Positions 1-64,000 of a stretch of DNA of 64,000 bases are shown one piece after another; within the stretch, counting starts at the first letter, position 1, and every line of letters begins with the position of its first letter. Under the pieces are notes generated by a model. It saw only the letters and a program-made list of their open reading frames with translations, did no database searches and was not told the DNA's origin. This DNA is from Aldrovandia affinis (Eukaryota > Chordata > Actinopteri > Notacanthiformes > Halosauridae). Where the stretch lies: positions 1,778,383 to 1,842,382 of the forward strand of contig JAINUG010000130.1 in NCBI GenBank assembly GCA_029706075.1. Direction: 5' to 3'. The position numbers and the translations under genes were made by a program.

Positions 1-3000
1 GGTGGATTCAAGATGCCTAAGATGAAGATGCCCAAATTTGGGCTTAAGGGTCCTAAAATTGAAGGTCCAGATATTGATGTCAATTTACCAAAAGCTGACA
101 TTGACATCAAAAGTCCTCAAATAGAAGTTGATGTACCAGACATTGATTTGCAGGGACCTGAAGGAACAATCAAAAGTCCCAAATTCAAAATGCCCCAAAT
201 ATCTGGGCCAAAGTTCTCATTGCCAGATGTGGACTTTAATCTGAAGGGACCGAAACTAAAAGGGGATGTCAAAATTCCAAAGGTTGAGGGTGAAATCAGT
301 GTGCCAAAGGTTGATCTTAAAGGTCCTTCAGTAGAAGGACCAGATGTTGACATTGAAGGTCCAGAAGGTGGATTCAAGATGCCTAAAATCAAAATGCCCT
401 CATTTGGATTCAAGGGTCCTAAAGTGGAGGGTCCAGATGTTGATTTGAACCTTCCAAAGCAGACATTGACCTAAAAGGACCCAAGGTTGATATTAAAGGG
501 CCAGAACTTGACATTGAAGGACCTGATGGTACCTGAGCCAAAATTCAAGATTGAATCTGGACCAAGATCTCAATGCCAGAGGTCTGAAGGGACCAAACTA
601 AAAGGGATGTCCGAAATTCAAAGGATGGTGAAAATCTCAAAAATGGTCCAAAGGCCCTCATGGAAGGACCAGATGTTGACATTGAAGGTCCAGAAGGTGG
701 ATTCAAGATGCCTAAAATCAAAATGATTTGGATTCAAGGGTCCTAAAGTGGAGGGTCCAGATGTTGATTTAAACCTACCGAAAGCTGACATTGGATCAAA
801 GGACCCAAAGTTGATATTGAAGGGCCAGAACTTGACATTGAAGGACCTGATGGTAAAATTAAGGGGCCAAAATTCAAGATGCCATCCATATCTGGACCGA
901 AGATCTCAATGCCAGATGTGGACTTCAATCTGAAGGACCAAAACTAAAGGGGGATGTCACAATTCCAAAGGTTGAGGGTGAAATCAGTGTGCCAAAGGTT
1001 GATCTTAAAGGCCCTTCAGTGGAAGGACCAGATGTTGACATTGAAGGTCCAGAAGGTGGATTCAAGATGCCTAAAATCAAAATGCCCTCATTTGGATTCA
1101 AGGGTCCTAAAGTGGAGGGTCCAGATGTTGATGTGAATCTTCCAAAAGCTGACATTGAAATCAAAGGACCTAAAATTGATATTGATATTGAAGGACCAGA
1201 ACTTGAAATCTGGAATCAAATCTCAATGCCAGATGTGGACTTCAATCTGAAGGGACCAAAACTGTTGATGTCAAATTCCAAAGGTTGAGTTGAAATCAGT
1301 GTCAAAAGTCTTTGAACCAGATATTGACATTGAAGGACCTGAAGGACAAGATGCCTAAGTTTAGTGGAGGGCCTGAAATGACCTGGGGCCATCTTTGACA
1401 TCATGTCAAAGGGCCAAAATTCAAAGTCCTGACTGTAATCTGAAGGATAAGATCTCAACCTGAAAGGTGATGTGGACATGTCAGTGCCAAAGATTGAAGG
1501 TAAAATCAAAGGCCAAAAGTTAATATTCATGGGCCTGATGTGGATGTGAAGAGTCCTGAAGGAGGATTTAAAATGCCAAAATTCAAGTTGCCTAAGTTTG
1601 GATTTAAAGGTCATAAAGTTGAGGGTCCACATGTTGCCAAAATCTAAATCCAAAAGATCTCAACATTGATATCTGAAACCCCATCTAAAAGGGAGATGTG
1701 GACGTTTCTGTGCCAAAAATTGAGGGTGAAATCAAAGCACCAAAGGTCGACATTGGAGGTCCAGAAATAGGCATTGAAGGTACAGAAGGTGGTTTCAAGA
1801 TGCCCAAAATCAAAATGCCAACAATATCAGGTCCCAAGATTAAAATGCCAGATTTTGACCTCAAAGTGAAAGGGTCTAAAGCAGAAGGTGAAGCTTCCAA
1901 AGGCTGACAAATCAGACATCAAAGGACCAGATGTTGAGACCAGAACTTGACATTGAAGGTCCAGAAGGTGGATTCAAGATGCCTAAAATCAAAATGCCCT
2001 CATTTGGATTCAAGGGTCCTAAAGTGGAGGGTCCAGATGTTGATTTAAATCTTGACATTTCAAAGGACCTAAAGTTGATATTGAAGGGCTAGAACTTGAC
2101 ATTGAAGGACCTGAAGGTAAAATCAAAGGTCCAAAATTCAAGATGCCATCAATATCTGGGCCAAAGATCTCATGCCTGATGTGGACTTTCAATCTGAAGG
2201 GACCGAAACTAAAGGATGTCACAATTCCAAAAGGTTGAGGGTGAAATCAGTGTGCCAGGTTGATCTTAAAGGCCCTTCATGGAAGGACCAGATATTGACA
2301 TTGAAGGTCCAGAAGGTGGATTCAAGATGCCTAAAATCAAAATGCCCTCATTTGGATTCAAAGGTCCTAAATGAGGGTCCAGATGTTGATTTGAATAAAG
2401 CTGACATGTTGATCCAAAGCTTGATATTCAAAGGGGGGAACTTTGAAATGCCTGATGATTGAAGGCCATGTGGACCTGAACATTGGACAAAATCAAAGGT
2501 CCAAAAGTTAATATTCAAGATGCCTGATGTGGATCTCTGGTCCTAACATCAAAATCCAAAATTTAGTTTGGAAAAAGGTCAAAGTTGAGGGTCCAATGTT
2601 GATTTAAACATTCCAAAAATTGGACCCCATCTGAGATGGACCAGAATAAAAGTAGCCTGATCAGAAATGACATTGAAGGACCTGAGGTGGAAATTTAAGG
2701 GATGCAAATTTCAAATGCCATCAATATCAGGTCCCAAGATTAAAATGCCAGGAGATTTTGACCTGACCAAAATAAAGAGGGCCCTAACCCAGTGCCAAGA
2801 TGACCTCAAAGGCCCACAAATAGACATCGAAGGTCCAGATGTTGAGCTGGAAGGACCAGAAGGTGGATTCAAGATGCCAAAGATGAAAATGCCCTCATTT
2901 AACCTCAGAGGTCCCAAAGGCCCTGATGTTGACATTTCAGGTGACTTTGAAGGACCAGATGTTGAGATTGAGGGACCAGAGGGGAAGATCAAAGGTCCTA

Positions 3001-4015
3001 AGTTTAAGATGCCATCAATATCTGGGCCTAACATTAGCATGCCTGATGTGGACTTTCACCTTAAGGGCCCAAGGATGGGGGGTGACATCAAAGGGCCATC
3101 GGTTGATATTGAAGGACCTGATATGAACATTGAAGGTCCAGAAGGTGGATTGAAAATGCCCAAGTTCAGAATGCCCAAGTTTGGAGGGAAAGGTCCTAAG
3201 ATTGAGGGCCCAGACATCGACATCTCTGGTCCAAAGCTTGAGGGGGATATTGAAATGCCAGATGTTGAAATTGAGGGACCTGAAGGCAAAATCAAAGGTC
3301 CTAAGTTCAAGATGCCATCTATCTCTGGTCCTAACATCAAAATGCCAGAATTTAGTCTCAAAGGTCCAAAAATAGAAGGTGACCTAAAAGTTGACATGGA
3401 TGCTCCAGACCTAAACCTTGAGAGCCCTGATCTAAACATTGAAGGACCTGGAGGAAATGCTAAGGATTCAAATTTAAAATGCCAAAGATATCATGGGCCT
3501 GATGTGGATGTGAAGAGCCTAAGTTTGATTTAAAGGTCATAAAGTTGAGGGTCCACATGTTGATCTAAACATTCCAAAAGCTGACATTGATATCAAACCC
3601 CATCTCAAGGGAGAGGACGTTTCTGTGCCAAAAATTGAGGGTGAAATCAAAGCACCAAAGGTAGACATTGAGGTCCAGAAATTCATATCAGGGCCTAACA
3701 TCAACATGCCCACTTTTGACCTGAAAAGGACCCAAAGTAGAGGGTGGCATAAAGGGACCCAGTGTAGATCTTGAAGTTCCTGATGTTAACATTGAAGGCC
3801 CAGATGTTGACTTGGAAGGACCAGAAGGTGGATTCAAGATGCCAAAGATTAAGATGCCCAAATTTAACCTCAAAGGTCCCAAAATTGAAGGTCCTGATGT
3901 TGACATTTCAGGTGACTTTGAAGGACCAGATGTTGAGATTGAGGACCAGAGGGAAGATCAAAGGCCCTAAGTTTAAGATGCCATCAATATCTGGGCCTAA
4001 CATTAGCATGCGGAC
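1..4015 (+). CDS. ahnak: AHNAK repeat domain, upstream part with the frame broken by many small indels
   Basis: The same repeat protein continues to the left edge of the window, so the gene is 5'-incomplete. Frame 1 is open from base 1 to 474. After that the AHNAK-type peptide hops between all three frames, for example 748 on (frame 1), 989-1288 (frame 2), 1698-1907 (frame 3), 2172-2462 and the longer 2667-3533 (288 residues, frame 3). The breaks look like 1- to few-base losses, often in short homopolymers: CCAAAGC at 456 where sister units read CCAAAAGC, and ATGCGGAC at 4008 where the next unit reads ATGCCGGAC. Codon sense and repeat motifs are kept between breaks, and the downstream 4.7 kb is clean. 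This fits poor consensus or a collapsed tandem array better than an inactivated gene, though true decay cannot be excluded from one sequence. Segment boundaries are approximate. Confidence 0.8.
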
Positions 4016-7000
4016 ATGGACTTTCACCTTAAGGGCCCAAAGATAGGGGGTGACATCAAAGGGCCATCGGTTGATATTGAAGGACCTGATATGAATATTG
4101 AAGGTCCAGAAGGTGGATTTAAGATGCCAAAATTCAAAATGCCTAAGTTTGGAGGGAAAGGTGCTAAGATTGAGGGCCCAGACATCGACATCTCTGGTCC
4201 AAAGCTTGAGGGGGACATTGAAATGCCAGATGTTGAAATTGAGGGACCTGAAGGCAAAATCAAAGGTCCTAAGTTCAAGATGCCATCTATCTCTGGTCCT
4301 AACATCAAAATGCCAGAATTTAGTCTCAAAGGTCCAAAAATAGAAGGTGACCTAAAAGTAGACATGGATGCCCCAGATCTAAACCTTGAGAGCCCTGATC
4401 TAAACATTGAAGGACCTGGAGGAAATGCTAAGGGATTCAAATTTAAAATGCCAAAGATATCAGGGCCTAACATCAACATGCCCACTTTTGACCTGAAAGG
4501 ACCCAAAGTAGAGGGTGGCATAAAGGGACCCAGTGTAGATCTTGAAGTTCCTGATGTTAACATTGAAGGCCCAGATGTTGACTTGGAAGGACCAGAAGGT
4601 GGATTCAAGATGCCAAAGATTAAGATGCCCAAATTTAACCTCAAAGGTCCCAAAATTGAAGGTCCTGATGTTGACATTTCAGGTGACTTTGAAGGACCAG
4701 ATGTTGAGATTGAGGGACCAGAGGGGAAGATCAAAGGCCCTAAGTTTAAGATGCCATCAATATCTGGGCCTAACATTAGCATGCCGGACATGGACTTTCA
4801 CCTTAAGGGCCCAAAGATAGGGGGTGACATCAAAGGGCCATCGGTTGATATTGAAGGACCTGATATGAATATTGAAGGTCCAGAAGGTGGATTTAAGATG
4901 CCAAAATTCAAAATGCCTAAGTTTGGAGGGAAAGGTGCTAAGATTGAGGGCCCAGACATCGACATCTCTGGTCCAAAGCTTGAGGGGGATATTGAAATGC
5001 CAGATGTTGAAATTGAGGGACCTGAAGGCAAAATCAAAGGTCCTAAATTCAAGATGCCATCTATCTCTGGTCCTAACATCAAAATGCCAGAATTTAGTCT
5101 CAAAGGTCCAAAAATAGAAGGTGACCTAAAAGGACCGAAAGTAGACATGGATGCTCCAGACCTAAACCTTGAGAGCCCTGATCTAAACATTGAAGGACCT
5201 GGAGGAAATGTTAAGGGACTCAAATTTAAAATGCCAAAGATATCAGGGCCTAACATAAAGATGCCCACTTTTGACCTGAAAGGACCCAAAGTAGAGGGTG
5301 ACATAAAGGGACCCAGTGTAGATCTTGAAGTTCCTGATGTTAACATTGAAGGCCCAGATGTTGACATCAAAGGTGATGCCAAACTGAAGATGCCTAAAAT
5401 ATCAGGACCGAAGATCGATATTGACAGTCCCAGTTTCCACATGGATAAGCCGGAGATACATTTCCCAAAATTCAAAGGACCCAAGTTTGGAATGAAATCC
5501 CCCAAAATAGAAGGACCAGAAGTGAAGCTTCCTTCTGGGGAGCTTAATCTGAAAGGGCCAGATCTTGAGGTTAAGGCACCCAGTGCTGACATTGACTTCA
5601 AAGCTCCTGGTGTCAACATAGAAGAACCAGATGCAAGTATAAAAATGCCTAAAATCAAGATGCCAAAATTCCACCTGGGCGGCAAGAGCCCCAAAGCAGA
5701 TGTCAAACTACCTGAAGCTGACCTCAATCTTGAAAGCCCTGATCTGGATATTAATTTAAAAGGGAAGAAAGGCAAGCTTAAAATGCCAAAAATGAAAGGG
5801 AAGTTAAAAAAGCCTGACGTCAACATTGATGTGAATTCACCTGATATAAATTTGGAAGTTGACTCACCTGAGCTTCACCTGAAAGGACCCAAGGTAAAGA
5901 AGCCATTATTTGGGAAGCTACATTTTCCTGATGTTGAGTTTGACATGAAATCCCCAAAGGTTAAGGGCGGTGGCTCCCTGTCTGGCACTTTGGAAACTTC
6001 TGATATGGATTTGCCTTCTGCTAGCCTCAAAGCAGATCTAAAAGGTTCAGATGTTGACCTTCCAGACATCAATGTGGAAGGCCCAGATGTAAAAATGAAA
6101 AAACCCAAAATGAAAATGCCCAAGTTCAATATCTCTGGTCCAAAACTTAAGACCCCTGACTTTGATCTGAAGGGTCCACAGATCGATGCCCCTGATGTGG
6201 ATGCCAGCTTGGATGTGTCAGGTATGGACATTGAAGGTCCAGATGTTAAAGGAAAACTCAAGCTTAGTGGACCTGATGTTAACATTGAGGGACCCGAAGG
6301 AAAGATACAGGGCCCAGGGTTCAAGATGCCTTCCCTGAACATCAAGGCACCAAAGATTTCTGCCCCTGATTTCAATATAAAGGGGCCTAAGATCAAGGGT
6401 GGCACAGATCTCTCTTGTGATTTGAAGGGACCAGAGGTTAACATGGAAGTCCCTGACATAGACATAAATGGACCTGAAGGAAATCTGAAGGGCCCAGGAT
6501 TCAAGATGCCTTCCCTGGATATTAAAGCACCTAAAATGCCTGAATTCAATTTGAAGGGACCCAAAATCAAGGGAGACTTTGATGTTTCAGGGGACATAGA
6601 TGGGCCCAATGTAGACTTAGAAGGACCAGAGGGGAAAATAAAAGGTCCAGGTTTGAAGATGCCATCGCTGAACATCAAAGCACCTAAGATAACAATACCG
6701 GACATTGATTTAAACCTTAAAGGAGCCAATGTTAAGGGAGACATGGATATTTCAGGTGGAATAAAGGGCCCCAATGTTGATCTGGAAGGTCCCGCTGTAG
6801 ATATTGAAGGTCCTGATGGAAAGATTAAAGGTCCATCTTTCAAGATTCCATCTTTTGATATTAAAGCTCCTAAGATTACTGCCCCTGACTTCAGTTTGAG
6901 GGGACCCAAAATCAAAAGTGACATTGACATTTCAGGAGACATGAAAGGTCCCAGGGCAGATATTGAGGGGCCAGATGTAGACATTGAAGGGCCAGATGGA

Positions 7001-8764
7001 AAAATCAAGGGCCCTGGTTTCAAGATACCTTCTCTTGATATAAAAGCACCAAAAATCTCTCTTCCTGATGTTGATTTCAACCTCAAAGGACAAATGAGCA
7101 AGGGGGATATGGATCTCTCTGGAGACGCAAACTTTGAGGGTCCAGATGTTGACATTGAAGGAGCTGGTGGTGGAATAAAAATGCCCAAAATAAAAATGCC
7201 AAAGATTGGATTTAAAGGTCCTCACATTCAAGGCTCAGACATGGATATGACCCTCCCCAAAGCTGACATTGATGTCAAAGGCCCAAAAGTTGACATTAAA
7301 GGTCCAGAGCTTGAAATTGAAGGCCCAGATGGCAATCTCAAGGGACCCAAATTCAGTATGCCATCCATATCTGGTCCTAAGATCTCACTGCCAGATTTGG
7401 AATTCAATGTAAAAGGGCCAAACGTGAAGGGAGATGCGGATGTTGACATCAAAGGTCCAAAAGTGGACATTAAAGGACCAGAACTAGATGTGGAAGGACC
7501 AGAGGGTGGAATAAAAATGCCTCAAATAAAAATGCCCAAATTTGGTTTTAAAAGTTCTAAAATAGAGAGTCCAGAAATTGACCTGTCAGGTCCAACCATT
7601 GAAGGCCAAATTAGAGGGCCAAAAGGTGACATAAAAGGCCCTAGTGTCGATATCAAGACACCCGAACTTGATTTGGAAGCACCAGAATTAAAAGGGAAGA
7701 AGTCCAAATTTAAGTTTCCAAAGTTTAGTTTTGGCAGCCCAAAACTGGACGGTGCAGACACAGATATCAACATGAAAGGCTCAACACTCAGTGGCAGCCT
7801 TGACACTTCAGGACGTGAGATGTCTGGAGACTTGAAAGGGCCCAGTCTGAAAGTAGATGCTCCAGAGGTGATTCTGAAAGGGCCAAAGGTCACGACTGGA
7901 GGGCTGAACATCAAAGGAGGGGCAGATGTGGACGCAGAAGTATCAGGTGGAATGGAATACCCAGAGGGCAAGGTCAGCTTTCCTAAGATCAAAGTACCTA
8001 AGTTTGGCATTGCCTTGCCCCACTTGGAAGGTCCTGAGATGGGGGTAGATGTTGGCTCAGGAGGGGCATCTGGCAGAGGGGAGATAAACATACAAAGCCC
8101 TTCAGCAAGTGGCGGAATCAGCTCCCAGAGCCTTGAAATACATGGCCCTGAGATAAAGACCAGTGGTGGTGCAAAGACTAAAGTAAAGATGCCCAAATTA
8201 TTTGGCAAGTCAAAAAGCAAGGGAGGCAGTGCATCTGATCTGAGCCTTCAGAGGCCACAGATGGAAATGTCTGACAGCGGAGCAAGTGTGAAAGGCTCCA
8301 AAGGACTGAGCATGAGCTCTGGAGAACTGCTTAGTGGCAAGATTGAAGGAGGTTCTGGATTCAGTGTGTCACCTAAGAGCAAGTCTGCCTCACTAGATCT
8401 GTTCAAGAAATCACGACATCGCTCCTCCTCACTGAGTGATGAGGGGGGTCTAGCCTCCTCCTCCTCCCCGTCTGGCCACTTAAAAGCTGAGGGTGGGGAC
8501 ATCTCACTGGATGCAGGGGGTGTCAAAGTCAAGGGTAAAAAGGGAAAGCTGAAGTTTGGCACATTTGGTGGCTTTGGCTCCAAGTCCAAAGGCTCCTATG
8601 AAGTGACACTCGGTGAAGAAGGTGAAGCAAGAGTAGAGGGAAGTGGAGGTGTTTCTCTCCCATCGAAGAAGTCCAGGATTTCCTCATCCTCCAGCAGCGA
8701 TAGTGGAGCTAGGGGGGGCTTCCGATTCCCACGCGTCGAATTATCTGTGTCACCTAAAAAATAA
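4016..8764 (+). CDS. ahnak: AHNAK (desmoyokin), C-terminal part of the giant repeat exon
   Basis: Uninterrupted 1582-residue reading frame ending at TAA 8762-8764. AHNAK is a giant scaffold protein acting at the plasma membrane and cytoskeleton; it binds the S100A10/annexin A2 complex and calcium-channel subunits (family knowledge). Residues 1 to about 1300 are degenerate beta-strand-like repeats built on the motifs KGPK, FKMP, SISGP, DVDIEGPEG and LKGPKIEG. Residues from about 1330 on are non-repetitive and basic/serine-rich: a KKSRHR block with an SSSLSDE stretch near 1460, a GKKGKLKFGTFGG block near 1506, and a terminus ending VELSVSPKK. These tail blocks match the conserved vertebrate AHNAK C-terminus, which favours AHNAK over periaxin or AHNAK2. 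The ATG at 4016 is only the first Met after a frameshift, not a start: one C is missing at 4010-4012 compared with the homologous unit at 4783-4787, and the coding sequence continues upstream. No intron is seen, as expected for this single huge exon. Confidence 0.93.
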   Translation: MDFHLKGPKIGGDIKGPSVDIEGPDMNIEGPEGGFKMPKFKMPKFGGKGAKIEGPDIDISGPKLEGDIEMPDVEIEGPEGKIKGPKFKMPSISGPNIKMPEFSLKGPKIEGDLKVDMDAPDLNLESPDLNIEGPGGNAKGFKFKMPKISGPNINMPTFDLKGPKVEGGIKGPSVDLEVPDVNIEGPDVDLEGPEGGFKMPKIKMPKFNLKGPKIEGPDVDISGDFEGPDVEIEGPEGKIKGPKFKMPSISGPNISMPDMDFHLKGPKIGGDIKGPSVDIEGPDMNIEGPEGGFKMPKFKMPKFGGKGAKIEGPDIDISGPKLEGDIEMPDVEIEGPEGKIKGPKFKMPSISGPNIKMPEFSLKGPKIEGDLKGPKVDMDAPDLNLESPDLNIEGPGGNVKGLKFKMPKISGPNIKMPTFDLKGPKVEGDIKGPSVDLEVPDVNIEGPDVDIKGDAKLKMPKISGPKIDIDSPSFHMDKPEIHFPKFKGPKFGMKSPKIEGPEVKLPSGELNLKGPDLEVKAPSADIDFKAPGVNIEEPDASIKMPKIKMPKFHLGGKSPKADVKLPEADLNLESPDLDINLKGKKGKLKMPKMKGKLKKPDVNIDVNSPDINLEVDSPELHLKGPKVKKPLFGKLHFPDVEFDMKSPKVKGGGSLSGTLETSDMDLPSASLKADLKGSDVDLPDINVEGPDVKMKKPKMKMPKFNISGPKLKTPDFDLKGPQIDAPDVDASLDVSGMDIEGPDVKGKLKLSGPDVNIEGPEGKIQGPGFKMPSLNIKAPKISAPDFNIKGPKIKGGTDLSCDLKGPEVNMEVPDIDINGPEGNLKGPGFKMPSLDIKAPKMPEFNLKGPKIKGDFDVSGDIDGPNVDLEGPEGKIKGPGLKMPSLNIKAPKITIPDIDLNLKGANVKGDMDISGGIKGPNVDLEGPAVDIEGPDGKIKGPSFKIPSFDIKAPKITAPDFSLRGPKIKSDIDISGDMKGPRADIEGPDVDIEGPDGKIKGPGFKIPSLDIKAPKISLPDVDFNLKGQMSKGDMDLSGDANFEGPDVDIEGAGGGIKMPKIKMPKIGFKGPHIQGSDMDMTLPKADIDVKGPKVDIKGPELEIEGPDGNLKGPKFSMPSISGPKISLPDLEFNVKGPNVKGDADVDIKGPKVDIKGPELDVEGPEGGIKMPQIKMPKFGFKSSKIESPEIDLSGPTIEGQIRGPKGDIKGPSVDIKTPELDLEAPELKGKKSKFKFPKFSFGSPKLDGADTDINMKGSTLSGSLDTSGREMSGDLKGPSLKVDAPEVILKGPKVTTGGLNIKGGADVDAEVSGGMEYPEGKVSFPKIKVPKFGIALPHLEGPEMGVDVGSGGASGRGEINIQSPSASGGISSQSLEIHGPEIKTSGGAKTKVKMPKLFGKSKSKGGSASDLSLQRPQMEMSDSGASVKGSKGLSMSSGELLSGKIEGGSGFSVSPKSKSASLDLFKKSRHRSSSLSDEGGLASSSSPSGHLKAEGGDISLDAGGVKVKGKKGKLKFGTFGGFGSKSKGSYEVTLGEEGEARVEGSGGVSLPSKKSRISSSSSSDSGARGGFRFPRVELSVSPKK

Positions 8765-10480
8765 TGCAATATAGCCCTTGTCTCTGATCCTCTCTCACAT
8801 GACCACCCCCCCCACTCCCAACAAAAATATATTTTATCCACCCTTAGTTTCCTCCCCATCTCCATTAACCAAGCCCCAACACTACCATCTCTAATTTTAA
8901 GTTGGGCTTGAAAAAATCTTGAGGCTGATTTTCAAAACTTTTATCTCCAGTACTACACTTATATGCACTGTTACAGAAATGCTCACGATAGCAGAGTACA
9001 TGTCTATTCCCTTTCAATTCTCCCCCAAATATTTACCTTAACTAATCACACTGAAGTAAGTTTTGTAGTTTTGAAAATCAACCTTAAACTGTAAATAAGA
9101 CATGATTCAGTTTTGTATTTTTAAAACTTTTTTTTTTTGTACATAATTATATTATTGGACATATCCCATTTCACTCTTTTTCCTCCCTCCCTACACACAC
9201 AGTGCCTTAAGTACAAATGTCCAGAGTAAAAAAACATTTCTTTGCATTTTGTTTCAATACTATTTTCAAAATGATATTGGGTGTGCTATTTTTGTATCTT
9301 TAAAATGTAATAAAAAAACAGAGGTATGTATCACAAAGAACAATGTTATGGTTGAAATTGTTCTTTCTAAGGATGTGTGTCTTTATATACACACATACAT
9401 ATAAATGCAGAGCAACATCACTTTTTTGTTATATATAAACAAATGATTTATTTGCCTTTATTCTGGAGCTTAAACAATATAACCTATGCTGCAAAATTAT
9501 ACTTCCTGTAGAGCTCATTTTTACATTTTCTATTACGAGTAACAATGCTGGTAGTGACCATAATTGCAATGAGAATCAATGTTGTATGTTTGTACAAACT
9601 AATGAACTGCTGTTAGGACATCAGTTGCACTAGAATACTGCCACATGTCAGAACTGATAGCTGCTTTATAAAACAATGACTCATGGTTTAGCTCAAGGAA
9701 AGCAAACATGAACGGAATGGAAAACGCATAGCAAAAGTGGACACTACTAGTCTACTACTAAAACCAAACTATGGCAGTGTTCTAGTGTGACACCAATGTG
9801 GCGCTAATGGTCATTTGTATTATATAAAGTTAATGTTTTGTCTTTTATAATGTGTCACGAGGAAAAAAAGTACATATACAAAATGAATACAGCTTTTTCT
9901 AATATGGGTTTGAATGCACAGCAAATTATAGGTCCCATGATCTCTAAACTATTATATACTTAGAGACTTGTTCTTTAATGTCTACTGAGGAATCGTACAA
10001 GGTGATGAAATGCAGCCTTAAAGCTTTGTGGCCTGAATTGCATTTCCTTAGCTGGAGTTTGAACTGTTGTTTTGAGGGCTGATCTACAACTGCACTACTA
10101 TTCCCTCCAAACCTGCACCTGCCCTGTGGTGAATCTCACTCTGTCTCTCTCTCTCTCTCTCAATGAAAAGCTGTGGTGGTGTTTGGTAGTGAGGGTATAG
10201 GAAAGTGTTATCTGTCCTGAATATCAGGAATATGGTAAGAAGCTGTGCTGTAATGCCACTTGTATGTAGAATTACTTTTTATGATGCTCCTTGCAAGTCG
10301 CTGCTTACACTTTTGGGGAAACATATGCATCAGTTGATTTTCCTCATTTTCTGGTAACAACTAACCCATTTGATTTAGAGACATTGGGATTTGTAAATGT
10401 TTTTTGTTTGTGTCTTGCATTTTTTCTTTGTTAAATGATTCATCTATAAAGCAAACTACAAATAAACTGTTCAATTAACC
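8765..10480 (+). other. ahnak: AHNAK 3' UTR
   Basis: AT-rich, ORF-free sequence directly after the AHNAK stop. Possible polyadenylation signals AATAAA lie at 9309-9314 and 10461-10466; the second is followed by a short T/GT-rich stretch and is taken as the main 3' end. A TC-rich microsatellite lies at 10141-10161. The UTR extent is inferred from the signals, not observed. Confidence 0.6.
10461..10466 (+). terminator. Probable distal polyadenylation signal of ahnak
   Basis: Canonical AATAAA about 1.7 kb after the stop codon; the nearest later AATAAA hexamers belong to LINE-like sequence. An earlier hexamer at 9309-9314 could give a shorter UTR. Confidence 0.5.
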
Positions 10481-11039
10481 TCATTCTGCTGGTATCATGG
10501 CTATTTTTTCTGAAAGGAAGTAATCTGTTACTGTGCATGCCAAATGAGGCCCTTCAATTTAAAAAAGATAATTCCTTGCCAAAACATTTACATTTAGATG
10601 AACAGTAAATCTGATGTGTGCGTATGTGTATTTGGACAGTCCATTTTTTAAATAACATGGTAAAAGGTATTGAGAAGGCAAGTCCTATGCTAAGTGACTC
10701 TTAATGTAATACTATAAGAACGCGGACACCAAACTATCAAAACCAGAAAAAAGCGAATTTACCCAATTTAAATTTTTTGACACAATAGCAGAATGATAAA
10801 GCTTATGACCAGGACCAAACTATTGAAACATAGCTGTTGTGTCCTTGAATGAGATGTATGTGCCATATCTTTGGTATGTTTGTGTACATAATGGGAAATG
10901 CAGTTGTATGAAAATAAACCATGATAGGGTGGTGCAATGCGGTCCAGAGGCAAAGCTAACGGGCTGTTAAACACACTAAAGTAGTAAATTTTGCAGCACA
11001 GCCCGGAGTGGTTTATTCCACTTATAACCATGGCTACTT
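10481..11039. other. Intergenic, no gene seen
   Basis: AT-rich sequence with no coding signal. The 101-residue minus-strand frame over 10768-11073 has no recognisable motif and is treated as chance. Confidence 0.5.
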
Positions 11040-11660
11040 GCAACAATATATAATAATTACAGGAGGTGGACAAAACTTGGATTTTTCCAAGTTAACTCCC
11101 AAGTTTACACATTCAATACAAGACACTAAGCAAATCTTCACCCTCCCTGTTATCGCACCACCCAAGGTCAGTTTTCTCTTACATACAAAGGTGCAATAAC
11201 CTGGAACAATCATCTTAACATTGCTTTAGAATCTTCCTCTCTCAACATTTACAAAAAGAACTTAAGGACCTTTCTGATGAACCAAGCCAGTTATTAGGCT
11301 ACAATGCACACATACACACGCATGCTCGCATGTATACACTAACTCACACGCACACACACAAACACACGTCATTCATTTTTATTAAACATTTAAAAAATAT
11401 ATATATATTCTTTTATAGCATAATGTATTTTTCTTATTTGCGTGCTTCTTTCTTTTCTTTGTTTGTTTTTTGTTGCTTGTTTTATTTTGTTTACTTGTTT
11501 GCTTTGCTTTCATTGATGAGGGTGAGGCACCATATAAGTCCCTCTGGGTTTCGAGCCCCATCCTGCACTGTTTATGTGATTATATATTTTTTTATTTGTA
11601 TGTTATGTCCTCTGTTTTTAAACCAGTGTGCAAATAAATAAATAACAAAAAGAACAAATA
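11040..11660 (+). mobile_element. LINE 3' fragment (end of ORF2 plus 3' UTR)
   Basis: Around 11155-11300 the + strand encodes, after a frameshift, a tail reading YKGAITWNNHL, then SSSLNIYKKNLRTFL and a stop. This is the usual C-terminus of a fish non-LTR retrotransposon ORF2 (W-N-N, then S-L-x-x-Y/F-K-K-x-L). It is followed by CA-rich and AT-rich 3' UTR and ends in an AAATAAATAAATAAC tail near 11632-11645. 5'-truncated and inactive; clade not assignable by eye. Confidence 0.7.
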
Positions 11661-11669
11661 AGATAATTA

Positions 11670-12190
11670 ATGAGCATAAAAAGTATTCACCCCCATTTGG
11701 CATTTTTCACATTTTCTTACTTCATGGAATCAGAACGGATTTAATGGCGATTTCTTGCCACTGACCAACACAAAATACTCTATAATGAAAAAAACCTCAA
11801 GCTTTTTCTTAATTGATTACAAATAAAAAACAGACAATAATTGATTCCAAAAGTATTCACCCCCTTGACTTAATACTTGATAGAAGCACCTTCTGCAAAA
11901 GAGTCTATTTGGGCAAGTCGTTACCAGCTTTGCACATCTGGACACTGCAATTTTCACCTATTCATCTTTACAAAATTGGTTGATCAGGTTGGATGGGGAC
12001 CTTACCTATTGGCGCTTACCTTGCCCTCTAAGGATGAGTGGACCCAAACCATACCAGGAAAATGCACCCCACGCCATAACAGAGCTGCCAGAATCCTTCA
12101 CCATTGGAAACAAGCAGTCGAGCCTGTAGGTTTCTGGTGCCCTATAAATATAAAGTCATAGAATGTTCATCAGGCATTTGTGAAAATTCT
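11670..12190 (-). mobile_element. Tc1/mariner relic (antisense)
   Basis: AAAGTATTCACCCCC appears twice, at about 11679 and 11851. It is followed by antisense Tc1 text: a TTGATAGAAGCACCTTCTGC block, GCACATCTGGACAC and GGTTGGATGGGGACCTTACC, which are recurrent in the 5' half of fish Tc1 elements read on the minus strand. No open transposase remains. The doubled terminal motif suggests the direct repeats inside an IR/DR-type terminus. Confidence 0.6.
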
Positions 12191-12738
12191 ATCCATATGA
12201 CTGGGTGGCAAAAGGACAGTGAGTACGAGACAGAACTCTTCCCAGTGTAGCCACCCTCAGCCAGCCATGTAGCTGGCTACTAGCAAGAAAAACCCAAAAC
12301 AACTTGTGTTGAAAAGTAATAACGGTAGTACCACCGGTTTTAATATCCAGGACATCCGCATCTCCATCCCGCATTTGCCCATCAGTCCTAGGTATCGTTC
12401 ATAACAATCTGTGGTGAAATACTCACTACTGATATAAGTTATGTGTGTTTCGGATCTCTCACCAACCACTTAGCTACTCCTGGTGCGTTGCACCCATTTT
12501 CCCCACGTTTTCCTTCTTGTCTCGTTATTGACGGGGAACCTGTGGGCACTTATATTTCCCTCTTCTTTACTTGCCACATTAGAGTAGCCAGCCACCATAC
12601 ATCTACACACCATTTTAATAGAGAGAGGACATGTGGGAAAAGTACTATCTTGTATTGGCTCCTGTTAGCTTTCTCCTCAGCGAATGCCCGACTGTAGGCT
12701 TCATCATGGGAAAAGTAGAACCCAAAAAATACTGTTTT
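12191..12738. other. Unassigned noncoding stretch
   Basis: Contains TAGCCACC/CAGCCAGCCA and ATGTAGCTGGCTACTAGC motifs with a related GAGTAGCCAGCCACCAT at 12584, hinting at a degenerate inverted-repeat element. The boundaries are not clear enough to name it. Confidence 0.3.
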
Positions 12739-13299
12739 AATGTTTTTTGGTGACTTTTTCATATTTCACAAACATTATGGCCACTTTGTTTAATTTCTGC
12801 AAAGTTGTTACTGGTGTGTTAGATGCCCTTTAAACTAGAACCATAGCATTCTTTAATTTCTAGACCATTAATATTTTAAATGAGTAATAAATCCATTGTT
12901 AACATTTTAAAAGAACTATTTAGTTCAGTTTAAGAAATGTGATCTAAATGACTTTGACCGTCTAATGATTAGGTGTGAGTATCTCAGAAACTGCTGATTT
13001 CATAATGTTTTTTGGTGACTTTTTCATATTTCACAAACATTATGGCCACTTTGTTTAATTTCTGCAAAGTTGTTACTGGTGTGTTAGATGCCCTTTAAAC
13101 TAGAACCATAGCATTCTGACACCTACGTCTTATGGGGCAGAGCAGCCACTTAGACCATTAATATTTTAAATGAGTAATAAATCCATTCCGTATATAACAT
13201 TTTAAAAAGAACTATTTAGTTCAGTTTAAGAAATGTGATCTAAATGACTTTGACCGTCTAATGATTAGGTGTGAGTATCTCAGAAACTGCTGATTTCAT
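12739..13299. repeat. Tandem duplication of the Tc1 5' end
   Basis: Copy 1 (12739-13003) and copy 2 (13004-13299) share the sequence from AATGTTTTTTGGTGACTT to ACTGCTGATTTCAT. Copy 2 differs by about 30 extra bases around 13117-13152 and a small change near 13188. Neither copy is simply derived from the other by point change, so the duplication is not very recent or reflects recombination between two elements. Confidence 0.9.
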
Positions 13300-13972
13300 G
13301 GGATTTTCACGCACAACAGTCTCTAGTTTACAGAGAATGGTGCGAAAAACAAAAAACACCCAGTGAGCGACAGTTCTGTTTGCAAAAACACCTTGTTAAT
13401 GAGAGACGTCAGAGGAGAATGGCCAGACTGGTTCAAGCTGACAGGAAGGTGACAGTAACTCAAATAACCACATGTTACAACAGTGGTATGCAGAAGAGCA
13501 TCTCAGGGCTGATGGCCCAGCGGTCTAGTGCACAACATGTTTCTCAGAACCTTGAAGTAGATGGCTGTCCGCTCCGGGGGAGGGGGAGGGAGAGCCAGCA
13601 CGAGTCCGCCGAGGAGCAGGTTAATGGACCGTGGAAGATCTCCGTCTCGAAAGAAGGGTTCCTCTCCTGTCATTGGCTAAATTGGGAAAACGGGAAGGAA
13701 AGCATCTCTGAGGCTAGATGGGCTGGCATAAGACCACAGGCTCAGCTAAAAACAGGAAAGAACTGGACAGTTGAAGACAGTTGAAGATTGGAAGAACGTT
13801 ACCTGGTCTGACTAATCTTGATTTCTGCTGCAACATGCAGATGGTAGGGCCAGAATTTGGTATAAACAACATGAATCAATGCATCCATTCTGCCTTCAGG
13901 TTCAGGCTGCTGGTGGTGGTGTAATGGTGTGGGGAATGTTTTCTTGGCACACATTAGGCCCCTTAATGCCAA

Positions 13973-14398
13973 TTGAGCATTGTTTTAAATGCCACAGCCT
14001 GTCTGAGTCTTGTTGCTGATCATGTGCATACCTTTATGCCCACAGTCTACCCATCTTTTAATGGCTACTTCCAGCAGGATAGTGTGCCATGTCACAAAGC
14101 ACACGTCATCTCAAGCTGGTTCCAAGAACATGACAATGAGTACAGTGTCCTCCAATGGCCTCCGCAGTCACCAGATCGCAGTCCAATAGAGCACCTTTGG
14201 GATGTGGTGGAACAGGAGATTCACAACATGAATGTGCAGCCGACAAATCTGCAGCAACTGCATAATGCTATCATGTCAACATGGACCAGAATCTCTGTTT
14301 CCAGCAACTTGTTGAATCCATGCCACAAAGAATTCAGGCTGTTCTGGGGGCAAAGGGGGGTCCTACCCAGTACTAGAAAGGTGTACCTAAAAAAGTAG
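13973..14398 (+). pseudogene. Tc1 transposase C-terminal half
   Basis: 141-residue open stretch carrying the second catalytic Asp (FQQD) and the Glu (SPIEHLW) of the DDE/D nuclease, ending about 10 bp before the terminal repeat. The N-terminal DNA-binding half upstream contains stops and frameshifts, so no functional transposase is encoded. It should not be annotated as a host gene. Confidence 0.85.
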
Positions 14399-14631
14399 CC
14401 ACTGAGTGTCGATTACATTTCAAATGTCGTTTATTGAATGATTTGTCTGTGAAATACAAAACTTTCGCAAAACAGTCTTGTGTGATGGGGGATTTATCAT
14501 TTGTCGGCCCTATCTGTTAATATATGGACATTCATGACATCAGCAAATTAGCATATAACGCCATCGTTTGAGTTGAGAATGCACAAATGTTTACATTATG
14601 GGCTAATTTGGTGGAGGTATTCATGCTCATC

Positions 14632-15838
14632 AGGGACGTGCGGTCAGGGGAGGCAGGTGAGGCAGAGCCTCACCTGTCTTCATGAGAAGTAAAAAAATAA
14701 CAAATAAAATAAGTATTAATGTTTGTCCACTCGTCTGTGCTTTCAATGCAATTTCGGTGTGGTTCCTATAAGTTTTGATCGTTTTTATAGTCAAAATCGA
14801 AATTCGAAAATCGAATGAAATTCTGTATTTCCTGTTCAAATACAACAGAGAGACAAGAGGTGAGGCAGTGACGAGCTGAGCCTCTCCCCAGATTGCGCAA
14901 TCCCTCACAAACTAAATTGAGCGCGTGCAATTGGCGCGTGCTTGTTGCCATTTCTCTGTATGTTTCCAATATCATGTTTGAAGACACTTTTATTATACGT
15001 CTTAATTTCCATAGTGTTCGGTAATGTATTTCACGTATGTGTGTAATATTTAAGTCTTATTGAGTCTTATTGATCTGACATAAATCCACAAGGAAAAGGC
15101 TTGCCTTGAGGCAGCCAGTACCTCTGCCTCACAGACGGGGGCGATAGTGAGCCTGAAGTTTACGACTCGGTTTTCTCTTGCAAAAGTTAAAAGAACAACA
15201 ACCAAACAAATGCACTGACTTTTCGCTCTGAAAATGGAGGATTTGATTTCTAAACTGAGAAATTTTTTAAAGCTGGACTTTTACAACAGAGTCACGGAGA
15301 TTTTCGTCCAGAAAGAAAGGCGAATGGACTTAATTTACAAGTAAAGGTAAGCTAAGCAATATTTTCACTTTAACTTGTGCGTGTGTCAGGATTATAACAA
15401 AATAATAGCAGTGGAAATAGCCTAACTGAAATGAAAATAAAAACTAAATAAAATCTACAATGAACGACACAAAACTAACTAAATTGCATCTAAAATCAGC
15501 TCTATTTTTCCCGTTTTTTAACAATCACGTTCAAATTTTCCCGTTATTCAGCGCCAGGGGTCGGTAGGAATGCCCCTCCGGTCCTCGCCGTCAGATATAA
15601 CGTCTTTTTTAAATAATTGGGGCGGGCAATTTGGTGTGAAAATCTGAATGTTTATGTTATCTGTATTAAAACATTGTATAATAGCACTGTAGATCTGCAT
15701 TTTCGGTGCGCGTGCACGTGCGGTGCGTTCATATAGCCTACAAAGTGTTCAGGTTTGAGGTTTTGAAAATCTGGTCGCCCTACTCTGATATCCAGTGCCT
15801 CCCCAACCATTGACCTCACCGCACGTCACTCACTGGTC
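14632..15838 (+). mobile_element. Non-autonomous hAT-like DNA element with GACGTGCGGT termini
   Basis: The left end CAGGGACGTGCGGTCAGGGG (14632) and the inverted right end (ACCGCACGTCAC near 15825-15836) share GACGTGCGGT. Next to them are GAGGCAGGTGAGGCAGAGCC on the left and AGTGCCTCCCCAACC on the right. It has a small internal ORF and no transposase domain. I could not see a convincing 8-bp target duplication, so the exact ends and superfamily are tentative. Confidence 0.55.
15234..15344 (+). other. Short ORF (36 aa) inside the repeat, followed by a splice-donor-like AGGTAAGC
   Basis: The frame runs from MEDLISKLRNF to the TAA at 15342-15344. A donor-like AAAGGTAAGC lies just after the stop. 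It may be a leftover 5' exon of the parent transposon. Function unknown. Confidence 0.25.
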
Positions 15839-15839
15839 T

Positions 15840-16523
15840 TACCAAAGGCAGACACGATGCCAACAACGATGCCAGCAGGCAGCAATCCTCTCCAATGGCG
15901 GAAGACGCTGGGTAGCGCAAAATATCCCCACCTCGCGCAGCTGGCAAGAGAGTACCAGAGTTTTCCCGGAATATCAGTGCGTTCTGCGCGCGTCTTTTCC
16001 ACAGCTGGGAATATTGTTATGAAAAAGCGCTCCCCTCTTGACACTGAACACGTTAACCAGTTTATATTCCTGGCGAATGACTTGTAGCTTGCCTGTCCAG
16101 TTAGGTGTATAATCGCATTTAGAAATGCCACTTTGTAGCCGACTAAGTATTTTGTTTCGTTTTTTGTTTATTTCTAGTTTGGTGGGCTTGTACTCATTCA
16201 GGAGCAGTTGGCTAAATTTAGTTGGTTTACATTACATTGCCATCGCTGAATGCAGTCCAATTGCCGTGAGGATTATTATTAACATTACTATTACTTATTT
16301 GAAAAGCATGCTCTCTGCTAATTGTCTTTAAACGTGGCAATATTTGTCTTCATATTTTGCATTAAACTTTTCATTAATTCATTCTGACGGATACAAACGG
16401 CAAAACACGTAATCCAGATAATTACCGGCCAATGGTTATTTTTAGTATTGCACTTTTAAAGACGTTCATCTACAATTCTGCTCCGAATATCGAATATGAT
16501 TTTTTGGTAAAGTGACAGCCCTA
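15840..16523 (+). mobile_element. hAT element 3' fragment
   Basis: Contains the hAT C-terminal dimerisation segment (see next entry). About 430 bp further on it ends in GGTAAAGTGACAGCCCT (16506-16522), preceded by GAATATCGAATATGATTTTT. In reverse this is the AGGGCTGTCACTTTACC... start with CGAATATTCG motifs seen in hAT elements. The 5' part is missing or displaced by the neighbouring element. Confidence 0.7.
15857..16087 (+). pseudogene. hAT transposase C-terminal dimerisation domain (hATC) fragment
   Basis: 76-residue open frame. From residue 13: W-R-K..YPHLAQLAREY, then ISVRSARVFSTAGNIV and KKRSPLDTEHVNQFIFLANDL, then stop. These are the hallmark motifs of the hATC domain: YP-x-L-A-x-LA, S-x-R-x-FS-x-AG, and R-x-x-L-x-x-x-x-V. 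In hAT transposases and ZBED-type domesticated proteins this segment mediates oligomerisation. Here it is an isolated 3' piece with no catalytic core or BED finger nearby, so it is a transposon relic. Confidence 0.85.
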
Positions 16524-16741
16524 CCTATACCGTTAACGCACCGATTGGCCATAATGAAACCAAACCCTCACAATACCCACAGTTTACTAGTCAGATTATG
16601 TTTTCCTCCACACAACCAGTAGCAGTACTAACATTATAGCTGTAATGTAAACTGAAATAAGCGGTAGCGAGTGTTGATGCCACCGCCTTTGGCTCCCAGT
16701 GAGGCCTGGGTTGAGGATAAGATGTCAATAAGACGTAGGCT

Positions 16742-16974
16742 GGCAGTGTAGTATAGTGGTTAGGGAGCTGGGCTTGTAACTCAGAGGTTGCTGGTTCAAT
16801 TCCCAGGTGGGGCACTGCCGTTGTACCCTTGAGCAAGGTACTTAACCTGAATTGCTTCAGTAAATATCCAGCTGTATAAATGGATTGTATGTAAAAGAAA
16901 TGTAAACTGTGTAAGTCGCTCTGGATAAGAGCGTCTGCTAAATGCCTAAAATGTAAAATGTAATGTAAATGTAA
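16742..16974 (+). mobile_element. tRNA-derived SINE with L2-type 3' tail
   Basis: tRNA-like head GGCAGTGTAGTATAGTGG with B box GGTTCAATTCC at 16793-16803, body, then the hairpin tail GTCGCTCTGGATAAGAGCGT and CTGCTAAATGCC, ending in TGTAAATGTAA-type repeats. The shared tail implies mobilisation by an L2/UnaL2-type LINE (family knowledge). Confidence 0.9.
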
Positions 16975-17224
16975 GGAATAACTTCTAAGAATAACCATAG
17001 ATTAATGAGAGGACTACCTCAAATATCTGCACAATTCAAAAACACCTTTTCTTTCCCAATGTTTATCAGCATGCAGCTGCAGTGCTTTAACGTTCAGTGA
17101 TGTCACAGGCCAAACAGTGTGCTCACACACAGAATGTACTAAGCCCCCATTTCATTCCGGAAAAGTACTTCATGCTCATGCTTCATGCTTCATGTGTTTC
17201 CTGAGATAATTATGCGACTAACTA

Positions 17225-17815
17225 AATGTAGGTGTCAGAAAGTCCTGGTAAAATCCCTTTGTCATCCATCACCGTAGGGAAAGCCAAAGAACTGTCAAAT
17301 CAAAAGAGACAGATGGTGTTTGACCTACATGCCAGGTAATGCATACAAAAAATACATAAACAGTTAGACATACCACTAACCATTGTTAGGGCAACAATCA
17401 AATAGTTTAAAATATCTGGAACAGTTGCAAACTTGCCAGGAAGAAGACCCAAGTGCATGTTGTCCCGACACACGGTGAGGAACATGGTGAGGGAGGGAAA
17501 GAAGGACCAAAGGACCACAGTCCAAGAACTTAGACTTTAGAACAAGACTTTAGTTGTATCTTGGGGGTCACAAAGTCTCAAAATCAACCGTAGGACACTA
17601 CCTCCATACCAACCGGCTCTTTAGAAGGGTTACATGAAGAAAGCCCGTACTGAGAGCAACTAACAAATTTAAGCAGCTGGAGTTTATCAAACATCTTTGG
17701 AACTATGACTGGAACTGGGTGCTATGGTCAGATGAGACCAAAATTTAACCTTTTGGCCATGTACACTATCGACATGTTTGGCGTCAAAAGAGGGATGCAT
17801 ACAAGGAAAAGCATC
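17225..17815 (+). mobile_element. Tc1/mariner relic, truncated by a LINE insertion
   Basis: GTCATCCATCACCGTAGGGAAAG resembles a Tc1 N-terminal start region. It is followed by GCCAGGAAGAAGACCCAAGTGC, CTTGGGGGTCACAAAGTCTC and GTGCTATGGTCAGATGAGACCAAAAT (the WSDE-type first Asp region). Stops throughout. It breaks off at the LINE 3' tail at 17816. Related to the element at 55.7-56.7 kb, which carries the same GTCATCCATCACC block. Confidence 0.75.
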
Positions 17816-18340
17816 TACATTTACATTACATTTTAAGCATTTAGCAGACGCTCTTATCCAGAGCGACTTACAAGATGTGCATTAATATATAGTAAGATCA
17901 ATCATAGTCCGTGCAAGAGATCAGTATCGTAATACAGTAATAGACATAATTGTTGGCAGTTGCATACCGTACCTGTAACACAGGGAAGGAAAAGTTTGAG
18001 ATTATTATTATTTATTTAAAAAAAAATCTTGGACAGTCATCAACATAGATACATATTACAAAATGCAGTATTAAACATGAAAGCAGCGGTCATGACAATT
18101 AGTCAAAATTGTCAAACTGAGTCAGTGGTAGTGAAGTCTGAAGAGATGAGTTTTCAGTCTCTTGCAGAAGATGGCCAGTGATTTCACGGCCCTGACCGAG
18201 TGTGGAAGATCATTCCACCACGGGTGGGGGTCAGGGCAGAGAAGAGGCGAGCCCACGAGGAGCGGCTGCCGGGTGCCCAAAGGGATGGGACAGTCAGTTT
18301 GCCAGAGGAGGCGGAGCGGAGGGGTCTGGCTGGGGTGTAG
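17816..18340 (-). mobile_element. L2-type LINE 3' end (ORF2 C-terminus and 3' UTR)
   Basis: On the minus strand about 18330-18122 encodes an ORF2 tail: PWWNDLPHSVRAVKSLAIF, then CKRLKTHLF and a stop. This is the usual LINE C-terminus (W-N-x-L-P, S-L, F-K-x-x-L-K-T-H-L-F). It is followed by 3' UTR and the hairpin tail (reverse complement of CATTTAGCAGACGCTCTTAT, 17838-17857). 5'-truncated. Confidence 0.85.
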
Positions 18341-18389
18341 GGTGTGATGAGTGACTGTAGCTATAGTTATACCTACCAGTATACTGTAT

Positions 18390-18570
18390 ATATACCTATG
18401 GTACGCAGCTGCCTGCAACGATGTCCATCGCTGTATTACTGCACTGATCTCTTGCCCAAACTATGATTGTTCCTACCATGTATTAATGCATATCTTGTAA
18501 GTCTGGATAAGAGCGTCTTTAAAATGCTTAAATTGTAATATAAAATATTATGTAGAATGTAATGTAAAAT
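18390..18570 (+). mobile_element. Second L2-type LINE 3' end, head-to-head with the previous one
   Basis: The 3' UTR sequence (CTGATCTCTTGCCCAAACTA, ATTAATGCATATCTTGTAAG) matches the reverse complement of 17860-17970. It is followed by a decayed hairpin tail TCTGGATAAGAGCGTCTTTA. Two copies of one family in opposite orientation form a large inverted repeat. Confidence 0.8.
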
Positions 18571-20699
18571 GAGGTTGATCAAATCAAAATCACTCCTTGA
18601 TGAAGGGAGAACTGACAGTGACTTGGGGCTAAGGGGGCAGAAACCACTGCAAACATTCTACAATCCAAGAAAGACCAGCCTCCGAAACAGCTGGCAGCAA
18701 TATCGCAGCTTCTGGTCTGAATTCTACATAAACCACAAAGAAACCTTCCCCAACAAGGTCAGAGAAATAATAAAAAAAGATTACTTTTATTATTATTATT
18801 ATATAGGTGGTAGATGTTGGGATAACAAGACAATAACCATAAGGTCTTGCATTGTTATCCAGAAATACACAACATTTGTGGATGTATTAAATAAAGTAAA
18901 ACATTCTCCACCAGTATTTGATTAATCCTTTATGATAATGGATACACTGAATTTATGTTATAATGAATGTGTGCTTAGATTACCATCTTGGAAACTACAA
19001 TTCCCAGATGTATTGTGAGGCACGTACTGTAGTAGTGCCACTCTCTGGTAAAGGTGAGGGTAGTGGCACCCCATGTAGGATGATTGTAAGCTGCTGATTT
19101 TTACTACCCTTCAGCCCCTTGATCTCTCAGGCCAGGACTGAATGCTTGGTGACATCATGGCACATGACATGACTCAGTGAGGGCTTGAGGGCTTAAGGGG
19201 TAGTAAGTTTGTAATTGGGCTCCAGTCTCCTCGATCAAGCAGTAATAACTTTCGGGACCATTGCAATTGGGACTAAAATATAATAAACAGTTGATGATTA
19301 ATACCAAAGCAAGTAAAATGTTCCTAGGCAATTGACCTCAAGTATCTAAAATGTGAATAGAGGCACTAATTGTTCAGTGCCCCTTGTGGGTGTGGTAACC
19401 TAAAAGAGTGCAGTTGTGAGCAGGTGTTTTTTTCTACTTCATTCATTATTCACTTGTTTTCTGAACTGCTGAACCTGTTTTCCCTGTGCTGTTTTGAGTC
19501 TTCCACAAAGGAGATTTCTAGCCGAAAGAATCAATCTATTTTATTATATAATACCTGTTTTATGATTTTGCATGTGAATCTTACAGTAGCGCCTACAAAT
19601 TGGACGACTACCAACTAGTTAATGCCAGGATGTATAGATAAATACATTTCTTACAATTTCAAAGGCATATACAGTCTATTACTTTTCTTAATGACACATT
19701 TACACATTCAGACAAGATTTTAATTCATGAACATGCTAATCCATATTACTCCTTCTGGTTGATACTAGCCTACACAAAATCAGTTTTGAAACTGGGTTGA
19801 GGGTGAACAGATAGCAAGCAAGGAAATCTAATATCTAAAATGAATGAGCAGGCCTAGTTGAGCACTTACTCAAAGCTACCTGCTGCTAATGATATGAGTG
19901 CCATCTAGTGGCCGATTGCAGTACCTCTGTGAACGATCTTTCCAATGCAATTTTTTATGCAATTGATTTGAATGTTACAAGTCAGTCATGTGTAATCCCA
20001 AAACTTTTGTTATAATGGTCTGTTATTTTATTGATTTCTATGATAACAAATGATAAGCCAAGATAACCATTTCTTGCAGAAAAGCTAGGGAACAGTTACC
20101 ACCCTGTCTCTGTTTCAATATATATTAAAATAGCTGTATTAAAAAGGCTATAGAGCGTAAGAAGCCCTTTTGCTGTCTTACAGCTTGACCTAGTCACAGC
20201 TCTCTTGTTGGAATATATTTCTATGTCTCTATTCAATGGATGGATTCACATTTTATGCTCAAATCATACTTGCCTCCTACCTTTCTTCATGTATCGCTTC
20301 TTTGTGTGACCTATGTGGCACACACCCTTGGCCAGAAAATGCATCCAATCTTTTCCTATTGACTTGCTGGTGCACTTCTTGTGTCACCTCTGAACAGATT
20401 TGTACTCGGCTACTGGCATCCTTCGTGTTCCGTTCTGCAGGAAGCTCTTGCACTCATGTCTTTTCATCAACTTGACTCTTGGCTCATTTGACACTGTGCC
20501 TCAAGGCAGGGCCCTATCGGCCTCAAGAGCAGGTGTAAAAATAGACTGAATTAAATGTATAATGCACCTGCATATACAGCACACCTGATTGTACAGGGCA
20601 CCTCTAACCCATCTACTTCAAAATAAATCTCTGTCCTGTGTGTCCTATGCACTCTTCAATCTCCGTTCTAGCCATCCTATGCACTAAGCGGCACTTTGC
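18571..20699. other. Noncoding, no gene identified
   Basis: The ORF at 18569-18925 (118 aa) and others in this span show no domain motif and end in a TATTATTAT microsatellite (about 18788-18802). There is a TCTAGTGGCC block at 19907 and AT-rich DNA. No RNA gene or splice structure seen. Confidence 0.4.
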
Positions 20700-21001
20700 A
20701 CACTTTGTGTTTTGTTTGTGACAGAGCCTTCTGAAGCCATGCAGCATGGCTTCGGAATGATTTGCCTAAAGCGATCAGAGACAGTGTGATCATTAGTAGT
20801 TCAGCAGTTAAGTCGTTAAAGCTAAGATTCATACTGCATAGCATTTCATGTTTAAATGACCAATGCTCATACAGCAATTTTAATACTTCTTGCCTGTTGT
20901 GCTATTCTATGAATTCCTGTTTGTTTTTGTGTGTGTGTGTGTGCATGCGGGAAGGGGCCCTAAGAAACGGGGTGAAATCCAATGGGTGGATGGATGGATA
21001 G
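20700..21001 (+). mobile_element. Probable LINE 3' fragment
   Basis: 20754-20830 encodes R-NDLPKAIRDS followed by S-rich residues and K-S-L-K. This resembles the W-NDLP-x-x-I-R end of LINE ORF2. It is followed by a UTR-like AT-rich stretch, a (TG)n run (20925-20943) and a TGGATGGATGGATA tail at 20987-21000. Degraded; clade unknown. Confidence 0.45.
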
Positions 21002-22587
21002 ATTGCCACTAAAATATATAGATTGCCATAAAAAGCATGAATCATCCATAATGTTGACGAGAAACCTGAAGTCTACAAATACTGTACATATATTAATGTG
21101 ATCTTTGAAATATAAATCTTATATATAAATGTGCACTTTGAAACTGTTTCTCTTTTATCAGCTGCTGCAGGTTTGTGCTCACTGGACTGCATATAGTGTT
21201 TGAATCTCATATAAAGAAACTCCCTTAAACTCCCTTACCCAAGACTTCCATGGGGATAAAATGGATGGATTGCTGGTGCGCATCCAAAAAAACCTTCAAT
21301 AAGCTGGGAAGGGATTAAAAAGTAACACAGATTCCGCTGGCTGGGGTGAGTGATCCAGATGATGGTTCACAGGCTGCAAACATCGATGATAAACAGAGCA
21401 TTTTAAGGTGAACGGGATAAGGCATGCTATTCATGTGTGCCATATTTATTTGAGCAGGATATTTGCTAACAGGTACAGTCACTTATTTGTGGCCAGCAAA
21501 TTCGTTATTGATTGGTTCCTCATTATATTCTTCAGTAGTTTCAAGCCAATAACTAGATGGGTTCAAAATGTGTCAACAAATGCTTAGTCTGCATGCGAAT
21601 AGCTCATTTCAAGTAGCATACTGTCTGACGCATAACATCATTATACTGTAAAGCGGCAACTGTGTTCTGTCCTGAACAATCCTCTGCAAAAAAATGATAT
21701 ATACCATTGTAGTTTATTCTACATTTCTCTTGTAGATGTGTACACCACTGGCGCCTAACCCATAGGTATGCCAAAATGCCCCCCCTCTTTTAATTCAGTG
21801 GGGGAAAGACAATTTTTTGGCCCCCACATTTTTTGTCACTGATAATTATCAAAATATATGCATAAGCAACATTATGTGGAAAATGCATTTTTTAATTGTG
21901 CAAGCATGCAAGGATTGTTTCCTTTGCTACAGCGATGGTGTGACCAACAAGGCATGTTTTACAAAGTGACAGATGAGATATGGAGTCAACAGTTAAATGT
22001 GATGGCAACCTTAAAACAGGAGACGGACAAACTCAAGTAGTGAGAGATTTTGAGTGATAGTTAGTAAAGAGAGAAAGTTTTGTGCAAAATCTAGGGGTTA
22101 ACTTTACTTTTCATTATTGCACCTTGTGACGACAACATGATGATGTCCATACATGTGGTGACCTAGTGACAACCATGATGAGGATAATGTTGCTTGCTAA
22201 TTCTAGGTGCTAGCTAGCTAAACATTGTGACATTGGCAACAAGATGGAGGGGAGGATGTTTTCTTATCTGACATAAAATGGCTGTGGTCGTTGTTTTTTT
22301 AATTTATTTATAATTTTTTTATAAATTCCAGAAGACATTCAATTGTGGAGACAGAGAGGACTGATACAGCAGCACAATAGAGAGAGGTCAGTAAGGATAG
22401 ATGATGATGATGTGGCAATAACATAGAAAATAACTGTTAGGATGTCTCCAACACTGAGTTGGAGCGCACTGGTGCTACGCAAAAAACACATCGTCAATTA
22501 CCGCTCCTGCTCAACAGGACATAAACTAAAGCGAGCTAACTTTGCTTACATTTGCTGGTTAGCCAGGTAATTGGGATGGCAGGTTCT
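21002..22587. other. Noncoding, no gene identified
   Basis: No coding region or clear element. The block 21735-21850 (CCCCCCCTCTTTTAATTCAG, TTTTTTGGCCCCCACATTTT) looks repeat-like. The 60-residue ORF at 21858 has no recognisable motif. Confidence 0.4.
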
Positions 22588-22738
22588 GTGTGGCTCAATA
22601 GGTAGAGCATGGCGCTGACAACACTTAGGTTGTGGGTTTGATTCCCATTAGGACCACATGTACTGAAAAATGCATTCACTACTGTAAGTCACTGAATAAC
22701 AGTGTCTGCTAAATGGCATATATACGTATATTACTGTA
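22588..22738 (+). mobile_element. tRNA-derived SINE
   Basis: Head TGTGGCTCAATAGGTAGAGC with B-box-like GGGTTTGATTCCCAT (about 22635), then a GTAAGTCACTGAATAACAGT and GTCTGCTAAATGG tail, a diverged form of the L2-type hairpin tail. Common fish SINE architecture. Confidence 0.8.
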
Positions 22739-22929
22739 TAATGCATATACATATAGCCTACCATATATTTACCATTGTATACCCTACCATAAAATAATAC
22801 ACAAAACAAAACAAATACTCAAATGTTATTTTTATGTGTGTGAAAAGTGCAATCACATGCAAACAAAGTTTCTCCTGAAACTCTACATCTAGTTTGTAAT
22901 AGTTTCCTGTGTTTTGGGTTGTTCATATA

Positions 22930-23105
22930 CGGTGCCCTGCAAAAGGATTCACACCCTTGATAAAGATGAGCAAAGAAGGCTATTAAAATAAACAGGTAAT
23001 ACAGATAATGAGCTATATTGTATGCCCACAAAATGGTACAATTATATTTGTTTATACTAATACAATTGCTCAGAGAAAGGATCATATCTCCCCCTCCCCC
23101 AAAAA
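22930..23105 (+). mobile_element. Solo terminal fragment of a Tc1 element
   Basis: GGTGCCCTGCAAAAGGATTC, then ACACCCTTGATAAAGATGAG, and a matching AT-rich body. The reverse complement aligns with the 5' terminal region of the Tc1 relic ending at 56659. Only about 175 bp of terminus remain. Confidence 0.65.
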
Positions 23106-23717
23106 GATGTATCACTCTCACATGTGTCCTTTTACAGAGCATTAATTGCTAGAAATATTTAACAAGAAACAGAATTGGTCAATTTAAAGTACAGGCACAT
23201 ATAGTACTTTATATAGTACATAACCAATATGTGCCTCATTGTTTTCTGGAAATGAATCAAGTCTTTAAGTCCTGCATTCCTCTGAAAACACTCTACTTTG
23301 TTGTTTATTCAAAGAGAAGTTTCCATTGAGTCCTCAGCAGCCTGCCCAGTGGTGAGTACACTGTTTGAAGTAGACTAACATAGTTACAGTACCGTGGCAG
23401 GTATCAAAGCATTTTGAGCTGGAAGCCTTGTTACTACATAGGTAAAGATGGTTGAGGTGCTTGTGTGAATTTCTGGCTTTCTGCCAGTCACAATCTCTCA
23501 CTTTGGGTTTAATATAGAAGAGTGTTGCTGCTCAGTACTCACCACCCAGCTAAAAAGAGGATTCTGCAGTAATGTTGCGGCAGCCATGTATGTATTATGC
23601 TTGTGCCATGTATTGTGAAATCATTATGAAAGCATGCATCGTTGCATTATTGTTTACAGTTGTCACAAAGAATTTAGAAAATACTGTGAAGCGTCTCAAG
23701 TAGAACATTCACACAGC
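23106..23717. other. Noncoding, no gene identified
   Basis: No ORF or repeat signature recognised. Confidence 0.4.
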
Positions 23718-23725
23718 ATTGTAGT

Positions 23726-24025
23726 CAGTGCTTAATTTGTAAAATGAGAGATGCCGGGGCTCAAATCGCCTCCCCCAACCACATGCCCCCCGAAGGAAAA
23801 AGGATAAACTTTTCCTACCTCTGTGTCGCTGCATTTCTGCATTTCTGTATTTCTGCATTCTATTTACATTTGTAATGTTCACTGGACGTAACGTTGTTTA
23901 ATACCAGTTTAAAATACGCGTTGTTGGCGCACTTTAGATATTTATGAGCCCGGGGCTCTGATTCTGAGTAAAACATTTGCGCAAAATCGGATTCTTGGCA
24001 TAGCCTTGGCACAAATTAAGCACTG
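23726..24025. mobile_element. hAT-type MITE, 300 bp, with perfect 8-bp target duplication
   Basis: Perfect 15-bp terminal inverted repeat CAGTGCTTAATTTGT (23726-23740 and, inverted, 24011-24025). It is flanked by the direct 8-bp repeat ATTGTAGT at 23718-23725 and 24026-24033. The 8-bp duplication and CAGTG start indicate hAT mobilisation. It encodes nothing. Confidence 0.92.
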
Positions 24026-24134
24026 ATTGTAGTTTTACATTGTTTTTCCATGGTTGGAAAGAAACCCTATGATTGCTTCGTTCATAAATCACACTACTCT
24101 CAAAATAGAATGGCAGCAGATGCGTTGTGATATT

Positions 24135-24470
24135 TTTCTTAATATTCTTTTTTTCAGATTTGTTTCCCATTTCCTTCTAATTTGGTGGCCAATTGTACCC
24201 TCTTCTAATTCAACTACCCCTCTGCTCATACTACAAGTTCGCCTCCACCCTGGGACCAGTGAGACAAGACAAAGTCGCCGAATCACCTCCTCCGAGATGA
24301 AAGTTGCCAAGCCGTGGACCGTAAGTCCGACACAAACATATCCGTGCTGTTGCATGTGGCAAACTCATGCTGGCTTCCCTCCCCCCTCGCTCCTGGGCTG
24401 CAATGGGCAACCTGCACTTGCGCCATGTGCCTTTACCGGTTGCGCAACCGTGCTATGCTATTTTAATCAA
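24135..24470. mobile_element. Probable diverged SINE
   Basis: TCTAATTTGGTGGCCAATTG at 24177 resembles CCCAATTTAGTGGCCGATTA of the SINEs at 34.4 and 47.2 kb. It lies next to a T-rich run and is followed by an unrelated GC-richer body. Likely shares only the tail region with those SINEs. Confidence 0.4.
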
Positions 24471-24479
24471 GTTTTATAA

Positions 24480-27423
24480 TAATTTCTTATTTGAAAGGTA
24501 ATTACTCACAGGGCCTTGTATTAGCCCACCAAGAACATATTTTCCAACAACCCAAACCCGAGCTTTCACCAGAACACCTGGTTAGTGGAGTATGGTCATT
24601 TGTCCAGGGAACATGAAGTCAGTGGGCTCTATTCACGGGCTGGTACACACAGGTTTGAATGAGCCCGTAAACGGTGAGGTACATTAGGCTATCATTAACG
24701 TTATGTTATGGCTTTGGTACTTTCAAAATATGCCCTGCCAAAAACGTTGCCACATCTGACTATTGTGACTTCCTTAAGTTAATTCTGCAAGGAATTAGAC
24801 AGACTGAATCTATACAGCATTTAAAGAGTCCCTCCTTCTATTGCATATGAACAAGGGTAAGACCAGTTTCTGGAAACACAATAGGTAACCACAGTGGATC
24901 TGTAATGGGAATGGAAAAACTGAAAACACACATATAGAATTAAATTGCTCATTTCAAATGAAGATTTTACAACATGAGAAAACTGCACATTTTGCTGCTG
25001 TAAAATAAAAAAATTCTGACCAGATCCCCTATGTATCCTTTTCTAGTGCTGACTCCTTTTCTAGTGTTCAGAAAGCTCTCAACACATTGCTGCATTGTGC
25101 CACTGACTTGCTCTAGTGATTCTCTGTGGTTAATTATTCATCACAGTGTTTTCTCGGTTGTAATGTGTGTAGTATAGACAAACTCCAGGGGTTTACACAT
25201 TATGCTCATCAGGCAATAACGGACTGAGTTCAACTCAATATTCCATTAAGATAATATTCTTGAACTTTTCCCTTCTTCATGTTGTAATAATCGTATTTTG
25301 AATTGAGTTCAGATCATACTAGCTATATGACAATTTGGAAGGAGCCATTATCTCCACTAAAATAATATAATACTATGATAATAACATCCCTTCAAAATAA
25401 TCTATATTCATTGTAAGAAAAAATGTAATGATTTTAAAGTGTGATTTTTTCATTGTGTATTGCTCCAGCCAGCTTTCATAGTAACCTCATTCATTTAAAT
25501 AACATTCTTGCCTAGAAGATGGAGGGCTTCCACTAAGGGTGGGTTACACGCTCCTATAAGCCAAGTTTCAGCTTCACACATGAAGGGAAACAATGTGCTC
25601 AAGAGCCACAAATGCAGTCAAACAATACGACTAACTAGCCATTTCACGAGTTATTAGCAAACAAAGATAAAATGTTCAAAGAGGTTGTTTGATTTTTGTT
25701 CAATCCATGCCACTCTAACTCAGTTTGAAAAAAGGTGTGAGAAAGGATGCTTACTGGGGAGCAGAAACTGTGCGCAGGGAGAGAAACAAAGCTAGCCACG
25801 TCGTTTCCATGTGTTAAAAAGAATAGAAAGCCAGGAACACAGGAAATGGTCTCTGCGCTCCTGGCTGTTTCAGCGTAGCTGTTGAGGGAAGTGCAACGGA
25901 AAGCACTTATCAGGAATTTCCTTTCTGAGAGGAAAGTGGAATTTTCTTTTTGTTTTTCTATGCAAATGTTTGTCAGCAGAACAGGGCCAAGAGGGAGAAA
26001 GAAGGAAACGGGCCTCGTCCATTGTAGCCCATTGAAATAACCCGGAATGATCTGTGGCCAAACGCACCTACACCGGGATGCACAGAACTGAGAGGGAGCG
26101 GCTGTGAACCTACAGGACATCACAGGAGGTAAGATTCCAGCTTCTTCTTATGCAAAGGCCACTGGAAAATTGGACCTAAGCTGAGAGAATACAGTCAGTA
26201 CTTGTGTGTGTGTGTGTGTATGTGTGTGTGATGGTGGGGGGTTCTTTCCTGTGACTGCAGAAAATGTACAAAAGTTTTGTCCGTTTTCCCTGCTATGGCG
26301 GATTGTGGCAGCTGATGAACTGTCGTGATGTTTTCTGTATGTTTGTTCTACAATGTATTTCGCTTTTAAATATTCAGAATCCCTATGTATTATGTAAGTT
26401 TATGAAATGTAAAAGTTCAAAAGTGTATTATTCATTGGCACACCAATAGGTAATGGAAGTCCTCGGAGCACAGCTGCACATTTGTTTGATTCCACCGTAC
26501 AGTGAAAGCAATTGGCATGTCTACGCCATGTACGGTTTGTTGTTCGTTGAGTTTGTTGACCATTGATTGCATCCTTTGTCGCATTTTGTCCTATTCAATC
26601 AAGCTCTTGTGAGCTTAAAAATACTAAAGCAAAGTAAAACAATGATAACCCAGGGTTTTTTTGGTAAATGCAATTTGATAAGATGATCATTATCCTTAGA
26701 AAGACTACATCCTATCTCACATTAATGCAGATGTTAAATACAGATACAGATAAACACCTGCTTTAAATTTGTCTCTTTGAATTTGACCAAAAATGCGTGC
26801 ATTTTAATATGACCCAATAGCAGATATGCTATGATTTCAGGGCCGTCAAAAGGCTTAGTGATATAGTGATATGAGTAAAGTCACCTGCCCTTAAATGACA
26901 CTGCAGACTTCTTGGCAAGCCGAGCTCTGTATTAAATTATTGTATTTACAATTTGGGTGACCCACTGGAAAGTTGTTGCGTTGACTTCCTGCACAGATGT
27001 GATTTGGATGAAATTCCACAGACTCTCTGAGGATATCTTTTGAAGTTCATGTCAGACATATTGTGTTTGACTGATGGACTGCCCTTTTTGGTTAATGACT
27101 TCATGGGAACCCAACAAAGCATCCTCTAGGTACAGTATTCAGGTTCATTCCCAAGTTCAGCCAAACCACTATGGGAATTTCTCACCATTTCAAGTTGTGT
27201 ACATTTAAAGAATACACTCAGCTTTATGGTATTTAGAAATGAGGTAATATAACATAAAGGAAACACGTATGACTTTAAAAATGTATAATTTAATGAAATG
27301 TTAATTATTAATTAAAAAAAACTTTTGTAAATAACTGGGCAACAGCTCATGAGTTTTACACACAGGCTCAAGTTGACACCCAGGTCTGCATGAAAGCTTT
27401 TTAGATACTTCTAAATTTCCCCC
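24480..27423. other. Noncoding; possible 5' exon with donor near 26128
   Basis: No recognisable protein. Around 25860-26128 the sequence is less AT-rich and ends in CACAGGAG followed by GTAAGA, a good splice donor, so a transcribed 5' exon on the + strand is possible. The 159-residue minus-strand frame over 25644-26123 has no known motif. A (TG)n microsatellite lies at 26202-26230. Confidence 0.3.
26202..26230. repeat. (TG)n microsatellite
   Basis: About 14 TG units with one interruption (TA at 26219-26220). Confidence 0.9.
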
Positions 27424-27720
27424 ACTTACATTTACATGTACATTTTAAGCATTTAGCACAATCATAGTTTGCGCAAGAGATCAGTGCAGTAATACAGTGA
27501 TAGACCTCGTAGTTGGCAGCTGCATACCATACCTGTAACACTGGGAAAGAAAAGGTTAGTACATTTTTCTTTTTTTTTCTTCACTTCTTCATAATCCAGT
27601 TTGCCAATATTTTCTTAATTAGGAAATGTCATTTCTTACATAAGAATAGGCTTTTGCATAGTGTGAGTACAAAAGCATACATATTTGCACACCCTTTATT
27701 GTGAGGTTTTCTCAAACTAA
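27424..27720 (-). mobile_element. L2-type LINE 3' end lacking the hairpin
   Basis: Matches the LINE 3' UTR at 17860-17990 (GCAAGAGATCAGTGCAGTAA, GCAGCTGCATACCATACCTG, ACACTGGGAAAGAAAAGG). The end reads ACATTTTAAGCATTTAGCAC directly joined to AATCATAGTTTG, so the CTCTTATCCAGAGCG hairpin segment is deleted. The upstream limit is uncertain. Confidence 0.7.
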
Positions 27721-28250
27721 AATGAAACTAAAAGTATTAAGGCGATCACTAAAAATACATTTCCCCCAACGCAAATGTTGTGATATAACTTTTTATATTA
27801 CTGGCCAGCCATAATTGACTGGAACATAGTGGTGTCTCAGCCGGCTAATCTGAGACAGCATCTAATTGAGTGGTGTCTAATGAACAGCTGGCTGTTTATT
27901 AATACTAGACACACAGGGAATCATGTGTTGATCAGTGTCCCCACCTCGCTGTAAACATCCTTGTTCATTTTTTATTTCCTGACAATTCATGAAATTTAAG
28001 TGAAAGTTAAATGTGAATATAGAAGATATTCACAGCTTACAGATGCAGTGTGTATATATGCACTTTATATGTATGCCCAAAAAAATGTAGGCCTACACAT
28101 CCAACACATAATTCCTGATCGCTTGGTTCTTAGCTGGCATTACCCTACTGGACATTTACATAAAATACATAACATTTTTTAATACAATAAATCCAATAAC
28201 TTGAAATGCATTACTCATATACTCAAGCATTTTTAGGATATTAACACAGC
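27721..28250. other. Noncoding, no gene identified
   Basis: AT-rich; no supported feature. Confidence 0.4.
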
Positions 28251-28254
28251 ATCA

Positions 28255-28490
28255 TCAGGTTAATGGCAAGGCCTCTCTAATGTGTTGGCAGGGTTATGTG
28301 AACACCGGTCTAATGAAGTGTCAAGGTGTTGCCAGGACATTTCTACTGCATTGCTAGGGTGTTTCCAATACCTCTCTAATTTATTATGAGGATGTTGTTA
28401 ATCTCCTGGTAATACAATGCCAGAGTATTACTAAAACATTTCCAATACATTGACGGGCATTACTAACACATTGCCAATGTGCGTTGCTTA
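28255..28490. repeat. Degenerate minisatellite, unit about 33-36 bp
   Basis: Roughly seven diverged units around the theme CTAATACATTGCCAGGGTGTTACTA: GTGTTGGCAGGGTTATG, GTGTTGCCAGGACATT, CATTGCTAGGGTGTTTCC, ACAATGCCAGAGTATTAC, CATTGACGGGCATTAC. Old and diverged. Confidence 0.6.
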
Positions 28491-29306
28491 TGAAATTTGA
28501 ATGAATGTTTACCAATGGAAAATATCAACATTTAAATATATATATACTGTATATACGTATATATGCATTATTAACACATTTAATATCCTATGTAATGTAC
28601 AGTTAAAATCTCACACAAAGGTATGTGTTAATGCTTTTTAAAACAAACACTCTTTTATTTATTTCATTTAGCAAATGCTTGACCGTGTTATTGGTGTTGG
28701 GGCTAATCACACAACATCATTTTTGGAAGCAAAATTGTTTGACTTTCACTCAACTCAGTTTTGTGGGAACATGGAACTGGAACATGGAATTTTGATGGCG
28801 TTCCAGTTTTTAAGTTTTCTTCATATTCAATTTGGCCCCTGCAGTTCCATGTGAAATAATTGCCTTCAGTGGTTAGACAGAAATGCACATTTGTATTGTC
28901 TTTGTGGTGTGGCAGTTCAAAACCTCAGATTGATACATTCCTGAAACCATTTGTTGTAGAAACAATTGCATTGGGTACAGAGGGGTTTGTGTGGGGAAAA
29001 TCCTTACTCTAAAAGCATTGTTCACAGCAGGGCTTTCCCTGTTATCTGTACATGTGACAGTGTAGCTCAGCCTTTCGTACAGAATATGATGCATTTTAAT
29101 GGTGATTATGGATGTGGCTGGTGTGAACAAACAAACAAACAAACAGACACAAACATTTGGCCAAAGGCGAGGGTTTCTGTCATGTTTACTCCTATATCCC
29201 GTCCAATTTTATGCGAACACAAGATCAATAGAGATGTATATCTATAGATATGTGTATACAACAATAGATATGTATATCTATTGTTTTAATTCAATGGATG
29301 GGTATA
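28491..29306. other. Noncoding with small simple repeats
   Basis: Contains TATATATACTGTATATACGT (28537 on) and a (CAAA)n run near 29127-29145. The 93-101 residue frames here show no domain. Confidence 0.4.
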
Positions 29307-29308
29307 TA

Positions 29309-30206
29309 CAGGCAGACCCCAGGTTACGAACGTCCGACTTATGGACAACTCGTACTTACGAACGGACTGTCAAAAGGCCTATTATGTTTAAAACATTGAG
29401 TTAAATACAATGGTTCGTAATAATGAACGCACGCACTACTTTGTGATGCTCATGAAAACATTGGGCGGTTTCAGCGGTTTGTCGGCTCAAGGAACAGAGA
29501 TCACCGTCTGCTATTTTAAGTCAGATCGCGGTCCTGTTTTTCTCTTTCTCTTACCCTTACAACGATGCCTCCAAAGCGTAAATCCGATGCAACTGCTGGT
29601 GATGCATCAAAGAAAAGGAAAACAATCACCATGGAAAGTAAAGTTGAAATAATAAAGAGATCTCAGAGAGGTGAAACACCATCAGCTGTTGGGAAACATT
29701 ATGCTACAGTCGGTCAATGATCGGTTGACAAGTTTAAAAGACAAAGGGAGAATAATGGAGCATGTGAAAGGCCATGCCCCGATGAATGCCACGATTATTA
29801 CCAAGCAACGCAGTGGTTTAATTATTGAGATGGAAAGGCTATTGATAATTTGGATAGAAGACCAAAATCAGCGTAATATGCCTATTAGCCTTTCTTTAGT
29901 GCAAGAAAAGGCTTGAAGCGTTTCTTTAATGGTTTTATTTACAGTACAGTATTGTATGTACATAGTTACTTTTATTATTACTGTAGTATTATGTGCTGAA
30001 TGTTATGTTTAAGATGTTTTATTGTATTTGGAGGTTTTTCTTAAGCATTTTATATGCACAGAAAGGTAAAATAAATACTATACTAAGACAGACATTTAAC
30101 TAAGTGACGATTAATAAGAACTGTATGTACCTGTTCTGACATACATACAAATTCGACTTCAAGACAGATGTAAGAATGGATCTCGTCCGTAACCGGAGAC
30201 TGCCTG
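29309..30206 (+). mobile_element. Tigger/pogo-type element, internally deleted, with both ends
   Basis: Left end CAGGCAGACCCCAGGTTACG (29309) and right end, inverted, CAGGCAGTCTCCGGTTACGG (from 30206). Each is flanked by TA (29307-29308 and 30207-30208). The terminal motif is typical of TcMar-Tigger. The 898-bp length means most of the transposase (normally well over 400 residues) is missing, but the start of the ORF is kept. Confidence 0.88.
29565..29720 (+). pseudogene. Tigger/CENPB-type transposase, N-terminal remnant
   Basis: 51-residue frame with a start like Tigger and JRK/CENP-B-type proteins: MPPKRKSDA, then KKRKTITME, KVEIIKRS and GETPSAVG (basic region plus first helix-turn-helix). 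It hits TGA at 29718. The protein continues in another frame from about 29735: KDKGRIMEHVKGHAPMN, then TIITKQRSGLIIEMERLL and DQNQRN-PISLSLVQEKA, ending at 29916. A deletion or frameshift therefore separates the two HTH halves, and the DDE domain is absent. Confidence 0.85.
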
Positions 30207-30208
30207 TA

Positions 30209-33130
30209 CTTGCTTACGTCCATGCAGTGTTGCTAGGTGTAGTGAAACCAATGGCAACATTGTGGTTTGACTCCTGTTCACGCAGATCCTCGGTATGTGG
30301 GCAACAAGATTAAAGTCATACATGATGAGGTAGTGCACTTGATGCCGCCAAAGGAGATGACTAGACATCCACGATCTTTAAAGGTTAGCACAGTCCGGAA
30401 GGCTAATGGACTGTTTTAGTTACTCCCATTGTTGCAAGGACTTCTGGAGTGGAAGTACTATGTCCACTGGTCACTGTTAATCAATCTATGTACTACTCCA
30501 AAAAAGATATTCCATCTGTACAGTTGGATACAGTGCAACAGAATTGTTATTATTTTGTGGAGCTAATCCTGTCTCTGTATGGTAAGGAGCACAGCTAATT
30601 CAGGGTCCATCTGTCATTGGATCTACCTCAGGCAGTCCATAATTGGAGTTCTCTATGGACTCGGTCTTGTTTTCCTTTTAAACCTTTCAATCGTTGAATT
30701 GCAAGGTTGTGTCATTGTGCCAAAGGGGTGCCAAAGCAAATATTCATAAATGTTTGCAAACTAAGGGATTTATTATTCAACTGCAACTTTTATTTCTCAA
30801 ATGCAAGCCTTGGATGTAATTAAGACATTTAAATGTAAATCAGGACATTTGTTCAATCATCTCCAATATTATTTAAAATAGAATAATATTGGGAAAGTTT
30901 CCAGTAACATGCAATTATATGTTTTAGACTATTGTGCACATGTAGATTGACACTAATCAAAAATGTGAAGATTTCAGTAGATACCATAGCAACGCATTGG
31001 GAAGGCATCATAATGTGGCTTGCAGATGTATTAAGTTTAATGTGTGTTTCACATGCCATTGTGATACATGAAATTGTATTACCACTGTAACAGTGCAAAC
31101 ACAGAAATAAGGTATAGCATTTATATTGTGTTCAATTACAATTCTATGGTAATTAATATGTTTTTGTGTAATTAATTGTGTGTACATTTCCAGTAGGGTA
31201 TACTCTTGTTCTTTGCAGTGAACATGCAAGCAATGGTGGTGCAATCATTTAAAAAATGATTTACTGTTTATTGGTTAATTCCAAAATTATGCAGAATTTA
31301 TTCAACACTATCTCCCTTACGGGGTGAACTACAGGGTCATTTTCAAGAATTACCCAACTCCCTTGCCAAATAGAAATCCTTCACATAATTGAGTCATTAG
31401 CTTGCTTTATGTAGGGTACACAGTATCTTTCAGGGTTGCAAAATTAGTTTAACATATTTGGTCAGCTTACAAAATGGATGAAAATGAATTTAACGATGAA
31501 GAATAAACAAACCAAAAATGCAGATTGTGCATACTAATACAACTGGCTCACATTTCAAATATTCTAAATATATTCATAGCTATACGTGTCTTTGTGAATT
31601 ATGTACAGGCTATTTTAGCATTTGCTGCGAAGAAATATATATATAGTCAATAATTCATGGCTGAAGTCACATGTGCTGAAAATGATGCCATTTGCAAGCA
31701 TTGTAACCAAAGACCAATGTGCAACAACGCATTCATTATTTTTCCATTTCATCGAGACATCTCATTTGCACCAGTGCAAACGCAGGTGCGGACAATGGAG
31801 ATAAATGGAGATATTGAAGAATGGAAACTACGATTGTAGTTACCGTTTCTTGAAGCGGGGAATACATCCCTTTCAACGGAATGTGTTTGAGGGTCATTAC
31901 CCTGGCGCCGGCACAACTGGCACAGCTGGAGGATTACAGAGGGGAAAGAGGAAGCAGCGGCTGACTGCCTGCACTTTCAAGAGTCGACAGAAGACGCTGC
32001 AACAATGGGACGGGCCCGCAGTTGCGAGCGGGCATTCCAAATAATACGCTTTACAAAATAAAATGCGGGGTTAATAATTTGTTGCCTGTGGCATCTCTGT
32101 GCCTCACAGGTTCTGTGCAACGGTAGTTTTTACTGATTCATATAAGTACTGTCTGAATAACTCCTGCGACGGTGTGCAGAAATGTACAACGACCAGTTAA
32201 GACTTGTATTTTATTGTTCCGTTGCAGCAGCACGGGAGTTGCAGATGGTTTCTGTGTTAAAAGGGGATTTTAAGGGGGATGATATACGTGATGCACCGAA
32301 TGCCTCCAGCTGGAATAGTACAATGGAGTGTTACAATTCAATTACAGAGGAGCATAAAATAAAATACATTCTTTACAACATAGTTTACTGTGTCTATAAG
32401 GGCAGTTGGTATAGAGCTCATGCTAACGACTGGAAATATATGTACAGCAGAGCCTTTATCTTTAAGAGTGTGTTCAATGGCGACATAATAGCAAGTTATG
32501 GTTTGCGGGTGCAATGTCATAATTGCTTGCTGGCATGATATAAAAATGCCATAATGGCTTGCCCGTGCGATTTAAAAATGAGAACGCAATAATGGTCTGC
32601 ATTGTAGGTCTATTTTTTGTGAATATCTCAGAATTCTTTACGGTGAAGGGCTGAAACTCACCACGAGCACCATCAACGTGTAGTAACCACCTGGGTGATA
32701 CATGGCAGCACGCTCACCACACATCTGAGATGGAAAGGGAGATAATTATTAAGACAGTTGTACTGGGGGATGTTTATCTTGCCAGATTGAAACAGCCAGA
32801 TTGGGAATTTGGCCAGGACACCATGTGAACCCCCCGGTGGTGGGAGGTTCTGCTGCAGTATACTGTAGTTAAGCACACATCAAGCACGTATCAATCCAGC
32901 TGCACAACAGCATATGTTTTTAAATTCCTGAAATATCGGTAATGCCCCATCTGCCTTAGACCACAGAGGAAAAGGTGACATTTTCATCTTTGCATTTTTC
33001 TTTTATGAATCACCTGAATAGCAATAATATGTAGACGGAATGTGGTGATGTTAATGCAGGTGGTCATAGTAAAACAAAAAATATATATACAGTATGTCCC
33101 CAGTAACAAATAAATCAGAAATCACACTCA
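30209..33130. other. Noncoding; several motif-less ORFs
   Basis: Contains frames at 31622-31839, 31805-32044 (79 aa) and 32182-32538 (118 aa) with no recognised domain. Around 32515-32630 the phrases CATAATTGCTTGCTGGCAT, CATAATGGCTTGCCCGTGCG and CAATAATGGTCTGCATTG form an imperfect short tandem pattern. No splice structure is convincing, so no gene is called. Confidence 0.35.
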
Positions 33131-33139
33131 GCTCTAAGA

Positions 33140-33260
33140 GGATTTTTATTTATTTTATTTAACCTTTATTTAACCAGAATAGTCTACAAGAGCGTCCTGG
33201 CCAAGATAGGCAGCAGCACAATTACAATTACAAGTTTACAGACTAGTTTACAGGATGGTG
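33140..33260 (-). mobile_element. Teleost interspersed repeat, probably a retroelement tail
   Basis: TTTATTTAACCTTTATTTAACCAGAATAG, then AAGAGCGTCCTGGCCAAGATAGGCAGCAGC. This is a familiar fish repeat block whose reverse complement ends in an AAATAAA-type tail. Class uncertain. Confidence 0.5.
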
Positions 33261-33342
33261 TCAGCCCCCATCAATCCAGATCCCCGGATGGTGACTTTTA
33301 TCAATCACCCCTATTGTATTAAGGACCCCACTGTGTCTTCAG

Positions 33343-33479
33343 TAGGGCGCGTCTATTTTTACTGGGTTATTAATTCACTGTGCGCGACCCCTAAACATTG
33401 ATATATTGAACTGATTTCTCATTAAGTGGATGAAAATGGCAAGCAAGCGAATGCGTCCATGTTTTTTTGACGCACCCTA
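33343..33479. mobile_element. Small hAT-type MITE, 137 bp, with 8-bp target duplication
   Basis: Terminal repeats TAGGGCGCGTC (33343) and, inverted, TAGGGTGCGTC (ending 33479). They are flanked by the perfect direct repeat GTCTTCAG at 33335-33342 and 33480-33487. The TAGGG start with an 8-bp duplication is hAT-like. Confidence 0.85.
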
Positions 33480-33744
33480 GTCTTCAGTCATACATATTGG
33501 TCAATGGATGAGAAGCCGCTGTTTCCAGCTTTGAGAACCTTTTGACACTGGCCAATAATGAACAAGGGACTGCAGATCTGTATAATTCATGGATTGTAGA
33601 GCATGAGCATTTCATTCAAATGTTTAATTAACTAGATAATGCTCGTCTTAATAATCCAAGGTCACTGTTCCTTCAATACTTGAACACCACAATTAAAAAA
33701 AAACGAGGTATTATAGAGGTCTAAAGGAGGTGCAACACTCCAGT

Positions 33745-33960
33745 ACAGTGATTCTCATCCTGGGTCCTGGAGCACCCCAGTGTATGCTGGTTTTCAATCC
33801 AACCATAATTGCAATTCCTGACATAAAGAACAAAAACACAAATAAAAGACCCAAAATCACCAGGGAAGGGATCAGTTGTGACTATTTCAAAAATATTTTA
33901 GATTTTTCTTCCTAAATTTAGACCTCTCAAAATGCTCTGGACTTCTTGGATGTGAGATGA
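33745..33960. repeat. Interspersed repeat fragment
   Basis: CAGTGATTCTCATCCTGGGT, then CCTGGAGCACCCCAGTGTAT and GCTGGTTTTCAATCCAACC. I recognise this as a dispersed vertebrate/fish repeat opening (CAGTG start, possibly hAT-related). The right end was not found. Confidence 0.45.
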
Positions 33961-34367
33961 AGGAAGTAAGTTAACAATCTATTCACTGACTGACTCACAG
34001 CTAAAAATAATTGCTTTCACATACAGAGTTGCCACCTTCCTGCACTTAAAAAGAGCTTATTTGTAAGTCCTGTAAGTACAGGCACATTTGCTCTACTGAC
34101 TCCAGGAAATGTGCACAAAATGTTGCAATTTTAGAGAAATGGGGTATACAGATAAGTGGCAAAATTAAGAATAGGATTGACACAGTAGGTCGAAAATACA
34201 ACAGTCCACATGTAGTAGTATAAAAACTACTACAGGATAATAAAAATTCTAAAGTTTTGTCCACAAAGTCCAGAGATTCTCACTAAAACAGCAGCTGAAA
34301 AAGCATTGTCACAGCCTCACGACTGACCCCTCCTTTCTTCAGACTTTCCACTAGCCCCCTACTATTT

Positions 34368-34737
34368 TTTCCCCTTGTTTTTCTCCCAATTTAGTGGCCG
34401 ATTATACCGTCTATTTATTTCGATTTGCCCTCCCCACACAAACCCGCCGCTCGTCTCTACGAGGCAAGCTAATTCTCTGAGGGCAGCGAACTCCGCTTCC
34501 TTCAAGATGGAATTCGCCCACTCACGTTCTGGAGACACCCTTATGCGCTTCTCAGCGAGTTCATGCCAGCTCACCCATCCCCCTTTCCACAGCCAAACGG
34601 CGCCCCCCAATTGGGACTGCCCACCGGGACCGGTCTGGCACAGTCGGGTTTCGAACCGCAACGGTGATAGGCAACTCACACTCGTAAAGGACCGGTCAAT
34701 ACGCGTGCGTAAGGTCGCTACCCTATCAGAGGACCCT
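34368..34737 (-). mobile_element. tRNA-derived SINE, minus orientation, with 11-bp target duplication
   Basis: T-rich start (minus-strand poly-A) at the left, body TCTCCCAATTTAGTGGCCGA, and inverted B box GGTTTCGAACC at 34647-34657. Direct repeats CCCTACTATTT at 34357-34367 and 34738-34748 flank it. Same family as 47193-47511. Confidence 0.85.
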
Positions 34738-34748
34738 CCCTACTATTT

Positions 34749-36587
34749 ATTTTAGTGGAAAAAAACTGAAAGTCAATGCTTGTACGAGCAAATATGTATG
34801 ATAAACAGTGTGCGACTGCTCAGTTACCTACGCTTCCACCAGGGAACTGCAAATGTGGCAAGTGCCTGTTCTCTAAAAAAGTGTAATGTTTTTCACACCC
34901 ATGTTTACCTCTCAAGATAAACTTAGAGAGTAAAAGACCAGAAGAAGGGGCAAGAGGGAGCACTGTGCTCATAAAATTTACGAGGCAGTGCATTCAATTT
35001 GAGAATTGAGAATTACTTAATTTATAGTGTTCTTACAACACTTACTTACAACACTTACATACAACACCGTTTTGGAGAGTGTGAAAGGTCTAAGCTGCCA
35101 TGTTATCCAGATAGTCACGTGATTCATCCTTTAGACTTATATTATGCAACTTTAATGAGGCGGCACCTTACCGTGTGCTGTTAGAACACAACTTCTGCCA
35201 CATATTAAAAATGCATGCAGTGCTTTTTTTAAATGTCTTCCACGGCTCTCACCCACTGGGGCACGCAGCTTGCTAATATTTAAGATCAAAATACATCCAT
35301 TTAAATGTTCTCATGCCGATATGTTGCATAATGAACATGAATTGGCCAAAGTCAGTTTATGAGTCAAATGTATTCTTCACAGCTCAATCTTGAAGTAAAG
35401 CTCTTACAAGCGGATTCCTTTGAAATTGTGGGATCAGGGCAGGACATCTTTGCCATTGGAGGAACTGAATTAAAGGAAACATAAACGCAGCAGAAGCCTA
35501 TGGAAGGGTGAAACACTGTACTGTTCCCAGATACCTCTTGATATTACCCAGGCCCAGAAGTGTCTGGAGGATTTGCCTTGAAAATAGCTCCTGATCCTTT
35601 GAAATCCCCCTCTGCAGACCGCAACAGCGAACCAGCCTCATATTGTTATTATTTTTCATCAAAATATTTCTAGGTTCCTTCAAGAGTGTTATCTACCATA
35701 GATTAAAGCAATGTGCTTGCAAGGTTTGCGATGCTTTTAAAACGAATGGTCTCTCTCTCTCCCTTCCTCAGTCACCTTTACACTGAGGGGATGCACCTTC
35801 ACGTATAAATAGCAGTTGTTAATCTAGTTTATTTGAGTCGTTTGTTCCCTGCTTTTATTTCATGTCTGCGCTGTAAATCCTTGTAATAGAAGAAGCTTAT
35901 GGCAACATAAACTTTTCCAATTTGGTACGCAGTGAAGTGAATGTTGGCGGGTACATTATTAAAGTGCTCTGCTCACACTCAACTTCTTTCTGAATGGCTG
36001 AATCTATGCAATGGATATTTCTGTGGAGAAGAGATAACATATCACCATGGTGCGTCTATTTATCCAAAGGCTATTCCACACCTGTCCTGTGTGCCCTACT
36101 CAAGCAATGTAATTGTCTGGCCGAATAAAAGTCAAATATATCCAGGAAGAACTGATGAAGACATACCTATTAGAAGAAGGGCAAACAACCTTAAGTTATA
36201 AGGTTAGTGCAAATACTCAGGAGTTCAGACATTATGGATTGGAGTTATTAGAATTGTCTGTCTAGTTATCTTTCTTCTCCTGGGAAAACCTCAGGGTTAA
36301 TACACTTTCAATTCAAGGCTTTGAGCATGAATTTGCAGTGCTGTACATCTAAAATTCTTGTAAACACTTCCCTCTTTTGTGTAATTATTAGTAAAAACAA
36401 ATTGTTACACACAATATTTTTTTCTTTTTCAGGTTTTTCACATTTTTATCACCTCAAATTCCTTGATACTCTGTGAATGCTGCTAGTCTGCTCGGTGAAA
36501 ACTTTGTTGTTGTGAGGGATCTGGGCCTTTTTCCTTATAGGCACCAGTCATTGCTGGTTCCGCCTTTGAAGAATGACACTGGCTGGG
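34749..36587. other. Noncoding, no gene identified
   Basis: No recognised coding region or element. The 86-residue frame at 35941-36201 is motif-less. Confidence 0.4.
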
Positions 36588-36765
36588 GCTTCCCGGGTGG
36601 TCTAGCATTTACAACGTTGGATGCTGGCCACTGTGACCGGGGTTCGATTCCACCAGCCGCACCATACTCGACTCTGGTCGGGAGTGCCACTAGGGGGCGG
36701 CAATTGGTTGTCCACCCCAGGGAGAGGGGAGGGAAGCTGTGTATAGGAGTTGCTCTGGAGTACTA
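36588..36765 (+). mobile_element. tRNA-derived SINE
   Basis: Head GGCTTCCCGGGTGGTCTAGC, canonical B box GGTTCGATTCC at 36641-36651, then GTCGGGAGTGCCACTAGGGG and CGGCAATTGG. The body resembles the reverse complement of the head half of the SINEs at 34.4 and 47.2 kb. The ORF over 36473-36766 is a by-product of it. Confidence 0.75.
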
Positions 36766-36966
36766 GCTCTCTCATTCTTTTTCAGTCCAAAGACACAGAT
36801 GAAATCACTGTACTTCCATGTAATTTAACCAGGCTTTGACCAGCTTTGGTGCATTTAAAATTCCTGCACTGACTGGAATCTTTAATTTGGCTCATGTTAA
36901 ACCTTAACTTGTCCTCAAATAAAAGGACACTATTTTTCCAAATCTTACCAAATATGTAATGCCACT

Positions 36967-37300
36967 CTGGGCCCTGTTTTATGGATGCAAATGCAGTCAG
37001 CACTAATGCAAATCAAAAAGAGGTGTGTCCAAATCAGCCAATTCAACGACAAGCGTCTTATTATTAATCATTTCCTGTTCGCGAGCTCTGTTTAGACCAC
37101 TTAGATGAGCTAAAATGTCACTGTGCTCTGCGCTTGTGCTCATCCACACACCAAAAGGCAAAACCAGCCCTCATTTTTGCAAGCGTTAAAAAAAACAGGG
37201 GTTAAAATACCAAGTGCATAAAATGACTTGCGCCACTCCAAAATATCAAACTGCTCCTGAAAGCTGCATTTCTGCCATAGCCAGACTATGCATTTTTCTC
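36967..37300. mobile_element. Possible PIF/Harbinger MITE remnant
   Basis: Starts GGGCCCTGTTTTATGGATGC, then AAAGAGGTGTGTCCAAATCA and CTTGCGCCACTCCAAAATAT. This recalls the common vertebrate Harbinger MITE that begins GGGCCCTATTTTA with later GGCGTGTCCAAAT and TTGCGCCA motifs. The right inverted end and the 3-bp duplication were not identified. Confidence 0.4.
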
Positions 37301-38428
37301 AAGAGGGAGAATTGCATATACTAATTTAATTAGCCGACTTTCTGTAGCCTCAAATATTGATCAACTCTTCAACACACACACTTACTTTTACATTTCAAAA
37401 ATGACCTTCTTGTGTTTGGGAAGGTCAAGGGAAAAACATGCCTGCACGGAGTGGTGCAATTTCTCCTGCAGTTATTTTAATATGTGCGTTGTTAGTACTC
37501 CGTGTCAGCATATTTACAGTTAATATGGTCAAATCTATATTGGGCCCAGGGGAGTGGAACTTGCACACTCAGTATATATGGGTCGTAATAAATTCTACTA
37601 TTTCCCTGATCAATCTAGGGGTAAAACTTTACTATTAACTATTAGCACGGAAGAGCGATTTACTTAAGCACCGTAGGGGATTGAATCACTTCAGAAAAAT
37701 ACAAATAATGAAAACAACATTAAAAATGGTCTCCCCTTGTCTCCAACTAAGTATTGACAGTAAATTTGAGCTATAATAAGTGTATAGTTTTGTCACACAT
37801 GGGTGCCCAGTGATTCTTGCACATTGCTTTAACTTTGACTCAATAACAAGCATTCTGTTATTGTTGAGCCAGTCTCTCTGCCTTCCTCACAGGGAAAATG
37901 TGTTTTGCTTCACTGGGAATTTACCTACTGTAGAGAAAAGGAGGAAGGAAGCATATCTTTATGGGGAAATGCAGAACACAATGCTTTCCAATGCGGGCGA
38001 TGACAGGGACAGCTTTCACTTTATGAAAGACAATTTCCCATGTAAGATGTGCTGCATATAGTTTTAATGTTTTGTTTTGTATGGATATTCAGCAACACTC
38101 TGTGAAATAATTTTCATAAGAACTGCATGTCACCTTCATAAGCATTAAATCAGCTCTTTGGGTATGAGAACAGTACTTAAATTTTTTTTTTTAATTACTT
38201 TTTACATTTATTATTAATATGATTATAACCCCTTTATAAGAACTGAGTAAACATTCATAAACATGTAATAAGCGACCTCCCCATGATATTCTGATTTGAT
38301 ATGCCATGGTAAAGCCATATTTAACATAGATGCTGACATGACACACTTTATGGAAGAGCTATCTTTGACCCCTGGTCACTACCGTGTGCTAAATGAAAGA
38401 AAAAATTCATCCAGTGCCTATTAGTATT
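37301..38428. other. Noncoding, no gene identified
   Basis: AT-rich; the frames at 37438-37638 and 37780-38061 show no domain. Confidence 0.4.
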
Positions 38429-38436
38429 GCCTATAC

Positions 38437-38786
38437 CAGGCATGGGCAAACTACGGCCCGCGGGCCACATACGGCCCGTTGGGCTTTTTACTCTGGCCCG
38501 TCGAATATCAGTACCAAATTATAGTAAAGACCGCATTCATTTTGCCTTTTTCCTGCAATGCCCGGCGTCTCAGTTGATCTCACTAGATGGCGCTTGACAT
38601 GACATGACATGGCTTGACATGGCTACCCTTTAACTATGGCATGGCGAAACTTTTTATGTAATGGCTTTTACATGTAATTTATATTAGTTCACACAAACAC
38701 TCTCCATCCATCTGCTACTGGCCCGGCCCGTCTGTAAATTTTAAAACCCATTGTGGCCCCTGAGTCAAAAAGTTTGCCCACCCCTG
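38437..38786. mobile_element. hAT-type MITE, 350 bp, with perfect 8-bp target duplication
   Basis: Ends CAGGCATGGGCAAACT (38437) and, inverted, CAGGGGTGGGCAAACT (ending 38786). They are flanked by GCCTATAC at 38429-38436 and 38787-38794. It contains ACGGCCCGCGGGCCACATAC and GGCCCGGCCCGTC, typical of the CAGGGGTGGGCAAACT hAT family. A short TGACATGACATGACATGGC run lies inside near 38600. Confidence 0.93.
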
Positions 38787-38794
38787 GCCTATAC

Positions 38795-39230
38795 TGTAAC
38801 AGAAATTGACTCATCATCCAATAAGGGTGCTTAGTCCACAGAATATATAACTAAGATTTATCATAAAGAAGGCTGCAGTCCAAAACCTAATCATTAATAT
38901 TTGTGCAAAGCAATCTTGTTCTGTACAAAATATTGAATTCATGATATAGCAGTGGGGACAAAATTGCAACTCAGGAGAGTACAAACTTCCAGCATCTGTA
39001 ATAGTTGCCATATCAACCCTAAAATAAAATGTCATGTAGGTATCACTCCCATTTGTTCAGGTTTCATCCAATAATCAGTTCTTTTCACAGACACAGGAGA
39101 GCAATCAAGGCTTCTAACCTCAACTCACAAAATCAGTTACATATCCTGCAACATGTTTCTCTCCTGTATAGTGCATGTGTATGTCATGTCCTGTCATGAG
39201 TATGTTTCTTTCCTGTATAGTGCATGTGTA
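38795..39230. other. Noncoding with a two-copy 50-bp tandem repeat
   Basis: TCCTGTATAGTGCATGTGTAT occurs at about 39162 and 39212, each preceded by GTTTCTC/TT: a local tandem duplication of about 50 bp. The rest is unassigned. Confidence 0.6.
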
Positions 39231-39500
39231 TATTTTGGTATTTTAACAGTATGTTAATATGTGTTCCATGTGCCTTGATGTCTTATGTCTGTCATATAGC
39301 TTGTTTTTATTGCATTCTTATTGTATTGTATTTGACATTTCAGGTTGCCTTTTTAACATCCGGCCAGGGACTCCAGATGAAAACTAGCCTCTTGGCTAAT
39401 TCTGGCTCATTTACAATGTATTGTTTTTAACATTCAGTGTCTATTAATGTGCATTGTCCCTGACAAATAAACTAATAAAATAAAAATAAAATAAATAAAA
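39231..39500 (+). mobile_element. LINE 3' UTR end
   Basis: GGCCAGGGACTCCAGATGAAAACTAGCCTC, then GGCTAATTCTGGCTCATTTA and TGTGCATTGTCCCTGACAAA, with AATAAACTAATAAAATAAAAATAAAATAAA at the end. This is a recurring fish non-LTR retrotransposon 3' UTR. Strongly 5'-truncated. Confidence 0.6.
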
Positions 39501-39677
39501 CAAAATCAGTTATACTGCAGAATTGTAAAAAATCTGTTATACTGCAACCCATAGGCCTAACAAGTTGGGGAAATAATTCCCAGATACAAAACATTCCCTT
39601 TCATTATGTTCCCGCTGATATTTAATATGTAGTTACACCCTTGCTGCAGCCACATGCTTTTTTTTCTTATCAAATGG

Positions 39678-39830
39678 CTGAAGCTAAGCGGGTCTAGACT
39701 TGGTTAATACTTGGATGAGTGACCTCCTTTAAAAGACAGGTTTGAAGTGGGGTTGGTGGTTCAGTTTGATGTGATGTTGAGCCTGTAGGGGGCAGTCTTC
39801 ATTCTGGATGTGCAAGACTGTGCTTTATAA
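39678..39830 (+). mobile_element. 5S rRNA-derived SINE fragment
   Basis: GAAGCTAAGCGGGTCTAGAC, then TTGGTTAATACTTGGATGAG and TGACCTCC closely follow the 3' half of 5S rRNA (loop regions with the internal promoter). A non-5S body with GGTTGGTGGTTCAG and GTAGGGGGCAG follows, as in 5S-derived fish repeats. Not a functional 5S gene: the 5' half is missing. Confidence 0.75.
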
Positions 39831-42425
39831 TTTCCTTTTGGATCACGCATTACTTGACTCATTTTGGTCATTTAAGATCCCTTGACACTTATTGCAGAGA
39901 GCAGGGTTTTTCCCTTGGGTTCTGGCTGTCTAATCATCCCTCCGTTTAATTGAGTCCTACAGACAAATAACCATATATGTGCATTTTTTCCATTTTCAGA
40001 TAATCAGATATTTAAATTTTTTGGCCTATATATATGACATACTTAAAACACACTCATATATTTCTAATACACTTTTCTTGCGATATAGTTTTTTTCTTAT
40101 TTTTATGAGTATTTGAATTTGTGGTATGTGGAAGAACAGTATATCTCCGGTGGCTATCATTAGACTTAACGTTAATGATGTTGTAACAGTAGGTAATAAT
40201 AACGTTAGTGATACGAACACAGCTAGATGTAATTTATTGTTGGTCAGTTATCTTATTATACAAAACTTGCTACCATTATTATTACAGTTATATACCAGTT
40301 CTCACGTTTGATCACTCACTGCGCTAGCCAACATTACGTTAACATTAGCTGGCTAGCTAGCTAGCTACAATGTTTCATATAGGGTTATTCCACATACCTC
40401 TTTGGGTGGACTTTTCCCCCTTTTCACAACTCCCTTCCTGTTGATGTAGGGTTTCCCTCAGGGTCTTGCATTGCCGATCCTTCCAAGTATTGAGTTGACA
40501 TTGAATTTTTTTACCCAAATTTGTCCGACTTTGGTCAGTAGTGGACAAAGTTACAGCTTGGGCGTCCATTTTTGCTTGTGGATATAAACGGTTATTCCGC
40601 ATGAGACTATTTTGAAATGTAAAATACTCAGCAGCAGTTGCGTGAAATATTGATTATACCAGTTCATTATACAAAGTGGGTATCAAATTACCATAAGTGA
40701 CGTCTATGTCAACTTTCACAAAATTGCAGTTTATATGGTTCTTCGTCGCAAGGGCTCAATTGTGTAAGTGTAAAGTTCCCTTTTAAAATCAAGTACAATG
40801 TCAAAACAAATGTCTCTGTTTCTCTGTGATAAAACAAAATAAGCCGTCAGTCCATAATGTGATAAAAAATAAATCATATGAGATTTGGATAGTTCAACAT
40901 AACAGTAAGGATAACAATAAAAACAACAGACACTCTGTCGCCATACAGTGACTGGGAAATCACACATAAAAGCCAGTCTTTATCATAGAAACCCATCCCA
41001 TTTGAGATATGCATTTCCAATGCATAAACTTTGCTTGGGCATGTCATTAATGAAGAATAAGCTCCAGGCTTGTCACTCCCATTTGCTGTTTTTGACATGT
41101 TTGGATTAAAAAAACTGCTTCCAAATTATTATATTATTTTTACTGTCAAACCTACTGAACGGGTTTGTCATCCTGTGGCGAATTATATCTGTGTGGTTCT
41201 CCTCTATGGGTAATGGCTCATTCTTGACTGGGAGCTGTCTGTGAGTAGTGATTGGAAATTACATTCTACTGGCGGCTAATACTCCTTATTTATTACTGCT
41301 CATGTAGTCCTGTAGACAATATAAAGTCTGTTCAATTTCCCACTGTGGGTATCCAAAGGGGAGCCATTATCACAAAGTCTAGGGGCAATTTAGTTCAAGA
41401 TTTGAAGGCAACCGGCAAAGTTGTGTATCAAATATTGTCGCTATTTATTTGCGTTTGACATGGCTTCAGAAGACGGATATGAACCAAAATGACCTGTCAA
41501 TAAAGTGAAAGCAGGGGAAGAAGGCTAGCTGAGTCCTCATATAGAGTTAAATCAGGGGCTCCGGTCTGTGGGCTCACTGATAATAGCTGCACAGGTGCAT
41601 GCACGACTGGATCATAGCTTCAAAGATTTTCATTTGGTTCGTGATTCTGACGGAACTCAAATCAGCATACATTTTGTGTGTCTGTTGTGATGTCTCAATA
41701 TGACCCGTGTTTTGAGTATTCAAGCCTGTGTCTAATGTTGTGAGAATGCGAATGCTTTGCAGGGGCTCTAATGGATAAATGGCCCAACTGGCTTGGGAGA
41801 GCAATCAGTTATGAACTGCTACGGTGACACTTTCTCCGTAAGCATTTTTCATTTACATGTCTAGAGCCTTTCCCTGAAAAACAGTAAACATGCACTCCTC
41901 TATTGACTGTTGGGAGATGGAATTGGAGGCTGCCGCACCAAGCATTCTTGTTTTCAGTGTCAGAAGTCAAAGCTCCTATTCTCTTTGTACATAGCACAGT
42001 CGAGTGCTTACCTCGTGATGGGCTATATTTTGAGGATGCAGAAAAGAAAGGAAATGCAGCTGCCACAAGCACATATATACATCTTTTGTAGCTGCACAGA
42101 ACGGTGCAAGCTGATGTTTGTGCCCAGGCTGGTATTTTCATCCCTGTGTTTAGCGTTTGCACTGGGGAGCGGGGGTGGGTGGTGGACCAGGCTCTGACTG
42201 TGATTTGGGGTGTGAATTTGGTGCAGTGTTATTTTAATAGATTTAAGAGATCTGACCATTCTGTCACCGGAAGCCTGGTCTTGGAGCAAATGCAACCATC
42301 CACTGGCAATACCACATTCCTTGGAGTGGCAACGATGAGTAAAATAGAGGCTGCTTTAAAACTTTCAATCATCAGCTGGTTGGTTTATGATTGTACAGTA
42401 GTGCACAACCCTTTGGGGTAGCACA
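39831..42425. other. Noncoding; GCTAGC-rich repeat-like patch near 40330
   Basis: 40160-40375 has AACGTTAATG, TAACGTTAGT, TACGTTAACATTAGCTGGCT and (AGCT)n motifs, common in fish DNA-transposon-derived repeats. The frames at 41809-42421 have no domain. No gene called. Confidence 0.4.
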
Positions 42426-42429
42426 TACA

Positions 42430-42505
42430 ATACATTTACATTTACATTTTAGGCATTTAGCAGACGCTCTTATCCAGAGCGACTTACATAGTTTACACGT
42501 TACAC
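42430..42505 (-). mobile_element. L2/SINE 3' tail fragment
   Basis: TACATTTACATTTTAGGCAT, then TTAGCAGACGCTCTTATCCA and GAGCGACTTACATAGTTTAC: the reverse complement of the hairpin tail shared by the SINE at 16.7 kb and the L2 LINEs. Confidence 0.85.
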
Positions 42506-43085
42506 ATTTATCTGGAATGGATTTTGAGGGAAAAAATCATCATATTGGTATGATTTTGTCTCCATTTTGTCTCCATTTGACATTTTATGTACTTGAATTT
42601 ACGATTTAAAGTGCATTGTTAGTCTCATCGGTGACACATTTGTAGATGCTGACACTCGATTTCTCATGGTACAACTGTCTACCTCACATCAAGCCCTCAA
42701 CTGTGTCTGTGCAACGTGTACGTTTCGAGATATTAGACTTGGTATAGTAGTAGTACTGAAAAACAGGTGGAAAGCCTTATAAGCGATTAAACATTCATGG
42801 TAGATGAATGACATAGTATGTTATATAAATGCTATACAGATAGTGAACAAAAAATGGAACCAAAACTTTTTTCCAGCAGTGAAGGATTGTTCAGAGTGAC
42901 AGACTGCAAGACAGGCAGGATTCAATTTGCGAGACATCGCAGGACGGGAATGTTCAAAACGAAGCGGAAAAAAAGCCAAAGTGATGGGACATCTGGTCAT
43001 CCTAAATGGCACTGAGTGATCATCACCCCATGTCAAAGGGTTCATTTCCTGCAGAGAGGAGAGAGGAGGGTGAGGAGTGAGGAGC
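42506..43085. other. Noncoding, no gene identified
   Basis: No supported element. It precedes a Tc1 fragment and may include decayed parts of it. Confidence 0.35.
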
Positions 43086-43320
43086 CAGAAGTCATCCATA
43101 TGTCATGGCCTTCTCAGTCACCGGATCCAAACCCAGTCAAGCATTTATGGGATATTCTGGAATAATGCCTGAGAACGATGCCTTTCTTGGAAGAGTATGT
43201 GATATCACTCCTGCAGAATTCCAGACGCTGGTAGATTATATCCCACTGCTCATACAGGCCATACTGACCACACGTGGTGTCTCAACCTCGTTTGAAGTGT
43301 ATACATTGATGTTTCCATTT
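43086..43320 (+). mobile_element. Tc1/mariner C-terminal relic with catalytic Glu lost
   Basis: 43091-43162 encodes a WPSQSPDPNPVKHLWDILE segment; the family consensus is NPIEHLW, so the catalytic E has become K. Stops follow (TAA after DILE), and the text decays by about 43300. No terminal repeat was found. Confidence 0.75.
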
Positions 43321-45310
43321 TTTTGCTCACTAGCTGTTTGCACACTTTTTGCATATTACCCACAGTGATACCTATCAGGACTTTGAACCTTCAGGATTCT
43401 GTTTAGAAAGCCAGTGCCCAAATCAATATCAACCCCTCCCCCAAAAAAAAACCATGCAGTGAAGAGAACTGCTTCATATTTTTACAGGATTTTGCACACC
43501 ACTTTGACCCCTGTCGCCTCTCTGAGGTGTGTCTATGCTCAGCCGCAGCATTACTGCACGGATAGCCTTCATCACGGTGCTCATTCTGCTGCGGTTCCTC
43601 ATCGCTAGTCACGTCGCTGCGCCTTGGCATGGCCGACTGCTACAGGGAGAGCTTAACAATAAAAAACGCCGTCCTTTATAGAGGAACGTCATTACGTGAC
43701 AGAGGAGACTAAGCGGCGATGTCGGCCTGTCACTTTGATTAACAGGAAGGAGAGAGTGATAGGATCTGGAGAAGCTGCACTCCTCTGATGGCAGCTGTCA
43801 GTAATTGAATCGAGGGAGGATGTGTCAAACCTGAAAGTGGGTGGTCGGCAATAAGCCTGAACACCACCTGCGGGAGCCACACACTATGAAAAGAATACCA
43901 TGTCAAGTATGTATGTAGCTGCAGTTGTTTTTCTTTTTTTCTACAGTAAATTATCTTTGCAGTGTTCATTGCTATATCCATATTGGTATATCTGTTTTCT
44001 TTATCTGTGCTCAGACAGAGAGACAGACAGGGGGTCTAAACATAACCTGGTAGAAAAAACCCTGGTAGAAAAGCCATTAAAGCACAATTTAAGCACGAAT
44101 TGATATGCCTGGCCCGAACCTCTTGTTAATTCCACATTGTAAACAAATGATTTAGCTCCTCTCTTCTTTCAGGCGTTGCCACAGCCATATTGTATCACTC
44201 TCATTTCAGGCAGACGTTTGTAAAGCTCCTGTTAGCCCCGGCCCTGCCATCTGTCTTGTTAGGAGCCGTTTCTGCTGTTTGATGGGTTTTGGGGTGAGGC
44301 CAGAGGAAACTAAAGAGTCAGAAATGCCTTGTAATCCCTAAACCCTAATTGCACTTCAACAAATGGGTGCCGTGTGGGTTTTATAAATCAAATATGGTTT
44401 TGGACATATTTGATTTATATGCACAAGCCCTGTTTTTTCTTTTAGGTGGCCGATTTCTTTTCTTGCATATATTCCAGTCTGTGTGCTTTACCTCAAAGTG
44501 TGACCTGGTTCGCTGAGCTGTGCACTATAGTGACCTTGAGAGGTTTGCTATGACTGAACACAGTACAGTGTGCCCCCTTTATCCATTGAGATTCCAGAAA
44601 TGGAGTTTGCCGACGTCAACTATTGTGCCACACAGTTTGACTGTCAATTTACGGGATATTAATATACAGTGCACATTGACATTTCCCGTAATCACAAATC
44701 AGATCGTAAGATCACAAACAGTGGCTTATTTTGTCCATTGCGGTACTAAAACAATAAAGAATATTTAAAACTCATGTTTCAGCAAGATTTTTCTTTCTTT
44801 CCACGAGCGCAGAGAAAATCAAATATTTAACAGGTTAGAAGCTTTTTTCACTTTAAATGTCTCATTAAAAATGTAGTTTACTAAAGCACCTAGCAGCATA
44901 TTTTCCTGCTGGAGCTCTGTTTTTGGTTTGTGTACTTCCTTCAGGCGATGACTAATTGCATCACACCCTGCCATAAAGCCCTGGGACCAATTAATCGGCA
45001 AAGGTTACATTTGAATTACTTGTGGCCAAGTTTATGAAAACTGTTTAATAGCTGTGGTGTCTTGCATGCTAATGTGTTCTTGCATGCCTGTTCATTTGGC
45101 AGAGTTTCTGGGCAAGCAACGGTGGGACACCGTAATGTGTTGAAAACTTTCAGCAATCATTTTTCATTGAGACCAGCAACTTGGCAAGTGATTCAAAGCA
45201 GGGTGTTCCAGAGTCATTCCTTATCCACAGGAGCAATGTTGAACTAAATACAGATTCGTCCTTCAGAATCAATCAAACATTTGTTTTTACCATATATAGT
45301 ACATTATGAG

Positions 45311-45357
<47 letters not shown>

Positions 45358-46516
45358 ATGTTATAATAATGGTGCATATATACAATTACATTTATTTATG
45401 TACCAGACTTAAAGAAGCGCTTCGACCAAGATCCATAATTTCACAATGTACTACTTACTATATACATATCTTGTCAATCCATCAACATGGCACTGTTAAT
45501 ACTTTTGCATTCATGTCCGTTTCCCTGTTAGTGTCCGAATGGCAAATAATTTACAAAGACATCTATACATAAAGATGTGGTGTTTGACAAACCACCTGGA
45601 GTACACATTTAAGAGTTCAAATGTTAAAAAATGATGATGTCATGAGATGCCTTTGGATAGCAGTACAGTGAAGTGGCTGGTCCCTGACAGAACATCAGAA
45701 AAAAAAGATTTTTAATCTAAAAATAAGCTAATTAAGAGCTGGTTTCATTACTTATGAGTTGGGTTCTAACATTTCATCTGCTATCATATATGTAGGGTGC
45801 AAAACTCCACTTCAATGCCTGTTTGAAGCTTCCATATCTGAATGGGCTCTTATGTGTTTTTTGGCCTTGCTCATTTGAATACTCTGCGAGATAACCCTTT
45901 CTGTGTATAATTTTGTTAAAGGTTGTGGGCTTTTTGCCCTTGAGGCATGCCGACATACCTGCTGTGCTAAAAAAGGAAAATGTAGTGAAAAGCTTTGAAC
46001 CTCTTGTTTGTGTTCATTTCATTTTGCACCAAAGAGCTCTATGGACTCCAATGAAGCTTTTATTTTCCCCATGAAAAGAATTTATAATTATTTTGAAAGC
46101 CCTACTCGAAGCGAGCAACACATTTCTAGAGGATTTTGCATTTCGTTGAATTAGCCTGAAATAACACAATTGTGAACTATGTTTTTTTTCTGATCAGAAT
46201 TCTTGTTCAGGTTGATTTCACATCTGGCAATGAAAGTCTGACACACCTCCTCTGCCAAAAGATTCTGCTGCGACAAAATAAATATTTATCTGCAGAAAAG
46301 TAATATCAAATATCCATAGTCTGGTCTACTCTCTGACATTTAACGAAAAAAGGTCCTCATTTCATTGGTTCCCTGTCAGTCTGGAGTGGCATTTTGATTT
46401 TATTATTTGATATTATTAATAACTTTCTTTGAGGTCTGCCATTGTGACATAGGTTTACCCTTTCCGTACTAAAATAATAAATAAATAAATGAATAATATA
46501 ATTTACTATCTATGTA
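43321..46516. other. Noncoding; candidate conserved blocks plus a CA microsatellite
   Basis: Sparse in recognisable repeats. Blocks near 43500-43880, 44100-44340, 44870-45240 and 45960-46420 have balanced composition and homeobox-like TTAATTAG/CAATTAAT cores, suggesting possible conserved noncoding elements (inference only). (CA)n lies at 45314-45355. Confidence 0.35.
45314..45355. repeat. (CA)n microsatellite
   Basis: About 21 uninterrupted CA units. Confidence 0.95.
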
Positions 46517-47192
46517 CAGGGTGTAGACAAAATAATGGAAACACCAAACAATATATGAATTTTAACTCATTCATTAACTGATAAGGACTTGGGCCACTCT
46601 TTGCCTTCAGAACAGCTTCAATCCTTCTGGGAATGCTGTTCATACAGAGGGGAACCATCCAGGCCTTCTGAGCCTTCAGTGAAGGCTAAGAAAAATGTAT
46701 GTAATTAAAAATTGTGAAATGTATGAAATAACAATAGAATTTAGATGTATCTTTCTGATTGCTTAAAATGATATCGGTCATCGTTATGTCCCATCTCGTG
46801 ATTGAGTTTGTTTCGCATAGGAAAATCTTTAATTTCAAGTAAATAAAAAAAAAGGTCCAATCAGGTTGTTGTCTCTGGGGAGAACAACCTAGCTATCTAT
46901 GACTCCTCCTGGCTAGGCCTTCAGTGGCTGGATAGACTTCACAGCCCCATGTTAGTTTTTTTGGGAGAATCCAGGTAGAGGTACTTCTGGTTAGCTTTCC
47001 GGTGTGGTCAGCAATTCCCTGCTTGGACAGCAACATTTTTCCATTCTACCATATACATTCTATACATAAATTCTACCATGCAGAATAATAATTGGACTCC
47101 CACGAGATGGCTGCCCATACCTTAACAGATCCACCCCCATGTTTAACAGTTGGCAGAAGTGAAAAGTTCTGTTGCACTTAACTGAGTTTCTT
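46517..47192 (-). mobile_element. Tc1/mariner relic (antisense), interrupted by a SINE
   Basis: The terminus CAGGGTGTAGACAAAATAATGGAAACACC starts after TA at 46515-46516. It is followed by GGGCCACTCTTTGCCTTCAG and AACAGCTTCAATCC (antisense Tc1 text) and later CCACCCCCATGTTTAACAGTTGG (about 47130). No open transposase. The SINE at 47193 is inserted in it or at its edge. Confidence 0.7.
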
Positions 47193-47511
47193 TCTTTTTT
47201 TAATAAATGTTGTTTCAGATTTTTTCTCCCAATTTAGTAGCCAATTATACCGTCTATTTATTTCGTTTTGCCTTCCCCACACAAACTCGCTGTCCGTCTC
47301 TACAAGACAAGCTAATTCTCAGAGGGCAGTGAATGCTTCCTTCGAGAGAGAATTTGCCCACCCACATTCTGGAGACACCCATACGTGGTTCTCAGCGAGT
47401 TCATGCCAGCTCACCCTCCCCCCTTCCCCTGGGGCGGACAGCCAAATGCAGCCTCCGATCGGGGCAGTCGGATTTCGAACCGCAGGCGTGATACATAGCT
47501 CACACTTGTAA
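47193..47511 (-). mobile_element. tRNA-derived SINE with 17-bp target duplication
   Basis: Minus orientation: T-rich left end (TTCTTTTTTT) and inverted B box GATTTCGAACC at 47471-47481 near the right end. The direct repeat ACTTAACTGAGTTTCTT is perfect at 47176-47192 and 47512-47528. Same family as 34368-34737. Confidence 0.92.
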
Positions 47512-47528
47512 ACTTAACTGAGTTTCTT

Positions 47529-49844
47529 CAGTAAAATAGCTGCTTGTAAATATTGGTAAAATGCCAAATGTAATATTGTTATCGATAGTTCGCCATGGAT
47601 TAAGGCATCTGTTAAGCAAATTGTGTAATTCAGTGTTCTTTGAATAATACAACTTACCCACTGAGCCAATGTGCCAAGACATTCTGGGAAACTAATTGTC
47701 ATTCAGTATAGTTTAAGATGTACTAGGGCAGTCAGGATTGACATGTTCTTTCCTGAATGTTCCTGAGTCTCTCGGGAGACATAAAATAGGTGATGGTGAG
47801 GCAGTCTTTTGCTTTAATCTTTGCTTTTTTAAAACTAAGGTAATAAAAAAACGTTTTGTACAAATACTAGAAATACTTTATGTTTAACAAACAATGGATG
47901 CCATAGATGATGTTGAATAGAGAGGTCTGCTCAAACATAACACTAGCCTAAAAATGTTCTGTATAAACCCTGTAAATGAGCTGTTATTTCAATTTGATTT
48001 GAAAATAATTCTGAGCTTCGTTGAATTTTCAATGGTGAAAGCCCTGCCTGTACTGTTCTCACTACAACGTATATTTCATGGAGAAACTCAAATGGTCCAC
48101 AAACCACACCCTCCTGTTCTCTGATTGGCTCAGTGATTAAACTGGTCTTTGTCAATGGTCAACCACTTTTCTACAAGTAGAATAGAAGGAGACAGTTCTG
48201 GACTCTATCTGTTCCAAACCAACTCATAGTTGACTACATGGAATTTATGAGCTGACCATGTGGCTGGAATTAGTTTAAGGTGAACAATTTAATTCATAAC
48301 TTTGCAGTCTTCCTTATGTTACAAGACATGCAGAGTATGATATATTTGACTGTAAATATTCTTATGAAAATGCATATCACAATATATACTAAGTGACAGG
48401 CAAGGTTATGCCATAGAGATGACCTTAGCAATCTACTAAAGGTTACCAATCACAAATCACACTCAAAAGTTAATGTTCTATTGGTCTCCTGCAGGTTCAC
48501 ATGTCAAAATGACAGATACTTGCATGTTCAACTTCTAAATGCTGTCACGTAAGCTTTAATCAAACGCCCTGTACTGCTGCTCAGTGTTCAGCATCTAAAT
48601 TGACAGTTTTATTAATCATCTACACACAAAAGTCAGCAGTACTTTCAGCACAGTGTGATGGCTGACTGGAGCAGTTCTAAAATAGAGGAGAGGTCCCCAC
48701 AGCCTTGGTTGGTATCCATAGTGCACCATTCAATCTATGAGTATAGAAGTATAGAAGTATTTTGCTTCAGTGTTGAAAAATATGCAAATCCTTCTGAATA
48801 CAAAATGTGCAATAGCATGTGCCAGAAAATGAATATTTCTAAATATAACTTTTTTTTCACAAAAAAGAAAAGGAGTACTTTGGTTAAATGGTAACAGTGA
48901 TGAGGGAACTCATTCCGTCTCATCACAATAATATTCACAGCGATTATCTTCTGGTGAGCACACATTCAAACCTGAACTATTAATCACCCACAGAGGCACT
49001 GAGGTTCGCATATTTATTGTGTTTAATTGTTTAGGCTTAGTTTTTTTCTGCAGATTTTAAAAGGTGTCATAGAGTCACGTTTTGGCGACTTGTCGGCAGT
49101 TGCACGAAAGGTTTGGAGCCTTTGTGAAAACTGATTAATAGCATGAATAAATTCCTCTGCCTAAAAAAAGCTACCAATAGAGTGTTCTATTTTTTTATCT
49201 ATAAAAGAGATTTTCCTTTGTGGCACCACCCATCAAGTGTCTGTGCCAGTTGCAGGTTGTTACAGGTGACATGTCAGTGACAGCTGACCAAGCACAAGCG
49301 TTCCTGCCTTCCTCGGTTTGCATGCCAATTCCCGGGCTGCTGTCACAAGCCCTCACACTGTTGTGGGAACAGCCTCATCGCCATAAGGTCAATTAAATAT
49401 TTATTGGCTTTCCCTGGGAAGGACTTTTTAATTTTTCACTTTGTTCACTGCATTTTAAAGAAGCCAAAACTGAGTTCTGTGTCAGAACTTTCAGAGTGCG
49501 TGTGCAGTCGTGCCTTTGATCTGAAGTGGGGACTGACTCTGAAGTGGTCTTGAACTTGTTCCCCACTCGTCACTTTGTGCAGAACTCTCAGCCCACGCTC
49601 TTTAACACTATGGGCACGGGTTTGTGCAGGAAGCAGTCGCAGCGCAAGAGGAGTTGCTATGCTGTGGCTACTTTCCGATTGCAGATACCGACACATTAAC
49701 GACCGATTTACTAAGACTAAGGTTCTAATTACGCAATCGAAGAAATGAAACACTCTCACTCACCCTGACTGGGGGTGATGTGACTTTCCCAACGGCGAAG
49801 TCATCTTAATTGTAAAATCGGGAAAAAAATGCCTGAAAAACATA
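47529..49844. other. Noncoding; possible conserved block 49050-49440
   Basis: No gene recognised. 49050-49440 has balanced composition with GGTCAATTAAATATTTATTG and TGACAGCTGACC cores and lacks repeats. The 104-residue minus frame at 49445-49759 is motif-less. Confidence 0.35.
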
Positions 49845-50108
49845 ATGGTGCTCCTAGTGTTCACTGACGTTGTGATGCCATACCTACACAACTGTTTGCG
49901 GCAGTCAATGTTTCTTTTTGCTTTGATCCTAGTGTTTATATTGTTTATTTTCAATTCAGTTAGTGCAACGCTGCCTCCTTTCGTCTATCTTGGTCACAGC
50001 CGGACAATGCAGACATTGTTCTCTGATCCAAAACTTGTCGCTTGTGAAGGGGAGTCTGTTTCAGTGTTCTCCGTTTTACATTGTCCTGTGAGAAAAAAAG
50101 TTGCATAG
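49845..50108 (+). CDS. Unrecognised small ORF with a strong predicted membrane segment
   Basis: 87 codons. Residues 1-20 are mildly hydrophobic with basic/polar residues (NCLRQ near 16-20). Residues 21-41 form a very hydrophobic run (MFLFALILVFILFIF) followed by NSVSA and a soluble tail. This resembles a signal anchor or cleavable signal peptide. A weak donor-like CCTGTGAGAA lies at about 50085, so the frame could be a first coding exon. I do not recognise the family, and no promoter signal is obvious. Chance is possible, since T-rich DNA often encodes hydrophobic runs. Confidence 0.2.
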   Translation: MVLLVFTDVVMPYLHNCLRQSMFLFALILVFILFIFNSVSATLPPFVYLGHSRTMQTLFSDPKLVACEGESVSVFSVLHCPVRKKVA

Positions 50109-50639
50109 CCACGAGCTTCAATCTGTTCTGGAAAATGTCCAAATGCTGAAGGGTGGGGTAGTGCCAGATCTCAGTGCGTGTTAAAATGTATTATGGACCG
50201 GGATGTTAACCTGTAGCGCTCAATTAGTTACTGGTAGCACTACTGTCATTTTAGCAATTTGCTGTGAAGGTCGCAAATTTGATTCATGCCTGGACCACGC
50301 TGGTTATATTAACACTATAATAATTATTATTATTTCTCATCCTCTCTTCTCTTTAGGTCTTCTGTGTGAGAATCATTGTGATTGTGGGTGAGTGCTGTAT
50401 CATATTTTTCATATTTAGGTTCATCTGTGATATAATTTTTGAAACAATGGCACACAACGGTACTGGGAAGAAATAGTTGCAGTTGGTAGTCCTTTAGAAC
50501 ATGGGTGGGCAAGGAGAGCCATATGTGTTTCTGGAATTCATGCCAGCTTATGCCCTTGATTATTTAATTAGCACAATTCTTTAAGTGTACATTTTTGCTA
50601 AGTTTCTTGATAAGCTCATGAATGACAGCTGAAGACTTA

Positions 50640-51888
50640 CACTATATGGCCAAAAGTCATTGGACACCCCTACTAATTATTGAGTTCAGGTGTTTCAGCC
50701 GCACCCATTGCCAACAGGTGCATAAAATCCAGCACATAGCCATGCAATCTCCACAGACAAACATTTAGAATTCAGAATGGTTCGTGAAGAGCTCAGTGAC
50801 TTTAAACGCGGCACTGTCATAGGATGCCACCTTTGCCACAAGTCAGTTCATGGCATTTCTGCCCTACTAAATGTGCCCCAGTCAACTCTAAGTGCTATTA
50901 TTGTGAAGTGGAAGCGCCTAGGAGCAACAACAGCTCGGCCACAAAGTGGTAGACCACGCAAACTCATAGAGCGGGGCCGACGAGTGCTGAAGTGCATAGC
51001 GCATAAAAATTGCCTATCATCTGCTGCATCACTTACTATAGAGTACCAAACTGCCTCTGGAAGCACCATCAGCACAAGAACTGTGCGTTGGGAGCTTCAT
51101 GGAATGGGTTTCCATGGCCGAGCAGCTGCACACAAGCCTCACATCACCATGCGCAATGCCAAGCGTCGGCTGGAGTGGTGTAAAGCACGCCGCAACTGGA
51201 TTCTGGAGCAGTGGAAACGTGTTCTTTGGAGTGATGAATCACGCTTCACTATCTGGCAGTCTGATGGATGAATCTGGGTTTGGCGGATGCCAGGAGAACG
51301 CTACCTTCCGGAATGCATAGTACCTACTGTAAAGTTTGGTGGAGGAGGGATAATGGTCTTGGGCTGTTTCTCAGGGTTTGGGATAGGCCCCTTAGTTCCA
51401 GTGAAGGGTATTCTTAATGCTACAGAATACGAAGACATCTTAGCCAATTGGGCACTTCTAACTTTGTGGCAACAGTTTGGGGAAGGCCCTTTGCTGTTCC
51501 AGCATGACTGTGCCCCTGTGCACAAAGCGAGGTCCATAAAGACATGGTTAGACGAGTTTGGTGTGGAGGAACTCGATTGGCCTGCACAGAGACCTGACCT
51601 CAACCCCATTGAACACCTTTGGGAGGAATTAGAATGCCGATTGCGAGCCAGGCCTTCTCATCCAACATCAGTGCTTGACCTCACAGATGCTCTTTTGGCT
51701 GAATGGGCACAAATTCCCACAGACACACTCCAAAATCTTGTGGAAAGCCTTCCCAGAAGAGTGGCAACTGTCATAGCCGCAAAGGGGGGTCCAACTCCAT
51801 ATGAATGCCCATGGTTTTAGAATGGGATGTCCAACAAGCTCATATAGGTGTGATGGTCAGGTGTCCACTGACTTTTGGCCATATAGTG
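50640..51888 (+). mobile_element. Complete Tc1 element (1249 bp) with near-intact transposase
   Basis: Terminal inverted repeats CACTATATGGCCAAAAGTCA (50640) and, inverted, the same 20 bases ending at 51888, extending a further TTGGACACC / GTGGACACC with one mismatch. TA flanks are at 50638-50639 and 51889-51890. Full-length for Tc1. It encodes one transposase frame broken by a single stop (see next entry). Confidence 0.95.
50777..51820 (+). pseudogene. Tc1 transposase, full length, one in-frame stop (DD34E)
   Basis: 348 codons including the terminal stop, the normal Tc1 length. Residues 1-110 are the paired-like double HTH, with the GRPRK hook at 58-62. The catalytic domain has D153 (in WSDESRF), D244 (in FQHDCAP) and E279 (in NPIEHLW): 90 residues between the Asps and 34 between D244 and E279, the classic DD34E layout. 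A GGG motif is at 188-190. The only break is TGA at codon 165 (51269-51271), right after QSDG, and both sides lie in the same frame. Family members usually have Arg here, so a CGA-to-TGA CpG change is the simplest origin (inference). No other stop or frameshift. Transposition cuts and inserts at TA. As read, only an N-terminal 164-residue product could be made. Confidence 0.93.
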
Positions 51889-52050
51889 TATCTTGTGTCC
51901 CTATGTGAAACATTATACTGTGGTCTATTATATGAACTGGCATTGGTATTTACAGTGAATTAGCTAATTGAGCCATGGGAATTGGTGGCAATAAAACCTG
52001 CATAAGCAGCCATCCTGGACCAGTTGGAGTTGCCCACCCCTGCTTTAGAT

Positions 52051-53002
52051 ATAGTCATAGACAAGGTATGCCATGCTTTTGACCTATCTTATGGGTACTG
52101 TTTGAATTTTGTTTGAATGAAGAGATTCACTGTAGACAGATTCTCTTTTGCCTTTGGTTGCTGTGCAAACCAAATTCCACAGTACTGGCCTGTGGACCTT
52201 TATAAATAATGTTCAATTATTCATATATTTAATATATATAGATGTATATATATAAGTACATTAAATATTTTATTTAATGTAAAAAGAAATTACAATTGTG
52301 AGCATTTATAAATGTATCCAAGTGTTATTCACAGAAAATATCTCATGTATCTTTCTGATGATATTAATATAGAAGGAGAAACAATTGTCCTCTGTTTTAC
52401 TGTACTTGCCTCTTGATTCTATGCAGAGAACAGATTTCTTTTGTAACCTTTGAGTTGTTTTGTCATGTGGAGCTTTGGGCCATATCCAAGCACTTCACAC
52501 CTGTGGTCTAAAACACTATATAAATTTTACCGTACAATTTCCTTGTCGGTCTTCAAAACATTACCAAATATAGCCTATTGACCCCAATAAAAGACCTCAT
52601 CAGCCAGTTCAGCCAGATTATATACACAAGTCATTTTCCCATAAATATCTTCTTTGCCCCCTTGACCTCAAAAGAAAGTGTTTACTATCTAAGGCAAGAG
52701 GACATTTTGTATTTCCAAGGCCAAAGCATATTTTTCTGACACGGTCAGGGACAAAAGTCAAGGTATAGCATTGTCCCTAGCATTGGAAGTGCCCTATATC
52801 TCAGAGAGACACAATATGTGAAGCCTTAAATCCACCTGTAATGAGCTTTGTCCTTACATACAGGTACTAGTTACGATTTTAAGCCAGTGTCACCTTCCTC
52901 CATCCCTTATACAATATTATGAATTCCATTACTGAAATCTTGCTTAAATTCATCACAGTTAAGGACAAACAGTGTGTTGTGCCTACATTAAACATTAATT
53001 AA
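52051..53002. other. Noncoding, no gene identified
   Basis: AT-rich sequence with TATA-type runs at 52220-52260; no ORF of note. Confidence 0.4.
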
Positions 53003-53867
53003 CCGGTAACTGCCCAAATAAAGGAAACAGCCACATAAAGTCTCTTAATAGGGCATTGGGCCACCACAAGCCATCAGAACAGATTCAATGCACCTTGGCA
53101 TAGCTTCTAAAATTGTCTGTGACTCTATTAGAGGGATGCAACACCATTCTTCAATGAGAAATTCTATAATTTGGTGTTTTGTTGATGGTGGTGGAAAACG
53201 CTGTCTCAGGCAGTGCTCCAGAATCTCCCATAAGTGTTCAATTGGATTTAGATCTGGTGATTGAGATGGCCATAACATATGGTTTATATCATTCTCATGC
53301 TCATCAAACCATTCGGTGATTGCTCGTACCCTGTGGACAGGGGCATTGCCATTCTGGAAGAGACCACTCCAACCAGGATAGTAATGCTTCACCATAGGAT
53401 GAAGTTGTTGATGGACTATTGATGAATCTGCTCATGCCCTAGATTGATATGTTCAGTCAACTGATTCAGAGTTACTCATCTGTTTTTGCCTTGCATCTTC
53501 AACCAATGCATGGACATCATGGTCAAAGAGTATGCACTTTTGATCACTGTCTTTCCCTCAAACTTCCATGCCAACATCACCTTAGCCACTGTTCCTCATT
53601 AAACATCAGCTAGTTGAGCAGTCTTCATCACTGAAGCTCCTGCCAAACGTACCCCCACAATCACCCCTCTTTCAACGTCACTGAGATCTCTTCTAGCCAT
53701 GGTAAACATAATAATGGGCAGTTGGGCCTGCCCAGCATTTTTATACATAACCCTAAGGATGTTAATTCATTATTAATTCATAACCATATCTGTGTGGAAG
53801 CACCTGCTTTCAATATACTTTGTATCCCTCATTTACTTGTGTTTCCTTTATTTTGGCAGTTACCTGT
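53003..53867 (-). mobile_element. Tc1/mariner element, internally deleted, both ends present
   Basis: Left CCGGTAACTGCCCAAATAAA (53003) followed by GGAAAC, and inverted right end CAGGTAACTGCCAAAATAAA (ending about 53866). About 865 bp. It carries an N-terminal start and a C-terminal block of transposase on the minus strand with the middle deleted. A TA-rich microsatellite follows at 53868-53935. Confidence 0.88.
53045..53395 (-). pseudogene. Tc1 transposase C-terminal block, catalytic Asp lost
   Basis: 116 residues. Motif NGNAPVHR (family DDNAPVH) shows the catalytic Asp changed to Gly. It is followed by [15 protein letters not shown] with 36 residues between that position and the Glu, and ends with MACGGPMPY. 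The spacing places it with the DD36E-type group. Upstream on the minus strand, 53598-53700 is the N-terminal start (MARRDLSDVERG) running into a stop after about 33 codons. Inactive. Confidence 0.85.
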
Positions 53868-53935
53868 ATGTATATATATATATATATATATTTGTATATA
53901 CATACATATACATGTATACACACATGGTATCTTCC
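53868..53935. repeat. (TA)n / TATACA microsatellite
   Basis: TATATATA run followed by CATACATATACATGTATACACAC, abutting the Tc1 right end. The ORFs over 53722-54109 are by-products. Confidence 0.85.
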
Positions 53936-55739
53936 ATCCCTATCAAAGTTTTCAAACATTTTCAAAACATTTCAAACATTTTCAAATATACAGACAAAGT
54001 GGTGAATGTCATCCATTTACAACATCCACCTCAGAGTTTATTTAGGTGTGTCTTAGCAAAAGTACATATGGAATCAATTATTGTCTGGTTTTTATTTGTA
54101 ATTAATTAAGAAAACACTGTTGTTTTCCTTATTATATATTTATGATATTATATAAATATATAATCTATATTCTTGCCAATCCAGAAATATACAGTATGAT
54201 TACACAACAAAAGCTTAGCTATATTCTGTGCATTAAAACCAATTTTTGTCTGTGTGGTCTGGTTTTGCCAGGGTAATGAGTGCTAGGCAATGGTGCATAT
54301 AAACATATCTACCCGTTACCTTGTAATAGCTCAATATGTTATCTTTGGGCATCTAGAAAATGTGAACTTGCCCTCTGAGTTTGCGTTAACTGTGTCTAGT
54401 GTCTGACAAAATTCACACCCCCCCATAACATCTCACCACCTAATCATCCCCTTACAGCTGATTGGCTACACGATCCTTAACACCACTAACAAAGCCTCTT
54501 AAGGGTCATTGTGTGCTTGATTTGCATAACTATTGGTTTACATTCAAATACACATCATTATATTGTTATTGTGACAAACATCCTCCCCTTTTGTGAATCA
54601 TTTGGTAAATAAATGCCATAAGAAATGTCTCCTTTATCTATAAATATTTTATCACTGAATTGACTCTTTATATAAACCTGAAAATGTGTGCCATGTCCTA
54701 TATAGGTGTACATAGTACATTATAATTGTAATGTACACTGCTAATAATCATTTTCAGGGAACAGCCTTAAAATGATTTATCCTCCTTAACCGAGGGGAAT
54801 ATTTTGACCTCACCACCTCCTGCTGTACTGGGACCAGTAACGGAAGCCATACACAGCAGCTGCATCTCCCCTGACATCCCATTAACGACACATGACTGGC
54901 TCATTAGCAGCGTGAATTACTGAGGGTCGTCTACCCCAAGGTCTCATATTGATACAACCTCATCTGTTTTAACTTGTTCATTCGTTTCACCTTAATTGCA
55001 ATGCGGTTACAGTCTTTGCAATGGCTTTGTCTAGCCCCTTCGTCCAGCATGGACGTCCTCAGAGAAAGGGATTTTCTGTACTGAATGGGTGATACTTGTG
55101 TACGTGTAGCTCTTTTTCTCCTGGCTGTGAATTCTGATTTTATTTCTCTGCTTGTTTATTTGCCCTTCCGCTGGGCTTCATTATATAGCCTCTGTGTTGT
55201 CTGAGGACAAAGCAACAGTGATGTAAGTGTATATTAAGGCCATTTAATAGTGGTTGATGGCAGTAACTTTGTTGAAGGAAGAACCAAGACTGTGTGGCAG
55301 TACAAGGCTCTGAACAAGTAGGGAATGCGTAAAATCGGACAGGAGCTCTCCATGTCCATGAATAGGAACAAGGGTATAACTCAGCAAGCATCTCTGAGCT
55401 GAAAAATGGCAGCCACCAACCCCACTGCTTGCCTGGTGGGCACACAATACTTGGAACATGTCTGTTTCCGCTGTGATACAGCCCTCTTCTAACAAAAACA
55501 GTTCCAGAGAGTTTGTTCAAAAGGGATTAACGTCTCATTCACATTTTTCACACCATTTAAAGAAAATACAAGCTTGCATAAAAAATGTGACAGTAAATGT
55601 ACTATTGTGCTGTATGGTTTTAAAAATGTACACTGTATATACTATAATTAAAAACTCTTTCTGATTGAAAGAGTGTGTTTAATAAATGATTTGCTGGTTT
55701 GACATGAAAAAATAATGTTAGATGTCTGTCACAATTTCT
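53936..55739. other. Noncoding, no gene identified
   Basis: No recognised element. 54770-55080 is less AT-rich and could be a conserved block. The minus frames at 55140-55520 are motif-less. Confidence 0.35.
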
Positions 55740-56659
55740 GTAAACGTATTATTGGTCTATAAGAAAAAATCAACCCCTTTAACTCTCAATCAAGCCTGTG
55801 GTTATATTCTATCACAAAACATATCTCTATCAAAAAGTAAAGTACGGAATGAGAAGAAGAGCAATCTAGCAAGCACAGCTACTGTACATAGCTGTGATAA
55901 TATGGGACATTGTCTCCATTGACCTTAACAAAAGCCCCAGGACCAGTAGATGCAAAACAACCCCACAACATCAAAGATCCAACATATTTCACCATAGGAA
56001 TAACTTTCTTTTCAACATAAGCATCCTTCTTCCCACAACAAACCCACCACTGGTGTGCATGGTACATTTTGGTCTCATCTGACGCTAGATTTGGAGACCT
56101 TGTGTCCCCAAGATGCAGCCAAGTTTTGTAGGACTGTGGCCCTTGTTTTTTTTTTTTTTACATCACAAACCACTGTGCGTGGGGGCAGGATGCACTTGCG
56201 TCCTCTACCAGGCAGGTTTACCACTGTTTCCTTGGTTTTAAACTAACCTAATATTGGAAAGTAGTATCTGTAGTTTTTTATTTATTTGTTTGTAACCATA
56301 CCCTGACTTATGAAGGTCATCAACCAGTTGTATCTTTTCTTCTGAGAGTTATTTGCCTTTCCCCATGGTGATGGATGACAAATGGATTTTGTGTGCTACC
56401 ACATGCTTACACCACAGCGAAGCAGGAAGCCATTGGAGGCTACAATGCAATTATCAGGGGTGTGAATAATTGTGACACACATATTTTGGGGAAAAATAGT
56501 ACTATATTAAAAATATACATATGCTACAATTATATTAGTATAAAATAATATAATTTCCCAATTTTTTGTGCATACAACATACAAGTTCATTGCCTCATTA
56601 GCTAATTGTTTATATTTTATACTGCCTCCTTTATCAAGGATGTGAATACTTTTGGAGGG
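55740..56659 (-). mobile_element. Tc1/mariner relic
   Basis: The 5' terminus (minus strand) is CCCTCCAAAAGTATTCACAT from 56659, next to TA at 56660-56661. On the minus strand come a CCATCACCATGGGGAAAGG start region, CCTGGTAGAGGACGCAAGTG (hook region), CAGATGAGACCAAAATGTAC (first Asp), and an open piece at 55879-56067 reading KVIPMVKYVGSLMLWGCFASTGPG. The C-terminal D/E part and the 3' terminus are not recognisable. Confidence 0.8.
55879..56067 (-). pseudogene. Tc1 transposase middle fragment
   Basis: 62 residues beginning in the HQWWVCCGKKDA region and including the S-x-M-L-WGCFA-x-x-GPG motif that lies between the first and second catalytic Asp in Tc1 proteins. No intact catalytic site. Confidence 0.8.
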
Positions 56660-59600
56660 TACTTATATATTTTTATATATATATATCAAACATAATCTCA
56701 AAGATGCCAAGCACAGTATCAAAGGGTTTTAATCAAATGAAAAGAGAAAGAAAAAAAAAGACAATGCTTTCAAGCAATCGGTAAAGCCAAGGACTGCAGT
56801 GCAGCACTATGCAGTGCTGGATTCCCCGTTTATAATCCTGTCATGTCTTATTCTCTAACGTCTTGATGCGACTCAGTGTTTGGATGACACAGATCAATTT
56901 TCTTAAAAGAGGTTTGCGCGCTCGGTCAACATGGGGAAGTGTCGCCTCCCTCGTCCCTCCTGCCATCAGCGAAGTGTTATTTTCACGCTGTGAGGTGAGG
57001 AAGCAGCTGGTGAGGCACGCACACCCCCTCCCCTGGTGAGGCAGATGTTGGATGATAATGCGGTTAGTGCTAGTCCGGACTGACATCTCATGTTTCACAG
57101 GGAGTTGAGGCAGATGGTGTCCTTGACTCCTGCAAGAATAGGATAGGTTATTGAATACAATAGGCTGTTACAATTCATAATGGTAAATTGCATTAGCCCG
57201 CTTTGCAGCATCCCAGACGGCTAAGCAGCTAATAACCCCCGAAGAATCCATCGTCTCTTTTAAGGTAAACTGATTTTATTGATAATGACGATGAAGCTAG
57301 GGGGGCGGGCGGGCTTTCTAGGACATCCATCTCTGGGGCATCTACCTCTAGTGCTCTCTCTCTCTCTTCCTGCGTTTCTCTTCTAGAGATACCTGGTGAA
57401 ATGATGAGCGTCGCCATGGCTCCTGCAGCCTCTGGACCTGGAGGCTACTCAGACGGCTACTCAGCTGTCTGTCTCTGTACAGGTCCCTCTTCTCAGAGCA
57501 GAGGCATGTTGTGCATTGTGTATATTGAAGTCTGATGATGCCATTGCTGCTTTGGAGAAGGGCAGCAACTCTCCCTTTGGGAAATAGATCATTGCTTTCA
57601 ATGGAAAGGTGGCAGCAGCAGGAGAGCATGGCACAGTGGGTTTGGGAACTGGATTGATCATGAGAGGGCCACAGGTTGGGTGGGGTACTACATGGGCAAG
57701 GTGCCACTTACGAAGAGAAGAAACACCTGCACACTGTATTAAATGTTCACAGGTTTACGAGTGCAAACAACATTTCAACCTGTGCGGGTCTTCGTCAGTT
57801 ATAGCTATAGTCTATTTTGCGACCCCAACACCAGCGATTTTCGGATTTGCATGCACTTGTTTTTACCTCTTCTCACACCTATGACACTTATGGCACTTTT
57901 TTTTTCTTTTGAGATCCGGCTTTCCGCACATGGCACAATAAATCTGAGCGGTTTCTCCAGCCGCCAAATGAGGACGGAATGTAAAAGGGGCACAAGCTGT
58001 TTAATTCAGCGTGCATGGAACATTATAAACATTTTACGCTTCGATCATGAAAGCAGGTTGGTCAGCGCTGTGCTGACTTCTTGCTGGGGACAGGACTGGC
58101 CTATGAATTCAGAGTGGCTTCATGTTCCTAAATGGAAATAGTGTCAGTGTCATCTTTGTTTATGGTCTTGTCTGAATGGGGTTTAATGGGGACCATAAAA
58201 GGAGCCCACAAGGTTGTCCTTTTTGAAACTAGTTAATAACTGTATTAAGCCACCCAAATACAAGGGCAAAATGACCTAGATGAATAAAAATGTGACAATA
58301 CTTACATAATTTGAAGACCTGACATTAAAAAAAAATCAAAACATGGATGGTGATGAAATGTAATAGTAGTAGTAACTCTTTATGGAAAATTTCAGTATTT
58401 CATTGCTTGCAGCTTTGAAGCCCACCACATTCGGAGGTGTTTTCAATATGAAATATGCTTGGACTCCCAGACATTGGACAGGGACAGTTCGTAAATCCCC
58501 CCATCCTTCCCCAACCCCCTCAGTATATACAACACCTAGCTGGTTGTTTGTCACATCATGGCCACTGTCAGATCTGAATTGAGGGAAGAATACACAGACA
58601 GATGCATCACACTGCAGGTTGAGCCCCAGACGCCGACAATAAGAGTGCCATCCGTCATCTCCTGGAGTGAGACAATCTCACCCTCCGTACTTCAGCCCCG
58701 CTCCATCAATTAGCGTGCAGTCGCCTCTTATGCAAAAGACACACGGAGTAATTAAGGAATCATGTCGCCCCTTCGTGATTTATGACACTGGGAGTATTGG
58801 GGAGAAAAGTAGGTTGATTCCTGCAGATGCGCTGAAGTTATAGGCAGGGATCAGGAACAGAGGAACATTCCAACATGAAATTGAGTCAGATCATTAGCTG
58901 TCCTGATACACGCTAGCAGTCATTCCCCATTGTCACAGTTTTGAGCCTCTGTGACCGGGAGTCATACCATGGAGCAAGGCAGATTAAATCGACCAGGCTT
59001 CCTCGGGTTACGGCTACACTAATTCTTCCCATGATGCACCAGGTGCCCACAGGGTACCAGTTGTCATCAGTGAGAGATGTACCTTCTCTCCGATAGGAGC
59101 TAACACTCTCCTCTAGTACAGTGTGGCCAGTAGGGTGTGAAATAGTCACTGGCTCACAGGGCATCAGATGAGTGCATATTCACTGTGAGGGCACTTTGAG
59201 AGAAATCTATTCATTTATTAATTGTATACTGGGACACATTAAAAATGTTACAAGCAATAGTGGCTTCAACATTTACCCAGAGGTATACTGTATGTTCTGT
59301 ATACTTAAGTACTGTATTCTGTAAAATGTATATTTTCCTGAAAAATAATGAACAATAAAAGAAAAAAATTATTTTAACTTGGAGGGCAGATATTGAACTT
59401 GTTTGAACTTCATATTGCACTGCCTTTGAATTGGAAAATGATTTGAACTTCAATGTGAACTTTGTTATCAAATGAGTCACTCCAGTTAGAAGCTGAGTAG
59501 AGAGCATGACATCATGCGAGGACACCGATTGCATAACCCACAAAACATAAAGAGCAATAAGAACATTGTGTGAACATTCTTTTGTCATACAGGCACCCCA

Positions 59601-60284
59601 GCATTATGCACATTCCCTTTTCTTCTGGCCTATCAATCAGTTTTGTTCTTGTTTTGTAAAAATGGGGCCCTACGGCCTCTCAATATATTACATACATGAA
59701 ACAACGGCCCAGTTGGTAACATCCCTTCCTTGCCATGCAGGTTAACCAGCTGTGGAGAGGCGGAGCAACAAGATCCAAACAGGAGTTTGTTTGTACACTC
59801 ACTTCCACGTTTATTTACTCATCATACATGGCAAGAAAATAGATGTGCATACACTTGCTGGTGTCACTAATGTTAATAATGGAATTTCCTATACATGGGT
59901 TCTCCATTCATACTCTACACCCTTCACGTAGGGCAAGTGTGCTAACATAATGCCATTACGTATAATGATACCTATTCCAAGTGAAAGTATAATACAAATA
60001 GATTTTTATAACCCCCGAACCCCCTTCCCTCCGATTGCCAATATACAGTATAAGTATAACTAGGGTAACTTAGCTTAACTATCTCTAAGCACCCTGGGTG
60101 GGAAGTGGGATGTGTAGCATTTTGTTGGGTTCCAAAAACAAGCAGGCTGTATTTGGGATATTCTAGAAAGTGGTGACACATCTGATGCACAGCAGTAGTT
60201 AGCAAAACATTTGCATTTGATGCATATTCATTCGAGTGATGTGAATATAATACAAACGTCCTTTATGCACAACACTTTGTTGTA
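56660..60284. other. Noncoding, repeat-poor; possible conserved blocks
   Basis: No gene recognised. 56850-57110 and 58600-58800 are balanced in composition (TCAATTAGCGTGCAGTCGCC, CTCTTATGCAAAAGACAC at 58706-58742). A SINE-like stretch with CAGTGGGTTTGGGAACTGG and GGGCCACAGGTTGGG lies at 57630-57715. The minus frame 57348-57707 (119 aa) shows no domain. Confidence 0.35.
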
Positions 60285-60350
60285 CGTCGCTCTGGATAAG
60301 AGCGTCTGCCAAATGCCTGTAATGTACTGTAATGTAATGCAGTGTAACAC
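60285..60350 (+). mobile_element. L2/SINE 3' tail fragment
   Basis: GTCGCTCTGGATAAGAGCGT, then CTGCCAAATGCCTGTAATGT and a TGTAATG-type repeat. Solo tail with no recognisable head. Confidence 0.85.
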
Positions 60351-62994
60351 ACAACTGCCTCATACTGTGCTTCCACGGTTAAACCATCACCTCACAAAAA
60401 TACTTTCCAGGAGCTACGCTCCCAGAATGGCAAGCTTTATTAAGAAACACTGAGACAGGTAAGACGATCCTTCAGAAAGAAATCTAGTGTGAATTACAAT
60501 CATCTTTTTCACAGACAACCAAACATCTCCAAAGCCAACCTGGGCTCTGACTGATCAAAGGCTGTTGAGAGGTGCACGGAGAGCGCTGTGGGCCAGATTT
60601 TCCAATTTTCTTTCCTTGGTGGTGTGTACTTTTATCATAGCCGGGCTGCCACTCACTCAGTAATGAGTCTCCAGCCACATTTAAAGTGTCAGCTCTGAAG
60701 GGCAGCTCAGAAAGCAACAACAAAACAGATCGATTCAAATTTGCTTTATGTGGCAATGTTAACAAAAGCCTTTGGCTGTACGTGGAGAAAAAAGCCAAGG
60801 TGTTAATTGTATTGGCATTCCTTTAAGCTCGCTTCTCTGCAGATTAATGTTTTCTGTGGGTAGGTTTTTTTGTTGTTGTCTCCAGACCACCCCTCCATGA
60901 ACGATGCCGCTGGCCCGTCCAATCACGAGCCGGCAAGTAACTGATGACACCACAGCTTCACAGCTTCCTTTGCATTCAGGGTCCAAAAATACATAGCTAA
61001 TGAGAACTTAGGAGCGGAAATTTATTGCCGTACCTTCGCTGGAGTTGCCAACGTGGCCGTAAATCTCTGCGAAAACCTCTCGTCCCGATGCAAATCAAAA
61101 GGCAATTTGAGCCTTGTCAAAGTCTCAAATTAAAACGAATGGTTTATGGAAGGCAATGCGCACACGTTCAAAATTACCACTGAGGGACACCGTGTTATGC
61201 ATTACACAACCCTTCCCCTCGTTCGTTGCCCCTCTGCTTCAGACCGCTTCCACCGCGTGTTCCCAACTCCTCTCAGGTTTAATGATCAAGCCGAAATGAA
61301 ACAATATTGATGTGGCATTTTCTTTGTGCCTGTCTTTTTTCCAATAAAGAGAAAGGTCACCGTGCCCACTTACAGCTCACTGAAGAGGCTGTAAGCAAAC
61401 ACGGTTCTTTCATTTGCAGGTTAATCCCTTCATCATCTCATGTGTTTGGATAAGAAATGTGGTAAGTATTTATTTTTTTTGGTCAATTGTACTTGGCTTA
61501 GAAGCTAAGCTGTAATGATTCCGTGTGGTATAGATTATTTAACGTGCAGGGTTGGGCTACTGAGGGTACGGATCCGACTAGCGATTACCCGCTGTAGCAT
61601 CTCCTGTTCTGTAAGAGGCATTCCTGATACCCGAGGCATTATCATCGATGGCGAGAGCTTGTAATGTTTGATTACTGAGGATAGATACTGCATCTAACAG
61701 TAAGTACCGGATGCATGGTGATAAATAGCTGAATGCCCGATTAAGTGCCTTAACAGAGGCTTGGCGAAGATGATAGAGTGGCTGTGGTTAAAGACAGTGG
61801 CGAGGATGACGAGCTTTGGGTCTCTTTGTTGTGAACATGGAATTGGACAAAGCAAGCGCGACAAGAAGGCAAACCTTTTTAGCTGAGGACCCAGCCCACT
61901 GCTACGCCTTGCTGATATTTCACGAATACGCCTCCAGAGCACAGCGAGAGTATTGTCAGGTGAAGATGCTCCCTCTCAGCGTGATCACTCAGGAAGCAAA
62001 TCGCTAATTAGCTTCCAGATGAACATGGCAGGCAACTGATAATTTTGCTTTGGCGGTTTTGATGTAAACACAAAGATGTGCAACCGAAAATCAGTACAAA
62101 CAACTAAAACGGCCGCGTTAGTAGTTCAGCAAAGCGAGTATGCCTCTTTCCCCATTGTCTGTGTTAATTAGAGGTGGGAAATTGCATGCCATTGAAATGC
62201 AGTGTTTTTTATGGTGCGAAAAGTGAATGAGGCTCCCCGGGGACATATCTATCGCTTTGTTTTCATGTCTGTCATAAAACAGAAATAATGACGGAGGGAT
62301 GTACTGGGAGCTGTCTGTGCTTCCTTGAGAAATGAAGGAATCAAGACGAGGGCCAATAGCATGGAGGTAATTGGATTTGATGCTTAGGAAGTGTTGAGTG
62401 TTTATGAATCTGTTATCCACGTTACTGTTCTGTGATATGCTGCCTCATGATCACTAAAGCACAGCAGCAAAAGTCAGTGCTGAAATCACAGTGACAATAA
62501 TTGTGTAATAATTGTCTGCCTCATTTTGTTTCCATGTTGTTTACTCAAAGTAATTATCAGACAATGGAGGTGACGGAACCAGGGAGTGACGGAACTTGCT
62601 AGGGTAACGAAACAGTAGACGTGAGATCTTCACTTTTCACTACACACTGTCAAGTCTGGATTTGTTGCCAATTCTCGAAGAAACAATCAAGCATTTCTTT
62701 GCATAAAATACATAAACACAAATCAAAATACATCTCAAACATTCACGTCAGAGGAGCATTCAACCAAGCCAATTAATAAGTGTTATTACACTGACATGCT
62801 GACAGTATTCTCAAGAAAAAAATAGTTGACTTTCAACGAATCTGCGCTAACTGGAAACAGTTTTTACTCATTGATGATTATACATGTCACCCGTAAGGTC
62901 AGTGTCAAGTGACATGGAAAGATGGCAAGCAATAAGATGCCTCTTACCAGTCACCTCATTTCCCTTCTATTAAAACAATGTCTGATCATATTTA
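60351..62994. other. Noncoding; candidate cluster of conserved noncoding elements
   Basis: No repeats recognised over about 2.6 kb. Balanced, information-rich sequence with homeodomain-like cores (GCTAATTAGC at 62003-62012, GTTAATTAGAGG at 62163, AATGATCAAG at 61280). ORFs are short and motif-less. I infer regulatory DNA; conservation cannot be tested here. Confidence 0.35.
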
Positions 62995-63808
62995 CACTAC
63001 CGGTCAAAAGTTTTAGAACACCCCCATTTTCCAGTTTTTACAGAAATTTAAGCAGTTAAGTCCAGTGAATAACCTGAAATGGTGCAAAGGTAAGCGGTAA
63101 ACTGCCAGAGGTTTAAAAAAAAGTTTAACTTAAAAAACTGAAAAATAATGTGCATTTCAGAGTTATAGAAAAAGGGTTATGGGTTAACGTGGGTTGACAG
63201 TCGCCGACTCTGGATCCAGCAAAAGAGCCCCTGACCATCACGCTTCCTCCTCCATGTTTAACAGTTGGTGTCACACACTGAGGAACCATCCTTTCACCTA
63301 CTCGACGGCCTACAAAACCTTTCAAAATTTAAATATTTCAAGTCTTCAGTAGTCCACTAGCGGTGCTTCATGGCCCATTCTTATTTTGCCATTTAAGCAA
63401 TGGCTTTCTTACTGCCACTCGACCTGTCAAACCTGAAGTCTTCTCTTCACAGTTGAAACTGAGACTTCCTTACTTCGACCAGTGTTAAGCTGTGCTTGAA
63501 GCTGTTGTCCTGTGAGCCGCCTATCACGCAAGCTGTTGACTCTCAGAAACTTGTCTTGTCTTGATTTTGTTGTGGATTTGGGTCTGCCAGACCTCTTCCT
63601 GTCAGACTTTCCTCCAGTTTCCAAGTGCCTTTTGATGTTGTAGGAAACTACTCACTGCCAAAAAATGCACATTATTTTTCAGTTTTTGGTAACCTAAACT
63701 TGTTTTTTTAACCTCTGTACCATTTCAGGTTATTCACTGGAATTTAACTGCTTACATTTCTGTAAAAACTGGAAAATGGGGGTGTTCTAAAACCTTTGAC
63801 CGGTAGTG
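62995..63808 (-). mobile_element. Tc1 element with long terminal repeats, internally deleted (814 bp)
   Basis: Ends CACTACCGGTCAAAAGTTTT (62995) and, inverted, CACTACCGGTCAAAGGTTTT (ending 63808), flanked by TA at 62993-62994 and 63809-63810. Inverted repeats extend about 150 bp on each side (62995-63155 against 63662-63808), an IR/DR-like layout. Minus-strand pieces: 63427-63624 (hook GRPKSTTK, HTH end STVKRRL) and 63125-63325 (ERMVPQCVTPTVKHGGGSVM). The first-Asp region and the D/E half are missing. Confidence 0.92.
63427..63624 (-). pseudogene. Tc1 transposase DNA-binding fragment
   Basis: 65 residues: RKRSGRPKSTTKSRQD (GRPR-like hook between the two HTH motifs), then LRDRRLTGQQLQAQLN and VSVSTVKRRL, the second HTH of a Tc1 paired-like domain. 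No catalytic residues. Confidence 0.85.
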
Positions 63809-64000
63809 TATATAGGAGTTAAACAAACAATACACATTATAAGTCCATTAAATACAGTGAGGCCTGCTTTCATTGTTGTCATACTTGAATACACTAGTTC
63901 ATCTAACAGGGTTCATGTAATTTAACCTTTTTCTTTTTTTTCGCCGGAAACTGTTTAACCTCAATGAAATTGTCAGAGGAAAGATTAAACTCGAGCCATG

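Follow-up and report, generated by a model that had tools for sequence, protein, structure and literature searches.

Tc1-like elements are typically about 1.3 kb long and encode about 350 residues, according to the available part of PMC4683633. The same source describes Thm3 of silver carp, which encodes 335 residues, occurs in three to five copies and was experimentally shown to mediate insertion. In the Sleeping Beauty (SB) and ZB elements, long ends are the rule, and 94% of the intact elements were given ends of 180–300 bp in the accessible text of PMC9777934. The portion of PMC3516227 at hand treats the 'Group 1' Tc1 of lampreys and teleosts, for which 6,604 copies were counted in lamprey. 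Most lamprey Tc1 copies were 2–2.5% from the consensus, their frames were mostly broken and Ka/Ks was mostly near one; the authors inferred that the spread had ended or was strongly reduced.

The locus analyzed here lies in a 64-kb stretch of Aldrovandia affinis DNA (hereafter the window), in which positions 50640–51888 are a full-length 1,249-bp Tc1-like (DD34E) transposon copy with TA on both sides. This copy is very probably a fossil of a Tc1-like DD34E family that went through a past burst and has decayed neutrally since, and in which a stop at codon 165 recurred. The terminal inverted repeats were 29 bp in length with one mismatch between left and right. Including TA, the inverted arms (31 bp each, 50638–50668 versus 51860–51890) were 97% complementary. 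The end-to-end match had an E-value of 2.5e-7 (BLAST, element against the 64-kb window), which indicated that the inverted ends did not arise by chance within the window. The features of the locus were as follows.

50500–52042, no strand: probable hAT-like non-autonomous element holding the Tc1 copy, 292 bp without it, judged from ends and flanks
50638–50639, no strand: TA target-site duplication, left
50640–50668, plus strand: left terminal inverted repeat of 29 bp that differs from the right one by a single mismatch
50640–51888, plus strand: full-length Tc1-like (DD34E) copy, 1,249 bp
50777–51271, plus strand: transposase frame part 1, 164 codons and stop, with helix-turn-helix domains and D153
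51269–51271, plus strand: early in-frame stop at codon 165, on one of the family's CpG sites; 7 of 44 copies have it
51272–51820, plus strand: transposase frame part 2, carrying D244 and E279 and ending at the stop 51818–51820
51860–51888, minus strand: right terminal inverted repeat, 29 bp
51889–51890, no strand: TA target-site duplication, right

The transposase frame opened at the ATG at 50777, and its sole internal in-frame stop was the TGA at codon 165 (51269–51271). The residues D153, D244, and E279 were present with a spacing of 90 and 34 residues (DD34E), and we take their numbering to be identical to that of SB. The Tc1 structure described in the sequence-only reading (TA flanks, matching termini, full-length frame, and the three catalytic residues) was thus confirmed, and its coordinates were exact. 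The two halves of the transposase matched the Pfam families HTH_Tnp_Tc3_2 (1.4e-14) and DDE_3 (1.8e-8), and HTH_SB was matched at E = 5.6e-9 with 36.1 bits, the curated cut-off being 43 bits. The second half aligned with the Sleeping Beauty catalytic domain (PDB 5cr4) at E = 5.7e-38, and for the first half no PDB chain matched at 0.001. By the Pfam and PDB comparisons, both halves belong to a transposase of the Tc1 type, and the SB catalytic domain was the one solved structure matched.

In this Tc1 family, the frame comprises 342 codons and the family stop is codon 343. The window copy, alone among 44 copies, had lost that stop (51803–51805), and its frame extended to a stop at codon 348. Of its 342 positions, 23 deviated from the most frequent residue (22 replacements plus the codon-165 stop), against 11–25 in the other copies. 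The TGA at 51269 had been called the only break, which was right inside the window; measured against the family, however, the stop at codon 343 was gone as well and the 23 positions were off the commonest residue. Because of the 22 further replaced residues and the lost family stop, the description "one stop codon away" flatters this copy and understates its decay.

The Tc1 copy is probably nested within another repeat. The ends of the surrounding element were CATGGGTGGGCAA and CAGGGGTGGGCAA (read inward), its flanks were CTTTAGAA and CTTTAGAT, and these 8-bp flanks agreed at 7 of 8 positions. We presume that the repeat is hAT-like, given 8-bp duplications as in hAT-like elements. Its left part was matched at 56 of 66 bases, from 4 bases inside the left edge, by positions 9935–10000 of another fetched stretch (L045), where the match ended together with the stretch itself.

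No second full copy of the family was found in the 64-kb window, and the other Tc1-like pieces there showed a protein likeness of 21–60% to the transposase of the element. Another Tc1-like family was represented by a shortened minus-strand element at 53002–53867. Its inverted ends were 28 bp long (93%), and its frame, which is broken, was 45.7% like the window transposase over 105 residues. Relics of additional Tc1-like transposases were found at 12033–14398, and positions 12738–13299 formed a near-tandem duplication (88.6% over 297 aligned columns). UnaL2 LINE 3′ ends scored above the Rfam threshold at 16898–16951, 17831–17883, 42447–42500, and 60269–60322, and a dispersed repeat was present at 34378–34688 and 47221–47512 (79% identity). 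The beginning of the window (1–8764) contained long repetitive open frames, presumably of the AHNAK type, the longest at 4007–8764. Stops interrupted the parts before the longest frame, which may reflect decay there, splicing or an error of the assembly. By themselves, this frame and the four LINE ends would suggest a vertebrate, perhaps a fish.

A genome-wide count was made with a 40-base internal segment of the family. It matched 1,359 places (665 + 694) in the 1.22-Gb genome at no more than 3 mismatches, and the backward control of the segment gave 0 matches. A search with the whole element returned 2,119 first-look candidates, and the best 40 were scored. Each of these best 40 of 2,119 covered the element completely or lacked at most two bases, and identity to the window copy was 95–96% in the remaining 39; being the best-scored, the set is biased to near, young copies. 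A second search was seeded with L005, whose mean distance to the other copies was the smallest. It recovered 36 of those 40 plus four that were new, and no copy was nearer to L005 than 97%. With these four added to the 40, 44 nearest copies were read, the window copy included. In 38 of the 44, both flanks carried TA; these comprise 36 strict cases plus L021 and L036, the alignments of which stop one base short. When the flanks were compared (up to 150 bp per side), two short matches only were observed between different loci, which indicated that the copies are separate insertions.

Six further copies were sampled by place, as the first listed beyond those already read that matched the 40-base segment exactly. 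Four of them were near full length, and the other two, which matched over 442 and 518 bp only, were excluded from the divergence figures. Twenty 10-kb stretches at chosen places on 8 contigs (L045–L064) contained matches to family DNA of only 50–54 bp; 0.22 copies were expected there from 1,359 in 1.22 Gb. Tc1-like coding relics (E up to 1e-4) were carried by 12 of the 20 stretches, so old Tc1 families are abundant in this genome.

The pairwise K2P distances among the nearest 40 copies (780 pairs) had a mean of 0.0417, a minimum of 0.0255 and a maximum of 0.0561. The tree of these copies was star-shaped: good support was obtained for 1 of 37 inner branches from all sites, and for 0 of 37 once CpG sites were removed. 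In the 40 copies, CpG sites showed 0.131 changes per site and copy versus 0.0141 at other sites, a ninefold excess. Outside CpG sites, the four near-full place-sampled copies were 1.4–2.3% from the per-column majority, and the change across the copies read was about 0.7–2.3%. The nearest 40 probably represent the younger end of the family. At the neutral rates usually assumed for fish, such non-CpG divergence corresponds to some millions of years, not to present activity.

The frame was regarded as open if the start was present, no stop occurred before codon 343 and there was no frameshift. An open 342-codon frame was found in 6 of the 44 copies; four keep the catalytic triad and two are without a catalytic residue. 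The intact sisters anticipated in the sequence-only reading do exist elsewhere in the genome in this form. The number of frame lesions per copy was 0 in 6 copies, 1 in 13, 2 in 16, 3 in 7, 4 in 1, and 5 in 1. To be exactly one lesion away from an open frame is therefore common in this family (13 of 44). For the neutral expectation, the changes of each copy were redistributed at random within base and CpG class. Stop-free frames with a start, indels ignored, numbered 11 of 40 against 7.1 expected (binomial P about 0.085), and with frameshifts also counted 6 of 40 were open. The replacement and silent changes were 770:184, compared with 759:195 when shuffled within the same classes, a ratio of 1.07. 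Selection holding the frames open was not supported by this ratio. The excess of stop-free frames is small and not significant, and weak selection or some younger copies might lie behind it. Since the stop-free count was near the neutral expectation and the replacement ratio was neutral, the open copies can mostly be explained as lucky survivors, plus a small, unexplained, non-significant excess.

Three explanations other than decay after a past burst were weighed. The first is that the family is still active, with open sisters producing transposase now and the window copy mobile in trans. The four open frames with a complete triad, the slight excess of stop-free frames and the intact ends are consistent with it, as is the number of places, about 50 of the 1,359 having been read. 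However, even the most similar two of the 40 nearest copies were 2.6% apart, the search from L005 brought no copy above 97% to that seed, and replacement changes accumulated at the neutral ratio. A family still at work is accordingly improbable, and there was no sign of its present activity among the copies read. The sequence-only reading had taken the nearly open frame as a mark of recent activity, and this was not supported: besides the distances just given, stop-free frames were near the neutral number and a single lesion was an ordinary state. As to near-identical copies, which would point to activity, no pair below 2.5% was seen among the 40 nearest; there is a slim chance that a small, very young, active lineage survives among the roughly 1,300 other places. 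If so, the host would carry a naturally active short-ended Tc1.

The second explanation concerns the stop at codon 165, which may have been inherited: a defective source copy carrying it would have been multiplied in trans and so have founded a subfamily. The stop occurred in 7 of the 40 nearest copies, in 0 of the 4 further near copies and in 0 of the 4 usable place-sampled copies; L068 and L069 were excluded from this count (L069 is partial and has non-element letters there), and the usable total was 48 (44 + 4). A stop common to the entire family was ruled out by these numbers (7 of 44 near copies, 0 of 4 place-sampled). The sequence-only reading had named highly diverged sisters together with a family-wide stop as the marks of an old element amplified as a defective unit; the nearest copies were 95–96% identical instead, and the stop was confined to the seven.

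Three weak signs, taken together, point to inheritance within a subfamily. On the tree built from all sites, codon 165 included, five of the seven stop copies clustered weakly. The AU test of a single clade gave p = 0.071, by which a single origin is not formally rejected, and the stop copies shared slightly more minor letters than random sets did (2.00 versus 1.47, P = 0.105). In contrast, on the CpG-free tree with codon 165 left out, the seven copies needed six changes; shuffled labels needed 6.5 on average, and 190 of 500 shuffles were equally low. At 53 of 80 CpG sites, versus 5 of 1,169 other sites, four or more of the 40 copies had a minor letter. Because codon 165 lies at a CpG site and so many CpG sites are similarly variable, the frequency of the stop is usual for such a site. 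The stop was therefore most likely produced by recurrent CpG decay; a subfamily that inherited it was not favored, and we consider it quite unlikely. The third explanation, read-through of the frame or its domestication as a host gene, is scarcely credible: the frame has two open halves and an intact triad, but replacement changes run at the neutral rate across copies, 23 of 342 positions are off the commonest residue, and the element retains its ends and TA while nested in another repeat.

A past burst followed by neutral decay would proceed as follows. By analogy with the Tc1/mariner superfamily, the transposase would bind the inverted ends, excise the element and join it to TA, which is duplicated. 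The family probably expanded in a single burst that started from a restricted set of source copies, and the window copy would have inserted within the hAT-like repeat. After insertion, the copies would have decayed without selection, quickest at CpG sites, where methylation may lie behind the excess of changes. The codon-165 stop would be one such decay event, the same codon having been struck separately in other copies, and the burst itself appears to be over. The window copy is nothing out of the ordinary for a decayed Tc1 from a past burst of middling size, and it matters little alone. A stop at a CpG site can recur in many copies and the stop-free count was near neutral; thus a frame one stop from open should not be taken as a sign of recent activity, and the copy is an example against such a reading. 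The burst, dated by about 0.7–2.3% of non-CpG change, provides a marker in the repeat history of the host.

Of the features of Tc1 (DD34E) elements within Tc1/mariner, the window copy shows the TA target-site duplication (also in the 38 of 44 copies mentioned above), terminal inverted repeats (29 bp, one mismatch) and a single transposase of ~340 residues with helix-turn-helix and DDE parts and D-90-D-34-E spacing. Dispersed copies with TA flanks were observed, and cut-and-paste transposition of the family is suggested by its kinship with Tc1/mariner. Compared with SB and ZB, the element has the DD34E triad, the TA target and a catalytic half that aligned to 5cr4 in common. However, its ends are 29 bp, whereas theirs are 180–300 bp (available part of PMC9777934), and HTH_SB stayed under the Pfam cut-off. 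Since the long ends of the Sleeping Beauty type (about 180–300 bp) are missing and the arms measure 31 bp including TA, the element was not filed in that family. A literature search for its terminal sequence found no paper containing that sequence. In virus contigs, 3 pattern matches to relatives were obtained and 0 were confirmed, and phage records gave no match. Thm3 is, by its description in the accessible portion of PMC4683633, likewise a fish Tc1-like element with a TA target; it differs in its few copies and in insertion by experiment, whereas the window element is known from sequence only. The nearest published description among those consulted is that of the 'Group 1' Tc1 in the available text of PMC3516227. 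Likened by description, they share with this family many copies, broken frames, a near-neutral replacement ratio and a past spread, and they differ in number, with 6,604 lamprey copies versus the 1,359 places counted here with one 40-base segment.
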